From Prevotella dentasini JCM 15908 (lineage in GTDB: Bacteria; Bacteroidota; Bacteroidia; Bacteroidales; Bacteroidaceae): DNA of 64,000 bases. Position numbers and translations under genes: made by a program. Under the pieces are notes generated by a model that was given only the letters and a program-made list of their open reading frames with translations, did no database searches and was not told the origin of the DNA. Shown in pieces: positions 1 through 64,000 of this stretch; position 1 is the stretch's first letter, and every line of letters starts with the position of its first letter. The DNA lies in assembly GCF_000614065.1 (NCBI RefSeq), contig NZ_BAKG01000014.1, positions 1 through 64,000 on the forward strand. The letters run 5' to 3'.

Positions 1-81
1 CGTTCGTCCTATGACGCTCTCTTCCTGAGCGGCAGTTTGCCGGAGACGCTCGCCAATGCTCCTTTCATAAGGGTATCATAG
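1..81 (+). CDS. C-terminal tail of an unknown gene (partial)
   Basis: The first 26 codons of the window are open in frame 1 and end at a TAG at 79-81. The translated tail ends in ...NAPFIRVS. Its base composition is GC-rich like the rest of the chromosome and unlike the AT-rich DNA that follows. I do not recognise the family, and 26 codons are too few to be sure that it is coding. It may be the end of a gene disrupted by the adjacent transposase remnant. Confidence 0.3.
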   Translation, partial: RSSYDALFLSGSLPETLANAPFIRVS

Positions 82-234
82 TCAGCATGACCTCTGCCTC
101 CGGCATGGTGGATTCACGGTGATATTCCCCCTTGTTGGCCGGTTTGGCGTATATTTTGCCATCATCGCATCAAAAAACTTGCATAAGTCGTCTGCCATAC
201 AGAAAATTTCCGTAACTTTGTCCTTGATGAACAT
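66..234 (-). pseudogene. IS982-family transposase, N-terminal remnant
   Basis: Read leftward from the ATG at 232-234, the frame begins MFIKDKVTEIFCMADDLCKF, which resembles the N-terminus of IS982-type transposases from Bacteroidota. After about 36 codons the frame shifts at a run of five G (about 131-136). It continues in the next frame as YHRESTMPEAEVML, matching the usual H-R-x-S-x-M-x-D-A-E-V-M segment of the family. Homology stops about 15 residues later, so the DDE catalytic core is missing. This is a dead fragment of an insertion sequence. The family assignment is from memory of the N-terminal motif; no terminal inverted repeats were identified. Confidence 0.6.
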
Positions 235-369
235 TGCGATTTTTGATTGTAATCCTTTGTATTTCAGCACTATAAAGATACGACGGATTTCGTTAATCAC
301 CAAATTTACAAGGACTTATAATTCATAGAACTTACGTTAAATAACAGCAATTCATTGACCTATTAGAAT

Positions 370-2622
370 ATGAAATATAAATTTATCATAGGATTATACG
401 CTTTCTTTTTGCCGACATATATGGGGGCAAGGAATTTCCGGACAGGTAAAAGATTTTTATAACCATCCCGTATCGTACGCAACAGTTATGCTTTATTCGG
501 TAGATTCTGTATATAAAGAAACTGCCGTGTGTGATGATGAAGGACGCTTTCAACTGCAAACCGATATTAAGCCATACAGGCTATTGGTTCAGCATATTTC
601 TTACACCACCTTATCTGTTGTTTCATCTGATAGCGTTTTGAACAACCTTGTACTTGAAGATAAAGCAGAAGTTTTGGGGGAAGTTGTTGTCAAGGCTGAA
701 CGGCCAATAATGAAAATGCGCAATGGAGGATTGGTCTTCAATCCGCAAACTCTTTCAAAAGCCAGACTCTTAGCAACGGCATTTGATTTGCTCTGTGAAA
801 CTCCGGGTGTACAATCTTTTGACAAAGAAACAATTTCTATGGTAGGCACTGGTGTAACACCAACTATTCTCATCAATGGTAAACCATCAACGATGAGTGC
901 CACCAATGTTTTGAATTACATAAAGTCACTTCCTTCTAATCGTGTTAAGGAAATAGAGGTGAACTACAATCCTCCAGCAAATTGGAATGTGAAAGGAACT
1001 GCCATTAATATTGTTCTGACAGAGAGTTTGTCTGATTTTATGACGGGGCAAGTGCAATCAAAATGGCAAAATAAACATGCTGATAGTTTTAATGAAAACG
1101 CATCGGTAATGTTTTCTAAAGGAAAATTCTCTGCTGATTTTATCTATAGCCTTGATTATGGAAAATCCTTGACAGAAAAAAACACTTGGATAAAGCACGA
1201 TATTCAAGGAGAGACTATCGACTTGACAAGCAATACGAAAAGAAAAGGTAGTACTCCTTATAGCCATAATATTTATGTTGGACTTAAATATAATCTTCCA
1301 AGTAACCAATATTTAAGTTTGACTTACAACAATAGTCTGACACCATCAGGCAAATCAGAAATAGTATCATATAACAGCTTACTGGGAAATACTTTACAAT
1401 CTACGCAAAACAAAACCTACCTTCACAATGTTTCTTTGGATTACATGATGCCTAAAGGTTGGCGTTTAGGAATGGAATACCTCTATTTCAACACAAAGCA
1501 AGATTATACAGGCTATGTAATTAACAAACATACAGAATACTCCCAATATCAAAGAATAAACAAATATAATGCCTTTTTAAGTGGACATTCTGCAATAAAT
1601 AAAAGCTGGTCACTTGGATATGGAGCAAATTATACCCACACTTCCAGCAATAGCGGACAACCGACACTTAAAAGTACACTTTATAATGAAGATTATGCAA
1701 AAATATATGCAGACGCTGAGGGTAATATTTTAAATGGAAAATTATATTTAAGAGGCACTTTAGCAGTCGATTGGTACAAAATAAAAGAGTATAAAGAATG
1801 GTCTTTTATGCCAAGTTTTTCATTAACATACAATATAGCACCTCAACATCAATTGATGTCATCATTTCAGACTTTCCGGCTTTATCCAACTATTGGTTAA
1901 GGCAAGACTTTATACAGCAGGTTGATGGATACGAAGTGAAAGTAGGTAATCCAACCTTAAAAGTGGCAAAATATAATATAGCGTCTTTATATTATATTTT
2001 CAAACAAAAATATTATCTCAGCATAAGTTATTATCATGTCAAAGATGCTTTCTTTACCCAGCACTATCAATCTCCCGAAAATCTTCAACTTATCAACCAA
2101 ATAGCAAATATAGATTTGTCAAAGGTTTTCACTATCTATCTGAATGTCCCTTTTACCATTGCCAATAAATGGTACTTGACATTTACTCCCTCTGCTTTTC
2201 ATGAATACTATAAAACGGCAAATTGGCATAATTTATCGTTTAAAGTTTCTGGTTGGTCAACTAATATCACGGTCAATAGCCAACTTGTATTGTCCTCTGA
2301 ACCACGCTTAACGTTTATAACAAAGGCTTTTGCAGGTACAGCCCAAAGACAAGGAATCTTAAAAACTGATGGAGTCTGGTTCGTTGATGCTGGTTTACAA
2401 CTCAGTATGCTGAAAGATAAATTGAATATTGGATTCTATGCTAACGATATATTCGAGTCCGCTACATTACATTATGGCACACACTTTATGAACCAATGGA
2501 GCGAAACTCAAGATTGCTATAATAGAGGTTTCTCATTAACGCTGACTTACAAGTTCAGCAATTACAAAGAAAAGAATAGGAAAAAAGTTGATACATCACG
2601 AATGGGAATAGACAATTTATAA
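370..2622 (+). pseudogene. TonB-dependent-receptor-like outer-membrane beta-barrel protein, frame broken twice
   Basis: The reconstructed product is about 750 residues: a signal-peptide-like start at 370 (MKYKFIIGLYAFFLPTY), a carboxypeptidase-regulatory-like domain (ISGQVKDFYNHPV ... LVLEDKAEVLGEVVVKAERP), a plug-like segment, and a long barrel rich in alternating aromatic strands ending in FSLTLTYKF. This is the layout of outer-membrane receptors in Bacteroidota that lack a SusD partner. The frame breaks at a five-G run near 422-427 (one G too many, or two bases missing) and near 1889, where one A missing from CCAAAC would rejoin LYP to NYWLRQDF. The DNA is much more AT-rich than the genes downstream, which suggests transfer. 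It may be a true pseudogene or carry sequencing errors; the ligand is unknown. Confidence 0.75.
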
Positions 2623-2828
2623 AATTGAGACATCTATACAAAAGAGGAGTTCTGCGAGCAGTTGGATAAGTATCAAGACTAATGGCGAGGAGAAAGGTGT
2701 TGCCCTTCTTCCTGTGTCATTTGAACAGCAGGTAAAAGTGAGAGGAATTGGTGGGGATGAAGAAGAAGGAGAACGGGAATGTTGGGCGTATAGTAATATT
2801 TTCTCTGTTTCGTCGTTAATACTATGAT
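2623..2828. other. Intergenic stretch with a possible coding remnant
   Basis: The composition changes from AT-rich to chromosomal here. A short open stretch ending at the TAA near 2684 reads IYTKEEFCEQLDKYQD and looks protein-like, but it has no start codon and follows a stop. It may be the tail of a lost gene. No clear promoter or terminator is visible. Confidence 0.3.
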
Positions 2829-3992
2829 ATGCAGTGGACGGACAGAATACGGCAGGTGAAGATTTTTCTTGTTGTGGCAGCTATATTGATAGCTGTTACT
2901 TCATTGATAGTTTCCCATTTTCTGACCCAAGACCTTGCACAGCAGGAACGAACCCGGATGGAAGTCTGGGCCGAAGCTATGAAATCGCTGAACAAGGCAG
3001 ATGATACCACAGACCTGAGCCTTGTATTGAAGGTTCTCAACGAGAACAATACCATTCCCGTTGTCGTCCTTGACAATGCCGGAAACGTTACGGATTTCCG
3101 TAACGTAAGTATTTCTGCCAAAACCTATCAGGATAGTCTGAAGTTTGTCGGCCTGATGGGAAAGAAGCTGAAAACGGAAGGCAGAAATATCCGTATATCC
3201 ATAGGAGAATCAGAAAAAGACTATATAGATGTTTGCTATGGTGACTCTCTGATGCTTCGCCGGCTGGCCGTGTATCCTTACGTTCAGTTAGGCGTAGTGA
3301 TGCTGTTTGTTGTTGTGGCTGTCTTTGCGCTGCTTACGTCGAAGCGTGCCGAACAGAATAAGGTGTGGGTGGGGCTTAGCAAGGAGACCGCCCACCAGTT
3401 GGGAACTCCTATCTCGTCGCTGATGGCATGGACGACGATACTGAAAGAGACTTATCCCGAGGATGAGTTGCTGCCCGAAATGGACAAGGACGTGAAGCGG
3501 TTGCAGCTGATAGCCGACCGTTTCTCGAAAATCGGCTCACTCCCAGAGCCGCTTCCGGCGAGCCTTAACGAGGTTTTGGAGCATGTGGTTGACTATATGG
3601 ACCGTCGGACTTCCAAGCGAATCCAGATGATAAAGGATTTCCCGGAGCATGATATTATAGTAAAAATGAACGAATCGCTTTTCGAGTGGGTGATAGAAAA
3701 CCTCTGCAAGAATGCCGTCGATGCCATGGGAGGCGAGGCCGGTCGCATAACTCTTCATCTTGAAGAGAGCGAAACACGTGCCATTATAGACATATCCGAC
3801 ACTGGAAAGGGAATCAGAAAAAAGGACATCAAGAACGTTTTCCGTCCCGGATTTACCACGAAGAAACGGGGATGGGGCTTAGGTCTGAGCCTTGCCAAGC
3901 GCATTGTAGAGGAATATCACCACGGCAGTATATGGGTGAAAGGCTCGGAAGTCGGCAAGGGTACGACGTTCAGGATAGAACTGCGGAAATAA
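2829..3992 (+). CDS. Membrane-bound sensor histidine kinase
   Basis: This 387-residue kinase has transmembrane helices at about 11-31 and 150-170 flanking a sensor segment of about 120 residues. A dimerisation/phosphoacceptor region follows (His189 in SKETAHQLGTPIS) and then an HATPase domain: N box around Asn291-Asn295, G1 DTGKG at 324-328 and G2 GWGLGLSLAK at 348-357. The HQLGTP H-box is typical of Bacteroidota kinases. No response regulator is adjacent, so it is an orphan kinase of unknown signal. The ATG at 2829 is the first in frame; another ATG in a different frame sits at 2824. It stands alone, converging on ybeY. Confidence 0.88.
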   Translation: MQWTDRIRQVKIFLVVAAILIAVTSLIVSHFLTQDLAQQERTRMEVWAEAMKSLNKADDTTDLSLVLKVLNENNTIPVVVLDNAGNVTDFRNVSISAKTYQDSLKFVGLMGKKLKTEGRNIRISIGESEKDYIDVCYGDSLMLRRLAVYPYVQLGVVMLFVVVAVFALLTSKRAEQNKVWVGLSKETAHQLGTPISSLMAWTTILKETYPEDELLPEMDKDVKRLQLIADRFSKIGSLPEPLPASLNEVLEHVVDYMDRRTSKRIQMIKDFPEHDIIVKMNESLFEWVIENLCKNAVDAMGGEAGRITLHLEESETRAIIDISDTGKGIRKKDIKNVFRPGFTTKKRGWGLGLSLAKRIVEEYHHGSIWVKGSEVGKGTTFRIELRK

Positions 3993-3995
3993 TCC

Positions 3996-4020
3996 CCTTC
4001 CCGAAATCTGTAAGGGAAGG
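3996..4020. terminator. Short inverted repeat between convergent genes
   Basis: CCTTCCC and GGGAAGG are separated by 11 bases just after the kinase stop and before the ybeY stop. There is no long T run, so a terminator role is only suggested by the position. Confidence 0.35.
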
Positions 4021-4076
4021 ATGTTCAAATGCCTCTTCGGGTGCATGATACTTAGTCCTCGTATGGTTTCGAGGTA

Positions 4077-4550
4077 CTATTCGCAGCCCGTCCGTGCCCT
4101 GTCCGGGGAGTCGGTATGTTCCTGTGCAGTCTGCATTTCTTTTAGCAGAGCCAGTGCCTTGTTCTCGTTGGCCTCCATAATCTCGCGCTCTCCCGGTCCC
4201 TTATCGTTGATGCCGCAGAGATGCAGGATACCGTGGATGATGACGCGGTGCAGTTCCTCGTCGTAGTTTTTGCCGAATTGTCCGGCATTGGTGCGGACGG
4301 TGTCGAGCGAAATAACTATGTCGCCATTGACAATATCGTCCTCATCGTAGTCGAAAGTAATGACGTCGGTATAGTAGTCGTGCCCGAGATAGTCGTTGTT
4401 TACCTCCAGTATCTTCTCGTCGGAGACGAACATATAGCCCACCTCGCCTATCTTCCTGCCGTAGGCAGAAGCTACCGCCTTAATCCATCGGCTTGTTTCG
4501 CGCTTCTTTATCTTTGGCATCTTCACGCCGTCTGCGTTGTATGTAATCAT
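4077..4550 (-). CDS. ybeY: Endoribonuclease YbeY
   Basis: This 157-residue protein resembles the metal-dependent RNase that takes part in 16S rRNA 3'-end maturation and ribosome quality control. The metal motif is HGILHLCGINDKG (His106, His110). The third ligand, a histidine in most bacteria, is Asp116 here, which I recall as the usual Bacteroidota form. The preceding TDVITFDYDE segment is also characteristic. It lies about 50 bases downstream of coaD on the same strand and probably shares its promoter. The last 15-20 residues (HTDSPDRARTGCE) are poorly conserved in appearance. Function by family; confident. Confidence 0.9.
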   Translation of the reverse strand: MITYNADGVKMPKIKKRETSRWIKAVASAYGRKIGEVGYMFVSDEKILEVNNDYLGHDYYTDVITFDYDEDDIVNGDIVISLDTVRTNAGQFGKNYDEELHRVIIHGILHLCGINDKGPGEREIMEANENKALALLKEMQTAQEHTDSPDRARTGCE

Positions 4551-4602
4551 TCTTTGGTGTATTTTATTCTTTTGGAGGGCTTGAGCCAGAAGTCCCCTAT
4601 CC

Positions 4603-5049
4603 CTAATAGCCCTTGGGGAGAAACTCTGCGATGTCCCTTCCGAAGTGTTTCAGTTCGCGGACAACGCTCGAGCTGATACTCCCGTATCGTGGTTCGGCAA
4701 AGAGGAGGAGAGTCTCTATTCCGCTCAGCTGGCGGTTGATGTCGGCCTGTTCGCGCTCATACTCGAAGTCCTTGACGCTCCGCACACCTTTTATTATATA
4801 GTCTGCCCGTTCGCGCTGTGCAAAGCCGATGGTCAGGTCGCTGTATTCCTTTACCTCAATCTTCGGCTCCCGTGCGTAGAGACGGGCGATGCGCGCCACC
4901 CGTTCGTCTGCCGTGAGCATGTATTTCTTGCGTTCGTTGACTCCTACCCCGACGACTATACGGTCGAACAGCGGCAGCGTGCGGCGCACGATGGAGTCGT
5001 GTCCGATGGTGAAGGGGTCGAAGCTGCCGACAAAGATAGCTGTTTTCAT
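4603..5049 (-). CDS. coaD: Phosphopantetheine adenylyltransferase
   Basis: CoaD transfers AMP from ATP to 4'-phosphopantetheine, the penultimate step of coenzyme A synthesis, in the cytosol. The nucleotidyltransferase signature GSFDPFTIGH lies at the N-terminus and the SISSSVVREL motif near the C-terminus. I choose the ATG at 5047-5049 (MKTAIFVGSFDP) because the family starts just before the GSFDP motif; the longer frame adds 17 residues without similarity. The promoter box at 5119-5126 supports this start. It is probably co-transcribed with ybeY. The length of 148 residues is close to normal, slightly short. Confidence 0.93.
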   Translation of the reverse strand: MKTAIFVGSFDPFTIGHDSIVRRTLPLFDRIVVGVGVNERKKYMLTADERVARIARLYAREPKIEVKEYSDLTIGFAQRERADYIIKGVRSVKDFEYEREQADINRQLSGIETLLLFAEPRYGSISSSVVRELKHFGRDIAEFLPKGY

Positions 5050-5118
5050 TATTTCCAGTATGGATAGTTGTGTCTGAACGGTGTTATGGAGGTGTTCCAA
5101 GACACTTCAATTGTCCTG

Positions 5119-5150
5119 CAAATATACTCCATTTCCAAAACATATCCAAA
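5119..5150 (-). promoter_or_regulatory. Promoter of coaD-ybeY
   Basis: On the minus strand TTTG (5147-5150) is separated by exactly 20 bases from TATATTTG (5119-5126). This is the Bacteroidota sigma-ABfr pattern TTTG-N20-TAnnTTTG, about 70 bases upstream of the coaD start. Confidence 0.75.
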
Positions 5151-5166
5151 TAAAAACGGGAGATTG

Positions 5167-5619
5167 TTAGTCTCCCGTCAGTCCTTGAATGTCCTTCAGC
5201 GACACGCTGCCCAAGACGTTGATGATGGTCAGCTCGTCTTTTTCGGTCGTCAGCAGTACGAACTCGTTCTTGCCGCTGCCTGCCGCTCGCTGATAGATGG
5301 TGGTATGCTCGCCGTCGTCGGACATCTGCATCGCCACGCCGTAGTGCATCTTCCGGTAGTAGGCTGTGGCATCCTTTTTGATGCGGGGAATCAGCGACGG
5401 CCGGTCGCATGAGAAGATTTGCAGGTGGTCGAGCCGTCCGGCTATGCGCGAAATGGCATCCTTGGACGATTTGGAACCCTGCATGCCGCGGAGCATATAC
5501 TTGGAGATGTAGACGACCGAGACTCCGTCGTAGTCGCTGTATTTGTTGAAGACAGCCTGCTGCGCCTGCGCCATGATGCAGACAAGCGTCAGCAACAGTG
5601 AGATGGTTGTTCTTTTCAT
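5167..5619 (-). CDS. Exported DUF4252 protein (third in the ECF operon)
   Basis: This 150-residue protein has an N-terminal signal peptide (MKRTTISLLLTLVCIMAQAQ) and the DUF4252 pattern: an N-terminal Y(S)-x(n)-VVYISKYMLRGM segment, a central LDHLQIFSC, and a C-terminal EFVLLTTEKDELTIINVLG. Family function is unknown. It is the last gene of the leftward operon, three bases after the anti-sigma-like gene. Its link with an ECF sigma factor suggests an envelope-stress or signalling role, which is inference. Confidence 0.85.
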   Translation of the reverse strand: MKRTTISLLLTLVCIMAQAQQAVFNKYSDYDGVSVVYISKYMLRGMQGSKSSKDAISRIAGRLDHLQIFSCDRPSLIPRIKKDATAYYRKMHYGVAMQMSDDGEHTTIYQRAAGSGKNEFVLLTTEKDELTIINVLGSVSLKDIQGLTGD

Positions 5620-5622
5620 ATT

Positions 5623-6108
5623 CTAATCAATTTGTTTGGGGGTGATTTCCTGTGCCTTTTCTATTCCTTTGTTGAGAGATTTGGAGAATTTCAACAGGGC
5701 CTTGCTCGTCTGGGCGTAGGCATCTTCCTGATTGGTATAGGTATCCTGAGGCGGCTGCTGTGCCTTTCCCTGACCGTGATAGACGAAGACCGAGACCGAG
5801 ACGACGAGCAACAGGCTGGCCGCTGCGGCCGTTATCCAGCGAAGGCTTGCTCGCTGGCTGCTTCGCCGTGCCGTCTTCTCTACCGTGTTCCACTGGTTGA
5901 TTTGCCGTGCGAGCCGCTCTCCGAGAGCAACGGGTACAGGACAGTCCTCCGGCTGCATCGCGCGGAAGAACAGCTGTTCCTCCTTCAGCTCCTCCGCCAT
6001 GTCGTTTCCCTGTCGGAAATAGTCGTGCAGGGTCTTTTCCTCGGCTTCGGTGGTCAGTCCGTCGTAGAACTTCTCCAGCAGCATCCTGATGTTTTCGGTC
6101 TGTGTCAT
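5623..6108 (-). CDS. Anti-sigma-factor-like single-pass membrane protein
   Basis: This 161-residue protein has an acidic cytosolic N-terminal part (residues 1-85, with YDGLTTEAEEKTLHDYF), one transmembrane helix at about 90-112 (WITAAAASLLLVVSVSVFVY) and a periplasmic tail rich in polar residues. Its start overlaps the end of the ECF sigma gene by four bases (ATGA), the classic arrangement of a sigma factor and its membrane anti-sigma factor. The N-terminal domain does not clearly match a named anti-sigma family, so the role rests on topology and context. It probably sequesters the sigma factor at the membrane. Confidence 0.7.
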   Translation of the reverse strand: MTQTENIRMLLEKFYDGLTTEAEEKTLHDYFRQGNDMAEELKEEQLFFRAMQPEDCPVPVALGERLARQINQWNTVEKTARRSSQRASLRWITAAAASLLLVVSVSVFVYHGQGKAQQPPQDTYTNQEDAYAQTSKALLKFSKSLNKGIEKAQEITPKQID

Positions 6109-6605
6109 GTCTTTGTTTCTTTTAAGAGTTCTCTTATTCGTCTTCTTGCCCGGCTGAGAATGGAGCGGATATTGACCTCCGTCAGTCCCGTTTCCCGGCT
6201 AATCTCGTTGTAGGGGAGGCCTTCAAGGTCGCGCATGGCCATGATTCTGCCTTGTGGGTCGGGCAGCCCGGCTATCAGACGCCGCAGTCTGGCGTACTCG
6301 TCGTGCGCTTCTATCTGCCTTGCGGGGTCTTCGCCGGCTGTCAGCCTCATTTGCCCTATGTCAGCCTCGGTCTCCTCTATCTTCCGGCTCCGCAAGGTGT
6401 CGTAGTAGACGTTCCGCAGCAGGGTGATGGCGTAGGCCCTGGCGTTCTTGTTGATGAGAATTTGGCCTCGTCGTGTCCATAGTTTCAGGAAGGTCTCCTG
6501 CACCAAGTCCTCTGCCGACTGGACGTTTCCCGTCAGTCTCCATGCCACGGTGTAGAGCTTTTGGTAGCAGGGCAGGAAGGTGGATTTGAATTGTGAAGCG
6601 TCCAT
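6105..6605 (-). CDS. ECF-type RNA polymerase sigma factor
   Basis: This 166-residue sigma-70 family factor has region 2 in the N-terminal half (YTVAWRLTGNVQSAEDLVQE, then ETFLKLW) and region 4 near the C-terminus (LEGLPYNEISRETGLTEVNI, then SILSRARRRI). There is no region 1 or 3, which defines the ECF group. I choose the ATG at 6603-6605 (MDASQFKSTFLPCYQ), because the upstream extension is not family-like. It overlaps the anti-sigma-like gene by four bases. It lies between two DUF4252 genes upstream and one downstream. The promoter at 7801-7827 has ECF-like elements, so the operon may be autoregulated. Confidence 0.92.
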   Translation of the reverse strand: MDASQFKSTFLPCYQKLYTVAWRLTGNVQSAEDLVQETFLKLWTRRGQILINKNARAYAITLLRNVYYDTLRSRKIEETEADIGQMRLTAGEDPARQIEAHDEYARLRRLIAGLPDPQGRIMAMRDLEGLPYNEISRETGLTEVNIRSILSRARRRIRELLKETKT

Positions 6606-6642
6606 CTTGGTGTGTTTGTTGATTGCAGTGAGACGGTTGGGC

Positions 6643-6665
6643 ACTGCTGAAGCCCGTTCAGCAGT
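6643..6665. promoter_or_regulatory. Hairpin between the DUF4252 pair and the sigma gene
   Basis: ACTGCTGAA (6643-6651) and TTCAGCAGT (6657-6665) form a perfect 9-bp stem with a 5-base loop, extendable by a GGG/CCC pair after one mismatch. It sits in the 190-base gap inside the leftward operon. There is no T run, so it looks more like a processing or attenuation element than a full terminator. Confidence 0.5.
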
Positions 6666-6797
6666 ACCCGTCTGTGCGCTCTTTTCTGTATGTTTCCGGC
6701 AGACGCGGCATCTGTCCCTTGCTTTGTGGGCATGGTTCGGCCGCGTCTGCGATGTCCCGTATCTTCATTTTGGGTGGGTTTTCGGATGGTTTCCGTT

Positions 6798-7271
6798 CTA
6801 CTTCCCGTACTGGTCCACCGCAATGTTGAGGTCTTCCGGGCGAATCTTTCCCTTGATTTGTATGAGCGCGCAGTCCTCTTCGTCGCTGTTGAATACGAGC
6901 AGCTCGCGTATCAGTCCGTCTTTCTCCTTTGTCAGGATGAGGGCGTGGTCCTTCCCCTCCTTGGCACTGACGATAGTCTCGTAGTCCTCGTGGCGGAAGT
7001 TTTGGACCGTTTTGCGAAACTCCTGTTTCACTTTGTCGGAGCAGTCTTCCAAGTTGAGAACACGCACGGAACTGATAGACTTGGCCACGCGCGTGCCTTC
7101 GTCGTCGTTTTCGGTTTTGGCGATGTGTGCCAACTTGAAGAGCACGCTCGGCACGGAAACGTATTCGGCATCGGTCTTCGACTTGTAGTTTTCAAAAATC
7201 TCCTCAACGCTCTGTGCGCAGAGTGTCTGACAGGCAACGGCAAGGGCTGCCACTAATAATAATTTTCTCAT
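6798..7271 (-). CDS. Exported DUF4252 protein (second in the ECF operon)
   Basis: This protein of about 157 residues has a signal peptide (MRKLLLVAALAVACQTLCAQ) and the DUF4252 layout: VEEIFENYKSKTDAEYVSVP, then RVLNLEDCSDKVKQEF and a C-terminal ELLVFNSDEEDCALIQIKG strand pair. I take the ATG at 7269-7271 because MRKLLL gives a clean signal peptide; another ATG lies six bases upstream. It overlaps the end of the preceding DUF4252 gene, and the two resemble each other in signal sequence and order of motifs, which suggests an old duplication. Function unknown. Confidence 0.82.
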   Translation of the reverse strand: MRKLLLVAALAVACQTLCAQSVEEIFENYKSKTDAEYVSVPSVLFKLAHIAKTENDDEGTRVAKSISSVRVLNLEDCSDKVKQEFRKTVQNFRHEDYETIVSAKEGKDHALILTKEKDGLIRELLVFNSDEEDCALIQIKGKIRPEDLNIAVDQYGK

Positions 7272-7273
7272 AG

Positions 7274-7750
7274 TCAATTATCTGTATTTATAATATCCTT
7301 AAATATGGAGTCCGACATCTTCTCGTCGAAGTGTCCTTTCATCTCCAGAATATAGGCACTGTCTTTCGCCAAGATGACGAAAGCAATCTGCATGATGTTC
7401 TCGTCCGTGGTGTCAGCCAGCAGGATAAATTCCCCTCCGTTCCCTTTCAGTCGTGTCATTTCCTCGTAGTCGGTGATGGAATGGTTCTTGAAGAGCTTCG
7501 CCAGTTTTTTCATTTCGGCTTTGGGCATATCGTTCAGTTTGAGCATGACCATCTTGTCCATGAGCTTGGCATAGTCGGCTCCGTTATTCTTGTCTTTCTC
7601 CTTAAACGCTGCCTTTATCTCCTCCTTCGACATGTCGTTGTAGGTGGCGTACTTTTTGCCTTTGTACAGGCTGATGACCTCGTCGAGCGTCTGAGCCTGT
7701 CCTGCGATGCTCACGGCCAACATGGCCAGTGCCAACAATAGTTTTCTCAT
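7274..7750 (-). CDS. Exported DUF4252 protein (first in the ECF operon)
   Basis: This protein of about 158 residues starts with the signal peptide MRKLLLALAMLAVSIAGQAQ, then TLDEVISLYKGKKYATYNDM, then LNDMPKAEMKKLAKLF and a C-terminal segment ending in LEMKGHFDEKMSDSIFKDII. I choose the ATG at 7748-7750; a second candidate ATG at 7774 adds MNPLTIKT. The long upstream extension of the open frame runs through the promoter and an intergenic repeat and is not coding. It is promoter-proximal in the operon. Function unknown; family assigned from length, export signal and motif order. Confidence 0.8.
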   Translation of the reverse strand: MRKLLLALAMLAVSIAGQAQTLDEVISLYKGKKYATYNDMSKEEIKAAFKEKDKNNGADYAKLMDKMVMLKLNDMPKAEMKKLAKLFKNHSITDYEEMTRLKGNGGEFILLADTTDENIMQIAFVILAKDSAYILEMKGHFDEKMSDSIFKDIINTDN

Positions 7751-7800
7751 TGTCTTTATTGTTAAAGGGTTCATGTTTTGTTTTCGCTTACATAATATAG

Positions 7801-7827
7801 AGACGTAAAAACGGGCTGTTTTGTTGC
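7801..7827 (-). promoter_or_regulatory. ECF-type promoter of the sigma/DUF4252 operon
   Basis: On the minus strand GCAAC (7823-7827) is followed after 17 bases by CGTCT (7801-7805). A GnAAC-like -35 with a CGTC-type -10 is typical of ECF sigma promoters. It lies 28-51 bases upstream of the candidate starts. No TAnnTTTG box is seen here. This is the expected arrangement if the encoded sigma factor drives its own operon. Confidence 0.6.
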
Positions 7828-7886
7828 AGAAAGTTCCGTGAAATTTTCCGAAAGAGGAGAAAGCGTTAGGCCGGCAAGGCTTGACG

Positions 7887-7959
7887 GCAAAACGAAAGTG
7901 CCGTTTTCGCATGGCCAGAACGGCACTTTCGTCCGGTCAAAGCGGCACTTTCGTTTTGC
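7887..7959. repeat. Intergenic mosaic inverted repeat, copy A
   Basis: A 73-base element with perfect 17-bp ends: GCAAAACGAAAGTGCCG (7887-7903) and CGGCACTTTCGTTTTGC (7943-7959). Inside is another inverted core at 7919-7931 and the joiner GGTCAAAG (7935-7942). It lies between divergent genes, upstream of the ECF promoter. It is one of six related elements in the window (others near 15.8, 22.5, 32.5, 43.1 and 51.7 kb). Confidence 0.9.
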
Positions 7960-8350
7960 GGGTCGGAGAGGCTTGCAGCGTGGCAGCTTCATCGTCATGG
8001 CGCGGCGATGCCATTCTCCGGCATGCGTAAGTAGTTTCCGGCACTTCTCGTCATGAGGGCAGGCATGTCAGGCGCAAATAGCCCGGACAGCCATCTGTCT
8101 GCATGCAGGCTGGCACCATGAGACAGGCCGTCATGCGGAAACGGACGGTCGCTGCTGGGGCAAAGCGGTGCCGGCCTGACAGGGAATGTTGACCGCTTAT
8201 TATAATATAAGGTATAGAGGCAAGCCGTGGCTGCTGTTTTATGGCGGCAGCTTCTTGCAAAAGCTGCGTCTGAAGTCTGCTGGAGCTGTGTGCTGCCCTT
8301 TTTTAGAATCTTTTTTGCCTTTAACTTGAAGATTATCAGAAAAATATTCG
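7960..8350. other. Non-coding divergent intergenic region
   Basis: Between repeat copy A and the yceD promoter I see no convincing gene. Short open frames on both strands lack family features. The whole gap between the divergent operons is about 620 bases. Confidence 0.6.
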
Positions 8351-8358
8351 TAACTTTG
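8351..8358 (+). promoter_or_regulatory. -7 box of the yceD-rpmF-fabH operon
   Basis: TAACTTTG matches TAnnTTTG, with CTTG about 22 bases upstream. It ends only 10 bases before the yceD ATG, so the transcript would be leaderless or nearly so. Confidence 0.65.
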
Positions 8359-8368
8359 CAACCCGATT

Positions 8369-8887
8369 ATGGACTTGGAAACCCTTAAAATAGATTTGAA
8401 GGGTCTACAGGAAGGTCTGACGACCTTCGAGTTCGACCTTGACGATGCTTACTTTAAGGCTATCGAAGCTCCTGAAGTGAGTCAGGGAAGTGTGCACGTT
8501 TCTCTCAGAATCGTGCGCACTGGAGACGATTTCTTTACCCTCGACTTCAGCGAGACAGGCACGGTGATGGTACCCTGCGACGTATGTCTCGACCCCATGG
8601 AGCAGTCCGTTGAGACCTGTCAGCGTCTCGAGGCCAAGTTTGGGAACGAATACTCAGAAGAGGACGACCTCGTAACGGTGGCCGAGAACGAAGGAATACT
8701 CGATGTTACGTGGTTCGTCTATGAATTTATAGTCCTCGCAATCCCTGTCAGGCATGTGCATGCACCTGGGAAATGCAACCCTGCCATGATACGAATGCTC
8801 GAAGAGCACTCTGCCGCCCGAAGCGGTGAGGAAGGCGAAGCGGCTGTGGATTCACGCTGGGCAGCTCTATTAAAATTGAAAGAATAA
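8369..8887 (+). CDS. YceD/DUF177 family protein
   Basis: This 172-residue acidic protein belongs to the DUF177 (YceD) group, nearly always encoded just before rpmF, as here. It has the family's paired-cysteine segment VPCDVCLDPMEQ at about residues 70-81. The homologue in other bacteria is linked to 23S rRNA accumulation; no enzymatic role is known. A further cysteine is in APGKCNPAM. It starts 10 bases after a clear -7 box and is followed after 23 bases by rpmF and then fabH. Confidence 0.88.
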   Translation: MDLETLKIDLKGLQEGLTTFEFDLDDAYFKAIEAPEVSQGSVHVSLRIVRTGDDFFTLDFSETGTVMVPCDVCLDPMEQSVETCQRLEAKFGNEYSEEDDLVTVAENEGILDVTWFVYEFIVLAIPVRHVHAPGKCNPAMIRMLEEHSAARSGEEGEAAVDSRWAALLKLKE

Positions 8888-8910
8888 AAATATTAAAGAT
8901 TTAAACAATT

Positions 8911-9096
8911 ATGGCACATCCAAAAAGAAGACAGTCAAAGACTCGTACACTTAAGAGAAGAACTCACGATAAGGCAGTAGCTCCTACATTGGCAGTATGC
9001 CCTAACTGTGGTTCTTATTATGTTTACCACACTGTTTGCCCGACTTGCGGTCAGTATCGTGGAAAGGTGGCTGTCGTAAAGGAAACAGCTGAATAA
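8911..9096 (+). CDS. rpmF: 50S ribosomal protein L32
   Basis: This 61-residue basic protein begins MAHPKRRQSKTRTLKRRTH and contains a zinc ribbon with CPNC and CPTC pairs. L32 sits near the peptidyl-transferase region of the large subunit. It lies between yceD and fabH, a widely conserved neighbourhood linking ribosome and fatty-acid synthesis genes. Its stop overlaps the fabH start by one base (TAATG), implying coupled translation. Length is normal. Confidence 0.97.
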   Translation: MAHPKRRQSKTRTLKRRTHDKAVAPTLAVCPNCGSYYVYHTVCPTCGQYRGKVAVVKETAE

Positions 9097-10114
9097 TGAG
9101 CAGAATCAATGCGATAATAACAGGCGTCGCCGGGTATGTGCCAGACTATGTCCTCAACAACGAGGAACTGTCGCGCATGGTAGATACCACCGACGAATGG
9201 ATTACTACGCGCACTGGTATCAAGGAACGCCGAATCCTGACAGAGGAAGGGCTTGGCACTTCCTATATGGCGCGCAAGGCCGCCCGTCTGCTGATGAGGA
9301 AGACGGATGCCGACCCGGACAGCATCGATGCTGTTGTCGTGGCAACGTCAACGCCTGACTATATGCACCCTTCTACGGCTTCCATCGTCTTGGGTAAGCT
9401 CGGCTTGAAGAACGCATTCGCATTCGACCTTTCTGCTGCCTGCTGTGGATTCATGTATGCCCTTGATGTGGCATGCAACATGATTCAGAGCGGACGCCAC
9501 AAACGTATCATCGTAATCGGGGCCGATAAGATGTCGGCCATCACCGACTACCGCGACCGTGCCACTTGTCCGTTGTTCGGAGACGGTGCCGGGGCTGTCA
9601 TGCTCGAAGGTACCGGGGAGGAGAATATCGGACTGATAGACTCTTACCATCGGACGGACGGAAAGGGGCTTCCCTTCCTGCACATCAAGGCTGGCGGTTC
9701 GGTCTGCCCGTCTTCGCGTTTTACGGTAGACCATCGTCTGCACTATACCTATCAGGAGGGACGCACCGTGTTCCGCTATGCCGTTACGGCAATGGGCGAC
9801 GACTGCACGGAACTACTGAAACGCAACGGAATGACGCGGGAGGATGTCGACTTCGTTGTCTGCCATCAGGCCAATCTCCGCATTATCGAGCGGTAGCCAA
9901 GCGCATCGGTGTGCCGATGGAGAAGGTGTTGGTCAATATTCAACGCTACGGAAACACCAGTGCAGCCTGCATGCCGCTCGTACTCTGGGACTTTGAGTCG
10001 CAGCTGAAGAAGGGCGACAACATGGTCTTCACGGGTTTCGGTGCAGGTTTCGTCAACGGAGCGTCATTATACAGGTGGGCTTACGACGGAGCAGCAGAAG
10101 CGGTAAAGAAATAA
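9096..10114 (+). CDS. fabH: 3-oxoacyl-ACP synthase III (frame broken in this sequence)
   Basis: FabH condenses acetyl-CoA with malonyl-ACP to begin fatty-acid synthesis. The active cysteine is Cys116 in DLSAACCGF, the histidine is in CHQANLRII, and the asparagine is in YGNTSAACMP. The reading frame breaks at 9890/9891: ATCGAGCGG should be ATCGAGGCGG, and restoring one G gives HQANLRIIEAVAKRIGVPME. The corrected protein is about 339 residues, of normal length. As the enzyme is normally essential and every motif is intact, I treat the break as a sequence error rather than a pseudogene. It is translationally coupled to rpmF. Confidence 0.9.
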
Positions 10115-10142
10115 AAACTTTTTCAAGTTATACCAACTTATT

Positions 10143-10180
10143 AACGCATCTTTCTTTTCCAATAAGATAGGTGCGTTTTT
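10143..10180 (+). terminator. Terminator after fabH
   Basis: AACGCATCT (10143-10151) and AGATaggTGCGTT near 10165-10177 can pair. The stem is followed by a T run (10176-10180). It lies 30 bases after the fabH stop. Confidence 0.6.
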
Positions 10181-10360
10181 CAGGTTTCGGCGAGGGGCTG
10201 CCGGCTGTGTCCGGGAGTGTGGCCCGGAAGGTAGAATCGCCATCTTGCCATGGACAGGCCGCCTTTATTATATAAACGAACAAGCGGAACCGCACTTCCG
10301 GTTCTCTTTCCTCGGAGAGGGAGCGGAGGTGGGGCGCAGAGGTATAGATAAGTCTTCATT

Positions 10361-11242
10361 ATGCACAAAGCAGGATTTGTAAACATCGTAGGTAATCCGA
10401 ATGTCGGAAAAAGTACGCTGATGAATCAGCTCGTAGGCGAGCGCATTAGCATCGCAACGTTCAAGGCACAGACCACTCGCCACCGTATCATGGGTATTGT
10501 CAATACCGACGAGATGCAGATAGTCTTTTCCGATACGCCGGGAGTACTGAAGCCGAACTACAAGATGCAGGAGATGATGCTCCAGTTCTCGGAGTCGGCA
10601 TTGGCCGATGCCGATATTCTGCTCTATGTTACCGATGTGGTAGAGAATCCGGAAAAGAACATGGACTTTCTGGAGAAGGTCGGCAAGATGACCATTCCCG
10701 TCATTCTGCTCATCAACAAGATTGACGAGACCGACCAAAAAGCCCTTGTCTCCCTCGTGGAGCGATGGCACAAGCTGTTGCCCAAGGCGGAAATACTTCC
10801 CATCTCTGCCAAGAACAAGTTCGGTACGGACATCCTGATGAAGCGTATTCAGGAGCTTCTGCCCGAGAGTCCGGCGTTTTTCGACAAGGATCAGCTGACC
10901 GACAAGCCGGCAAGGTTCTTTGTTACCGAGATTATCCGCGAGAAGATACTCCGCTATTACGACAAGGAGATTCCTTATTCGGTCGAGGTGGCGGTCGAGA
11001 GCTTCAAGGAGAGCGACCGGCAGATACATATCAATGCTGTCATCTACGTAGAGCGCGACAGTCAGAAAGGAATCATCATCGGGCATCAGGGGCAGGCTCT
11101 GAAGAAAGTCTCCTCCGAGGCACGCAAGAGTTTGGAACGTTTCTTCGACAAGAAGATATTCCTCGAGACTTTCGTCAAGGTAGACAAGGACTGGCGCAAT
11201 TCGCAGAAGGAGTTGAGAAACTTTGGGTATAGCCCGGAGTGA
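10361..11242 (+). CDS. era: GTPase Era
   Basis: This 293-residue GTPase assists 16S rRNA maturation and 30S assembly. The G1 motif is [10 protein letters not shown] near residue 12, followed by switch TTRHR, G3 DTPG and G4 NKID. A C-terminal KH RNA-binding domain follows, with the GxxG-like segment KGIIIGHQGQALKKV near 230-245. Length is normal and the frame intact. der, a second assembly GTPase, follows after a 314-base gap. Confidence 0.96.
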   Translation: MHKAGFVNIVGNPNVGKSTLMNQLVGERISIATFKAQTTRHRIMGIVNTDEMQIVFSDTPGVLKPNYKMQEMMLQFSESALADADILLYVTDVVENPEKNMDFLEKVGKMTIPVILLINKIDETDQKALVSLVERWHKLLPKAEILPISAKNKFGTDILMKRIQELLPESPAFFDKDQLTDKPARFFVTEIIREKILRYYDKEIPYSVEVAVESFKESDRQIHINAVIYVERDSQKGIIIGHQGQALKKVSSEARKSLERFFDKKIFLETFVKVDKDWRNSQKELRNFGYSPE

Positions 11243-11556
11243 GGGGCTTTTTCTATTTCCCGGAAGGAAGGGAAAAGCTGTCGATGAAGGCTTGGCATTG
11301 TGGTGAGCGGTGTTTGTTGCTGTTCCATTGTGCGGTATTATCGTTGATATTACCCACATTATTCCAAGCCTGAATGGGTAAGTCAATAATAGAAACCGCC
11401 CTGACTGCTTAGTAGGGCATACTCTCGCACAAGGCGAGGGCTGGGGAAATGGTCATCCTCGGCAAATATTCATCGGATGCCTGACCACATTCGGAGCCTT
11501 CTTCCTGAAGAAATTGGTTAATGACTATCTATGGAGAAGGTAAAGACCAACTAAAT
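11243..11556. other. era-der intergenic region
   Basis: About 314 bases with no convincing gene, promoter box or terminator. A shadow open frame covers part of it. Nothing further can be supported. Confidence 0.5.
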
Positions 11557-12869
11557 ATGGCAAACTTAGTAGCTATTGTAGGACGCCCGAACGTGGGAAA
11601 GTCTACACTCTTTAACCGATTGACGCAGAGCCGGCGCGCTATAGTCAGTGATACGGCAGGTACGACACGCGACCGCCAATATGGCAAATGCCAGTGGAAC
11701 GGACGTGAGTTTTCCATTGTCGACACAGGCGGATGGGTAGTCAAGTCGGACGATATTTTCGAGGATGCTATCCGCAAGCAGGTAATCGTTGCTACCGAGG
11801 AAGCTGACCTCGTGCTCTTCCTCGTCGACACGGAAACGGGAATTACCGACTGGGATGAGGATGTGGCGATGATTCTCCGCCGCACGAAGCTCCCTGTAAT
11901 CCTCGTTGCCAACAAGGTGGACAACAGCGGACAATATTATGAGGCTGCCGAGTTCTATAAGCTCGGACTGGGCGAACCAGTCTGCATCAGTGCTGCTACG
12001 GGTGGCGGTACGGGAGATTTGCTCGACCTTTTGCTCGAAAAGATGAAGGATGCGCCCGATGAGAACATTGAGGAAGAGATACCTCGCTTTGCCGTTGTCG
12101 GCCGTCCTAATGCAGGAAAGTCCAGCCTTATCAACGCCTTCATAGGAGAAGACCGCAACATCGTTACCGAGATTGCAGGTACGACGCGCGACAGCATCTA
12201 TACGAGATACAATAAATTCGGCTTCGACTTCTACCTTGTCGACACGGCAGGTATCCGCCGCAAGAACAAGGTTACGGAAGATTTGGAGTTCTACTCGGTC
12301 ATGCGGTCTATCCGCAGTATAGAGAACTCCGACGTATGTATCCTGATGATAGACGCTACGCGAGGCATTGAGGCACAGGATATGAACATTTTCCAGCTCA
12401 TCCAGAAGAATAACAAGAGTCTGGTCGTAGTTGTCAACAAGTGGGATTTGGTTCAGGACAAGACCCAAATAGTCATAAAAACCTTCGAGAACGCCATCCG
12501 CAACCGCATGGCACCGTTTGTTGACTTCCCTATCATCTTCTGTTCAGCCCTTACGAAGCAGCGAATCTTCAAGGTGCTCGAAACCGCCAAGCAGGTCTAT
12601 CTGAACCGCACGATGCACATCGGTACGACAAAGCTCAACGAGGTAATGCTTCCTGTCATTGAGCAACGCCTCCACCATCGGTCAAGGGCAAGTACATCAA
12701 GATAAAATACTGCTCTCAGCTGCCCAACACACAGATACCTTCGTTCGTCTTCTACGCCAATCTGCCCCAGTACGTCAAGGAGCAGTACCGTCGGTTCTTG
12801 GAGAATAAGATTCGCGAAAACTGGCAGTTGCACGGTTGTCCTATCAATGTCTTTATCCGGCAGAAGTAA
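11557..12869 (+). CDS. der: GTPase Der (frame broken near the C-terminus)
   Basis: Der (EngA) has tandem G domains and acts in 50S subunit assembly. G1 of domain one is [10 protein letters not shown] and of domain two [10 protein letters not shown], followed by a KH-like C-terminal domain ([12 protein letters not shown] ... INVFIRQK). I take the ATG at 11557 (MANLVAIVG), 12 codons inside the longest frame. The frame breaks at 12666/12667: one extra A (CAAACGCC in place of CAACGCC) restores [16 protein letters not shown] and runs to the TAA at 12867-12869. The corrected length of about 437 residues is normal. The break is probably an error. Confidence 0.92.
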
Positions 12870-12882
12870 GGAGGCAGAGACG

Positions 12883-13287
12883 ATGAGGCGTTTTTTCCAT
12901 CCTGTTTTTCCGGTCCTGCTGTGCTGCCTGTCGGTAGCCTGTAGCCGGGAGAAGCCCGTAGACCATGGTGCAGTGGCGGCTCAGGCTGCCCGGCACTACT
13001 ACGAGCAGTTGCTTGCAGGAAAGTACGAGACATTCTTCAAGGGCATGAACCTGCCCGATACTGTTCCCGACAGCTATCGCCGGCAGATGTTGAGCAACTT
13101 TGAAAAGTTCAGGCTCCGCCACGATACCCTTCATGGAGGACTACGGACGGTGAAGGTCCGCAAGGCGGAGTTTTCTGCCAAGGACAGCACGGCCAGTGCT
13201 TTCCTTGTCCTTGGCTTTCGCGACAGTACGGTAGAGCAGGTGGTCGTGCCCATGGTGAAGCGCAGGCGCGTGTGGCTGATGAGATGA
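12883..13287 (+). CDS. Small predicted lipoprotein
   Basis: This 134-residue protein starts MRRFFHPVFPVLLCCLSVAC with a lipobox (SVAC-S). The mature part has an NTF2-like feel: AARHYYEQLLAGKYETFFKG, then a block of beta-strands. I choose the ATG at 12883 so that the signal peptide is N-terminal. It follows der after 13 bases, so it is probably co-transcribed. I do not recognise a named family with confidence; it may be a periplasmic envelope protein. Confidence 0.7.
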   Translation: MRRFFHPVFPVLLCCLSVACSREKPVDHGAVAAQAARHYYEQLLAGKYETFFKGMNLPDTVPDSYRRQMLSNFEKFRLRHDTLHGGLRTVKVRKAEFSAKDSTASAFLVLGFRDSTVEQVVVPMVKRRRVWLMR

Positions 13288-13362
13288 GCCGGCGGCCCTG
13301 ACGCTATGGTATCATGTTCTTTAGTATGGACAGGCAGATTGCCAGTTACGGTGTTTTAGCAG

Positions 13363-14399
13363 ATGAATGAGGATTTTGACATAAGGGAAGAGCAGGTACG
13401 CTCTTCGGAAAGAGACTTTGAGAACGCCCTCAGACCGTTGAAGTTCGACGACTTCAGCGGTCAGCCGAAGGTGGTCGACAATCTCCGCGTCTTCGTGGAG
13501 GCTGCCAAGTATCGTGGCGAGCCGCTCGACCACACCTTGCTGCACGGCCCTCCCGGATTGGGAAAAACCACGTTGAGCAACATCATAGCCAACGAGTTGG
13601 GGGTGGGATTCAAGGTTACTTCCGGACCAATTCTCGACAAGCCGGGCGACTTGGCTGGTATTCTCACCTCGCTCGAACCGAACGAAGTGCTCTTCATTGA
13701 CGAGATTCACCGTCTCTCGCCCGTAGTAGAGGAGTTCCTCTATTCGGCCATGGAAGACTATCGTCTCGACATAATGATAGACAAAGGCCCGTCTGCCCGT
13801 TCCATTCAGATAGACCTTAACCCCTTCACGCTCGTAGGCGCGACCACCCGGAGCGGCCTGCTGACGGCTCCGCTCCGTGCCCGTTTCGGTATCAATCTGC
13901 ATTTGGAGTATTATGGGCCTGAAACTTTGCAGCGCATCATCAGGCGTTCAGCGCGCCTGATGAAAGTGCCGATAGACGACGAGGCAGCCGTAGAGATTGC
14001 ACGCCGGTCGCGCGGTACGCCGCGTATCTGCAATTCGCTGCTGCGCCGTGTGCGCGACTTTGCACAGGTGAAGGGCAACGGCACCATCACCCCGGCGATA
14101 GCCAGTTCTCCCTGCAAGCCCTCAACATAGACCAGTACGGGCTTGACGAGATAGACAACAAGATACTCCTGACCATCATCGACAAGTTCCGGGGAGGCCC
14201 GGTGGGCGTTTCCACCATAGCCACTGCCATCGGTGAAGACCCGGGGACGCTCGAAGAAGTCTACGAACCCTACCTTATCATGGAGGGATTCATCAAGCGG
14301 ACTCCCCGTGGGCGCATGGTTACGCCCCTTGCCTACCAGCATCTCGGGCGCAACATGCACGATTCGGCCGTAGCGCAGCCGGGATTGTTCGACGACTGA
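13363..14399 (+). CDS. ruvB: Holliday junction DNA helicase RuvB (frame broken)
   Basis: RuvB is the hexameric AAA+ motor that drives branch migration of Holliday junctions with RuvA. The sequence shows Walker [10 protein letters not shown], Walker B DEIH, the arginine-finger region [19 protein letters not shown] and the C-terminal winged helix [10 protein letters not shown]. The frame breaks at about 14105: one missing G (GCCAGGTTC read as GCCAGTTC) gives an early stop at 14130; restoring it continues [20 protein letters not shown] to the TGA at 14399. The corrected protein has about 345 residues, a normal length. The break is probably an error. Confidence 0.92.
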
Positions 14400-14502
14400 C
14401 GCTCGTCCGTAAAATGACAGCCCGCGCGCGGAACGGTGTCTGCTCCGTGCATGCGGTTTCATCAAAGATTTTCAGAGAAAGCCTCAGCCTGTGTTGAGAC
14501 GT

Positions 14503-14550
14503 CCGGCCTGTCTTCCCCCTTCCGTGTAGAGAAGGCGGAAGACAGGCCGG
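14503..14550. terminator. Strong hairpin between convergent ruvB and lptB
   Basis: CCGGCCTGTCTTCC (14503-14516) and GGAAGACAGGCCGG (14537-14550) form a perfect 14-bp stem with a 20-base loop. Its position in a convergent gap suggests a bidirectional terminator, though no T run follows. A second smaller stem, GGCAACA/TGTTGCC, lies at 14618-14642. No gene is seen in 14400-14712. Confidence 0.6.
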
Positions 14551-14712
14551 TAGTGTATTATGGCATAGCCGTGCAGGGACTATGCTCTTTCCGTTCATTC
14601 ACTCTTCTTTATCAGAAGGCAACAACCTGTCTGGCTGTTGCCTGTAGCACGACAGCGCATCCCCTTGCTTTAATATCAGGAAGCAGGCAGACGCGCTTGG
14701 CAGTCTATGGTC

Positions 14713-15543
14713 TTATTCGTCCGTATCCTCCTCCTGCGCACGCTTGCGTTGGTCGAGGAGCTGGAAATCCTTCTTTTGCAGTACGAAGTCAGTGCCGAGA
14801 TACTTCTCCTTGACTATATGGTTGGCGGCGAGTTCTTCGGGAGTCCCCTTGAAGAGGATGCGTCCCTCGAAGAGCAGGTAGGCGCGGTCAGTGATGTTCA
14901 GGGTCTCGTGCACGTTGTGGTCGGTGATGAGGATGCCGATGTTTCGGAACTTCAGCCGCCAGACAATGTGCTGAATGTCCTCTACGGCAATAGGGTCCAC
15001 GCCGGCGAAAGGCTCGTCGAGCATGATGAATTTCGGGTCGATGGCAAGGCAGCGTGCTATCTCGCAGCGTCGCCGCTCACCGCCTGAGAGGCGGTCGCCG
15101 AGGTTCTTGCGCACCTTTTCGAGGCGGAACTCGCGTATAAGGCTCTCCATCTTCTCCACGCGCTGTTCGTGTGGCAGCTTCGTCATTTCGAGTACGCTCA
15201 TGATATTGTCCTCGACGCTCATCTTGCGGAATACACTTGCCTCCTGCGGCAGGTAGCCGATGCCCGACTGGGCACGCTTGTAGACAGGGTAGTTGGTGAT
15301 TTCCTTGTCGTCGATATAGACGTGTCCGCCGTTCGGCACTACGAGCCCGGTCGTCATATAGAACGACGTTGTCTTTCCTGCACCGTTAGGCCCGAGCAGT
15401 CCGACGATTTCGCCCTGCCTGACATTGATGCTTACACCGTTGGCAACGGTGCGTTTCCCGTATCGCTTCACGAGTCCTTCGGTTCTGAGGACGCTGCTGT
15501 TCTCCGCTTCAGGGCGGACAACCTTCATGTCTGTTTCGGTCAT
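14713..15543 (-). CDS. lptB: LPS export ABC transporter ATPase LptB
   Basis: LptB powers extraction of lipopolysaccharide from the inner membrane with LptF/LptG. Motifs: Walker [11 protein letters not shown]-loop [17 protein letters not shown], signature LSGGERRR and Walker [20 protein letters not shown] is typical of LptB. The 276-residue protein has a slightly long N-terminal lead ([17 protein letters not shown]) and a charged C-terminal tail. It is transcribed alone leftward. Functional partners in this window are the OstA-like protein at 37.3 kb and, more loosely, the Mla components. Confidence 0.92.
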
Positions 15544-15653
15544 ATATTCTGTTGCGTGTTCTGATGTCTTGCAGGGGCGGAACGGCTGTTGCGCAGGCAG
15601 TCTGCGCCTTTCGTGCCTCCCCGGCCCTCGCCCTGTAGGCGGCTATCGCTCTG

Positions 15654-15661
15654 CAAAAGTA
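15654..15661 (-). promoter_or_regulatory. -7 box of lptB
   Basis: On the minus strand this reads TACTTTTG, matching TAnnTTTG, about 110 bases upstream of the lptB start. A -33 element at the usual spacing is not clear. Confidence 0.5.
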
Positions 15662-15838
15662 GTAAAATAAACGCAAACAACGACGACAAAGCCGAAAAGG
15701 TGTCGTTCCGTTTATGTTTTTTAGGTATCTGATGTGGTTGTCCTCCTATCCCGGACGGGGGAGTGGCGGTCAGCTTGTTGTAAAATAAATTCGCAGAGGC
15801 AAAGCAAGGAAAATGCCAAATGGGCTGAACCACGTGGT

Positions 15839-15876
15839 GAAAGTGCCGCTTTCATTGGACGAAAACGGCACTTTCG
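15839..15876. repeat. Intergenic mosaic inverted repeat, copy B
   Basis: GAAAGTGCCG (15839-15848) and CGGCACTTTC (15866-15875) form the ends of a 37-base element with the inner part CTTTCATTGGACGAAAA. It is the shortest two-unit form of the family and lies between divergent lptB and tig. Confidence 0.85.
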
Positions 15877-16315
15877 CATATCCGGAGGGGCGGTTTGACG
15901 ATACGGAAAAGGCGTGTTGGGAATTTTACGTTAAAACATATTGATAATCAGTAAGATATAGCCGTATCAGCGTGAAGAAGGAGTGAGACGGGAAAAAGGC
16001 AAAAACAGGTTGAAGATGTAAATATTTTTCGATATCCCGGACTATGGGCATGCAGTGGGGGCAGTTGCTATGAGGAGGATGAAGGACATTGTGTCAGTTT
16101 CTTTGATGGCGTTTGTCAGGCGCGTACCGGCCGGTCTGCCGTCCGTTCATGGCGTCTGCGTTTGGGCAGGCCCTGCCGGGAAAACTCTTCTCCGTTCAAA
16201 TCGGGCTGCGCCAACGGGTCAGGCAACGGTTTTCGTAGCGGCAGCCACAGCTCCGTCTTTCGGTTAAAAAAACAAATTTCTCCTTTATATATATGTAGTT
16301 ATGCAATTTTTTGAC

Positions 16316-16323
16316 TACCTTTG
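16316..16323 (+). promoter_or_regulatory. -7 box of tig
   Basis: TACCTTTG, about 90 bases upstream of the tig start. At 20 bases upstream the -33 position reads TATG, a partial match to TTTG. Confidence 0.55.
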
Positions 16324-16411
16324 CGCCTCGAAGCCGTTGGGAGCATTGTGTCCCGATGGTATTGTCCACAAACTTTTGATAAATAAACAATAAACATATA
16401 ATATATCAGAA

Positions 16412-17779
16412 ATGAACATTTCATTTGCAAATCCCGACAAAGTAAATGGTCAGATGACCATCGTTGTCGAAGAAGCTGATTTCAAGAACGACGTAGAAAA
16501 GGCACTCAAGGACTATCGCAAGCGTGCCAATGTGCCCGGTTTCCGTCCGGGTCAGGCTCCTATGGGCATGATTAAGAGACAGTTCGGCACCCAAGTGAAG
16601 ATGGATACCATCAACAGGCTGCTGGGCGAAAACCTCCAGAAATATATCGCAGACAACAAGATTCAGATGCTGGGTCAGCCCATGTCGTCGGAGGGACAGG
16701 AGGCGGTAGACCTCGAGGCAGCCGCACCCTACGAGTTCAAGTTCGACATCGCCGTTGCGCCGGAGTTCAAGGCAGAGCTGACGGGCGACGATACGGTAGA
16801 CTACTACGAGATTGCCGTCGACGACAAACTCATCGATCAGCAGGTGGAGATGTTCCAGAGCCGTGCCGGACACTACGAGAAGGCAGAGCAGTACGACGCT
16901 GAGCAGCGCGACATGCTGAAGGGCGACCTCCGCGAACTCGACGAGAACGGCAACACGCTCGAAGACGGCATTACCGTCGAGGGGGCTGCGCTGATGCCGC
17001 AGTTTATCAAGGTGGAAGACCAGAAGAAGCTCTTCGACGATGCGAAGCTGGGCGACATCATCACCTTCAATCCCCGTGCCGCCTATCCCGACAACGATGC
17101 CGAGGTTTCCTCTCTGTTGAAGATAGACAAGGTCGACCTTGGCAAGCACGCCGGAAACTTCTCTTATCAGATTACCGAAATCTCACGCTTCACCAAGGCG
17201 GAGAACAACAAGGAACTCTGGGACAGCATCTACGGTGCAGAGGCTGACATCAAGGACGAGGCCGGTTTCCGCAATACGATTGCCGAAGGACTGAAGAAGC
17301 AGCTCGAAGGCGACTCCAACTACAAGTTCATTCAGGATGTGCGCACCTACTGCGAAGGCAAGGTGGGCAAGCTGACCTATCCCGATGCCCTGCTGAAGCG
17401 CATCATGCTGGCCAACAATCAGGATAAGGGCGAGGACTTTGTAGAGAAGAACTACGAACAGAGCGTGAAGGAGCTGACATGGCACCTCATCAAGGAGCAG
17501 CTGGCACAGGCCAATAATATAAAGGTGGAAGATGCTGATGTACGCGATGCTGCCGTTCAGACCGCACGTGCACAGTTCGCCCAGTACGGCATGACCAACG
17601 CGCCGGAAGAGTATCTGAAGAACTATGCCGAGGAACTGCTGAAGAAGCGCGAGAACATCGACTCCTTCGTTGAGGCTGCCCTCGACCGCAAGCTCTCCGT
17701 TGCGCTGAAAAGCGTAGTCAGGCTGAATACGAAGTCTGTCAGCCTCGACGAGTTCAACAAGCTCGTCAGCGGCAACTAA
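16412..17779 (+). CDS. tig: Trigger factor
   Basis: This 455-residue ribosome-bound chaperone meets nascent chains at the exit tunnel. The N-terminal ribosome-binding domain has the signature NVPGFRPGQAPMGMIKRQFG (about residues 41-60). The middle region, where other bacteria have an FKBP-type domain, is divergent. The C-terminal arms are helical (LLKKRENIDSFVEAALDRKL). It lies upstream of clpP and clpX in the same direction, as in many bacteria, but with its own promoter and a 372-base gap. Confidence 0.93.
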   Translation: MNISFANPDKVNGQMTIVVEEADFKNDVEKALKDYRKRANVPGFRPGQAPMGMIKRQFGTQVKMDTINRLLGENLQKYIADNKIQMLGQPMSSEGQEAVDLEAAAPYEFKFDIAVAPEFKAELTGDDTVDYYEIAVDDKLIDQQVEMFQSRAGHYEKAEQYDAEQRDMLKGDLRELDENGNTLEDGITVEGAALMPQFIKVEDQKKLFDDAKLGDIITFNPRAAYPDNDAEVSSLLKIDKVDLGKHAGNFSYQITEISRFTKAENNKELWDSIYGAEADIKDEAGFRNTIAEGLKKQLEGDSNYKFIQDVRTYCEGKVGKLTYPDALLKRIMLANNQDKGEDFVEKNYEQSVKELTWHLIKEQLAQANNIKVEDADVRDAAVQTARAQFAQYGMTNAPEEYLKNYAEELLKKRENIDSFVEAALDRKLSVALKSVVRLNTKSVSLDEFNKLVSGN

Positions 17780-18151
17780 ACTGTTGTTCGGAAAGCACTC
17801 ATCCGTCTTTTGCGGGGCGGCTTGTATGGTTTGTCTCAGGAGGTTTCGTCCTTTGGCCTGATTGCTTTGCGACGGCAGGGGCTATAGTCGGAGATTCGGA
17901 AAATCCATTCAGGCCGTACAAAAACAATCCGCTGATTGTCGGCCCGTGGGGTTGGGGTGAATTGTTTGCGAATAAATAAATTTGCGAAAAAAACTTCTTT
18001 TTATAGAGAGGTTATCGACTTTTTTGATTATCTTTGTGTAACGTATGCAGGAATGTGGCCCTTTTCGTGGTACGAACCTTGCATGGAAGGCAATGATAAC
18101 AGGGGTCGATAGCCTCTTGTTTTGTCTCATTATTATATAGAAAGGAAAACA
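17780..18151. other. tig-clpP intergenic region
   Basis: 372 bases with no gene seen. It contains the clpP promoter box at 18029-18036. No terminator with a T run was found after tig, so read-through into clpP is possible. Confidence 0.5.
18029..18036 (+). promoter_or_regulatory. -7 box of clpP-clpX
   Basis: TATCTTTG matches TAnnTTTG, about 115 bases upstream of the clpP start. No TTTG lies at the ideal upstream spacing. Confidence 0.5.
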
Positions 18152-18817
18152 ATGAACGACTTTAGAAAGTATGCTACCAGACATTTGGGTATGAACGGAC
18201 TTGTCCTTGACGACGTTGCGAAGGCACAGGCGCAGTATCTTAACCCATACATCCTCGAAGAACGACAACTGAACGTAACGCAGATGGACGTCTTCTCGCG
18301 TCTGATGATGGACCGAATCATCTTCCTCGGTACGGAGATTGACGACTATACGGCCAACACCCTTCAGGCGCAGCTGCTCTATCTCGACTCTGTAGACCCG
18401 GGAAAGGACATTTCCATCTATATCAACTCGCCGGGCGGAAGCGTTACCGCAGGCCTCGGCATCTACGACACGATGCAGTTTATCTCAAGCGACGTGGCCA
18501 CCATCTGTACCGGTATGGCCGCCTCGATGGCTGCGGTGTTGCTCGTCTCGGGACAGGAGGGAAAGCGTTCGGCACTCACCCACAGCCGTGTGATGATACA
18601 CCAGCCGCTCGGTGGCGTGCAGGGACAGGCTTCGGACATAGAGATAGAAGCCAAGGAAATACAGAAATTCAAGAAGGAACTCTACACCATCATCAGCAAT
18701 CACTCTCACCAGACTTTCGAGAAAGTGTGGAACGACAGCGACCGCAATTACTGGATGAACGCCGAGGAGGCGAAGGAATACGGTATGATTGACGAGGTGT
18801 TAACAAGAAAGAAGTAG
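18152..18817 (+). CDS. clpP: ATP-dependent Clp protease proteolytic subunit
   Basis: ClpP forms the double-heptameric serine protease chamber fed by ClpX. The catalytic serine is in CTGMAASMAAVLLVSG and the histidine in SRVMIHQPLGG, with the aspartate downstream; oxyanion-loop glycines (NSPGGSVTAG) are present. I choose the ATG at 18152 (MNDFRKYATRHLGM); the longer frame adds 10 residues from an ATG with no support. At 221 residues it is of normal length. clpX starts three bases after its stop, so the two are one operon. Confidence 0.95.
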   Translation: MNDFRKYATRHLGMNGLVLDDVAKAQAQYLNPYILEERQLNVTQMDVFSRLMMDRIIFLGTEIDDYTANTLQAQLLYLDSVDPGKDISIYINSPGGSVTAGLGIYDTMQFISSDVATICTGMAASMAAVLLVSGQEGKRSALTHSRVMIHQPLGGVQGQASDIEIEAKEIQKFKKELYTIISNHSHQTFEKVWNDSDRNYWMNAEEAKEYGMIDEVLTRKK

Positions 18818-18820
18818 GCC

Positions 18821-20053
18821 ATGCCGCAGAAGAAATGTAGTTTTTGTGGCAGAGGCGAGAAGGATGTGCGCCTGCTGATAACGGGACTGAGCGGATTTAT
18901 CTGCGAGGATTGTGCACAGCAGGCATACAACATCGTCCAGCAGTCGGGCGTAGGAGCTGCGGAAGAGGCGCAGGCACCGTCGTTCGAGCTGAAGGAAGTG
19001 CCGAAGCCCAAGCAAATAAAGGAATATCTCGACGAGTATATCATCGGGCAGGACGAGGCGAAACGATACCTCTCCGTGTCGGTCTACAACCATTATAAGC
19101 GCCTGCAACAGCCGAAGGACGACAACGGCGTGGAGATAGAGAAGAGCAATATCATCATGGTTGGCTCTACGGGTACGGGAAAGACGCTTCTGGCACGTAC
19201 CATCGCCAAGTTGCTAGACGTACCTTTTACGATTGTGGACGCTACCGTCTTCACCGAAGCAGGCTATGTAGGAGAGGACGTGGAGAGTATCCTGTCGCGC
19301 CTTTTGCAGGTGGCCGACTACAATGTGGCCGCTGCCGAAAGGGGAATAGTCTTTATTGACGAGATTGACAAGATTGCGCGCAAGAGCGATAATCCCAGCA
19401 TCACGCGCGACGTGAGCGGTGAAGGCGTTCAGCAAGGACTCCTGAAGCTGCTCGAAGGTACGACCGTCAACGTTCCGCCAAAGGGCGGCCGAAAGCATCC
19501 GGACCAAGATTACATCCACGTAGACACACGCAACATCCTCTTTATCTGCGGCGGCGCGTTCGACGGCATTGAGCGCAAGATAGCGCAACGCCTGAATACG
19601 CATGTCGTAGGCTACAATTCGGTGCAGAATGTGGCCAAGATAGACAAGGCAGACCTGATGAAGTATGTCTTGCCGCAGGACTTGAAGTCGTTCGGTCTCA
19701 TTCCCGAGATTATCGGACGCCTCCCCGTGCTCACCTATCTCAATCCTCTCGACCGGGCAGCACTGCGTAAAATCCTCGTCGAACCGAAGAACTCCATCGT
19801 CCGCCAGTACATGAAGCTCTTCGAGATGGACGGTATCAAGCTGTCGTTCACCGAGGAAGCTCTCGACTATATAGTCGACAAGGCAGTTGAATACAAGCTC
19901 GGTGCGCGCGGACTCCGTTCCATCGTGGAGTCGGTGATGATGGATGCCATGTTCAACATTCCGTCACAGAAGATTGATTCCTTCGAGGTAACGCTGGAAT
20001 ATGCAATGAAAGAACTCGACAAGGCGCACATTCAAAAGATGGAAAACGCCTGA
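18821..20053 (+). CDS. clpX: ATP-dependent Clp protease ATPase subunit ClpX
   Basis: This 410-residue AAA+ unfoldase delivers substrates to ClpP. The N-terminal zinc domain has cysteines 6, 9, 28 and 31 (CSFC ... CEDC). Then come Walker [12 protein letters not shown], Walker [12 protein letters not shown], the pore-region and sensor segments, and [19 protein letters not shown], a ClpX hallmark. It follows clpP by three bases. Length is normal. Confidence 0.96.
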
Positions 20054-20065
20054 CACGCCATGCTT

Positions 20066-20107
20066 CCGGAGTCGCTGCTGCCCGCCGGGGCAGCTTGCTG
20101 ATTCCGG
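20066..20107 (+). terminator. Nested GC-rich hairpin after clpX
   Basis: GCTGCCC (20077-20083) pairs with GGGCAGC (20088-20094), and an outer CCGGA/TCCGG pair extends it. It lies 13 bases after the clpX stop. There is no T run, so termination or attenuation before recQ is uncertain. Confidence 0.4.
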
Positions 20108-20155
20108 GAAAGATACCCATAACCTCACAGACCCTGATTACACCCAACTATTAAC

Positions 20156-22339
20156 ATGACAAAAACGGTTAATCTTACAGAAAAACTGAAGCATTATTTT
20201 GGCTTTGATAAGTTCAAAGGCGAGCAGGAATCCATAATCCGGAACCTCCTCGGTGGAAACGATGCTTTCGTGCTGATGCCGACGGGCGGTGGCAAGAGTC
20301 TCTGCTACCAGCTGCCGTCGCTGCTCATGGATGGGACGGCGATAGTCGTTTCACCGCTGATTGCCCTGATGAAAAATCAGGTAGATGTCATCAATGGCAT
20401 CAGTGAGGAAGACGGTGTGGCGCACTATCTCAACTCGTCGTTGAAGAAAGCGGAGATAGACCGCGTCAAGGCCGACATACAGTCGGGACGCACCAAGCTG
20501 CTATACGTGGCTCCGGAGTCGCTGAACAAGGAGGAAAACGTTGAATATCTCAAGTCGGTCAAGGTGAGTTTCTATGCTATCGATGAGGCCCATTGCATTT
20601 CTGAATGGGGCCACGACTTCCGTCCCGAATACCGTAAGATACGTTTTGCCATCGACGAGATAGGGAAGGCACCCATCATTGCCCTTACTGCCACTGCCAC
20701 GGACAAGGTCCGCACGGACATCATCAAGAGTCTGGGGATAGAGGGGTGCATGGAGTTCAAAAGCTCGTTCAACCGTCCCAACCTTTACTATGAGGTACGG
20801 GCGAAGAAGAGCGAGGATGATACGAACCGCCAGATTATCAAGTTCATCAAGCAACATTCGGGTAAAAGCGGCATCATTTACTGCTTGTCGCGCAAGAAGG
20901 TAGAGGAGCTGGCGGCCGTTCTGCAGGCCAACGAGATAAGGTCTGCGCCCTATCATGCTGGTTTGGATTCGGAAACGAGGTCGAGAACTCAGGATGATTT
21001 CCTGATGGAAAAGATAGACGTGATAGTCGCCACCATTGCTTTCGGAATGGGAATTGACAAGCCTGATGTGCGCTTTGTCATCCATTACGACATTCCGAAG
21101 AGCCTTGAGGGATACTATCAGGAGACGGGCCGTGCCGGCCGCGACGGAGAAGAAGGCATCTGCATCGTCTTCTACTCGAAGAAAGACCTGAAGAAACTGG
21201 AGAAGTTCATGGAGGGGAAACCCGTTGCCGAACAGGATATCGGAAGGCAATTGTTGCAGGAGACAGAGGTTTATGCAGAGTCGTCGGTATGCCGGCGCAG
21301 GCTTCTGCTGCACTATTTCGGGGAAGAATACCCGAAGAAAAACTGTGGAATGTGTGATAATTGCCTTCACCCGAAAACGAAGATAGAGGCTGAAAGGCAG
21401 CTCGTTACGACCCTTTTGGCCGTAAAGGCACTGAAGGAGAATTTCCGGCAGGAGTATGTGATAGACTTTATCAAGGGACGGGGGACTGACGACATAAAAG
21501 ATCACAAGCACGACCAGCTTGAGGAGTTCGGGCTGGGTGAGGACGAAGACCCGAAGATATGGAGTCCCGTGATACGCCATGCCCTGTTGGCAGGCTATCT
21601 GAAGAAAGACGTGGAGAACTACGGTCTGTTGAGGCTGACTGCTGCCGGAAAACGGTTCATCAAGTCGCCTTCGTCGTTTATGATAGCGATGGACACTGAG
21701 TTTAAGGACGAGGAAGAGGACATGGAGGACCTTGGTGGCTCTGCCGTCTTCGACCCGGAGCTGTTTGCAATGCTGAAAGACCAGCGGAAGAAGACAGCGC
21801 ACCGCCTTGACGTGCCGCCCTACGTGGTCTTCCAAGATGTCTCGCTTGAGCAGATGGCGATAATGTATCCCGTCAACGAGCAAGAGTTGCAGAATATTCA
21901 GGGTGTCGGTGCAGGCAAGGCAAAGCGGTATGGCGGCGATTTCTGCAAGCTCATCAAGACCTATTGTCAGGAGAAGGGCATTGTACGCCCCGAGGAGCTG
22001 CGCGTCCGCACAGTAGTGAAGAAGTCGATGCAGAAAGTGAAAATCATTCAGGGCATTGACCGGCAGCTGCCGCTTGACGACCTTGCTACGGCAGAGGGAC
22101 TGGACTTCGACGACTTGCTGACAAAGATAGAAGACATCGTCTACAGCGGAACAAAGCTGAATATAGATTACTTTATAGAAGATGTATATGATGACGACCA
22201 AGTGGACGACATCTATGATTACTTCATGAACAGCGAGACCGACGATCTTGACACCGCCATGACGGAACTGGACGGCGACTATCCGGAGGAGGAAATCAGG
22301 CTGGTCCGCATCAAGTTTATCTCGGAGATGGCGAATTAG
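20156..22339 (+). CDS. recQ: ATP-dependent DNA helicase RecQ
   Basis: This 727-residue superfamily-2 3'-5' helicase acts in recombination and fork repair. Motifs: Walker A MPTGGGKSLCYQ, DEAH box AIDEAHCISEWGHDFRPEY, motif VI QETGRAGRDG, a zinc-binding domain with CRRRLLLHYFGEE and CGMCDNC, a winged helix and a C-terminal HRDC domain. After the HRDC lies an acidic extension of about 90 residues (VYDDDQVDDIYDYF). Length is normal for the Bacteroidota form. A long antisense open frame across it is a codon-usage shadow. Confidence 0.95.
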   Translation: MTKTVNLTEKLKHYFGFDKFKGEQESIIRNLLGGNDAFVLMPTGGGKSLCYQLPSLLMDGTAIVVSPLIALMKNQVDVINGISEEDGVAHYLNSSLKKAEIDRVKADIQSGRTKLLYVAPESLNKEENVEYLKSVKVSFYAIDEAHCISEWGHDFRPEYRKIRFAIDEIGKAPIIALTATATDKVRTDIIKSLGIEGCMEFKSSFNRPNLYYEVRAKKSEDDTNRQIIKFIKQHSGKSGIIYCLSRKKVEELAAVLQANEIRSAPYHAGLDSETRSRTQDDFLMEKIDVIVATIAFGMGIDKPDVRFVIHYDIPKSLEGYYQETGRAGRDGEEGICIVFYSKKDLKKLEKFMEGKPVAEQDIGRQLLQETEVYAESSVCRRRLLLHYFGEEYPKKNCGMCDNCLHPKTKIEAERQLVTTLLAVKALKENFRQEYVIDFIKGRGTDDIKDHKHDQLEEFGLGEDEDPKIWSPVIRHALLAGYLKKDVENYGLLRLTAAGKRFIKSPSSFMIAMDTEFKDEEEDMEDLGGSAVFDPELFAMLKDQRKKTAHRLDVPPYVVFQDVSLEQMAIMYPVNEQELQNIQGVGAGKAKRYGGDFCKLIKTYCQEKGIVRPEELRVRTVVKKSMQKVKIIQGIDRQLPLDDLATAEGLDFDDLLTKIEDIVYSGTKLNIDYFIEDVYDDDQVDDIYDYFMNSETDDLDTAMTELDGDYPEEEIRLVRIKFISEMAN

Positions 22340-22493
22340 GTTGCCGGCTGTGTCTGTTTCCTGAAAACGGATGCCGTGCGGCTGTTCATGGTGTGGGGAT
22401 GACGGGAAAGGGAAAATCCGTTCCTGATTTAGTGCGTTGGAGGACTTGGACTCCTGCACTTGCCGGCTTGGTATTCAGAACCGAAATACCCGA

Positions 22494-22562
22494 AAAACGA
22501 AAACGGCACTTTCGCATTGCGAAAGTGCCGTTTTCGTAAGGTCAAAGTGCCGTTTTCGTTTT
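22494..22562. repeat. Intergenic mosaic inverted repeat, copy C
   Basis: The best-preserved copy. The outer 19-bp ends are AAAACGAAAACGGCACTTT (22494-22512) and its inverse (22544-22562). Within it, the first two units form a 20-bp perfect hairpin (arms start ACGAAAACGG, about 22497-22537) around a single T. The joiner TAAGGTCA precedes the third unit. It could act as a bidirectional terminator between convergent recQ and ctpA. Confidence 0.93.
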
Positions 22563-22694
22563 GTCGTTGTGCCGGTCTTGATTTGTCAGCGTGCTGGTAT
22601 GGATTGTCCCGTCTTCTGTGGATGGAAAATGCCCCGGTCGTCCGTGTGTTGCCGGTCGGGAGTCTGGGCAGACGGAGGCAGCGGATGAAAAGGC

Positions 22695-22747
22695 GCATCC
22701 TCCGTCATTCCCAAGTCAGAATACCTGACAAGAAGGATGGAGGATGC
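22695..22747. terminator. Hairpin near the ctpA 3' end
   Basis: GCATCCTCC (22695-22703) pairs with GGAGGATGC (22739-22747), with an inner GTCAG/CTGAC pair. It is about 50 bases beyond the ctpA stop on the minus strand. There is no T run. Confidence 0.4.
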
Positions 22748-22798
22748 CGGAAAGCGACAAGAACAGGGTGGATTTGCAGGATGAATCGTGCCGGCAGG

Positions 22799-24360
22799 CT
22801 ATTGTGCGGTGATTAGCTCAATGGCCTTGTTCACAATGTCGCTCTGCTCGTTCCATACCCGGAAATATTCGTTCATGTCCCATAGGTCGCGCGCAACGAG
22901 CGATTTCAGCTGGAAGCGGAGGTAGGGCAGGGTCGCCTCCTGTTCTTTTGCATCTTTCGGTTCTATCTTTTGTTTTCTTCCCTCGGCAAGAATGGCGTCT
23001 ATGAGCGGCTGCGGCAATTCGTAGGCAGCGTTGAAGGCATCGAACGTTGGTAGGATTTCTTTAGCTGCCTGCGGTTGCTGTCCATGTACTTCATAAAGGC
23101 ATCGATGATGATGTTCTTTGCAGACAGCTGGCGATGGAGGCGCGTGTAGCGCATGGTGTCGAGGGGCACGAAGTAGTCGGGCATGATGCCGCCTCCGCCG
23201 TAGACCGTGCGGTGACGGCGGAGAGTATGATATCGGAGCGAGTCGTCGAAGTGGATGCTGTCCGGATTGGTCAGTTCGCCATGCTTGAGACGCTTTTCCA
23301 AGTCCATGGCGTAGTCTTTCAGGTCGCCCTTCTTGTATGGTTTCTGTATGCAGCGTCCGCTCGGCGTGTAGTAGTGGGCGATGGTCAGGCGAATCATGCT
23401 GCCGTCGGGGAGGTCGAGCGGCCGCTGTACGAGTCCTTTCCCGAAGGTACGCCGTCCGACGATGATGCCGCGGTCGTTGTCCATGATGGCCCCCGAGACG
23501 ATTTCGGCAGCCGAGGCGGTAAACTCGTTGACGAGGACGTAGACGGGCATGTCCTTCAGCCGGCCGTTCCCGATGGCCTTGAAGGTCTGACGGCGTGCGC
23601 GCCGTCCCTCGGTGTAGACGATGAGGTCGTTGTCCTGCAAGAACTCATTGGATACTTGGACAGCGGCCTGAAGATAGCCGCCCCCGTTGTCCTGAAGGTC
23701 GAGGATGAGCGATTTCATGCCCTGCCGCCTCAGGGAGTCTATGGCCGCCATGAATTCGTCGTGCGTTTTCGCCCCGAAGCTCTCCAAGCGGATGTAGCCG
23801 ATGGAGGGGCGAATCATATAAGAGGCACTGAGCGTATGGACGGGAATCTTGGCACGGGTAACGACGAACGTCAGCATGTCATTCACTCCCCGGCGCAGGA
23901 TGCCGAGCTTTACCTTCGTGCCTTTCTTTCCGCGCAGCCGCTTCATAATGTCGGTGCGGGGCATCTTCACGCCTGCAATGGAAGTGTCGTTGACAAGCAC
24001 GATGCGGTCGCCGGCGAGGATTCCCACTTTCTCTGATGGTCCGTTGACGACGGGCTGAATGACTACGAGCGTGTCTTCTATCATGTTGAACTGCACGCCT
24101 ATGCCCTCGAAGTCGCCCTGCAGCGGCTCATTCATCGCCTTGGTTTCCTTGGCATCGGTATAGGTGGAGTGTGGGTCGAGTTTCTCCAACATTCCCCTGA
24201 TGGCGTCTTCCACGAGTTTCTGCTCGTTGACGGAGTCCACATAGAAGTTTGTTATTGCCAGTTCAGCGAGCTGGAGTTTGCGGAGAGGAGAGCTGTTCTG
24301 CGCTGATAAAGCTAAGGATGTAAAAAGGTAAAGAAGTAAAAGACAAGTGTATTTTCTCAT
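22799..24360 (-). CDS. Carboxy-terminal processing protease, S41 family (frame broken)
   Basis: This periplasmic S41 serine protease of about 520 residues has a signal peptide (MRKYTCLLLLYLFTSLALSA), a PDZ domain (GIGVQFNMIEDTLVVIQPV) and a catalytic core with serine in FTASAAEIVSGAIMD and lysine in RRTFGKGLVQ. The frame breaks at about 23049: one G missing on the plus strand (CCC read as CC on the gene strand) gives an early stop; restoring it reads KKSYPTFDAFNAAYELPQPL into the remaining 72 residues. CtpA-like proteases process or degrade envelope proteins. The break is probably an error. Confidence 0.88.
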
Positions 24361-24418
24361 AATTGCAATAGAATCTTTCTCTTTGATTTATATACTTGAT
24401 GAAAGAATTTCAAGTTTT

Positions 24419-24784
24419 CTATTCAGAAAACCAACGTCTTCTTTCTGTTTTATTGATGTTATTGACGGATGTCCCAATGATAGTGTGCATGTCATTTGAT
24501 AGTGTTTCAAATGTGTTTTGCCCAGTATGACAGGATTCGTAAAGCAGTTCGGGCCGGTACAAGGTTTCATTTGCCTCTTTCAGGGCTATGCGGATTTTGC
24601 TTAAGTAGCCTGCCAGACTCTGTGCAAGTCTGCTTTCTGCATGGTTTGCCCCGATGCTTGTGGCCGGGCGCAACAATTGTTTGGACATATTATGTTCCCG
24701 TTTCTCGGTTGTCAGGACTTTGTATGGACCTGTTGCCTTAGGCGAGAAGCGTTTGGATAATGTATATATGAAGCTGTCGGTCAT
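24419..24784 (-). CDS. Four-helix-bundle protein (23S rRNA intervening-sequence type)
   Basis: This 121-residue helical protein shows the family motif SKQLLRPATSIGANHAESRL, then KIRIALKEANETLYRPELLY. These proteins were first found inside 23S rRNA intervening sequences, but many, like this one, are free-standing. They form pentameric bundles; the function is unknown. It lies between ctpA and parE on the same strand and is somewhat more AT-rich than its neighbours, which fits mobility. No rRNA is nearby. Confidence 0.8.
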   Translation of the reverse strand: MTDSFIYTLSKRFSPKATGPYKVLTTEKREHNMSKQLLRPATSIGANHAESRLAQSLAGYLSKIRIALKEANETLYRPELLYESCHTGQNTFETLSNDMHTIIGTSVNNINKTERRRWFSE

Positions 24785-24889
24785 AGGCTCTTCCTTTCTC
24801 TATTGATGTTTTTGCAACCTTGACTTGTTCGTTTTGGTCTTGCTTCCCCTTCCTTGCCGGCTCTTCTTCCCTTTTACCTTTTTGCTTTT

Positions 24890-26851
24890 TTACTCTTCTT
24901 TTGCATCGGGAAGGTCTTCCTCTATGACGAGGTTGTCAATGATAAAGTTTTGCCGCTCCATGGAGTTCTTGCCCATATAGTATTCCAAGAGCTTCTGCAC
25001 TTGGTCGTTCTTGTGCAGCGTAACCTGCTCCAAGCGCATGTCGGGACCAATGAAATGGGAAAACTCGTCGGGACTTATCTCGCCCAATCCTTTGAACCGG
25101 GTAATCTCAGGGTCTGGGCCGAGATTGCGGATAGCGTCCTGCCGCTCCTCCTCTGAGTAGCAATAGAGGGTGATGAAGTCGCTTTTCTTCTCGCCCTTCG
25201 TGCGCTTTGCATCCTGCTCTTCTACTATTTGCCTGTTCTTAATCTTCGTCCGGCGGTTGCGGACACGGAACAATGGCGTCTGGAGGACGTAGACATGACC
25301 TTTCTTTATCAGCTCGGGGAAGAACTGGAGGAAGAACGTAATGATAAGCAAACGGATGTGCATGCCGTCCACGTCGGCATCGGTGGCGACAATGACCTTG
25401 TTGTATCGGAGTGTGTCAAGGCCGTCCTCTATGTCAAGGGCGGCTTGGAGAAGGTTGAATTCCTCGTTTTCGTAGACTACTTTCTTGGTCAGCCCGAACG
25501 AGTTGAGGGGCTTTCCGCGGAGCGAGAATACAGCCTGCGTGTTCACGTCGCGGCTCTTCGTGATGCTTCCGCTGGCAGAGTCGCCCTCCGTGATGAAGAT
25601 GGAGCTTTCCTCCTTGCGGTCGTTCTTCGCGTCAGAATAGTGTACACGGCAGTCGCGGAGCTTTCGGTTGTGTAGGTTGGCTTTCTTCGCACGCTCACGG
25701 GCGAGCTTCGTTACGCCTGCCATAGCCTTGCGCTCGCGCTCGGTCTCCTTGATTTTGCTCTCCAAGATGTCCGTAAAGTCTTCCTTATGTATGTGCAGGA
25801 AGTTGTCGACATGGGTTTTGATAAAGTCTCCGACGTACTTGTTGATGGTTTCGCCATCGGGTGCCATCTGCGTGGAACCGAGCTTTATCTTCGTCTGCGA
25901 CTCGAAAACAGGTTCTTCAACGTTCACTGCGATGGCTGCAACCAGTCCGTTCCGGATGTCGCCATACTCATATTTGCCAAAAAATTCCTTTATGGTCTTG
26001 GCTATATGCTCCTTGAAGGCGGACTGATGCGTACCGCCCTGCGTGGTGTGCTGGCCGTTCACGAACGAGTGGTATTCCTCACCGTATTGGTTGGTGTGCG
26101 TGAATGCAATCTCAATATCCTCACCGCTGAGATGCACGATGGGGTATAGCGGGTCGACGGTCATGTTGTCCAGCAGCAAGTCCTTGAGTCCATGGCGGCT
26201 GAGAATGCGTCGGCCGTTGTACATGATGGTCAGTCCTGTATTCAGATAAGTATAGTTTCGGAGCATCGTTTCCACGATGTCGGCGTGGAAAGTGTAGTTC
26301 TTGAACAGCGTGTTGTCTGGTTCGAAGTAGATATACGTCCCGTTTTCGTCCTGCGTCTTGCTGGTTTGGTCGTCCTGCAAGGTTCCGCGCTCAAACTTAA
26401 GTTCGCGTACCATGCCGTCGCGGTAGCTCTTTACCTCGAAGCGGGAGCTGAGGGCATTGACCGCCTTCACGCCTACACCGTTCAGACCTACGCTTTTCTT
26501 GAATGCCTTTGAGTCGTATTTACCACCCGTATTGAGCACGGAGACTGCCTCGACGAGCTTTCCTTGCGGAATACCACGGCCATAGTCGCGCACGGAGACG
26601 CGCAGATTGTCCTCCACATCTATTTCGATGCGGTTGCCGGCGTTCATCTTAAACTCGTCGATAGAGTTGTCGATGACCTCTTTCAACAGCACGTAAATGC
26701 CGTCTTCGGGCAGGTTTCCATCGCCAAGCCGGCCGATATACATACCCGGACGGGTACGTACGTGCTCCATATCCGATAGATGCCGGATATTATCGTCGGT
26801 GTATTCTACAGGCGTTGGTTGTTGGTTGTTGGTCGATGATGATTTGTCCAT
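24890..26851 (-). CDS. parE: DNA topoisomerase IV subunit B
   Basis: This 653-residue ATPase subunit works with ParC in chromosome decatenation. It has the GHKL ATP site ([33 protein letters not shown]), a transducer domain and a TOPRIM domain (EGDSASGS and [10 protein letters not shown]). I choose the ATG at 26849-26851 ([17 protein letters not shown]) since the upstream 41 codons look non-coding. The Bacteroidota ParE pattern ([20 protein letters not shown]) separates it from GyrB. parC is about 20 kb away in the same orientation. Confidence 0.9.
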
Positions 26852-27048
26852 ATTATCTATAAGGGATAGAGGTGGAATGATGGGAGGTAACTTATTATCC
26901 GGATGGGGCTGGTTCAGAAAGCGACTTGTGCAGTCCTGCCTGTTGCCTTGCGGTGCAGGTTGTTTGATTCTCAAAGGATAGGGATTGCTCCGGGAAGATA
27001 TTATGATACGAATCTGCCTTCACCGCCTGACACCTATTCCACCTGTCG

Positions 27049-28194
27049 CTACAATTGTTTCTTGAAGCACCTTCTCTTCTTGTGTTTGATAGGGTCGAGC
27101 ACGCCCCATTGGCTTTGTACTCCCCCGTTGTTCTCCATTTCGACCTGCGTTTCTCCCCACTTGAAGCCATAGTTGACGTAGCGTGGGATGAGGTCGGCGA
27201 AGAGCAGGGCATTGGCTCCCTTGGCACGATACTCGGGCAGAAAGCCCAGCAACAGGAGGTCTACGCCTTCCGTCTTGTGGAACTTGATGGCACGAAGCAG
27301 GTGCCACCATCCAAAGGGGAAGAGTCTTCCGCGGCGGCATTTCTGCAAGGCGCGGCTCAGGGAAGGGATGGTGATGCCCACGCCTGCCAGTTTGTTGTCC
27401 TTGTTACCGTCCTCTATGACCGTGATAAGGTTGAGGTCGGCTAATGGGAAATACATGTTCACGTACTGGTCTATCTGTCTGTCGGTCAGCTCCGAGTAGC
27501 CGTAAATGTCTCCGTAGGTCTCATTGATTAGCTCAAACAGCCTCCGTCCGTATCCGCCTTCAAATATTTCCTTCTTCGTCAGCTTCTTTACGTGGAGGTT
27601 ATAGCGTTTCTCTACCATTTCGGCTATCTTGGCATACTTCTCCGGCACCGTGTCCGGCACCATGAGTTTGAACTCCACATAGTCGTTGTCCTTTTCCCAT
27701 CCGCCAAGCCGTTCCAAGTGTTTCGGATAATACTCGTAGTTGTATATGGTCGGCATAGTGCCGAGCTGGTCGAATCCCCATGTCAGCATGCCCTCAGGAT
27801 CCATGTCGGTAAAGCCGAGCGGTCCGACCGCCTGTTCCATTCCTTTCTCCCGTCCGTAGTCTTCGACAGCCTTGAGCAGTGCGCCCGATACTTCAATATC
27901 GTCGATGAAGTCTATCCACCCGAAGCGGACATCCTTTCTCTGCCACTTCTCGTTGGCCTTGTGGTTGATGATGGCAGCCACGCGCCCGACCGTCTTTCCT
28001 TCGCGGATGGCGAGGTAATATTCTGCTTCGCAGAAGTCGAAGGCTGCATTCTTGTCTTTCGACAGCGTGTTCAGCTCATCGCTGAAAAGGTTTGGAATAT
28101 CATAAGGATTACCTTCATAAAGGTCGTAATGTAATTCTATAAAATCTTTAAGGTCCCTTTTTGTCTCGACCTTCTTTATCTGAATAGATGACAT
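27049..28194 (-). CDS. GNAT-like acetyltransferase family protein
   Basis: This 381-residue protein has an N-terminal half containing a GNAT-like core (YYLAIREGKTVGRVAAIINH) and a second half ending in VDLLLLGFLPEYRAKGANAL, consistent with a double GNAT-type fold. Homologues are common in Bacteroidota and are annotated only as N-acetyltransferases; no substrate is known. The start is supported by a strong promoter 35 bases upstream. It is the last gene before parE on the minus strand. Confidence 0.7.
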   Translation of the reverse strand: MSSIQIKKVETKRDLKDFIELHYDLYEGNPYDIPNLFSDELNTLSKDKNAAFDFCEAEYYLAIREGKTVGRVAAIINHKANEKWQRKDVRFGWIDFIDDIEVSGALLKAVEDYGREKGMEQAVGPLGFTDMDPEGMLTWGFDQLGTMPTIYNYEYYPKHLERLGGWEKDNDYVEFKLMVPDTVPEKYAKIAEMVEKRYNLHVKKLTKKEIFEGGYGRRLFELINETYGDIYGYSELTDRQIDQYVNMYFPLADLNLITVIEDGNKDNKLAGVGITIPSLSRALQKCRRGRLFPFGWWHLLRAIKFHKTEGVDLLLLGFLPEYRAKGANALLFADLIPRYVNYGFKWGETQVEMENNGGVQSQWGVLDPIKHKKRRCFKKQL

Positions 28195-28228
28195 CTTTAT
28201 CTTGTTAATATTGCAATCTTAAAACATG

Positions 28229-28260
28229 CAAAGATAGCCATAAAAGGGCGGAAATCCAAA
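28229..28260 (-). promoter_or_regulatory. Promoter of the GNAT-like gene
   Basis: On the minus strand TTTG (28257-28260), 20 bases, TATCTTTG (28229-28236): a full match to the Bacteroidota consensus. Confidence 0.75.
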
Positions 28261-28316
28261 AATAGCGTGCTTTTTTGGTGATAATTAATAGATTAGGCTG
28301 TGTGCCGGAGCGTTTC

Positions 28317-29732
28317 CTACTCGCTTTTACGGGTTATCAGCAGACGGTGGATACCGTCTCCCGTTGTCGTGGCGAAGATATAGCAGTCTCCGCCCTCCTG
28401 TAGCTTCAGCCGTTTGCGCAGTTCTGCCACGCTGAGAGGGAAGTTCCTGACGGCGATGTTCGCCCTGACGATGCCTTGGAGTGTACGTTTCAGCTCTTTT
28501 TTGTTCATGGAAGATACGGCTGAAACGACGAAGCTGCGTCCCGGAAAGTCTTCTATCTTATCGTCAGAGACAAACAGATGGGAGTTCGGAGCAACGGCAC
28601 GCAGAGGAAAGCGGGCTGTAAGCTCTCCGAAACAACCGGCTTTCATCAGCGATGCGTTGGGTTCGTAGAGGTGCAAGTCAGGCCCGACGGGCGTGCCGAG
28701 AATGTGCTGCGACGACGTTGATTCGTTGGAAAGATAATCGAAGACGGTGTCGTCGTTGACGCAAAAAACGTGCAGGTGAGCTTCTGCCGGCGCGCTCTCG
28801 CGGCGTGGCAGCTTGTTGCCGGTAACGGAATTTCCCGTTTGAAGCTTGGCAGCGTTTCCCTCCAAGACCAGCAGAAGTTCCTTGCACTCGTTGCGTATCG
28901 ACACGATATGCACCTCGCGCACCACGTTTCCGCAGTGTCTGTTCAGTTCCTCCACCGCCCGATGCCAGTCGAGCATGGGCGAGAGCTTGATGACGACATG
29001 GCGCGATTTCGCCAGCAATTCGTCTTCGAGAGCCAGAACGTCGGGTGTGCAGTCGCTTATCAGCACCGTCTTTCCGCCCTGTCTGTTGCGCCGTGCAGGG
29101 TCGAGGTAGATTACGTCTGCCGCTTCCGCGGTGTGGAGATACTCCGCCCCGTCGCCACAGACCACTTCTGCCTGTGCCAGCCCCAAGATGCCGAAGTTGT
29201 GTCGGGCCACCCCGCACAGCCGTTCCTGCTTTTCCACGTAGACGGCTTGGGAGAAATGCCGTGCCATGAATGAAAAGTCGACACCGAAACCGCCTGTGAG
29301 GTCTATGAGAGTGCGGGAAAATCTTTTCGGCTCCCTGCCGGAGAGGGGATGTTGAGTTGCCGAAGCAGAGGAAGGCCCGTTTGCAAGTCGGGATGCCAGT
29401 TCAGCCTTATAGCGTGCTGTCTGTTCCGAGGAGCACTGCTCCATGGACAGGTGTGGCGGATAGACAATGCCGTCCTTTTCTGCCCATGAAGGCAGTTTTG
29501 TCCGTGCGGTCTGCCATCCTGCTATCTGGTCGAGTACAAACGGGAAATCGAGGTCGGGGTAGCGGCGGGCCTGAAGAGCGAGGGTGGAGACGGAGGACAG
29601 GCGGTGAGAAAGTACGAAAAGCCTCTCCGCCTCCCTCTTTCCTGTCGGCAGGGAGCGAGAAATGTCCTCCTGCCTGCTTCCGGTCGGGGAGAGGCCGCAT
29701 CCTCCTGTTGGGTTGTCGGCTTTCTTCTTCAT
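28317..29732 (-). CDS. THUMP-like-domain SAM-dependent methyltransferase
   Basis: This 471-residue class I methyltransferase has motif I LIDLTGGFGVDFSF at about 140-155, an acidic VEKQERLC after it and a catalytic-type motif YLDPARRN. C-terminal to the Rossmann core is a THUMP-like region (LRKRLKLQEGGDCYIFATTT). The family is found in Bacteroidota and is thought to act on RNA, but the substrate is unknown. The N-terminus is long and the start uncertain. The gene lies between the VanX-like and GNAT-like genes, all leftward. Confidence 0.75.
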   Translation of the reverse strand: MKKKADNPTGGCGLSPTGSRQEDISRSLPTGKREAERLFVLSHRLSSVSTLALQARRYPDLDFPFVLDQIAGWQTARTKLPSWAEKDGIVYPPHLSMEQCSSEQTARYKAELASRLANGPSSASATQHPLSGREPKRFSRTLIDLTGGFGVDFSFMARHFSQAVYVEKQERLCGVARHNFGILGLAQAEVVCGDGAEYLHTAEAADVIYLDPARRNRQGGKTVLISDCTPDVLALEDELLAKSRHVVIKLSPMLDWHRAVEELNRHCGNVVREVHIVSIRNECKELLLVLEGNAAKLQTGNSVTGNKLPRRESAPAEAHLHVFCVNDDTVFDYLSNESTSSQHILGTPVGPDLHLYEPNASLMKAGCFGELTARFPLRAVAPNSHLFVSDDKIEDFPGRSFVVSAVSSMNKKELKRTLQGIVRANIAVRNFPLSVAELRKRLKLQEGGDCYIFATTTGDGIHRLLITRKSE

Positions 29733-29832
29733 TTGTCTGGCGTTCTGATAACGTCCTGTAGATTTGCGTATTTACGCCCCCCGCTTTCGGAAATGGGCAG
29801 GGAGGATAGTCTTGTGAGCGATGGCAAGGCTT

Positions 29833-30642
29833 TTACCTGACCACCTTCAGGTTCTTCCTTGCCCATGCCCTCGTGCAGAGGTTGAAATGCCACCACTCCG
29901 TCCGCAGCGGTGTGAATCCGCCAGCCTGCATTACCGTGCGCAGCAGAAGCCGGTTGGCGAGGCTCTCACGGGTCAGGATGCCACGCGAGAGGAGCGACTG
30001 CTCCCGGTCGATATGGCTCTCCGTTCCGAGATGGTCCACCTTTACGCCCATCGGGATGGTGTCGATGCGGCACGGACGTGCCCCGTCGTGCCACTCCGCC
30101 TCGTTCCATGAGGCCTTGCAGATGCTGACGTCGACCGCCATGCCGTAGTTGTGCATGCCTCCGCCGTGGGCAGGATTGGAGACGTAGAAGTAATGGGGAG
30201 TATTCTTCACCTTGTCCCACATGGTCTGCTGAACGCTCATCGGCCGCGTCGCGTCGAAGATGCAGAGGCTCAGGTCGGGTCGTCTGCGCTTCAGCTCTGC
30301 CTGTGCCCTCTTCAGGGCCTCGGCACATTGTGGCAGCACGTACGCCTCGCGGAGGTCGCGGTAGAGCTGTGTGTGGCAGAAGTTGTCGGTGCGTGCATAC
30401 ATCAGGGCGACCTTTATGGTCGGGTCAATGTCCTTGATGTCGACCAGTCCCTGCTGCTTCATCCGCATGGCGGTAGCCGACTGGTCTGCCCCTTCCGTCT
30501 TGGCAGGCTGCCGTGTTGTCTTCTGCCGTGCCTTGCCGGAGCTGCCTGCCGTGGGGCGTTGGGCCTGTGAGTGGCATGCGACGGCTGCAAACAGCCATAC
30601 GATGGCACAGAGCCTGCCGAATAAGCGTGTGTGAGCCTCCAT
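29833..30642 (-). CDS. M15 family D-Ala-D-Ala dipeptidase-like protein (VanX-like)
   Basis: This 269-residue exported zinc peptidase has a signal peptide ending near ACHSQAQ, then the M15D motifs: a conserved arginine (FDATRPMSVQQ), GGGMHNYGMAVDVS with the H-x(6)-D metal ligands, and the late EWWHFN pair. In other bacteria this family cleaves D-Ala-D-Ala, for cell-wall recycling or glycopeptide resistance. With no vanH/vanA beside it, wall turnover is the likelier role. It begins six bases after the mlaF stop, so it shares the mla operon. Confidence 0.85.
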   Translation of the reverse strand: MEAHTRLFGRLCAIVWLFAAVACHSQAQRPTAGSSGKARQKTTRQPAKTEGADQSATAMRMKQQGLVDIKDIDPTIKVALMYARTDNFCHTQLYRDLREAYVLPQCAEALKRAQAELKRRRPDLSLCIFDATRPMSVQQTMWDKVKNTPHYFYVSNPAHGGGMHNYGMAVDVSICKASWNEAEWHDGARPCRIDTIPMGVKVDHLGTESHIDREQSLLSRGILTRESLANRLLLRTVMQAGGFTPLRTEWWHFNLCTRAWARKNLKVVR

Positions 30643-30648
30643 GCCGTC

Positions 30649-31408
30649 TTACCCCTCCAGTTCTGCCTGCTTCACCTTCTTGAAGAGTTCAGAGGCAAAG
30701 ACGAGGTCGTTTAGTTTCTTGTTCCGCGATGCAATAACCTTGTCTTTGTTTCCCTGCCATTCCTTCCGCCCGTCGGAAATGAAGACAATGTTCTCGCCAA
30801 TGCCCATCACCGAGTTCATGTCGTGGGTGTTGATGATGGTCGTAATGTTGAAGTCGCGCGTGATAGACGACAACAATTCGTCTATGACAAGGGAGGTTTT
30901 CGGGTCCAGTCCCGAGTTCGGCTCGTCGCAGAAAAGGTATTTCGGGTTCATCACGATGGCACGCGCTATGGCTACGCGCTTCTGCATGCCTCCCGAAATC
31001 TCGCCCGGAAATTTGTTCTCCGCGCCTCCGAGATTGACGCGGTCGAGACATTCCTGCGCCCTCCGCTGCCGTTCCTGCGAAGTCATGTCGGAGAACATGT
31101 CGAGCGGAAACCGCACGTTCTCGAGCACGGTGAGCGAGTCGAAGAGGGCCGCGCCCTGAAATATCATTCCCATCTCGCGTCGCATGAGTATCTTTTCCTT
31201 CTTCGTCATGTTGACAAAGTTGCGGTCGTCGTAGAGCACTTCGCCGCTTGTGGGTTCTATCAGCTACGAGGCTTCGCATGAGCACCGTCTTTCCGGCTCC
31301 GCTCTGCCCGATGATGAGGTTTGTCTTTCCGTCCTCGAACACGGTGTTGATGTCGTGGAGAACTTCTTTCTTCCCGAACGACTTATAGAGATGCTTTACT
31401 TCTATCAT
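30649..31408 (-). CDS. mlaF: Mla-type ABC transporter ATPase (frame broken)
   Basis: This is the ATPase of a phospholipid-trafficking ABC complex with MlaE. Walker A is GQSGAGKTVL, the signature region GEISGGMQKR and Walker B LFCDEPNSGLDP. I take the ATG at 31406-31408 (MIEVKHLYKSFG). The frame breaks at about 31263: GTAGCTG on the gene strand should probably be GTAGGCCTG (two bases missing), which reads SLVGLIEPTSGEVLYDDRNF and joins the two halves. The corrected protein is about 254 residues, of normal length. It maintains outer-membrane lipid asymmetry by family role. Confidence 0.85.
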
Positions 31409-31546
31409 ATCTGTCTTCCCCATCTCCTCCGAAGGGAGGGAAGGCCATGCTGCCTGTCCGTGGGTTCTGTATTTGTTGTTGGTTGTTATGGAGTCGTCAT
31501 GCCGCCCGTCCCTGCTGCTTCTCTTTCGGAAAAGCCGGGCAGGGCC

Positions 31547-32293
31547 TTAGCTGAGAATCTGCGTCAGGAACACATCGCTGAAGAGAATCAGGACGCTCGA
31601 ACTGACGACGGCGTCGGTCGAGGCCTTTCCCACCTCCACGGAACCGCCGTTGACCGTGTACCCGAAGAAGGAGGAGACGCTGGAAATGATGAACGCAAAG
31701 AACAGACTCTTCACGATGCTCATCCACATGAACCAAGGGGTAAACTCGTGCTGTATGCCTGCCGTCAGGTCGGTGGGGGTGATGATGTGCCCGATGTAGG
31801 CCGTGGCATAGGCTCCGAGTATGCCCGTTGCTGCCGAGAAGATAACGAGGAATGGCATGATGGTAATCAGTCCGAGGATTTTCGGAAGAATGAGATAGCC
31901 TGCGGAGTTGATGCCCATAATCTCCAAGGCGTCGATTTGCTGTGTAACGCGCATCGTGCCCAGCTCCGAGGCAATGTTGGAACCCACCTTTCCTGCAAGA
32001 ATCAGGCACATGATGCTGCTCGAAAACTCAAGGAGCATAATCTCGCGCGTAACGTAGCCCGACACCCAGTGGGGCATCCACGGACTTTGCACGTTGAGCT
32101 TTATCTGAATACAGATTACCGCGCCAATGAAGAACGATATGAGCAGGACGATGCCGATGGAGTCGATGCCCAGCTGCGACATTTCCTTGACATACCGCTT
32201 GAGGAACATCCGCATCCGCTCCGGCCTGCTGAGGGAGCGTCCCATCAGCATAAGATACCTGCCGAGTGTTTCCAACCACCTGAATATAAGCAT
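31547..32293 (-). CDS. mlaE: Mla-type ABC transporter permease
   Basis: This 248-residue MlaE/PF02405 permease has five to six transmembrane helices (LLISFFIGAVICIQI, LEFSSSIMCLILAGKVGSNI, FLVIFSAATGILGAY). The segment ELGTMRVTQQIDALEIMGIN is the family hallmark. It is the first gene of the leftward mlaE-mlaF-vanX-like operon. mlaD (the substrate-binding MCE protein) is not in the adjacent sequence. Confidence 0.9.
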   Translation of the reverse strand: MLIFRWLETLGRYLMLMGRSLSRPERMRMFLKRYVKEMSQLGIDSIGIVLLISFFIGAVICIQIKLNVQSPWMPHWVSGYVTREIMLLEFSSSIMCLILAGKVGSNIASELGTMRVTQQIDALEIMGINSAGYLILPKILGLITIMPFLVIFSAATGILGAYATAYIGHIITPTDLTAGIQHEFTPWFMWMSIVKSLFFAFIISSVSSFFGYTVNGGSVEVGKASTDAVVSSSVLILFSDVFLTQILS

Positions 32294-32318
32294 ATAGTTA
32301 TGTTTGAATTTGCTGATG

Positions 32319-32326
32319 CAAAAGTA
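32319..32326 (-). promoter_or_regulatory. -7 box of the mla operon
   Basis: TACTTTTG on the minus strand, 26 bases from the mlaE start. No -33 element at exact spacing. Confidence 0.5.
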
Positions 32327-32480
32327 GCGAAAATATCAGAGACGGGAGCAGAAAGCGGAGAGAATTTTATTCCGGCGAGGCGTTGCGGCGACTTGTCGCG
32401 TCCTGTCTGTCCGTGCCGTCAATCGTCGGCTGTGACGGACGGTGCCCGTATCAGTTGACGGACAAGGCCTTTCCGCCAAG

Positions 32481-32541
32481 CGGACAAGCCCGTTTCGCAC
32501 CATGAAAACGGCACTTTGACACTGCGAAACGGGCTTGTTCG
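32481..32541. repeat. Intergenic mosaic inverted repeat, copy D
   Basis: CGGACAAGCCCGTTTCGCA (32481-32499) and TGCGAAACGGGCTTGTTCG (32523-32541) pair at 18 of 19 positions. The loop contains the family core GAAAACGGCACTTTGACAC. The 20-mer GGCACTTTGACACTGCGAAA (32510-32529) is identical in copy F. The flanking arms here differ from the other copies. Confidence 0.88.
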
Positions 32542-32777
32542 TTTCCCTGTTTATAATCTGTTGATAATCAGTGTATTGGTCTCGCAGTTTTGGAAGGGCA
32601 TAGTGCCGGTGTCGCCGTGTGGGGATGGAGATGCCCCCGTTCAGTGTCCGGGTGGCCGGAATGTCTGCGCCGGTCGGGCGAAATTCAGCAGCGGAGATAA
32701 ATTTGCAGGTGGCTCCTCTTCCGGCGGCAGCCCGTTAAATACATTTAATAAGGTATTGAATTTCTCTGAAAGGATAG

Positions 32778-34316
<1,539 letters not shown>

Positions 34317-34451
34317 CCGGAAATGCTACGGCTCCCAGTCCTGTGGACGGATTGGGGGCTTGCGTCTTTTCGGGACAAGAGGCGAAGATGTGGCATCAGC
34401 CTCCGGACATCTGAATTATTGGATTCCAAAACTTCAAAAAAACTGAATAAA

Positions 34452-35876
34452 ATGAAACTGAAAGCACTATTGGCCGTTGCCCTTCTGAGCAGCACCATGG
34501 CATACGCCCAGAACGACCCGACGATAATGACCATCAACGGTCAGCCCGTCAGCCGTTCCGAATTTGAATATTCCTACAATAAGAACAATGCCGAAGGCGT
34601 CATAGACAAGAAAGGCGTTGACGAGTATGTAGACCTTTTCGTCAACTATAAGCTCAAAGTGCAGGCGGCACTCGACGCACGTCTCGATACTTTGTCGTCG
34701 TTCAAGAATGAGTTCCTGACCTACCGCGACCAGCAAATCCGTCCGACTATGATTACTGAAGACGATGTTGAGGCTGAGGCGCAGAGGATATACAGGGAGA
34801 CACAGAAGCGCATCGACGGAAACGGCGGTATGTTCCGGTGTGCCCATATTCTCCTCTCTGTTTCGCAGAAGGCCTCGGAGCAGGAAACGGAAGCAGCCAA
34901 AAACCGTGCCGACTCAGTCTATAACGCACTGATGAAGGGCGACAGCTTTGCTGCCCTTGCGCGCCAGTATTCCGGAGACAAAGGCTCTGCCATCAAGGGG
35001 GGAGAGCTTCCTTTGCTGACGAAGGGGCAGACGGTGCCCGAGTTTGAAAATGCTTTGATGGCCCTGAAACCCGGAGAAATCAGCAAGCCCGTGAAGTCGC
35101 CGTTCGGCTATCATATCATCAAGATGATTGCAAAACAGAATTTCATGCCTTACGATTCGGTGAAGCTGGACATCTGGAGATTTATAGAGGCAAGGGGACT
35201 GCGCGAGCAGATTATCTCCAATAAGCTCGATACTCTGGCCAAACTGGAAGGAAACGGGATGACACCGGAGAAGCTGCTCGACAGAAAGCTGGCCGAGCTG
35301 GAGGCAAAAGACCCCAACCTGAAGAATCTGGTCAGGGAGTATCATGATGGTCTTCTGCTCTTTGAAATCAGCAACCGTGTCGTTTGGGAGAAGGCTGCAC
35401 AGGACGAGGCTGGACTGGAAGCCTACTTCAAGAAGCACAAGAAGGATTATAAATGGAGCGAGCCGCGTTTCAAGGGTATGGCTTACCACGTGAAGGACGC
35501 GGCCGACGTGAAGGCTGTCAGGGACTGCGTGGCACGCGTGCCGTTCAAGGACTGGGCCGAAACTCTGCGGAAGGCGTTCAACAACGACTCCATTATCCGT
35601 ATCCGTGTAGAGAAAGGTATCTTCAAGCCGGGCGACAACGCCTTGGTCGACAAGCAGATATTCGGTAAGGATACTACCGTAACTCCTGTCAAGGACTATC
35701 CTATTGATGCTGTCTATGGCGAGAAGCTGAAGGCTCCGAAGGAGATGGAAGATGTACGTGGTCTCGTAACTGCCGACTATCAGGAGTCGCTGGAAAAGGC
35801 ATGGGTGGCCGATTTGCGCAAGAAATACAAGGTGGTGGTCAATCGCGATGTGCTGGCTACCGTCAACAAGCATTAA
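34452..35876 (+). CDS. Periplasmic PPIC-type (parvulin) peptidyl-prolyl isomerase
   Basis: This 474-residue protein has a signal peptide (MKLKALLAVALLSSTMAYAQ), a PpiC/SurA-like N-terminal chaperone segment and one clear parvulin domain (FRCAHILLSV ... FGYHIIKM, about residues 130-235). The C-terminal half resembles a second, degraded PPIC-like region. I choose the ATG at 34452; the longer frame is not signal-peptide-like. It lies 135 bases after guaB and 12 bases before the SurA-like gene. Likely a chaperone for outer-membrane proteins. Confidence 0.85.
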   Translation: MKLKALLAVALLSSTMAYAQNDPTIMTINGQPVSRSEFEYSYNKNNAEGVIDKKGVDEYVDLFVNYKLKVQAALDARLDTLSSFKNEFLTYRDQQIRPTMITEDDVEAEAQRIYRETQKRIDGNGGMFRCAHILLSVSQKASEQETEAAKNRADSVYNALMKGDSFAALARQYSGDKGSAIKGGELPLLTKGQTVPEFENALMALKPGEISKPVKSPFGYHIIKMIAKQNFMPYDSVKLDIWRFIEARGLREQIISNKLDTLAKLEGNGMTPEKLLDRKLAELEAKDPNLKNLVREYHDGLLLFEISNRVVWEKAAQDEAGLEAYFKKHKKDYKWSEPRFKGMAYHVKDAADVKAVRDCVARVPFKDWAETLRKAFNNDSIIRIRVEKGIFKPGDNALVDKQIFGKDTTVTPVKDYPIDAVYGEKLKAPKEMEDVRGLVTADYQESLEKAWVADLRKKYKVVVNRDVLATVNKH

Positions 35877-35888
35877 GAACCTATAAGA

Positions 35889-37322
35889 ATGAAGGTATAT
35901 ATATATAAGGTGGGACTCCTGCTTGCCGGGATTGGATTCTCGGTAGCAGGACTTCATGCTGGGGGGCATATTGCTCCGCTCCGTCAGGTACTCGATTCCA
36001 CCCTCTCGCGGCCGGTCAGCGACAAGAGCGTCGTGGACGAGGTGGTTTGCGTGGTCGGCGACGAGCCGATTCTGAAGTCGGACATTGAGGTGATGAAACT
36101 TCAGGCTCAGGCCGAGGGTGTAAAGTGGAAGAATGGTAATGGCGACGGTGAAATAATGGAGCAGATTGCTGTTCAGAAGCTCTTTCTCCATCAGGCCGCT
36201 CTCGATAGTATTGATGTTCCCGAGTCAGAAATAGCTCAAGGCATCGACCAACAGATAGATTACTGGATTTCCATGCCCCAGATTGGGTCGAAAGAGAAAC
36301 TGGAAGAGTTTCAGCGCAAGAGTCTGGCGCAGATTCGGCAAGACTTGCACGATGACTATAAGAATCGCCAGCTGATGCAGAAGATGCAGGAGAAGCTCGT
36401 CAGCGACATCAAGGTCTCACCGTCTGAAGTCCGTGAGTATTTCAAGAATATGCCTTCCGACAGTCTGCCCGTGATTCCTACAATGGTCGAAGTGCAGATA
36501 CTGACACAGACGCCACGGATAGAGCAGGAGGAAATCAACCGCATCAAGAATGAGCTTCGCTCATATACGGAGCGCGTAACCAAGGGAGAGACCTCGTTCC
36601 AGACGCTTGCGTCTCTTTATTCGCAGGATCCCGGCTCGGCGAGACGTGGAGGTGAACTGGGCTATATGGGACGCGGAATGTTGGATCCGGCTTTTGCAGC
36701 TGCCGCTTTCAACCTGACGGATCCCCAAAAGCTCTCGAAGGTGGTGGAAAGTGAGTTTGGTTATCACATTATTCAGTTTGTTGACCGCCGCGGCGATAAG
36801 GTAAACTGCCGTCATATCCTGCTCAAGCCCCGTGTCTCGGAGGCTTCCATAGAGGCGGCAAAGCTCCGTCTGGATTCCATAGGGAGTGATATTAGGGCCG
36901 GAAAGTTTACCTTTGACGGTGCCACGGCGTTCGTATCGGACGACAAGGATACGAAAAACAATCATGGACTGATGGTCAACTCTTCGGAAAATTCGCGTAC
37001 TTCGCGGTTCAAGATGAAGGACTTGCCCACCGAAGTGGCTCAGGTCGTGGAGACAATGGAAGTAGGCGACATTTCGGCTCCGTTCCAAATGGTCAACGAA
37101 AAAGGTAAGACGGTGTGCGCCATCGTCAAGCTGAAGAGCCGGATTCCCGAGCACCGTGCCACCATCACGGAAGATTTTCAGGCGATGAAGGACGTTGTTG
37201 TTGCCAAACGCAGGCAGGAGGTGCTGCACGACTGGATAGTCAGGAAGATAAAAGATACTTACGTAAGTATGAATCCACGTTATAAGAACAGCAAATTTGA
37301 ATACGAAGGTTGGGTCAGATGA
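35889..37322 (+). CDS. SurA-like periplasmic chaperone/isomerase
   Basis: This 477-residue protein has an N-terminal hydrophobic signal (LLLAGIGFSVAGLHA), a SurA N-domain (VVDEVVCVVGDEPILKSDIE), a parvulin domain (VEVQILTQTP ... FGYHIIQFVD, about 195-300) and a second parvulin-like domain (NCRHILLKP onwards). SurA-type proteins escort barrel proteins to the BAM complex. Its stop overlaps the next gene's start (ATGA). It forms a probable operon with the PPIC gene before it and the OstA-like gene after it. Confidence 0.88.
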   Translation: MKVYIYKVGLLLAGIGFSVAGLHAGGHIAPLRQVLDSTLSRPVSDKSVVDEVVCVVGDEPILKSDIEVMKLQAQAEGVKWKNGNGDGEIMEQIAVQKLFLHQAALDSIDVPESEIAQGIDQQIDYWISMPQIGSKEKLEEFQRKSLAQIRQDLHDDYKNRQLMQKMQEKLVSDIKVSPSEVREYFKNMPSDSLPVIPTMVEVQILTQTPRIEQEEINRIKNELRSYTERVTKGETSFQTLASLYSQDPGSARRGGELGYMGRGMLDPAFAAAAFNLTDPQKLSKVVESEFGYHIIQFVDRRGDKVNCRHILLKPRVSEASIEAAKLRLDSIGSDIRAGKFTFDGATAFVSDDKDTKNNHGLMVNSSENSRTSRFKMKDLPTEVAQVVETMEVGDISAPFQMVNEKGKTVCAIVKLKSRIPEHRATITEDFQAMKDVVVAKRRQEVLHDWIVRKIKDTYVSMNPRYKNSKFEYEGWVR

Positions 37323-39208
37323 CTTTGAATAACGACAGAAAAGCTGCGTCCGGTAGGCATAGAATCCTTTTTATATGGATTCTATGCCTGTTTGGACTAT
37401 GTATGCCGATACATTCGTGGGGGCAGAAACCTGTAGGGAAGAAGGGAGACAAGGTTTATCTGGATTATGCCGACAATCTCCGGCACAATCAGTATGAGAT
37501 GCCCGATGTTCAGGTAGCTAAGGGAAACGTGAAATTCCGCTACAAGGACATGACGCTTCTGTGCGACAGTGCCTTCCTGAACGACAAGCAAAGCTCGTTC
37601 AAAGCCTTCGGGCATGTCAGCCTGAGGCGTACTGACGGAACCCATATCACCTGTTCGCGTGCCTACTATGAGGGAATGTCGCAGATGATGCGTGCCCGTG
37701 AGAGGGTCGTCGTGCGTCAGCCGGGTAAGAATCTGCGTTGTGATAGTCTTGATTACAATATGACTACGGACGTAGCCAACTATTTCGGCGGTCGGGGAAC
37801 GCTTGTCTATGGCATCAATACGGTCGTTGCAGACATGGGCGACTATAATACGAAGACCCACGAGGCTAATTTCTATGGCGATGTGGTCATCCGCACTCCG
37901 AAATACCGCATCAATACTCCCACGGCTCACGGCAATACGGAAACGGGACTGATACATGTATTGGGAGAATCGGTTATCCGTACGGTCAAGGGAGAGGTCG
38001 TCCATACCAAGGATGGAACCTATGACAGTAAGACTGACCATCTGGAACTGGTCGGACGCTCTACCATCACCTCACCGCAACGCGACGTGGAGGGGGATAA
38101 CATTACCTATAATAGTACGACGGGGGATGCCGAAGGACACGGGAATGTTAAAATAGTGGACAAGGTGAACCGTAGAACCATTACGGGGGAGGATGTTGTG
38201 TATAACGCGCGAACCGGCTACAGCGAGGGGAGAGGCAAGGTAAAGGTGGTAGACGAGAAGGTTCAGCGCACGATTACGGGCGACGAGGTAGTCTACAATG
38301 CCAAGACCGGGCACAGCGAAGGACACGGAAACGTGAAGATTGTGGACAAACTGAAGAACCGTACCATCACGGGGCGCGACCTGATATACAACAGCAACAC
38401 GCACATAGGGGAAGGACGGGGCGACGTCTACTACATAGACTATAAGAATAAACATGCTTTCTATGGCGACTATGTGCACTATACGGACTCTGCTGCCATT
38501 GCCTTCGGTGGTAAACCCGGCACGGTGGCAAAGGATTTCTCGCAGGGCGATACGCTGTTTGTCCATGCCGACACGGTCAGCATGAAGGCTTTCCGCCTGA
38601 ATACGCCCGAAGTGTACCGCGAAGTGTATGGGGTCAACAATGTAAGAGCCTATCGCACGGATGTACAGTCGGTATGCGGATTTCTCGTTGCCAACTCAAA
38701 GGACTCGTGCCTGACCCTGCATGAAGACCCTGTCGTGTGGAACGGAAACCGTCAGTTGGTCGGGGACTCCATAAAGGCGTACATGAATGGAAGGATGGTA
38801 CGGAAGGCATACGTCTACGGAAACGCCTTTTCGATAGAAGCACTGACGGATGGTCAGCATTTCAATCAGATTTCTTCACGGAATATGGAGGCTGACTTCG
38901 TGGACGGAAAGATACGCCGTGTCGATGCCATATCCAATGTTCTGTCGCTCTATTATCGCGCGGACGAGAAGGACAGTACGCTTCTTGTCGGGGTGAATTA
39001 CTCGGAAACGGATACGCTGAGAATGTTTATGACACCGGAAAGACGGCTGGACAGAATCTGGACATCGAAGATAAAGGGGACTTTCTATCCCATGTTGCAG
39101 ATTCCTGCCGACAAGACGGAGTTGCCAAACTTCCACTGGTACGAGCAGATAAGCCGCGCGACAAGTTCGACATATACCGCCGGGCTGGGAGAAAGGACGA
39201 GGGAGTAG
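37319..39208 (+). CDS. OstA/LptA-like outer-membrane biogenesis protein with tandem repeats
   Basis: This protein of about 629 residues has an N-terminal hydrophobic signal (ILFIWILCLFGLCMPIHS) and a long OstA-like (beta-jellyroll) region. The start is the ATG at 37319, overlapping the SurA-like stop; the TTG-started frame is not needed. Residues 262-385 are four tandem 31-residue units with the core (I/V)(T/V)YN-x-TG-x-(A/S)EG-x-G-x-V-x-(I/V)-V-D, ending TITG in the first three. Such folds form the periplasmic bridge that carries lipopolysaccharide. The copy number probably sets the length of the bridge (inference). Confidence 0.85.
   Translation: MTLNNDRKAASGRHRILFIWILCLFGLCMPIHSWGQKPVGKKGDKVYLDYADNLRHNQYEMPDVQVAKGNVKFRYKDMTLLCDSAFLNDKQSSFKAFGHVSLRRTDGTHITCSRAYYEGMSQMMRARERVVVRQPGKNLRCDSLDYNMTTDVANYFGGRGTLVYGINTVVADMGDYNTKTHEANFYGDVVIRTPKYRINTPTAHGNTETGLIHVLGESVIRTVKGEVVHTKDGTYDSKTDHLELVGRSTITSPQRDVEGDNITYNSTTGDAEGHGNVKIVDKVNRRTITGEDVVYNARTGYSEGRGKVKVVDEKVQRTITGDEVVYNAKTGHSEGHGNVKIVDKLKNRTITGRDLIYNSNTHIGEGRGDVYYIDYKNKHAFYGDYVHYTDSAAIAFGGKPGTVAKDFSQGDTLFVHADTVSMKAFRLNTPEVYREVYGVNNVRAYRTDVQSVCGFLVANSKDSCLTLHEDPVVWNGNRQLVGDSIKAYMNGRMVRKAYVYGNAFSIEALTDGQHFNQISSRNMEADFVDGKIRRVDAISNVLSLYYRADEKDSTLLVGVNYSETDTLRMFMTPERRLDRIWTSKIKGTFYPMLQIPADKTELPNFHWYEQISRATSSTYTAGLGERTRE
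38102..38473 (+). repeat. Four tandem 93-base coding repeats in the OstA-like gene
   Basis: Units at 38102-38194, 38195-38287, 38288-38380 and 38381-38473, each 31 codons. Units 1-3 end RTITGED, RTITGDE and RTITGRD; the fourth is more divergent (AFYGDY). Units two and three are closest. Confidence 0.85.
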
Positions 39209-39344
39209 TCAGAAGGAGAGAAACGGTAGTACCACCCCGGCAGAGAATATTGGACAGATAGGCTGCTTGGGATGCTGACAAATCCCCGGTTTTTATCGTG
39301 CCAACAATAGTTCGTTACTTCATTTCACCTCATTCCATATAACA

Positions 39345-39632
39345 ATGTCCCTTTTTCATCAACCCCAACCGCGCCGATTCCATCACGAATATATTTATGT
39401 GGACGAGCGGAAAGAGCGTCTTCGGAAGTTGGAGGAGAAGGCCCGTGCCGAGTTGGGGCAGACTTCGCAGCCGCTTTCCACCCGGGAGGAACTGCATCAG
39501 GCGTTTGTCGGGAGCACCGTTCATCTTCGCAGACGTGAGCGGAAACGGTCGCAAGGTAGCTTCCTTACGACAATAGGCATGTCGGTCGTACTGATTGTCG
39601 TGTTGATGATATTGTTTTTCTATTTAATTTGA
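39345..39632 (+). CDS. Small C-terminally anchored membrane protein
   Basis: This 95-residue protein has a basic, helical N-terminal region ([18 protein letters not shown]) and one C-terminal transmembrane helix ([17 protein letters not shown]). I do not recognise a named family, but its position between the OstA-like gene and mutL fits a recurring envelope gene block in Prevotella. It ends nine bases before the mutL ATG, so probably co-transcribed. Confidence 0.65.
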
Positions 39633-39640
39633 GTGCAAAA

Positions 39641-41494
39641 ATGAGTGATATAATCCAACTTTTACCCGATAGCGTTGCTAACCAGATAGCAGCAGGCGAG
39701 GTTATTCAGCGTCCTGCCTCCGTCATTAAGGAGCTTGTAGAAAACGCTGTCGATGCCGGGGCCAAAACTGTCAATGTGTTGGTTGTGGATGCCGGACGCA
39801 CTTCGATACAGGTAATAGACGACGGGAAAGGCATGTCGGAGACCGATGCACGCCTTTCCTTCGAACGGCATGCTACTTCCAAGATACGCAATGCGGCCGA
39901 TTTGTTTTCTCTCCGCACGATGGGCTTCCGTGGAGAAGCCCTTGCCTCGGTAGCCGCTGTGTCGCAGATAGAACTCAAGACGCGGCAGGAAAGCGACGAA
40001 ATTGGCACTTGCCTGACTATATCGGGCAGTAAGTTTACGGGGCAGGAGTCTTGTTCGTGCCCCATCGGGAGCAACTTTCTGATAGAAAACCTCTTCTTCA
40101 ACGTGCCGGCAAGGCGCAAGTTCCTCAAGTCTAATACGACGGAACTGAACAATATCATTTCCGCCTTTGAGCGGATAGCACTGGTCTATCCGCAGATAGC
40201 GTTCACCCTGCACAGCAATGGGGTGGAAATGTTCTCGCTGAAGGCTTGCAGTTTGCGCCAACGCATCGTGGAAGTGTTCGGAAAGAAGCTCAATCAGAAT
40301 CTTCTGCCCGTAGATGTCGAGACGACTTTGTGTAAGGTGCATGGCTTTATCGGCAAGCCTGAAGCTGCAAGGAAGAAAGGCGCACTGCAATATTTCTTTG
40401 TCAATGGCCGCTATATGAAGCATCCGTATTTCGCCAAGGCTGTCCTTCAGGCCTACGACCGTCTGATTCCACTTGGCGAACAGGTGCATTTCTTTCTTTA
40501 TTTTGACGTTCCGGCAGAGAATATCGACGTGAATATCCATCCGACGAAGACCGAGATAAAGTTTGAAAACGAACAGGCTATCTGGCAGATTCTCCTTGCT
40601 GCGGTAAAGGAGGCGATAGGAAAGTTCAATGATGTCCCCTCCATCGACTTTGATATGGAAGGGAAACCCGACATCCCTGTTTTCAATCCGCATGCCGATA
40701 TTCTCGCTCCGAAGGTAAAATACAATCCCAATTACAACCCTTTCAGGGAGACTCCACATCCCAAGATGCCCGTTGCGCCTGATGGGTGGGAGGAACTTTA
40801 TGCCGGACTGGAGGGCAGTCAGGAAACCACTGCGCCTTCTCCAGCCCTTTTTGACAAGACTGTTGATGGTTCGTCTTCCACCGGGTATCAGGCGGACTCG
40901 CCGTCAGAAAATTCCCAAATAGCTGAAGAGAAGTCGCCGGCTCACTATCAGTACAAGGGCTGCTATATTATGACGGCTGTCAAGTCGGGCCTGATGATTA
41001 TAGACCAGCACCGCGCTCATATACGCATCTTGTACGAAGAATACCTGCGGAGGGCAGAGGAGCACAAGGCACATACCCAAAAGCTTCTTTTCCCCGAGAT
41101 GGTTCATTTCCCCGTATCCAGCGGTCTGACCGTTCAAGACCTGCTTCCCGAATTGCGCGAGATGGGCTTTGACCTGTCCGACCTTGGCGGCGGCAGCTAT
41201 GCCGTCAACGGAGTTCCTGCCGGCATCGACGGTCTGAACGCAGTCGCTCTCGTTACCGACATGGTGGCATCGGCAGCAGACTGCGGTACGTCTGTTAAGG
41301 AAGAAGTCAGCAAGGCACTTGCCTTGAGTCTGGCGCGCAACGCTGCTATTCCTCACGGACAGGTGTTGAGCAATACTGAGATGGAGAATATCGTCAACGG
41401 ACTCTTTGCCTGTAGCAACGTCAACTATACTCCTGACGGCAAGTCTGTGCTTGCCATATTGAAGCAATCGGAGATCGAGCATCTGCTGGGATAG
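39641..41494 (+). CDS. mutL: DNA mismatch repair protein MutL
   Basis: This protein of about 617 residues has the GHKL ATPase motifs ([31 protein letters not shown]) and the family N-terminus ([20 protein letters not shown]). The linker is around residues 330-430. The C-terminal dimerisation domain has DQHRAHIR. The endonuclease metal motif DQHAxxERxxYE is altered to [13 protein letters not shown], so nuclease activity is uncertain. I choose the ATG at 39641 rather than an earlier TTG. No mutS is nearby. Confidence 0.93.
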
Positions 41495-41609
41495 CCGTTT
41501 TTTGCCTAAAAAGTGCTTTTTGAGCTGTATTTCTTGATTAATGTTATGTTCTTATCCCTATAAAATATAGTTTTTTCAGTGGAAATATGTCTTTGTGAAA
41601 AAAAAACAC

Positions 41610-41617
41610 TAACTTTG
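41610..41617 (+). promoter_or_regulatory. -7 box of the OmpA-family gene
   Basis: TAACTTTG, 69 bases upstream of the start codon; a TTTG lies 14 bases before it, short of the ideal 20. The leader is AT-rich, as often seen before highly expressed porin genes. Confidence 0.55.
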
Positions 41618-41686
41618 CAAACAAATTCAATTTGTAATAGCTTACTAATGATTTTAGACATTTAGAACAATTAATAAAAATAAATT

Positions 41687-42847
41687 ATGAGAAAGTTTTT
41701 AATGGTATTAGCATTTGCTGGCGCATCAGTTGCCGGCTTTGCGCAGGACGCTGCTACTCAAAAGTATAGCGTAGCTACGAACTCTTTTTGGAACAACTGG
41801 TTTGTTCAGGTAGGTGCAGATTGGAATGCTTGGTATTCCGGTCAGGAGCACGGACGCAACGCATCCATCAGCCCAATCAAGAGCTTCCGTTCCAATCCGG
41901 GTGCAGCTGTAGCTGTCGGCAAGTGGTTTACACCGGGTCTCGGTCTCCGTCTTAAGGCACAGGGCATCTGGGGCAAGCGCGTAGGTGCTTCTGTCAACCC
42001 CAACTCCCGTCTCGACAATAGCAACAAGTACTGGGTAGGTCAGGGTCAGGTAATGTTCAACATGAGCAACCTGCTCCTCGGTTACAACCCGGAGCGTGTA
42101 TGGAATGTTATTCCTTTCGCAGGTGCAGGTGTTAGCCGTTCTATGAGCGCAAATCGCTACGCTTTCGGCGGTAGCGTAGGCTTGCAGTCGGCATGGAAGC
42201 TCAGCGACAAGTTCGGTGTATATGCCGAGGCTGGTTGGAACTGCTTCTCTGGCGACTTCGACGGTGTAGGCGGCACAATGAGCAATAACCGCGGTTGGGA
42301 CAAGCGCGACAACAACCTCTATGTAGAGCTTGGTCTGAATTTCAACCTCGGCAAGTCTACATGGGACAGAGTTCCAGATGTTGACGCTATCAATGCACAG
42401 CATCAGGCTGCCCTTGACGCGCTGAACGCAAGACTCCGCGATTCTGAGGCAGAAAATGCCCGCCTGCGCGATGCACTCGCTAATCAGAAGCCGGTAGAGA
42501 CCGTATCTCAGTCTGTTAAGGAACTGGTTACAACTCCTATCTCTGTATTCTTCAACCTCAACAGAACCGACATCGCTTCTCAGAAGGATCTCGTAAACGT
42601 TCAGGCTCTTGCCAAGTACGCACAGGACAACAACAACAGCCTCGTTGTAACAGGTTATGCTGACAGCGCAACAGGTTCTGCCGAGTACAACCAGAAGCTG
42701 TCTGAAAAGCGTGCAGAGACTGTTGCTAACGAACTCGTCAAGATGGGCGTAGCTTCCAGCAAGATTACTACCGTTGGTAAGGGTGGCGTTGAGACTCTGT
42801 CTCCTATCTCTTTCAACCGTCGTGCTACTGTTCAGGTTGCTGAATAA
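41687..42847 (+). CDS. OmpA-family outer-membrane protein
   Basis: This 386-residue protein has a signal peptide (MRKFLMVLAFAGASVAGFAQ), an eight-strand-like barrel (residues about 25-220) and a coiled linker (LRDSEAENARLRDALANQ). A C-terminal OmpA/MotB peptidoglycan-binding domain follows (VFFNLNRTDI ... VTGYADSATGSAEYNQKLSE ... FNRRATVQVAE). It tethers the outer membrane to the wall. The codon use (few rare codons) and strong terminator suggest high expression. Confidence 0.92.
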   Translation: MRKFLMVLAFAGASVAGFAQDAATQKYSVATNSFWNNWFVQVGADWNAWYSGQEHGRNASISPIKSFRSNPGAAVAVGKWFTPGLGLRLKAQGIWGKRVGASVNPNSRLDNSNKYWVGQGQVMFNMSNLLLGYNPERVWNVIPFAGAGVSRSMSANRYAFGGSVGLQSAWKLSDKFGVYAEAGWNCFSGDFDGVGGTMSNNRGWDKRDNNLYVELGLNFNLGKSTWDRVPDVDAINAQHQAALDALNARLRDSEAENARLRDALANQKPVETVSQSVKELVTTPISVFFNLNRTDIASQKDLVNVQALAKYAQDNNNSLVVTGYADSATGSAEYNQKLSEKRAETVANELVKMGVASSKITTVGKGGVETLSPISFNRRATVQVAE

Positions 42848-42878
42848 TCCACGCTTAGGTATAAAACAGATTTATCAG

Positions 42879-42914
42879 AGTGTCTGCTCCGCAATGGGGC
42901 AGACACTTTTTTTG
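42879..42914 (+). terminator. Rho-independent terminator of the OmpA-family gene
   Basis: AGTGTCTGC (42879-42887) pairs with GCAGACACT (42899-42907), followed by seven T. It lies 32 bases after the stop codon. Confidence 0.9.
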
Positions 42915-43338
42915 TATGCTAAGATGAAGGAGTCATGCCGGCTCCCTATCTCTGTTTGCGTACTATGACGGGCGTGCTGCCAGCACCGTTTCGTGGCTGT
43001 AGGGATAGCGGCGGGGAGGTGATAGTAGTAAGGTGCACATCGCTGTGGGATATAGGGAGTCGCAGGGAAGGGAGGGGGAGATAATGAAAGTGCCGTTTTC
43101 GCAGTGCCAGAGTGCCGCTTTGACCAAGCGAAAGCGGCACTTTCGCATGGTGAAAGCTATAAGGTCGGAAAATGATTGTAAATCAGGTGTTTACTCGTGT
43201 ATAGGACTTTGCTCAACAGCCGGGAGAATGTCCCGCAGCCGTTGAAGGATGTTCTGATGACGGATAGGTGGGTTGTAGGTGTTGAAACCAACGGAAAAGC
43301 AGCGAGTGCCGGTTCTATGCCCTGATTGCCGTCGGCTG
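42915..43338. other. Convergent OmpA-LytTR intergenic region
   Basis: About 420 bases without a gene, containing repeat copy E (43086-43146). Confidence 0.55.
43086..43146. repeat. Intergenic mosaic inverted repeat, copy E
   Basis: Ends are GAAAGTGCCG (43086-43095) and CGGCACTTTC (43135-43144). An inner hairpin pairs AGTGCCGCTTT (43111-43121) with AAAGCGGCACT (43131-43141). The reversed joiner TTGACCA lies between. It sits between convergent genes and is most like copy A on the opposite strand. Confidence 0.88.
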
Positions 43339-44073
43339 TTACTTTCCCAGAAATTTGGAGTCGATGTACCGGGTAAAGCCATCGCGGTAGAGGTCTCCGA
43401 TGGGTACGTAGGTGTTTTCGTCCATGATAATCCGGTTTTTGTTGACCTCCTGTATCTTCTTCAGGTTGACAATCCACGACCGGTGCACGCGCATGAAGCT
43501 GTCGGGCAGTCGTTCCTCCATTTTCTTCATGCTCAGGAGGACTATCAGCGGACGCTGTTTCCCGTCAATATATATTTTCATGTACTCGCTCATTCCCTCA
43601 ATATAGCGTATGTCGCCCGTCTTGATGCGCACCACCTTGTGGTCGGTCTTCAGAAAGATGGCATCGTCCTCGTCGGGCATAGAGATGACAACTGGCTCCT
43701 GATGTTCAAGTTCGTACTGCCTTTTCACCTTTTGCGCTGCCTGCCGCAGGTCGTCCTCTGAGAATGGTTTCAGCAGGTAGTCTACGGCATCAACCTTGTA
43801 GCCTTCGACGGCATAGTCGCTGTAGGCGGTTGTGAATACGACCAGAGGGTGCATGGCGAGCGAGCGGACGAAGTCGAGACCGTTGAGGTCGGGCATGTTT
43901 ATGTCTATGAAGATGGCATCAATCTGCTCTGTCTCCATCAGTTTTTTGGCTTCGAGCGCACTCTGACATTCTCCTGCCAGTATCAGAAAGGGCACTTCCC
44001 TGATGTAGGATGCCAGTTGTTGTAGTGCCAGTGGTTCGTCGTCGATGGCGAGTGTCCTGATTCTTGTTTCCAT
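43339..44073 (-). CDS. LytTR-family response regulator
   Basis: This 244-residue regulator has a receiver domain (DDEPLALQQL, phospho-acceptor Asp in IFIDINMPDLNG, Lys in DYLLKPF) and a C-terminal LytTR DNA-binding domain (IRYIEGMSEYMKIYIDGKQR, then FMRVHRSWIVNLKKI). It lies 35 bases downstream of the sensor kinase gene and probably forms one operon with it. Target genes are unknown. Confidence 0.92.
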   Translation of the reverse strand: METRIRTLAIDDEPLALQQLASYIREVPFLILAGECQSALEAKKLMETEQIDAIFIDINMPDLNGLDFVRSLAMHPLVVFTTAYSDYAVEGYKVDAVDYLLKPFSEDDLRQAAQKVKRQYELEHQEPVVISMPDEDDAIFLKTDHKVVRIKTGDIRYIEGMSEYMKIYIDGKQRPLIVLLSMKKMEERLPDSFMRVHRSWIVNLKKIQEVNKNRIIMDENTYVPIGDLYRDGFTRYIDSKFLGK

Positions 44074-44108
44074 ATTTCGGTCGTTTTGAAGTCTTGTCCG
44101 GTCATGTA

Positions 44109-45266
44109 TTATTGTTCTGCTGACGGCTTTTCGTCTGTCAGGGGCAGGTTGAGCCTGACGCTGTATTCGTTTCCGGTGTCGTCAATGTTGAGCTGATAGT
44201 CCTCGTGGTAGATGAGTTCGAGCCGCTTGCGCACGCTTGCCAGTCCTACTCCTCCCTTTTCGTTGGTACTCTCCGTGCCCTTGTTGTTGATGCAGCTGAA
44301 GCAGAGGCGTTGCCCGTCAGTTTTCAGGGCGATGTCGATATGGTTCTCCTGCTGATAGCTGACGCCATGCTTGAAGGCGTTTTCAACGAAGGTGATGAGC
44401 AGCAGGGGCGGAATCTTTCCCTGAATGGGAGGTGTGGGGAGGCTGACGGATATTTTCAGCTTGTCGGTGAACCGCATTTGCATCAGCCGGATGTAGTTGC
44501 TGATGAAGTCGGCCTCCTTCTGTAGCGGTATGAAGGTGTTGTTTCCCTCGTAGAGTATGTACCTCATCATCTTCGACAGCACGATGATGGACGACTTGGC
44601 CTTGTCTGGGGCGATGTCGACGAGGGCGTGTATGTTGTTCAGCGTGTTCATGAAGAAGTGTGGATTTATCTGGTATTTCAGATATTCCAGTTGTTGCTCG
44701 AGGTTCTTCCGCTTGAGTTCCTGTAGCTGTTTCTCGTCTTCGTTGGTCTTGAAAAAGAACTTCACTGCCAGATTCATGCCCAGCGTGAGCAGCAGGATGA
44801 TGACGCTGATGATGTCGACCTGCCACAGGAGGAAGGGACGGCGGCTGACCGGCTCTGCCGGGATGGCGAGCCGGTGCGTGCGGCAAGGTCTGATGGTTTC
44901 CTGTGTCTGGTTCTGCTGCTGCGTCAGCTCCGTCTGTGTGCCTGCCAGCCGGGGAGAGCGTCTTGGTGGGCGGGTCAGGATGGCAACGGTAATGAAGAGT
45001 ACTGTCAGTGCGGCAACACAGGCGAAATAGAATCTCTTTCGCTTTTGCAAGACGATAAGCGGTGCGATGAAGAAGTTGTGCAGGAGGAAAATGCCGAAGT
45101 AGATGGACAGCATGCGCCACACATGGGCTACGGCAATCCAGTCGAAGGTCTCATGCGAGTTGTTGGCTACCCTGACGTACATCGTGGCAATGGGCATCAG
45201 GAAAAGCAGAAGCCATATAATGGTGTGGACAATGTTTTCCTTTTTCTTGTTCAGTATCTTTCCCAT
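44109..45266 (-). CDS. LytS-type sensor histidine kinase
   Basis: This 385-residue membrane kinase has about four transmembrane helices (two pairs, at about 12-85 and 145-170). The His-kinase (PF06580) motif is YQINPHFFMNTLNNIHALVD with the phospho-His, followed by an HATPase domain (N box FVENAFKHGV, G motif GGVGLASVRKRL). It pairs with the LytTR regulator downstream. There is no extracellular sensor domain of size, so sensing is probably within the membrane part. Confidence 0.9.
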   Translation of the reverse strand: MGKILNKKKENIVHTIIWLLLFLMPIATMYVRVANNSHETFDWIAVAHVWRMLSIYFGIFLLHNFFIAPLIVLQKRKRFYFACVAALTVLFITVAILTRPPRRSPRLAGTQTELTQQQNQTQETIRPCRTHRLAIPAEPVSRRPFLLWQVDIISVIILLLTLGMNLAVKFFFKTNEDEKQLQELKRKNLEQQLEYLKYQINPHFFMNTLNNIHALVDIAPDKAKSSIIVLSKMMRYILYEGNNTFIPLQKEADFISNYIRLMQMRFTDKLKISVSLPTPPIQGKIPPLLLITFVENAFKHGVSYQQENHIDIALKTDGQRLCFSCINNKGTESTNEKGGVGLASVRKRLELIYHEDYQLNIDDTGNEYSVRLNLPLTDEKPSAEQ

Positions 45267-45452
45267 AGGCTTTCGGAGGGTGTCTTTTGCAGTCCTGACG
45301 GGCTGCCCTGTTGCGTTGTAGGTGAAGATGTTGCAGGCTGGCAGAGGTGCAGGAGTAATGAATCAGCAGTGGGCGGACAGCTGTTTTCGGTCGGTTTTCC
45401 GTTCTGTCCTGCCTGTCTTCATGCCGTCGTGGGGCACGGCTGCCGGTACTGG

Positions 45453-46586
45453 TCAGCGGAGCAGTCGGCGTGCAAACTCTATAATGGTATCGCGGCCTTG
45501 ACGGAAATCGGAGTCGGCAAGCGAGACCTTGTGGTCCGGGTCTATTCCGAACTCGGTCAGATTCTTGTCCTTGTCGTACATCGGACAGGCAGAGAAACGG
45601 ACTCCCCATCCGTTGGGCAGCTCGCCGGAGAAAGGAAGTCCGGCACCGCCTCCCGTCCTGTCGCCTACGACGGTGGCTTGCGGACAGCACTTCATGTACT
45701 TCACAAACTCGTTGGCTGCCGAGAATACGCTTCTGTTGGCAAGTACTACGACGGGCTTCTGCCACCGTATGCCCTTGCCGGGGCGTAGCGTCTGTCTCTC
45801 CATGGCAGAGAAATCGTTGTGCCCCGGCCCTGTCTTGTGTTGCATATAGCCGACGGTCAGCGGCTCGTTGGTGAAGCGCGAGGCCAGTATTTCTGCGTTG
45901 GTGATATTGCCTCCGCCGTTGTTGCGCACGTCGATGATGATGCCCCGGCAGGCTTGAAGATAAAGCAGGATTCGGTCGAGGTTTCCCGTCCCGATGCCGT
46001 TCTGAAAACTCTCGCAGCGGATGTAGCCCACGTTGTCGTCGAGAATGGTATAGTCCAGTCCGCTCGCTATGAGATAGTCAGTCTTCAGATAAATCCGTTC
46101 GAGCGAGTCGGAGTAGTTCTTGGGGTAATCTTCGTGCCATGACCAATAGCGCGATGTGTTGAAGGCAGTGTATAGGTTGACGTGCCCGTCACGCAGTTCT
46201 GACAACATCCGGGCCATTACCTCGAACTGCTGACTCTCCGTCATCGAGGCATCGAATTGTCGGGCATAGCGCGTATGGACTTCGTTCCAGTCTATTCCCT
46301 TCTGCGTAAAGAAGCAGTAGTGTTCGTCGAGGGTCTTCCAAAGAGCCTCGAAGTTGTCGGTGGGCGTGTCGGCAAAGTCGTCGTTGGTTATGCAGCCGGT
46401 GATGGCGGTGAGAGTAACAAGCAGGATAAATATATTAATAAGGCGGAAAAAAAAGCCTCTCCGCGGCTTCGCGGTCAGGTGTCTTATCGTGTTTTGTCGT
46501 TCGGAACAGGTTCCGCAACGTTCTGAATCTGCATTACGGTATAGGTACGGACGCGGTGCCGGTCTGCCTCCGTCATGCTTTTTCAT
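45453..46586 (-). CDS. S41-family peptidase, predicted lipoprotein
   Basis: This protein has a lipobox (LTAITGC) after a hydrophobic stretch (FILLVTLTAI). The mature region is a tail-specific-protease-like domain with GIIIDVRNNGGGNITNAEIL, the catalytic serine in NRSVFSAANEFVKYMK and a basic residue in VVGDRTGGGAG. The start is uncertain: the ATG at 46586 puts the lipobox at residue 65, longer than a normal signal peptide, and a run of eight A (plus strand, near 46447) may hide a frame error. It lies downstream of the DUF3316 gene. Substrate unknown. Confidence 0.7.
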   Translation of the reverse strand: MKKHDGGRPAPRPYLYRNADSERCGTCSERQNTIRHLTAKPRRGFFFRLINIFILLVTLTAITGCITNDDFADTPTDNFEALWKTLDEHYCFFTQKGIDWNEVHTRYARQFDASMTESQQFEVMARMLSELRDGHVNLYTAFNTSRYWSWHEDYPKNYSDSLERIYLKTDYLIASGLDYTILDDNVGYIRCESFQNGIGTGNLDRILLYLQACRGIIIDVRNNGGGNITNAEILASRFTNEPLTVGYMQHKTGPGHNDFSAMERQTLRPGKGIRWQKPVVVLANRSVFSAANEFVKYMKCCPQATVVGDRTGGGAGLPFSGELPNGWGVRFSACPMYDKDKNLTEFGIDPDHKVSLADSDFRQGRDTIIEFARRLLR

Positions 46587-46645
46587 GCAGACGGGGCGTC
46601 TGTCCCTGTGCGGAGATGAAAATATCATAGGGTTCATGGCAGTAT

Positions 46646-47464
46646 CTAGTTTATGGAGAATGTGCGGACAATGCCGACGACAAGCAGGTTGCTCCACGTG
46701 TGGGCCTTGAGATGATTGGCCTTAGACTGCTGAAAGTCGCCGAGATAACCCAGTCGGAGGGTCGTGTGTCGGAGGGTCAGGTCGAGCGAAAGCAGCTGGC
46801 GGAGCGAGGGAGTGGTGGTGAATGTCGTCGGGACGATGTTGTGATCGTAGTTGCCTTCAGAGAATATCTCGTAATAGCTCTGGCCGTAATTGGGCGAGAA
46901 CATGAGTCCTGCGAGTGGTGCCTGTACGGCATAGCGGAGCTGGAACGGACGGTTCCAGAGCCGGAACCGGTAGCCCACGACTGCGGACGGGGCGAGGTTG
47001 AGGCTGAGATATGCCTGTGCAGGGTTGTTGGAGTTTCGTGTATTGTAGAGAAATCCGACGTTGGCATCCACGCCGGCACCTACCTTGACGGATAATAGCC
47101 CGTTGCCGACCTGCCAGCTCCCGGCTTTCCAGTGTACGTTGTACTGGAAGTTGTAGCCTCCGCCTATCTCGTTGTTGTTGTCGGCACGGTTGTGCGTATA
47201 GGCGAGCCGGGCCTGATGAATCAGTTCGCGCGACAGCCTTGTCCCGTTCTCCCTTACCGATTGGGAGACGTAACGGACTTCGCTGCCCGTGTATTCCTCG
47301 GGAGAAAGGTAGGTGTCGAGTTGGTTTACTGCCCCGGCGGCTACCATCTGGGCATTGGTTATGACCTTCCGCGGGCGGAGGGTGTCCTGTGCCGGGACGG
47401 TCAGGGCGATGCCGGCAAGCAGCGTGGCAAGCAGGATGCGGTGGAGATTACTATTTGCTTTCAT
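46646..47464 (-). CDS. DUF3316 outer-membrane-like protein
   Basis: This 272-residue protein has a signal peptide (MKANSNLHRILLATLLAGIA) and a barrel-like mature region of alternating polar and aromatic strands (GGYNFQYNVHWKAG, VVGYRFRLWNRPFQLRYAV), ending NLLVVGIVRTFSIN with a C-terminal aromatic near the end, as for outer-membrane proteins. The DUF3316 assignment is from memory of the pattern. Its start overlaps the end of parC by about 14 bases, so it is co-transcribed with parC. Confidence 0.7.
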   Translation of the reverse strand: MKANSNLHRILLATLLAGIALTVPAQDTLRPRKVITNAQMVAAGAVNQLDTYLSPEEYTGSEVRYVSQSVRENGTRLSRELIHQARLAYTHNRADNNNEIGGGYNFQYNVHWKAGSWQVGNGLLSVKVGAGVDANVGFLYNTRNSNNPAQAYLSLNLAPSAVVGYRFRLWNRPFQLRYAVQAPLAGLMFSPNYGQSYYEIFSEGNYDHNIVPTTFTTTPSLRQLLSLDLTLRHTTLRLGYLGDFQQSKANHLKAHTWSNLLVVGIVRTFSIN

Positions 47465-50292
47465 CGTCGAAGAGTCGGAGCTGTCCTGTTATTTCGTCTA
47501 TTACTTGTTGTTGGCTTTTCCCAGCGTCGGGGTCAAGGTTTTCTTTTCGTTCCGTTTCCCGTGCTTTATTGTCGTTCTCGCTCTCGTTGCCGGTAGTGTC
47601 TGTAGGCTCGGGGCGGCGCGTTGGTTCCAGTTCCTCAATCTTTTCCACGTGCCATGTGGTGAGCCGTTTGCCCTTTGCCTTGAAACCCTTGACGCCCACG
47701 AACTGCTCGGCATCAATGTCTTCAGTTCCGCGCGAGGCGTCTACGCCACCGTAGGTCAGCCGGATGAGCGGATAAGTCTCGTCGGTCAGGAGCACCAGTC
47801 GGGAGTTTGGGTTTTCGCTGGCGAAGTTCTGGTGCCGCTTCGACGGCTCCATGAGGAACCGTTTCAGGTACGGATAGCCTTGGTTGTCGGCATCATAGAC
47901 TACCGCAGTCCACACTTTGTCGGCCTCGAACTTCTCTATCCGTTCTATGTTGTCCTCGTAATGGTTGGCTGCGTCGAACGTGCTCTGGTAGTATTCGCCA
48001 CCCGGCAGGATGACGAGGATGCTGTCGTGGTCGTTAAATTCTCCCAAGAAGCGTCCGTGTTCCTCGTAGTTGATGCGGTTCACATCGGGGTCGAACCACA
48101 CCTTGCGTCCGCCAAGCGTGGAATGACCGTGGTTTTTCAGTGAAATACGGTGGATGCTCTTCTTCGTCAGCAGGTTTCCGTTGGCGGCACGTCCCTTAAT
48201 CATTATGTCTGAGAAACTGCGCTCGAGGAAGATGTTCTGCCGCTTCTTGTCGGGGTCGACATCCAGTGTTATCTTCACCGTCTCGGCCTCACCGTTGGGA
48301 TTGGCCGTGAAATAGACAACCTTGGAACCCTTCGTTCCGCGCGTCAGGTCGTAGTCGCGGTCTTTCGTAACGGATGTAACGTTGAAACGCTTGATGTAGT
48401 AATAACCCTCCGTTCCGTCGCGGTAGATGACATTGTATATCGTTCTCTTGTCGTTTTTCTTGAACACCTGCAGGTGGAGTACGCCCTTGCCGACAAATAT
48501 TTTGTCGGCAATCTTGATGACTTTATACTTTCCGTTCTTGTAGAAAATGATGACATCGTCAAGGTCGGAGCAGTTTTGGACGAACTCAGCTTTTTTCAGT
48601 CCCGTCCCGATGAAGCCTCCCTGACGGTCAATGTAGAGCTTCTCGTTGGCATCGACAACTTTGGCTGCGATGATGGTGTCGAAGCTCTTGATTTCCGTCC
48701 GTCGCGGATAGTCCTTGCCATACTTTTCTATCAGATGCTCAAACCATTCGATGGTAACGCGCACCATCTCGTTCAAGTCCTTGTCAATCTCGGCAATCTC
48801 TGCTTTATCTTTTGGAGAATCTCGTCTGCTTTGTCCTTGTTGAATTTCAGAATACGCTGCATCTTGATTTCCAACAGGCGGACGATGTCATCCCGTGTTA
48901 CCTCGCGGATGAATGTTTTCTTGAATGGTTCCAGCTTGGAATCGACGAAAGCGACCACCTCGTCCATGTTCTTGGAGGTCTCGAACTTTCGTTCCTTATA
49001 TATGCGCTCCTCAATAAAGATGCGTTCCAAGGAGTTGTAGAAGAGCTGTTCTTCGAGTTCGGCCTTGCGAATCTCCAGTTCCCGGCGCAGGAGGGCCTTC
49101 GTTCGGTCTGCCGAATGGCGCAGAACGTCTGAGACGGTGAGGAACTGTGGCTTGTTGTCCTCAATGACACAGCAATTCGGAGATATGCTGATTTCGCAGT
49201 CGGTGAAGGCGTACAGGGCATCAATAGTCTTGTCGCTCGACGTGCCGGGGGTGAGATGGAGCTGTATTTCCACCTCCGAGGCAGTCATGTCCTCCACCTT
49301 TCGTATCTTCAGCTTGCCTTTTTCGACGGCTTTGGTGATGGATTCCTGCAACGAGCTGGCGGTCTTCGTGAACGGAACTTCGCGTATAACGAGCGTCTTG
49401 TTGTCTATCTTCTCCACCTTGGCGCGCACTTTCAGCACTCCGCCACGTTGTCCGTCGTTGTATTTCGAGACGTCGATGCTGCCTCCTGTAGGGAAGTCGG
49501 GATAGAGATGAAACTCTTCTCCGCGCAGGTAATGGATGGCTGCCTCGCATATTTCGTTCATGTTGTGGGGCAGAATCTTCGACGACAATCCTACGGCAAT
49601 GCCTCTGCTCCCTGTGCAAGGAGCAACGGGAACTTGACGGGGAGCGTTATCGGCTCCTTGTTGCGCCCGTCGTAGGAAAGCTGCCACTCCGTGGTCTTCG
49701 GATTGAATACGGTTTCCAAGGCGAACTTGGAGAGGCGCGACTCTATGTAACGGGGTGCAGCGGCACGGTCGCCGGTAAGGATGTTTCCCCAGTTTCCCTG
49801 TGTGTCAATGAGCAAATCCTTTTGTCCCAGCTGCACAAGCGCGTCGCCGATGGAAGCATCGCCGTGAGGATGGAACTGCATAGTGTGTCCGACGATGTTC
49901 GCCACCTTGTTGTAGCGGCCGTCGTCCATCCGCTTCATAGAGTGGAGGATGCGTCGCTGAACGGGCTTCAGGCCGTCCTCGATGTGGGGAACGGCACGTT
50001 CGAGAATGACGTAGCTGGCATAGTCGAGAAACCAATTCTTGTACATGCCTGACAAATGGTGCACTGCCGAGGCGTCAAACCTGTCGGCAGGCCTGTAGCC
50101 GGGAAGGTTTTCGGTGTCCGGATTGTCCTCCTCGTTGCCCGGTTCGTTGCCAATGGCGTCTCCGGAATCATTGGCAGACTTCATGTCTTGGTTGGTCAGC
50201 CGTTCCTCTTCAGGACCGTTTGTACCATCCTTGCCGTTCAGACTGTCGTTGCTCTCATCGGTTTTGCCGTATTTCTTCATATCGTCGTCCAT
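47451..50292 (-). CDS. parC: DNA topoisomerase IV subunit A (frame broken twice)
   Basis: This breakage-reunion subunit pairs with ParE. The active-site region has ASYVILERAVPHIEDGLKPV and HSMKRMDDGRYNKVANIVGH. The frame breaks at about 49602 (GAGGGC read as GAGGC; restoring gives LAQGAEGIAVGLSSKILPHN) and at about 48805 (AAAAGCA read as AAAGCA; restoring gives QKIKAEIAEIDKDLNEMVRV). Corrected length is about 947 residues. The C-terminal third has beta-strand-like repeats (IIFYKNGKYKVIKIADKIF) as in ParC. Both breaks are probably errors. Confidence 0.9.
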
Positions 50293-50703
50293 ATCTTTGT
50301 TGGGTGCCTTTTCTCTTTGAATTGCTTGGGCGTAGTGCCGAAGAATGTTGCAAATGTACTAAAAAAACAGCAGACGGGCAAGGATATTGTGGGTCTTTGT
50401 AGTCAGTCCAAATGTCCTGTACTCGTTTTCTTTCTCTTTCGTCGGCATAGATAATCTTCCGTGGATTGCCATTTGCCGACCATTTTGTCAGCCCCTCCCT
50501 GTCCCATTGCTCTAATATTTCTATATCCGTCCGCCAGTGTCGCCCTGCGGGAGGCAGTATGCCCTTGAAGGTCTTGGGGGGTCTGGCTTTCTCCCGGGGC
50601 GTGTATGGGTACCGTGGTATAGTTTCTGCCTTGTGTGTTGTTTTAGGGAAAAGTTTCTTTATGTCATCATCCGTGTATGGGCAGTCTCGGCCCGTCCATT
50701 ATC
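50293..50703. other. parC upstream region
   Basis: About 410 bases with the parC promoter near 50351 and no gene seen. Short open frames overlap but lack features. Confidence 0.55.
50351..50382 (-). promoter_or_regulatory. Promoter of parC
   Basis: On the minus strand CTTG (50379-50382), 20 bases, TACATTTG (50351-50358); 59 bases from the start codon. Confidence 0.7.
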
Positions 50704-51483
50704 TTAAAGTGTATTGAGGAAATTGCGAAGCAGAAGAACGCTCATGATGTTGCTGTTCTTGTGCTTCTCAGTAATGTCGGTGTACATCTTGCCCTTGTTC
50801 CTGATATATACGACACCGTCGAGAATGGCTATCTTTATGGCGTCGGCATCGCTTTCCAACGTTGCCATTGCATCATTGAATTGTGCATTTTGGTGTCTGC
50901 TGAAATCGGAAAGAAACTTTGCTTCGCCAATAACGTACCGCCCGTGGATACGGGCAACGAAATCAAGTCCTTTGCTGTGATGATAGCCTAATTGTTCTCG
51001 GGCAAACAGCTTCATGTCTTGGTCTGACGCGTTTAGGATACCGTCGTCCTCCCTGCTCTCAAACTCCTCTTTCTTCATCAGCGGAAATCCCAACACACCT
51101 GAATTGACCCAGTTCTTGAACATCGGACCAATTTGTCGGTTGGTTTCCTTAGGCTGACTGCATTTCTCGTAAAGTTTGTCCAAGTCCATCTCCATTATTT
51201 CAGATGCAAGTCGGTTGACGGTTCTCGGATTCCTCTCCAGCGACGACCGGTCTTTTTTAAGGAAAGCCACGTAGCTGTCCTTTATGGGAAAGAGCTTCAG
51301 TTTCAGCAAGTTTTCTATCAGTGCCTTGTGGTCCCGGGAATAGTAGGCAGCCTCAACCTTGTCCCAAACTTTCTCGTTCAGGTTTCTGATACCGTTGGGT
51401 ATTGTAGGATAAACCCTATATAAATCGTCAAGATATGCCTTTTGAGAAGCATACTCAAGACTTTGCTCTAAGAACCAATTCAT
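50704..51483 (-). CDS. Type II restriction endonuclease-like protein (Tsp45I-like)
   Basis: This 259-residue protein has a PD-(D/E)xK-type core in KGLDFVARIHGRYVIGEAKF (Asp and the E-A-K triad), followed by RHQNAQFNDAMATLES and IAILDGVVYIRNKGKMY. The N-terminal half is helical. The pattern, including KETNRQIGPMF, resembles the Tsp45I-like endonucleases as I remember them; the family is not verified. No methyltransferase is found beside it: the neighbours are parC and glyS. It may depend on a methylase elsewhere, be inactive, or be a solitary defence nuclease. Confidence 0.6.
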   Translation of the reverse strand: MNWFLEQSLEYASQKAYLDDLYRVYPTIPNGIRNLNEKVWDKVEAAYYSRDHKALIENLLKLKLFPIKDSYVAFLKKDRSSLERNPRTVNRLASEIMEMDLDKLYEKCSQPKETNRQIGPMFKNWVNSGVLGFPLMKKEEFESREDDGILNASDQDMKLFAREQLGYHHSKGLDFVARIHGRYVIGEAKFLSDFSRHQNAQFNDAMATLESDADAIKIAILDGVVYIRNKGKMYTDITEKHKNSNIMSVLLLRNFLNTL

Positions 51484-51540
51484 TTTTATTGGACAAATTA
51501 TTTAATAAGATGCAGAGACGCCTTAATCTCAATTCTCGCA

Positions 51541-51548
51541 CAAAAGTA
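51541..51548 (-). promoter_or_regulatory. -7 box of the restriction endonuclease gene
   Basis: TACTTTTG on the minus strand, 58 bases from the start codon. A -33 element is not evident. Confidence 0.5.
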
Positions 51549-51717
51549 CAAAGAAAAATCTATAGTCGGGCGTCTGGAAAAGTATATTTATCGTATTGTC
51601 CTATGATTATATGACAATGTCGGGCAAGAAGATGTGGTCTTGGGAGATGTCAACACTTCCTGTTTCGTAACTAAGGATGTTTTTAGCCGTAAGATGAAAG
51701 AGGCGGAACGGTTCAGC

Positions 51718-51755
51718 GAGAGTGGCACTTTGACACTGCGAAAGTGCCGGTTTCG
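51718..51755. repeat. Intergenic mosaic inverted repeat, copy F
   Basis: GGCACTTT (51724-51731) pairs with AAAGTGCC (51741-51748). The 20-mer GGCACTTTGACACTGCGAAA (51724-51743) is identical to copy D. It is a short two-unit form between divergent genes. Confidence 0.85.
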
Positions 51756-52148
51756 TTGTGTCGTTTTGGCCTTTTGCTGAAATGGGGAAGATAATTTTAT
51801 AGAGAAATTATGTAACTATTTGATGGTCAAATGTTTAATGTGAGGCTTGGAAGGAATGGCAGGCAGACCTTAAAATGAAAGACAGAGCGTGGTGGGAACA
51901 GGTAGGGGAAGGATGGAATGTGATATGGTAGCACATGTGGGATGCACGTCTTGGAGCCTGCTTCATTTCGTTTGCAGGTGCAGTGGCAAGGATGCGGTAA
52001 TTGTAAAGGAAGGACATAAGGCTTTCTTATGTTGTTCACGGGATAAAGCTCCTGACCCTGTCATGTGGTTTTTAATAATAAATATTCCTCGGAGAATCCA
52101 ATCCCCTAACTTTTATTTCCATTTGCGTGCAAATTGAAAAAGATTGTT

Positions 52149-52156
52149 TACCTTTG
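52149..52156 (+). promoter_or_regulatory. -7 box of glyS
   Basis: TACCTTTG, 38 bases upstream of the glyS ATG, with TTTG about 23 bases further upstream. Confidence 0.6.
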
Positions 52157-52194
52157 CGGATAAAACAGAAAAAATATCAAATTTAGATACAATC

Positions 52195-53742
52195 ATGGCA
52201 CAGGAAGATGTTTTCAAGAAGATTGTGAGCCATTGCAAGGAATATGGCTTTGTATTTCCAAGTAGCGAAATTTACGACGGACTCGCAGCTGTCTACGACT
52301 ACGGGCAGAACGGTGTAGAGCTGAAGAACAACATAAAGCAATACTGGTGGCAGTCGATGGTACTGCTTCACAACAATATCGTGGGCATCGACGCCTCCAT
52401 ATTCATGCACCCTGACGTGTGGAAGGCAAGCGGCCACGTAGACGCGTTCAACGACCCGCTGATAGACAACCGCGACTCGAAGAAACGCTACCGTGCCGAC
52501 AATCTCATCGAAGACCAGATAGGCAAGTACGAGGAGAAGATTGAGAAAGAGGTGGCAAAGGCTGCCAAGAAGTTCGGAGAGGCGTTCGACGAGGCCAAGT
52601 TCCGTGAGACCAATCCGCGTGTACTTGTAAATCAGAAGAAGCGCGACGAACTCCATGCCCGCTATGCCGAGGCTATGCAGGGGCCGGACTTGGAGGCTCT
52701 GAAGCAGATTATCGTAGACGAGGAGATTGCAGACCCCATCAGCGGTACCAAGAACTGGACCGACGTGCGCCAGTTCAACCTGATGTTCTCTACCGAGATG
52801 GGAGCGTCTGCCGATTCGGCCAGCAAGATTTATCTCCGCCCGGAGACGGCTCAGGGTATCTTTGTCAACTTCCTCAATGTTCAGAAAACCGGCCGCATGA
52901 AGCTGCCGTTCGGCATCTGCCAGATAGGCAAGGCGTTCCGCAACGAGATTGTAGCCCGTCAGTTCGTGTTCCGCATGCGTGAGTTCGAGCAGATGGAGAT
53001 GCAGTTCTTCTGTCAGCCGGGTACGGAGATGAAGTGGTTCGAATATTGGAAGAAGCACAGGCTGGCATGGCACGAGGCTCTGGGCATGGGAGACGAGAAC
53101 TATCGCCTGCACGACCATGAGAAACTGGCGCACTATGCCAATGCCGCTACGGACATAGAGTTCCGCATGCCGTTCGGTTTCAAGGAGGTGGAGGGCATCC
53201 ACTCCCGTACCGACTTCGACCTTTCGCAGCACGAGAAGTTCTCGGGCAGGCAGGTGAAGTACTTCGACCCGGAACGTAATGAGAACTATACTCCATACGA
53301 CGTGGAGACCTCTATCGGCGTAGACCGCATGTTTCTCACCGTTTTGTGCCACAGCTATACGGAGGAACAGCTCGAAAATGGTTCCAGCCGTGTCGTTCTG
53401 AAGCTGCCCGAGCCACTGGCTCCGGTGAAGTGTGCCGTGCTTCCGCTCGTGAATAAGGACGGACTGCCGGAGAAGGCACAGGAGATTGTCAACGAGCTGA
53501 AGTTCCATTTCAACACCCATATTGAGGCGAAGGACTCCATAGGGAAGCGTTATCGTCGTCAGGATGCCATCGGCACGCCTTTCTGCGTTACCGTAGACGG
53601 CGACACGCTGACCGACAACACCGTTACCCTGCGCCACCGCGACTCCATGAAGCAGGAGCGTGTGCCGGTAGAGAAGCTGCGCGGGATAATCGAGGACCGC
53701 GTTTCCATCACCTCGCTGCTGAAGAAGATAGACATTGACTAA
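52195..53742 (+). CDS. glyS: Glycyl-tRNA synthetase (single-chain class II type)
   Basis: This 515-residue class II synthetase charges tRNA-Gly. The motif-2 region is CQIGKAFRNEI and motif 3 is in ETSIGVDRMFLTVLC. The N-terminal catalytic region has YDGLAAVYDYGQNGVELKNN. A C-terminal anticodon-binding domain follows (from about residue 420: VKCAVLPLVNKDGLPEKAQE). This is the alpha2-type single polypeptide seen in Bacteroidota and eukaryotes. I choose the ATG at 52195 (MAQEDVFKK) as it follows the promoter. Confidence 0.94.
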   Translation: MAQEDVFKKIVSHCKEYGFVFPSSEIYDGLAAVYDYGQNGVELKNNIKQYWWQSMVLLHNNIVGIDASIFMHPDVWKASGHVDAFNDPLIDNRDSKKRYRADNLIEDQIGKYEEKIEKEVAKAAKKFGEAFDEAKFRETNPRVLVNQKKRDELHARYAEAMQGPDLEALKQIIVDEEIADPISGTKNWTDVRQFNLMFSTEMGASADSASKIYLRPETAQGIFVNFLNVQKTGRMKLPFGICQIGKAFRNEIVARQFVFRMREFEQMEMQFFCQPGTEMKWFEYWKKHRLAWHEALGMGDENYRLHDHEKLAHYANAATDIEFRMPFGFKEVEGIHSRTDFDLSQHEKFSGRQVKYFDPERNENYTPYDVETSIGVDRMFLTVLCHSYTEEQLENGSSRVVLKLPEPLAPVKCAVLPLVNKDGLPEKAQEIVNELKFHFNTHIEAKDSIGKRYRRQDAIGTPFCVTVDGDTLTDNTVTLRHRDSMKQERVPVEKLRGIIEDRVSITSLLKKIDID

Positions 53743-53897
53743 GGACTGGCGGTGAGCGGACTGGCGCATCGGCAGGTTGGTTGCCGGCGAGTTCACAAGC
53801 AGACCGTTGCGATACGAGTATGCCTCAGGAGTGGACGGCTCCGTCCGTCTGCTTCGTCCGGCATCTCCATATAGACATTTTGAGACATTAAAAGACT

Positions 53898-54542
53898 ATG
53901 ATGAAAATGAGAAAGTTCATGCTTCGCCATACGACGCGCATGCTGGGAGTATTCGCTCTCCTGCTTTCGGCAGGGTTGTTTGCCTCCTGTTCGGAAAGCG
54001 ATAATACGGTAGAAGAGTATGCCGGCTGGAAGGCGAAGAACGAAAACTATTGGGATAATCTCTACAGAACCACACAGCAGAAGATAGCCGAAGGTGACCG
54101 GACGTGGCAGATAATCCTGAACTATAGTTACCAGAACCAGACTGGCAGTAGCGAGTCGCCGCTGTCGTATGGCAAGGACAAATATATCATTGTCCACACG
54201 TTGGCAACGAGCAACAGCATGGAGAGTCCGCTATACACCGACTCGGTTCAGGTGCACTATCAGGGACGGCTCATTCCCTCGGAGACCTATACGGCCGGGC
54301 TTGTCTTCGACAGCTCTTGGGGAGGGGGAGTGTTCGATGCCGAGACGTCCAAGGCGGCAGGCATGCGCGTGAGCAAGCTGGTAGACGGCTTCTCCACAGC
54401 CCTTCAGGCGATGCACCTCGGCGACCATTGGGTGGTGTATATTCCCTATCAGCTGGGCTATGGTGCAGAGGCGAAGAACGACATACCAGCCTATTCCTCC
54501 CTCATCTTCGATGTGCAGCTGTCTAAAATCATAAGAAGATAA
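53898..54542 (+). CDS. FKBP-type peptidyl-prolyl isomerase, predicted lipoprotein
   Basis: This 214-residue protein has a signal with lipobox (LSAGLFASCSES) and a C-terminal FKBP-type domain: VQVHYQGRLI, FDSSW, VDGFSTALQAMHLGDHWVVY, QLGYGAEA and YSSLIFDVQL. It acts in the periplasm or on the outer membrane in protein folding. It is about 155 bases after glyS. Confidence 0.88.
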   Translation: MMKMRKFMLRHTTRMLGVFALLLSAGLFASCSESDNTVEEYAGWKAKNENYWDNLYRTTQQKIAEGDRTWQIILNYSYQNQTGSSESPLSYGKDKYIIVHTLATSNSMESPLYTDSVQVHYQGRLIPSETYTAGLVFDSSWGGGVFDAETSKAAGMRVSKLVDGFSTALQAMHLGDHWVVYIPYQLGYGAEAKNDIPAYSSLIFDVQLSKIIRR

Positions 54543-54682
54543 GGTCGAGAATCTTGCATTTCTCTCCGATTACCTAATATTTGCAATAGCTGTTGCAAAA
54601 CTTATGTCGGACAGGTCTGAACCCCTCGGAGCTGCCCGGCATGATTGTCAATTGCCAATTGTCAATTGTCCGTTACCCGAAA

Positions 54683-56103
54683 ATGATTCTCAACAAACCC
54701 CTTTCCGATGCTCTCCTGTCACGAATCCGCAATGGCGGAGCGATGACAACGGGCGAAAAGCTCAACCTTATCATTCAGTTGAGCATCCCCTCCATCTTGG
54801 CTCAGATTACGTCTGTGCTGATGTTCTATATCGATGCGTCCATGGTCGGCTCACTGGGAGCGGCAGCCTCGGCATCAATAGGGCTTGTAGAGCCTGCCAC
54901 GTGGCTCTTCGGCTCGTTGGTGGCAGCGGGTTCGATGGGCTTTTCCGTACAGGCAGCCCACTTTATCGGAGCAAACGACTTTGTGCAGGCACGTTCCGTG
55001 ATGCGCCACGGATATATTTTCGGAATGGTGTCCAGCCTGCTTCTGCTGGCCGTGGCCGTAGCTGTGTCTGGCCCGTTGCCCGGATGGCTGGGCGGCGGAG
55101 CCGACATCTGTCCGGATGCTTCGCTCTATTTCCTCATCTTCACCATGGCTACGCCTTTCCATACGCTGGAGAACCTGTCGGCAGCCATGCTTAAGGTTTC
55201 CGGCGACATGCGGCATCCGAGCTTCGTAGCCGTACTGATGTGCATCTTCGATGTGGTTTTCAACTTCTTCCTTATCTTTCCCACGCGTACCGTAGAAGTC
55301 TTGGGCACTTCCCTTACCGTTTATGGCGCAGGGATGGGGGTGTCCGGTGCAGCCTTGGGCACGCTCCTGTCGTTTGTCGTGGCAGCCGTTCCGCTCGTCT
55401 ATCATGCCGTCTTCCGCAGTCCCATCCTTGCTTGGCGGCTTGATGCCCGACGCTTTGTATGGAAAGGAGGTATATCTGGAATGCAATGAAAATATCCGCA
55501 CCGATGGCCTTGCAGTATCTCTTGATGAACGGGGCGCAGCTGGTTTCTACGATGATAGTCGCCCCTTTGGGCAATTTCTCCATCGCCGCCCATTCGTTTG
55601 CCATTACGGCCGAGAGCCTCTGCTATATGCCGGGATTCGGCATAGGCGAAGCGGCCACGACGCTGATAGGGCAGAGTGTCGGGGCGCAGCGGAAAGACCT
55701 GTGCTGGGGATTTGCCCGGATGACGGTGTTCCTCGGCATGGCGGTGATGGCATTGATGGGTGTCGTCATGTATGTCTTTGCCCCCGAGATGATAGGGATA
55801 CTCTCTCCCGTTGCCGAAATCCGCGAACTGGGTACGGCCGTCCTTCGCATCGAAGCCTTTGCCGAACCGTTCTTTGCCGCTGCCATCGTTGCCTACAATA
55901 TCTGCATCGGTGCCGGCGACACGCTCCGTCCGTCCATTATCAATCTCAGTTCTATATGGATGGTCCGTCTGACGACCGCCGCCCTCCTTGCCCCGAAGTA
56001 CGGACTGCGTGGCGTGTGGGTGGCGATGGCCATTGAACTCACATTCCGCGGAACTCTCTTCCTGATATACCTGTTCCGCAAGAAGTGGATGAAAATAGAG
56101 TGA
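54683..56103 (+). CDS. MATE-family multidrug/efflux transporter (frame broken)
   Basis: This protein of about 474 residues has 12 predicted transmembrane helices with the MATE pattern: IPSILAQITSVLMFYIDASM, SASIGLVEPATWLFGSLVAA, and in the second half MKISAPMALQYLLMNGAQLV. I choose the ATG at 54683 (MILNKPLSDALLSRIRNGGA). The frame breaks at about 55466: one G missing (AAAGGGAGG read as AAAGGAGG) separates FVWKGG from YIWNAMKIS. MATE proteins export drugs or metabolites in exchange for Na+ or H+. The break is probably an error. Confidence 0.88.
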
Positions 56104-56158
56104 GCAGGCAGAGTGTCGTCCCTGCCGGCAGGTAGGCAGCCGAAAGGAAAAATAAAAA

Positions 56159-56188
56159 CCTTGCCATAAGATCACTCCCACGGCAAGG
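56159..56188 (-). terminator. Minus-strand terminator between MATE gene and tRNA
   Basis: On the minus strand CCTTGCC (56182-56188) pairs with GGCAAGG (56159-56165) and is followed by TTTTTATTTTT (56148-56158). This terminates leftward transcription, yet no leftward gene is obvious upstream except a small frame (56219-56449). Confidence 0.6.
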
Positions 56189-56307
56189 CGCATCGTATAG
56201 AAGAATATTTATAAGAGGTTACTTTCCTTTGATTGATTCGGTGCTGATTCTGCGTCGCGCCTGTTCTCTCAACAGATGTGTCGGGCAGAACCATTGTCCT
56301 ATAAAAA

Positions 56308-56351
56308 ACCGTTGCCTTTCTCCTCTGTTGAGGAGGAGAAGTGGCAACGGT
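56308..56351 (-). terminator. Second minus-strand terminator-like hairpin
   Basis: ACCGTTGCC and GGCAACGGT (56308-56316 and 56343-56351) form a stem extended by CTCCTC/GAGGAG pairing, followed on the minus strand by six T (56303-56308). It lies inside the small leftward frame, where four leucine codons (PLPLLLL) overlap the hairpin, so it resembles an attenuator. Confidence 0.55.
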
Positions 56352-56654
56352 CTCATCACATAATCATAAAAACTCATTTTTGTATAAAAGCGTATGCTTT
56401 TGTCAGGCCATGTCCTCTGTATGCTTAGAAGACTTTTTTCCCTTTTCATTGTGATAATGCCGTCGGGTGCCCGTTCCCCTATTATGCAGACATGTTTTTA
56501 ACATCAATTTAGAAAACGGGGCTTCTATTTGGATTAGTTGACACATATCTGCCAGTCCCACCAAGTAATCGCCGCTGTCTGCCGGCTGCTTGCTTCCCGT
56601 CTTGCCGGCAGGGCAGTCTTGTCAGTATCTGGGCTGCATCTTCTTTTAGAAATA

Positions 56655-56686
56655 TTTGGTATTTAGCAAAAGAAATGCTACCTTTG
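56655..56686 (+). promoter_or_regulatory. Promoter of tRNA-Leu
   Basis: TTTG (56655-56658), 20 bases, TACCTTTG (56679-56686), just before the tRNA at 56699. A full match to the consensus. Confidence 0.8.
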
Positions 56687-56698
56687 CACAACTTTTCT

Positions 56699-56780
56699 GC
56701 GCCTGTGGCGGAATTGGTAGACGCGCCAGACTTAGGATCTGGTGGTTTATGCTGTGCAGGTTCGAGTCCTGTCAGGCGCA
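56699..56780 (+). tRNA. tRNA-Leu (TAG anticodon)
   Basis: The acceptor stem is GCGCCTG (56699-56705) with CAGGCGC near 56773-56779 and discriminator A. The anticodon loop CTTAGGA between stems CCAGA and TCTGG gives anticodon TAG, reading CUA and other CUN codons. The D arm has GAATTGGTAGACGCG, the variable arm is long as for Leu, and the T loop is TTCGAGT. CCA is not fully encoded. Confidence 0.95.
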
Positions 56781-56792
56781 CATTTCTTTCAG

Positions 56793-56847
56793 CTGAAAAC
56801 GGGTTATTGGGCGAATGAATGGTCCTTTAACTCGTTTTCAGTTTTTT
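56793..56847 (+). terminator. Terminator after tRNA-Leu
   Basis: CTGAAAACGGGTT (56793-56805) pairs with AACTCGTTTTCAG (56829-56841) with one mismatch, followed by six T (56842-56847). No gene is seen from here to 57040. Confidence 0.85.
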
Positions 56848-57040
56848 GCGGTCTGACTTTTGGGGCGCATTTATGACGCTGCGACATCCATAAAGAAGAG
56901 GATGGCGCACTTGTTTCCATGCGATGCCAATATCAGCATCAGATTATCAGCATGCAGTATATCTGAGGAGCAGGTGAGGCAAAGGCAGGGTGATGCACCG
57001 GAAGGGGAGGGAGACTTCTTCCGTCTGCTCTTCTTGTCTG

Positions 57041-57652
57041 TCAGCCGTGCTGTTGCTCGCCCTTCACATAGAGCTTGTGGTGGGACGTGCTCACGTTGCG
57101 AATCCTGCCGTCGGCCTCCAGCCGGGCGGCGAGGCGGTAGGCATGGCTCCGGGAGAGGTTGAGACGGCGGCGGAGGCTGGCAACGGTGATGGCCGGCTGC
57201 GTGGCGAACAGGCTGTCGAGGACCGTGCCGAGAGCCTCGTCGGTGGGTACGGTAGGCGTGCCGCGGGTGTAGGTAGCGTTGCTGAACTCAATGCCGCGGA
57301 GGGCTTCGAGGAACTCGGTGTCGGGATGGAACTTCACCTTCCGCACCTCGGGATTGCGCAGCCGGTAGTGATGCGAGCGCGGGTCTTCGTAGAGGTCGCC
57401 CCGTATGGCGAGCGAGAAGTAGCCGATGCCGGGCAGGTGGACGTTGTTGCCCATCTTGAGTTCTTCGGCAATCTCGTCCTTCAGGGCTGTGAGCGCGCCT
57501 ATGATGTCTGCCGGAGTGAGCGACGTGGCTTGCTGAATGTGGCGGCTGATGCGCTTGAGTCCTACGGTCTCGTTCTCTACTGCGACCACCTTGTAGGCCG
57601 TTTTGCCCGAGATGGGGCTATGGTTCCTGATGAGCTTATAAGATACTGACAT
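57041..57652 (-). CDS. HU-related DNA-binding protein with C-terminal winged-helix-like domain
   Basis: This 203-residue protein has an HU-like N-terminal domain (SVSYKLIRNHSPISGKTAYK, then RHIQQATSLTPADIIGALTA and the beta-arm region VHLPGIGYFSLAIRGDLYED), about residues 1-125. The C-terminal part (about 145-190) has a helix-turn-helix-like segment, TVASLRRRLNLSRSHAYRLA, ending RLEADGRI. HU-related proteins are common in Bacteroidota, but the added helix-turn-helix is notable. Its 5' leader carries four 22-bp palindromes, possible operators, so autoregulation is likely (inference). Confidence 0.75.
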   Translation of the reverse strand: MSVSYKLIRNHSPISGKTAYKVVAVENETVGLKRISRHIQQATSLTPADIIGALTALKDEIAEELKMGNNVHLPGIGYFSLAIRGDLYEDPRSHHYRLRNPEVRKVKFHPDTEFLEALRGIEFSNATYTRGTPTVPTDEALGTVLDSLFATQPAITVASLRRRLNLSRSHAYRLAARLEADGRIRNVSTSHHKLYVKGEQQHG

Positions 57653-57699
57653 GACTTTTCCTTAATGTCTGTGTTGGTGGATATGGAGGTTTCAGAACT

Positions 57700-57783
57700 G
57701 TCTCACTATTATGAGACGGTTGTCTCACTATTATGAAACGATTGTCTCACTATTATGAGACGTTTGTCTCACTATTATGAGAC
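57700..57783. repeat. Four 22-bp tandem palindromes in the HU-like gene leader
   Basis: GTCTCACTATTATGAGAC occurs at 57700-57717, 57722-57739 (one change, GAAAC), 57744-57761 and 57766-57783, at an exact 22-bp period with 4-base spacers. Each is GTCTCA-6-TGAGAC. They lie between the promoter (57801-57832) and the start codon at 57652, so they are transcribed. They may be protein-binding operators or RNA hairpins. Confidence 0.93.
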
Positions 57784-57800
57784 GAATATAATTCTTGGTG

Positions 57801-57832
57801 CAAAGATAATGCAAATCCTTGGTATATGCAAG
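57801..57832 (-). promoter_or_regulatory. Promoter of the HU-like gene
   Basis: On the minus strand CTTG (57829-57832), 20 bases, TATCTTTG (57801-57808). A start near 57795 gives a leader of about 140 bases that contains the palindrome array. Confidence 0.75.
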
Positions 57833-58178
57833 AGGAAAGCATGGGGAAACGTTTTCCGCCCTGCGCCTGTGGGTGTGTGGGGCGCGCATGTACCGTCCGG
57901 TCGGGCAGGGATGGCCTCGCCTGTGGAGGGCGGTTGCGGTGGCTTTTCGTCGTAGCACACGGCAAAAGCTGCGTGGCAGGCCTGCTGCCACAGCCGGACG
58001 GAAGTCTATATATTAAGGTGTGGCGCGTGGATGGCAGGCAGCCGGGAGTTTTTCCTGAAAGTTTTTGGTGGTGGATAGTGGAGATGTCAATACGCTGAAA
58101 ATCAGCTGTTTGTCAGCCTGAATCTAACTTCCGTTGCCTTTCTGAAGGAAAATAATTTGAAAAAAAGTTCATGAAAAG
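57833..58178. other. Divergent intergenic region
   Basis: About 345 bases between two promoters. Several short frames overlap but none has protein features. Nothing more is supported. Confidence 0.5.
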
Positions 58179-58210
58179 TTTGCAGGAAAGGGATTTTTGC
58201 CATATCTTTG
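58179..58210 (+). promoter_or_regulatory. Promoter of the DUF3836 gene
   Basis: TTTG (58179-58182), 20 bases, TATCTTTG (58203-58210); leader of about 60 bases. Confidence 0.75.
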
Positions 58211-58273
58211 CAGTGTACTAATAAAGTAGAACACTACAACAAAGTAATAATAACAACTTAAAAGCCCTATAAT

Positions 58274-58759
58274 ATGGATATTATCATCACTTCGGCAACG
58301 CTGATGGCCATGTATTTCAGCCCTGTCAGCAACAACATGAACGGATTCTGCTACAATCCCCAAGTTGTGAACAATCAAGTGGAGAATGTTGAGGTGCTGT
58401 CGAACTCCGACAACCATCTCGCCCGGAAGTACCGCTACAGCTTTGACTACGACGGGCAGAGCCGCCTCACGGGCAAGACCGTCCAGACGTGGAACGGCTA
58501 TCGTCAGCGTTGGGAGCCTTCCTACCGGCTCACCTTTGCCTACTCTGCCGGCGGCATGACCGTTGCGCGCAGCCTGTGGGACAAGCGGAAGAAGACATTC
58601 TCGCCGGTCGACGAGGAAATGGTCTACAAGAAGGAGGGCGACCACATCCTCGCCGTGAGCACCTACGAGCGCAAGTCGCAGACGGGCGAGCTGGTCCTGA
58701 CGGGCAGCACCCTTATGCTGAACCCCTACGAGGGCTATCTGCTGGCTCAGGCCCGGTAG
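58274..58759 (+). CDS. DUF3836 family protein
   Basis: This 161-residue protein shows the DUF3836 pattern of two repeats: YRYSFDYDGQSRLTGKTVQT, WNGYRQRWEPSYRLTFAYSA, then VYKKEGDHILAVSTYERKS. The family is secreted or surface-linked in Bacteroidota and of unknown function. The N-terminus (MDIIITSATLMAMYFSP) is weakly hydrophobic rather than a clear signal peptide. The next gene, an ABC ATPase, starts 81 bases later. Confidence 0.75.
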   Translation: MDIIITSATLMAMYFSPVSNNMNGFCYNPQVVNNQVENVEVLSNSDNHLARKYRYSFDYDGQSRLTGKTVQTWNGYRQRWEPSYRLTFAYSAGGMTVARSLWDKRKKTFSPVDEEMVYKKEGDHILAVSTYERKSQTGELVLTGSTLMLNPYEGYLLAQAR

Positions 58760-58840
58760 CCGCCCCGGGCAGAAACGCCATCGCCCGACATTCATTCACG
58801 CACATCATCATCACCCAACAGCCACCACCCCACACCCACA

Positions 58841-59659
58841 ATGATTGAAATAAAGAATTTATCCTACCACTACGCAGGTAGCAGGCACAATGTTTTCGAC
58901 GGCTTCGACCTCTCCCTGCCCGACAGCCGCATCTACGGGCTGCTCGGAAAGAACGGCATGGGCAAGAGCACCCTGCTCTACCTCATTGCCGGACTGCTCC
59001 GCCCGTCGAAGGGAAGCATCTACACCAACGGCTGCGAGGCCAGACTCCGCCACCCGGAAATGCTCCGCGAGATATACATCGTCCCCGAGGAGTATGACCT
59101 GCCGGGACTGACGATGGAGCAGTATGCAAAGATTCACCGCGAGTTCTATCCGCGTTTCGACACGGAGGTGCTCAACCGCTGTCTGCAAGACTTCGAGATG
59201 CCGGCGGAAGCCAACTTCAGGGCACTCTCCATGGGACAGAAGAAGAAGGTCTACATGAGCTTCGCCATCGCCTCGGGCTGCCAGCTGCTCCTGATGGACG
59301 AGCCTACCAACGGTCTCGACATCCCGTCGAAGGCACTTTTCCGCAAGGTCGTGGCCGGCAATCTCTCCGAAGGCTCCTCGCTGATAATCTCCACCCATCA
59401 GGTGCACGACGTGGAGCAGCTGCTCGACTACGTGCTCATCCTCGACCATTCCCGGCTTCTGCTCAGTGCGCCGACGGGGGAAATCACCGACCGGTACGAG
59501 TTCTCCTACCGCGCACCGGGCGAGATGGACGATTCGGTCATCTATTCCGAGCCGTCGCTGCAGGGCAATGCCGTCATAGCCCGTCGCCGCCCCGGGAGTC
59601 CAGAGACCACGCTCAACCTCGAGTTGCTCTTCAATGCGGCAACCTTGGGGAAACTATAA
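58841..59659 (+). CDS. ABC transporter ATP-binding protein
   Basis: This 272-residue ATPase has Walker A GLLGKNGMGKSTLLY, Q-loop YIVPEEYDLPG, a signature degenerate at LSMGQKKKVY and Walker B LLMDEPTNGLDIPS. It belongs to the group paired with GntR-type repressors and short permeases (YtrB-like). In a cassette with the DUF2807 lipoprotein, the permease at 60562 and the GntR regulator at 61404. Substrate unknown; cell-envelope stress is a possible signal by analogy. Confidence 0.85.
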   Translation: MIEIKNLSYHYAGSRHNVFDGFDLSLPDSRIYGLLGKNGMGKSTLLYLIAGLLRPSKGSIYTNGCEARLRHPEMLREIYIVPEEYDLPGLTMEQYAKIHREFYPRFDTEVLNRCLQDFEMPAEANFRALSMGQKKKVYMSFAIASGCQLLLMDEPTNGLDIPSKALFRKVVAGNLSEGSSLIISTHQVHDVEQLLDYVLILDHSRLLLSAPTGEITDRYEFSYRAPGEMDDSVIYSEPSLQGNAVIARRRPGSPETTLNLELLFNAATLGKL

Positions 59660-59694
59660 ACACTATAATTTCAGACTTTCAAAAAGCAAAAACA

Positions 59695-60444
59695 ATGAAA
59701 CATACCTGTTCTTTTGCCATCAAGGCACTGCTGCTGACAGCCCTCTGCGCAACAACCCTGACCTCCTGCATCATGAGAAAGGAAGATCCGGGCAAGGAAG
59801 TAAAGAAGACGATACGCGTAACGCCGTTCGAGAACATCGATGTAAACGGGAACGCATCGGTCTACCTACAGCAGGGAGACTCTTTCAAAGTCGTAATGGT
59901 AGGCATGGAGAATGAAATCAAACGAACGGAAGTGAGCTGCAAGGACGGCATCCTGTTCATAGACGAGGCAGGAAACGGCGAAGCTGGAGGGTATCAGAAG
60001 ATGACGTTCGATTACCACTTCAACCATACGAAGGTGTACGTAACGATGCCCCGGTTGAGGAAACTCGAGCAGATGGGCAACTCCGATATCGAGATGCAAA
60101 AGCCGTTCACCGGCGACAGCATCCTCTTCGAGATACAGGGCAATGCCAGTATGGACATTGCCAGCCTCAAGGCCGACTACCTCGGTATCAGAATCCTCGG
60201 CAATGCCTCTGCCGACCTGAGAAACCTTACGGTCGAAACGATGCTGCTTGGCATACAGGGCAACGCCTCTGTCGATGCCGATATGAAGGATGCCGGCAAT
60301 GTCTCGGTCGGCATAGAGGGAAATGCGAGCGTGGAGCTGACGGGTACGACGCGCGTTCGGCCCAGCATCGACATTACAGGCAACGGTTCGGTCAGCAACA
60401 ACACCACCCGGAGCAAGGCCCCTGCCTCCGCCAAGGTCAAGTAA
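59695..60444 (+). CDS. DUF2807 (head GIN-like) lipoprotein
   Basis: This 249-residue protein has a signal with lipobox (LCATTLTSCIM) and a beta-helix-like body with repeated GNASxD/E units (GNASVYLQQG, GNASMDIASL, GNASADLRNL, GNASVDADM, GNASVELTG), typical of DUF2807. Such proteins are surface or periplasmic in Bacteroidota, with unknown binding function. It sits between the ABC ATPase and permease genes with short gaps, so they are one operon. Confidence 0.82.
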   Translation: MKHTCSFAIKALLLTALCATTLTSCIMRKEDPGKEVKKTIRVTPFENIDVNGNASVYLQQGDSFKVVMVGMENEIKRTEVSCKDGILFIDEAGNGEAGGYQKMTFDYHFNHTKVYVTMPRLRKLEQMGNSDIEMQKPFTGDSILFEIQGNASMDIASLKADYLGIRILGNASADLRNLTVETMLLGIQGNASVDADMKDAGNVSVGIEGNASVELTGTTRVRPSIDITGNGSVSNNTTRSKAPASAKVK

Positions 60445-60561
60445 GCCCTCCGCTCAAAACCCTTTCCTCCGCCCGTGGAGGCAGGGACATCCCGTCTCCG
60501 CGGCCAAAAGGGGAGAAACTCAACCGTTCCATCCCATCCGTCAATATAAATAAAACAAACA

Positions 60562-61376
60562 ATGGAAAAATTCAATATCAACCGTTTCGGGCAGGTTTTC
60601 ATGCGCCTGCTGATGGTGAGAAAGAAGACCTATACCACCTTCTTCTTGGCCACAACCATATTGTTCACGCTCGCCACAGTGCTCTCCTGCAATCCCTTCA
60701 GGCTTGAGTCCTTCACCGCGGGAGAAATGTCTTCCATGCTCGTGTCGGGCACTGCGTTCTGCATAGGCCTTATGATAGCTGTTCAGGGTATCTGTGCCTC
60801 GTTCATCGTCAGCGACCTGAAGACCAAGCAGGACAAGATTCAGGAGCTGATGCTGCCTGCTACCAATCTGGAGAAGTTCGTCGCCCGTCTTCTGGGCAGC
60901 ACCCTGTTCGTCCTTCTGATTATGTTCATAGCCTTCGCCCTGAGCGATGTCTTGCAGCAGCTGCTCAACATGCTCATTCATAAAGGTTCGCGTGCCTCCA
61001 TGCTCGTAAGTCTTTTCAGCGACTTGGACATGTTTTCTAATTTGCCCCAAGATGCCAAGTCAGCTGTATGGGTATACCTCTTGGGTGCTGTCAGCAGCTT
61101 TTCCGTATTCGCCCTTGGCGGCATGCTCTTCCGCAAGGTGGCGTGGCTGAAGACGAGCATCGCGGTTTTCCTGATTATCGTCATCGGGCTTTCGCTCTTC
61201 GTAGCTTCGCCTACGTGGTCTATACCCAGACCCCTTACGTCGTTGCCCTTCCGCGCCATTGGCCTTTTTGGGCGAATGTACTTGGCAGTCTGGCCGTATC
61301 CGTTCCGTGCCTCTGGCTCTCCTACCGTCTCTATTGCCGTCTGCAAGCGGTCAATAACCGATGGATTAATATATAA
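60562..61376 (+). CDS. ABC transporter permease-like membrane protein (frame broken)
   Basis: This protein of about 271 residues has six predicted transmembrane helices (FFLATTILFTLATVLSC, FCIGLMIAVQGICASFIV, LLGSTLFVLLIMFIAFAL, VWVYLLGAVSSFSVFALGG). The frame breaks at about 61204: GTAGGC read as GTAGC; restoring gives LFVGFAYVVYTQTPYVVALP and ends ...LQAVNNRWINI at 61376. It pairs with the ATPase at 58841. Its stop is 27 bases before the GntR gene. The break is probably an error. Confidence 0.78.
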
Positions 61377-61403
61377 AGGTATAACCCCTATACGACATAG
61401 CTT

Positions 61404-61762
61404 ATGAATTTCAACAACAATAAGGCTATCTACGAGCAAATGGCAGACCGCCTCTGCGACGAGATAATAGCCGGAACCTATAAGGCCGACGACCGTATCC
61501 CGTCCGTCCGCGACTATGCCGTAACCTTGCAGGTGAATACCAATACAGCCGTTAAGGCTATGAGGTGCTTGCCCGTGAAGGTGTCATTTACAACCGTCGC
61601 GGCTTGGGCTACTTCGTCTCCGCCGATGCTGCCGCTCAGATACATGCAGTGCGCAGGCAGGAGTTTCTCGAAGAGATGCTCCCTGAGCTGTTCCGGCAGA
61701 TGCGCCTCCTCGGTATCGGTATGAAGGAGGTGCAGGAGAAGTGGGAGGCAGAGTCGCCATGA
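61404..61762 (+). CDS. GntR-family transcriptional regulator (frame broken)
   Basis: This protein of about 119 residues has an N-terminal winged helix (YEQMADRLCDEIIAGTYKAD, then RIPSVRDYAVTLQVNTNTAV) and a short C-terminal tail; it is the YtrA type that lacks a large effector domain. The frame breaks at about 61558: AAGGCC read as AAGGC; restoring gives VKAYEVLAREGVIYNRRGLG. It is the last gene of the ABC cassette, unusual as such repressors are often first. It probably represses its own operon. Confidence 0.82.
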
Positions 61763-61823
61763 GGCGGCAGGCCCTTCTTCTCCACGTCAGGAAAAAAGAC
61801 TGTAGTTACCATAAATACTTGAT

Positions 61824-61870
61824 AGCCCATAGGGCATTGGGCGCACCTGTTCCAATTGCCCTATGGGGCT
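61824..61870. terminator. Hairpin after the GntR gene
   Basis: AGCCCATAGGGCATTGG (61824-61840) pairs with CCAATTGCCCTATGGGGCT (61852-61870), 17 bases with two mismatches. No T run follows. It may end the ABC cassette. Confidence 0.6.
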
Positions 61871-61925
61871 TATCCGTCTAAAAACCTAATCAAACAGAAT
61901 CTTTAACACGCAAGGCAACAATCAA

Positions 61926-63164
61926 ATGAAGAAAATCATCATCCTGCTGCTTACCGCCATTATGTCCGTGGCAGCCTATGCACAAACAGATGTGCCGGAC
62001 AAGAATGGTCTGCTGAAAAAAATAAGAAGTCTAAATAGCCGCCGGAAACAATTGAACCAGCAGAAAGACTACTCGGGTTCGCTCGATTGCCTGCTGCAAA
62101 TGCAGAAACTCATGGATAGTGTTTTTGTTGCCGGAGATAACAATGAGGAATCTCTGAAGGGAAAGAGAGCGGTACAGGCAACGTTGTTCTATGACATTGC
62201 CTGCACTTACTCCCTGTTGAACAAGCGCAAACTGGCCATTGACGCTTTTGAAGCATCTATTCAGGCAGGTTTCAACGACTATCGGCATGTATTGAATGAT
62301 ACCGATTTGGACAATCTCCGCAAGGAAAAGCGGTTTACGAAGTTGGTCAGCAGCCTTCGGAAATACGACAAGCTCGTCATCCTGCAAGAGGCTAAAGGCT
62401 ATCGGAAAGAGAATACCGACACGATGCCAACGTTCACCTATCGTACCGACGACATAAATTTGCGCAACCTGCACGAATACTTTAAGCTCGATTCCGTGGC
62501 AGGTACGGGAGACGAGGTATCGAAGATAAAGAACATTCTTGCCTTCGTCCACAATGCCATCCGGCATGATGGGAGCAATTATGCCCTTTGCGAGGTTGAC
62601 GCAATAGATATCTATAACTATCACAAAGCGACGGGACGGGGTGTCAACTGCCGCCTGCTCGCCATTGCGCTCAATGAAATGTATCTCTCAATGGGCTTTG
62701 CCTCGCGCTATGTCACCTGCTTGCCGAAAGATTCAACCGACGGCGACTGCCACGTCATCAACACGGTCTATTCACGCCAGATCAACAAATGGATATGGGT
62801 AGACCCTACTTTCAATGCCTACGTAATGGACGAAAACGGCAATCTCCTGAGTATTGCCGAGGTTCGGGAACGCCTGCGTACAGGTCAGCCGCTTGTTCTT
62901 AACGAGACCGCCAACTGGAACAATCAGGAGAAAGAGACCAAAGAACATTATCTTGACTACTATATGGCGAAGAATCTGTACTGGATGCAGTGCGTAGTTG
63001 ATAGCCGTTTCAATCCCGAAAGTCGCTATCGGCCATTGGAAAGCAGATACGTTACACTGGTTCCAGAGGGGGCAGAGCAAGAACTCTCCCGTCGTATTTT
63101 CACACCAAAATACATTGTTCATGACCCGGAATACTTCTGGCAGCTTCCTGTTTCGTACAAATAG
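61926..63164 (+). CDS. Exported transglutaminase-like protein
   Basis: This 412-residue protein has a signal peptide (MKKIIILLLTAIMSVAAYAQ), a TPR-like helical region (residues about 25-140, FYDIACTYSLLNKRKLAIDA) and a transglutaminase-like core: Cys in RGVNCRLLAIALNEM, His in DGDCHVINTVYS and Asp in KWIWVDPTFNAY. The family members in Bacteroidota are thought to be peptidase-like. The next gene, DUF4932, starts 53 bases later. The catalytic triad looks complete. Substrate unknown. Confidence 0.8.
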   Translation: MKKIIILLLTAIMSVAAYAQTDVPDKNGLLKKIRSLNSRRKQLNQQKDYSGSLDCLLQMQKLMDSVFVAGDNNEESLKGKRAVQATLFYDIACTYSLLNKRKLAIDAFEASIQAGFNDYRHVLNDTDLDNLRKEKRFTKLVSSLRKYDKLVILQEAKGYRKENTDTMPTFTYRTDDINLRNLHEYFKLDSVAGTGDEVSKIKNILAFVHNAIRHDGSNYALCEVDAIDIYNYHKATGRGVNCRLLAIALNEMYLSMGFASRYVTCLPKDSTDGDCHVINTVYSRQINKWIWVDPTFNAYVMDENGNLLSIAEVRERLRTGQPLVLNETANWNNQEKETKEHYLDYYMAKNLYWMQCVVDSRFNPESRYRPLESRYVTLVPEGAEQELSRRIFTPKYIVHDPEYFWQLPVSYK

Positions 63165-63217
63165 CGCGTCCATGATATGTTTGTCCTGTATAAACAACCT
63201 TTAATATAACTAACAAC

Positions 63218-64000
63218 ATGGCTATTATCAAACACCAACTAAAGGCAGCTGTGCTATCATTAACGCTCCTTTTAATCCTTTGCACTCCAAGTCTGCACGC
63301 ACAGGATATTTCCGTCGGCGTTTCGGAATCCGTAGAGCTGATGAGTATTCTTGCCAAGACGGCAGGTTACAGAGAGTATTGCAACGACATGGCCGGAGCC
63401 TATACCGATGCGACCAACGAGTGGTTTGCACCTTACAGCAGCCATCCCACCGTCAGATACATGCAGGAAATCCGCGAGAAATACGGTATTTCGTATGATG
63501 CCGTCGCTGCCATGGCCGTCCGTCTGGAGTGTGCCGGCGACGGCACGGTAGGGTTTCTTGATTGTGAGGACGATATTGGCGACAAGCGGTGGAAGAACAT
63601 TCCCTTGGACAGCTTCCTCGTCAGGCTGAATCAATTCTATACGGACACGCGCTTCCATGCCTTCTATCTCCGGCACGCACCCTTGTTTTCCCGTATCGTC
63701 GGCAAGTTCAGGGAGGATGTACTGAAAGGTTTCGACCCCTCATGGTACTCCTCCTTTTACGGTAAACAGACCGAATCGGGATTCCCTATCGTCATAGGCG
63801 TCAGCAACGGAGGCGGCAATTATGGTGCCCATCGGCAGTTGCGGGGAAGGCAGCGCGAGAATTTTGCAATCATAGGCTGCTATATAGAGAAAGGGGACAG
63901 CGTCCCCGACTATTCCTATTACCTCCCCACACTGATTCATGAGTTCAACCACTCCTTTGCAAATGGCCTAATCTCTTCTGCCGACTCCCTACAGGCAGCC
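63218..64000 (+). CDS. DUF4932 metallopeptidase-like protein (partial, cut by window end)
   Basis: An open frame from the ATG at 63218 runs to the window end (261 codons). It has a signal peptide (VLSLTLLLILCTPSLHAQD) and a body with DISVGVSESVELMSILAKTA. HEFNH at residues 241-245 is a gluzincin-type zinc motif. This matches the DUF4932 family, thought to be peptidases. It lies downstream of the transglutaminase-like gene in the same direction. The third metal ligand is beyond the window. Confidence 0.75.
   Translation, partial: MAIIKHQLKAAVLSLTLLLILCTPSLHAQDISVGVSESVELMSILAKTAGYREYCNDMAGAYTDATNEWFAPYSSHPTVRYMQEIREKYGISYDAVAAMAVRLECAGDGTVGFLDCEDDIGDKRWKNIPLDSFLVRLNQFYTDTRFHAFYLRHAPLFSRIVGKFREDVLKGFDPSWYSSFYGKQTESGFPIVIGVSNGGGNYGAHRQLRGRQRENFAIIGCYIEKGDSVPDYSYYLPTLIHEFNHSFANGLISSADSLQAA

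Follow-up and report, generated by a model that had tools for sequence, protein, structure and literature searches.

What is the purpose of four evenly phased palindromes standing between the promoter and the start codon of a gene that encodes a DNA-bending type of protein? The question is raised by the window, a stretch of 64,000 nucleotides from Prevotella dentasini JCM 15908, for which an earlier note had described GTCTCA-N6-TGAGAC repeated four times in 22-bp phase, at 57700, 57722, 57744 and 57766. The array is confirmed as four 18-bp palindromes spanning 57700-57783 at exact 22-bp steps, three of them perfect and the one at 57722 carrying a single mismatch. Its placement is borne out as well, since it lies between TATCTTTG (57808-57801), which we take to be a Bacteroidetes -7 box of consensus TAnnTTTG, and the ATG at 57652 on the minus strand. 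The features of the locus are collected in Table 1.

Table 1. Features of the HU-wHTH gene and its leader in the window (unit numbers follow the putative transcript).
Feature	Coordinates	Strand	Basis or remark
HU-HIG + winged-helix (HU-wHTH) protein P0001, 203 aa	57041..57652	-	ORF, profiles, AlphaFold2, fold comparison
Region from -7 box to start codon, containing the array	57653..57800	-	sequence; putative transcription start
Palindrome unit 4	57700..57717	.	exact GTCTCA-N6-TGAGAC
Palindrome unit 3	57722..57739	.	one mismatch, TGAAAC
Palindrome unit 2	57744..57761	.	exact GTCTCA-N6-TGAGAC
Palindrome unit 1	57766..57783	.	exact GTCTCA-N6-TGAGAC
Bacteroidetes -7 box TATCTTTG (TAnnTTTG)	57801..57808	-	starts 25 bp before the first palindrome

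Single units of this kind are not rare: five with at most two mismatches were found against a shuffle mean of 2.77, and at least five appeared in 15 of 100 shuffles. Dimers at the 22-bp step with at most one mismatch, by comparison with a reversed control pattern that gave none, number 14 in the window genome. A chance origin of the array is rejected on this control and on the excess of the 22-bp step, over other steps and over shuffles, in the leaders of related genes.

The encoded protein was expected to combine an HU-like domain with a C-terminal helix-turn-helix, and profiles and a structural model agree on this. Residues 1-124 of P0001 match the HU-HIG profile PF18291 (E 1.8e-27, 96.3 bits against a gathering cut-off of 26.2), and the C-terminus matches IclR/MarR-like helix-turn-helix profiles, with HTH_IclR at 144-185. 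Against the NCBIfam model TIGR01201 (HU_rel), P0001 scored 47.5 bits, below the curated cut-off of 68.6. An AlphaFold2 model built from 28 input sequences (mean pLDDT 83.9, pTM 0.55) makes both domains visible: residues 29-121 adopt an HU fold and align with HU proteins, while residues 136-201 align with winged helices, including that of the TtgV-operator complex; winged-helix families beyond the structural matches listed may fit as well. The HU/IHF fold with a C-terminal fusion domain, as found in the HU-HIG family, is thus present in the model, whose predicted recognition helix covers residues 168-180 and has residue 170 at its start.

We examined whether the arrangement recurs at 32 named loci chosen by protein alone, which come from oral Prevotella, Hoylesella, Segatella maculosa, Alloprevotella, one Hallella and two MAGs, and which give 33 HU-wHTH genes together with the window. 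A detector indifferent to sequence, which looks for palindromes repeated at a step p within 450 bp upstream of the gene, found step-22 chains at 14 of the 33 genes under strict criteria (shuffle mean 0.1) and chains at each of the other 17 steps from 16 to 33 in 0-1 leaders. Throughout the 326.5 kb of the 32 named loci there are 16 step-22 arrays, 13 of them located 100-300 bp upstream of an HU-wHTH gene; eight other steps from 18 to 26 give 0-1 arrays each. Similarly, a four-unit score summed over 34 leaders (the 33 and that of L119) reaches 807 at step 22 versus 606-657 at steps 18-21 and 23-27, with 17 loci passing 25 of 36 at step 22 versus 0-1 at other steps. Weaker arrays are also present when the leaders are read by eye.

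What is kept in these leaders is the layout, and the sequence changes. The units include TTATCACCATGGTGATAA, TTTTCATCATGATGATAA, TTCCCAACGGGTTGAGAA, GTCCCTTCGGGAAGAGAC and TTATTTACACGTAAATAA, and three leaders (L089, L091 and L109) show, by eye, 17-bp palindromes at a 21-bp step. No clear array was found in the leaders of L083, L090, L108 and L098 among the 33, the last having only 190 bp of upstream DNA; read by eye, the L090 leader and that of the related L089 are alike only in the part that lies downstream of the array. The array is present without a box at the usual spacing in L112 and in the distant L119. One HU-wHTH gene of genome G084 (L058) has an expanded leader array of seven units. 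A general 2+2 order of the linkers was rejected, with linker 1 equal to linker 3 or to its complement in 6 of 21 leaders, and so was an operon partner, because the neighbours are not conserved and the largest other family occurs at 3 of the 33 loci.

The earlier note had reasoned that arrays absent from close relatives would speak against its proposal; most relatives' leaders carry arrays, of differing sequence. Its suggestion to look for GTCTCA arrays near homologues was sound in that arrays recur at HU-wHTH genes, and too narrow in that a literal GTCTCA search would miss them: of 149 genomes, only two, the window genome and G026, have the GTCTCA dimer when up to one mismatch is allowed. When 393 genomes of the order were searched, eight proved to have a relative at E<=1e-15, the window genome included; this search supplied 12 of 14 further loci, two more coming from another search. 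Clear arrays (z of at least 6 in the best test) stand at L123, L223, L224, L228 and L235, borderline ones at L227 and L234 and weak ones at L229 and L232; no array was found at 5 of the 14 (L118, L222, L225, L230 and L233). Judged from these sequence comparisons, the leader layout is a genuine cis-regulatory architecture that recurs at HU-wHTH genes of oral Prevotellaceae, and arrays also occur at some further members of the Bacteroidales.

The distance between promoter and array is nearly constant. At a lenient cut-off of 18 of 36, 26 leaders were fitted: 25 from the set of 33, and L223, picked because it has an array. Counted from where the box starts, the array begins after 24 bp in 17 of them, 23 bp in six, 22 bp in two and 25 bp in one. 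The fetched DNA, 2.4 Mb in all, contains 2,587 TAnnTTTG boxes; when a score of at least 22 of 36 is demanded, 25 of them are followed by an array at 22-26 bp, and 23 of these are HU-wHTH leaders (21 distinct, two appearing twice). The other two are L090:8035 and a minus-strand box located upstream of L112, the Hallella gene. The full layout is therefore present in 21 of 33 leaders, versus 2 of about 2,560 other boxes. Among the 14 further loci, only L223 has a box at the usual spacing (23 bp), so that beyond the first set the array recurs and the promoter offset is seen once.

Half-sites with the consensus [T/G]TNTC[A/T]NCA vary together with the protein. Over 24 genes, no protein column is more strongly associated with positions 5 (z 8.2) and 6 (z 5.6) of the half-site than residue 170, which explains 71% and 62% of their variation, respectively, figures that are uncorrected for kinship. 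The largest z overall, 10.7, belongs to HU-domain column 21 with half-site position 1, and HU-domain column 29 is second to residue 170 at position 5 (z 6.8). T6 together with A7 is found in five of five Y170 genes versus 1 of 19 others; T6 without A7 also accompanies V170 (L099, L101 and L110). Y170 appears on four branches of a FastTree tree of the HU domain only. Contrasts that fit include Hoylesella saccharolytica (Y170, TTCCTTACA) versus Prevotella sp. SUG325 (S170, TTCCCAACC) and P. falsenii (Y170, TTATTTACA) versus the window (H170, GTCTCATAA), and a misfit is the TAC half-site shared by P. denticola (Y170) and P. multiformis (N170).

Distances between whole domains point the same way in part. 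The winged-helix distance predicts operator distance given the HU distance (partial r 0.193, p 0.026), and the HU distance given the winged-helix distance yields no prediction (partial r 0.089, p 0.14). The 12 residues 165-176 of the recognition stretch, taken together, do not predict operator distance beyond the HU domain (partial r 0.067, p 0.26), and the HU domain keeps its association with the operator given that stretch (partial r 0.283, p 0.003). These covariations are correlative, cover 24 genes and take relatedness into account through the HU-domain tree only.

The idea that the array is confined to one leader is rejected by the window genome itself (41 contigs, 86% complete), in which GTCTCA arrays occupy five intergenic places: the window's own contig C28 (four units), C30 (three), and C37, C39 and C40 (four each). 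Only the C28 copy has a promoter box at leader spacing. By eye, the neighbouring genes are divergent at three of the five and co-directional at two. At C40 the array stands between the arms of a 45-bp inverted repeat that has one mismatch (L009:4516-4560 and 4655-4699), the only long inverted repeat seen at the five arrays, the other four having been compared by eye; further copies of its left flank were not found in the window genome at E<=0.01. The C37 and C39 arrays (L007:4265-4348 and L008:4560-4643) have, by eye, their unit centres in the same order and 4-bp linkers that are reverse complements in reversed order. Other 22-bp-step arrays of this genome (L202:2471-2543, L219:5192-5275, L206:17106-17145, L220:6432-6471 and L212:17250-17311) belong to types around AAAAGTACGTACTTTT and TTATACAA-N2-TGTATAG, for which no cognate leader was seen; P. 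vespertina has look-alikes of these types at L094:9892-9975 and L090:8036-8119.

Relatives also carry dispersed arrays. Per approximately 400 kb, step-22 arrays found without regard to sequence number seven in H. marshii, 14 in P. pallens and seven in the window genome, counts that include HU-wHTH leaders in the first two species and some weak, AT-rich arrays; the one control genome, G016, which has no close HU-wHTH gene, has one step-22 array. Other steps give 0-4 arrays. When 26 genomes were searched for TTAC-type dimers with up to two mismatches, 93 were found in G017 (P. falsenii), 105 in G084 and 62 in G443 (P. pallens), all three of which carry the TTAC type in a leader, with three in G076, two in G183 and none in the remaining 21 of the 26 (12 with the protein and nine chosen for lacking a close one). 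The match of type is imperfect, as TAC-type leaders occur in G183, with its two dimers, and in G227, with none. GTNTCA-type dimers number 88 in G026 and 34 in G003, genomes whose leaders (L056 and L107; L055) carry GTTTCATCA units. No matching leader was seen for the array types GTTTCAGATATCTGAAAC of P. pallens (G443) and GTTTCATACGGTTGAAAC of G359, or for two types of the window genome. Contig C4 of G075 holds 12 GTTTCA-type dimers, and the HU-HIG relatives seen in that genome are matched over the HU part only.

Of the 20 dispersed arrays fetched from G084, 16 consist of exactly four units; the flanks of the G084 arrays are only weakly conserved. An open frame of at least 60 aa overlaps the array in 4 of the 20, so not every one is proven intergenic. 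Where both neighbours were called, 9 of 16 lie between convergent genes, which argues against a regulon of neighbouring genes there; the five window-genome arrays, in contrast, do stand upstream of genes. A role as operators of adjacent genes was rejected, given that none of 23 further arrays (nine from the window genome, six from H. marshii and 8 of 14 listed in P. pallens) has a T[A/T]nnTTTG box at 22-26 bp, L165 having one at 18 bp. Among the one-mismatch TTAC dimers of G084 in the matches listed, 37 of 38 are on C1 (1.97 Mb) and one is on C2 (0.71 Mb); clustering about an origin was considered, and the GC skew is too weak and uneven to locate one.

Broader co-occurrence was set aside as evidence. 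Among 398 genomes, 17 have a close protein (E<=1e-50), and GTNTCA-type dimers occur in nine of these versus 9 of the 381 others (Fisher 1.6e-9). This comparison is biased to one type and uncorrected for relatedness, and counts of 1-3 are background because the reversed control matches seven of the 398 at 1-3 places each. A Fisher test of 3 versus 23 genomes, framed post hoc, is given no weight either. Carriage by phages was likewise rejected: 15 stretches of viral contigs matched the peptide pattern and none encodes a relative. The exact GTCTCA dimer was found in no viral contig and in no contig of the species collection, both sets from which near genomes may be absent.

The reading that we favour, with a probability of about 0.78, is that the array is an autoregulatory operator of the HU-wHTH protein encoded downstream, and that this protein also binds dispersed arrays of the same type. 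In this view the winged helix would mediate the binding of dimers to the 18-bp palindromes. Four such dimers would be lined up at intervals of two helical turns over about the first hundred transcribed bases, at a distance from RNA polymerase so short that a fixed spacing could matter. The HU domains would bend the DNA, and the bound complex close to the start site would repress or tune transcription of its own gene. Dispersed arrays of the same sequence type would draw on the same pool of protein, and we propose that its synthesis could in this way be set against the number of sites. For the binding of the protein to its own leader, two helical turns apart, as the earlier note had put forward, layout, spacing and residue-170 covariation offer strong comparative support.

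The other possibility in that note, four hairpins in the transcript, is disfavoured, and we regard a control of translation, stability or termination by such hairpins as highly improbable. The array lies downstream of the promoter box and is probably transcribed, and each unit is able to form a hairpin. Constraint on RNA, however, predicts more G.T than A.C among mismatched pairs on the transcribed strand, and the reverse is observed, with 82 A.C versus 47 G.T (50 versus 36 when the central pair is left out). Spacing is constant nearly to the base, in the linkers, from unit to unit and from the promoter, and such closeness in so many leaders fits proteins stacked on one face of the DNA; the mostly convergent setting of the G084 arrays also disagrees with a leader RNA. 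Searches of the window leader and of 12 loci among the 32 named gave no Rfam family at its gathering score; at window positions 57500-57950 the only matches were four weaker ones of 15-17 bits. DNA sites might instead serve another regulator that binds the arrays and controls the gene, which could explain the orphan array types of several genomes and the arrays of G075, a genome without a close HU-wHTH gene. Against such a regulator, which we consider very unlikely, the layout of promoter and array is found almost only at HU-wHTH genes in the sampled DNA, these genes have no shared conserved neighbour, and half-site changes track residue 170 of the HU-wHTH protein itself.

An unlikely explanation, though it carries somewhat more weight, is that the arrays belong to a mobile or selfish repeat of intergenic DNA, a MITE or a minisatellite similar to BrickBuilt or PINSR, for which the leader was one landing place. 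It agrees with the five places in the window genome and the many more in some relatives, with the inverted repeat around the C40 copy, and with one BrickBuilt copy listed beside an HU-type (PF00216) gene (PMC4596501). It leaves unexplained the near-fixed promoter spacing at HU-wHTH genes whose repeats differ, as well as the covariation with the recognition helix. As a view of how the dispersed copies spread, it is a fair account.

A bolder extension of the operator reading is possible, and we hold it tentatively, as rather doubtful: HU-wHTH proteins may be nucleosome-like, sequence-specific architectural proteins, four dimers of which would wrap about 84 bp at each four-palindrome site. The site at their own promoter would act as a counter, the matching dispersed sites would organise the chromosome, and proteins and site types would co-diversify, giving each species or paralogue a private set.

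These findings propose a function for an uncharacterised family of HU fusions and offer a candidate protein for the dispersed intergenic repeats of oral Prevotella. They point to a family of self-controlled DNA-binding proteins with dispersed sites of their own, a system for studying how such a protein and dozens of sites shift specificity together. The layout is so strict that sequence could suggest where the operator of many members lies.

Searches of the open-licence literature listed no description of HU-wHTH genes with such arrays. By profile, P0001 is a member of HU-HIG (PF18291), with its HU domain fused to a winged helix; the Pfam description of the family deals with domains only and includes neither an operator array nor dispersed sites. 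Noc, SlmA and ParB are chromosome proteins with dispersed sites that bind sequence-specifically at several chromosomal locations, and their folds and sites differ from the HU-wHTH protein and its arrays. The IclR-type regulator TtgV likewise differs in the rest of its structure and in its operator. Its likeness covers the winged helix only, which aligns over 65 residues with TtgV on its operator (PDB 2xro; Z 8.2, rmsd 2.6).

Two families of repeats bear comparison. BrickBuilt is a minisatellite-MITE of Porphyromonas gingivalis with a 23-nt unit, leader and tail segments and IS5-like ends (PMC4596501), and it resembles the arrays in being made of short tandem repeats, in its intergenic position and in belonging to a Bacteroidales species. 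One copy, BrickBuilt_14, adjoins a gene annotated as PF00216 (HU type) (PMC4596501). Its 23-nt unit differs from the 22-bp step of the leader array, so the tandem unit is not the same, no promoter phasing or palindromic operator is described in the parts covered, and the string 'palindrom' is absent from its text (PMC4596501). PINSR is a dispersed intergenic repeat of unknown function, specific to the P. intermedia/nigrescens group; two strains of P. intermedia have 177 and 184 copies, and it also occurs in P. nigrescens, P. falsenii and P. disiens (PMC4755523). It is described as a 188-bp repeat, and the accessible part of the account names no HU gene (PMC4755523). P. pallens had a lane in the PINSR PCR and is not among the positives named in that part (PMC4755523), yet it has 62 TTAC-type dimers here. 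The weakly conserved flanks of the G084 arrays are a further point of difference. PINSR shares with our arrays a dispersed and intergenic distribution, and P. falsenii, one of its hosts (PMC4755523), carries 93 TTAC-type dimers. Compared by description and species range only, as far as the available account extends, PINSR may be one such array type, the TTAC type.
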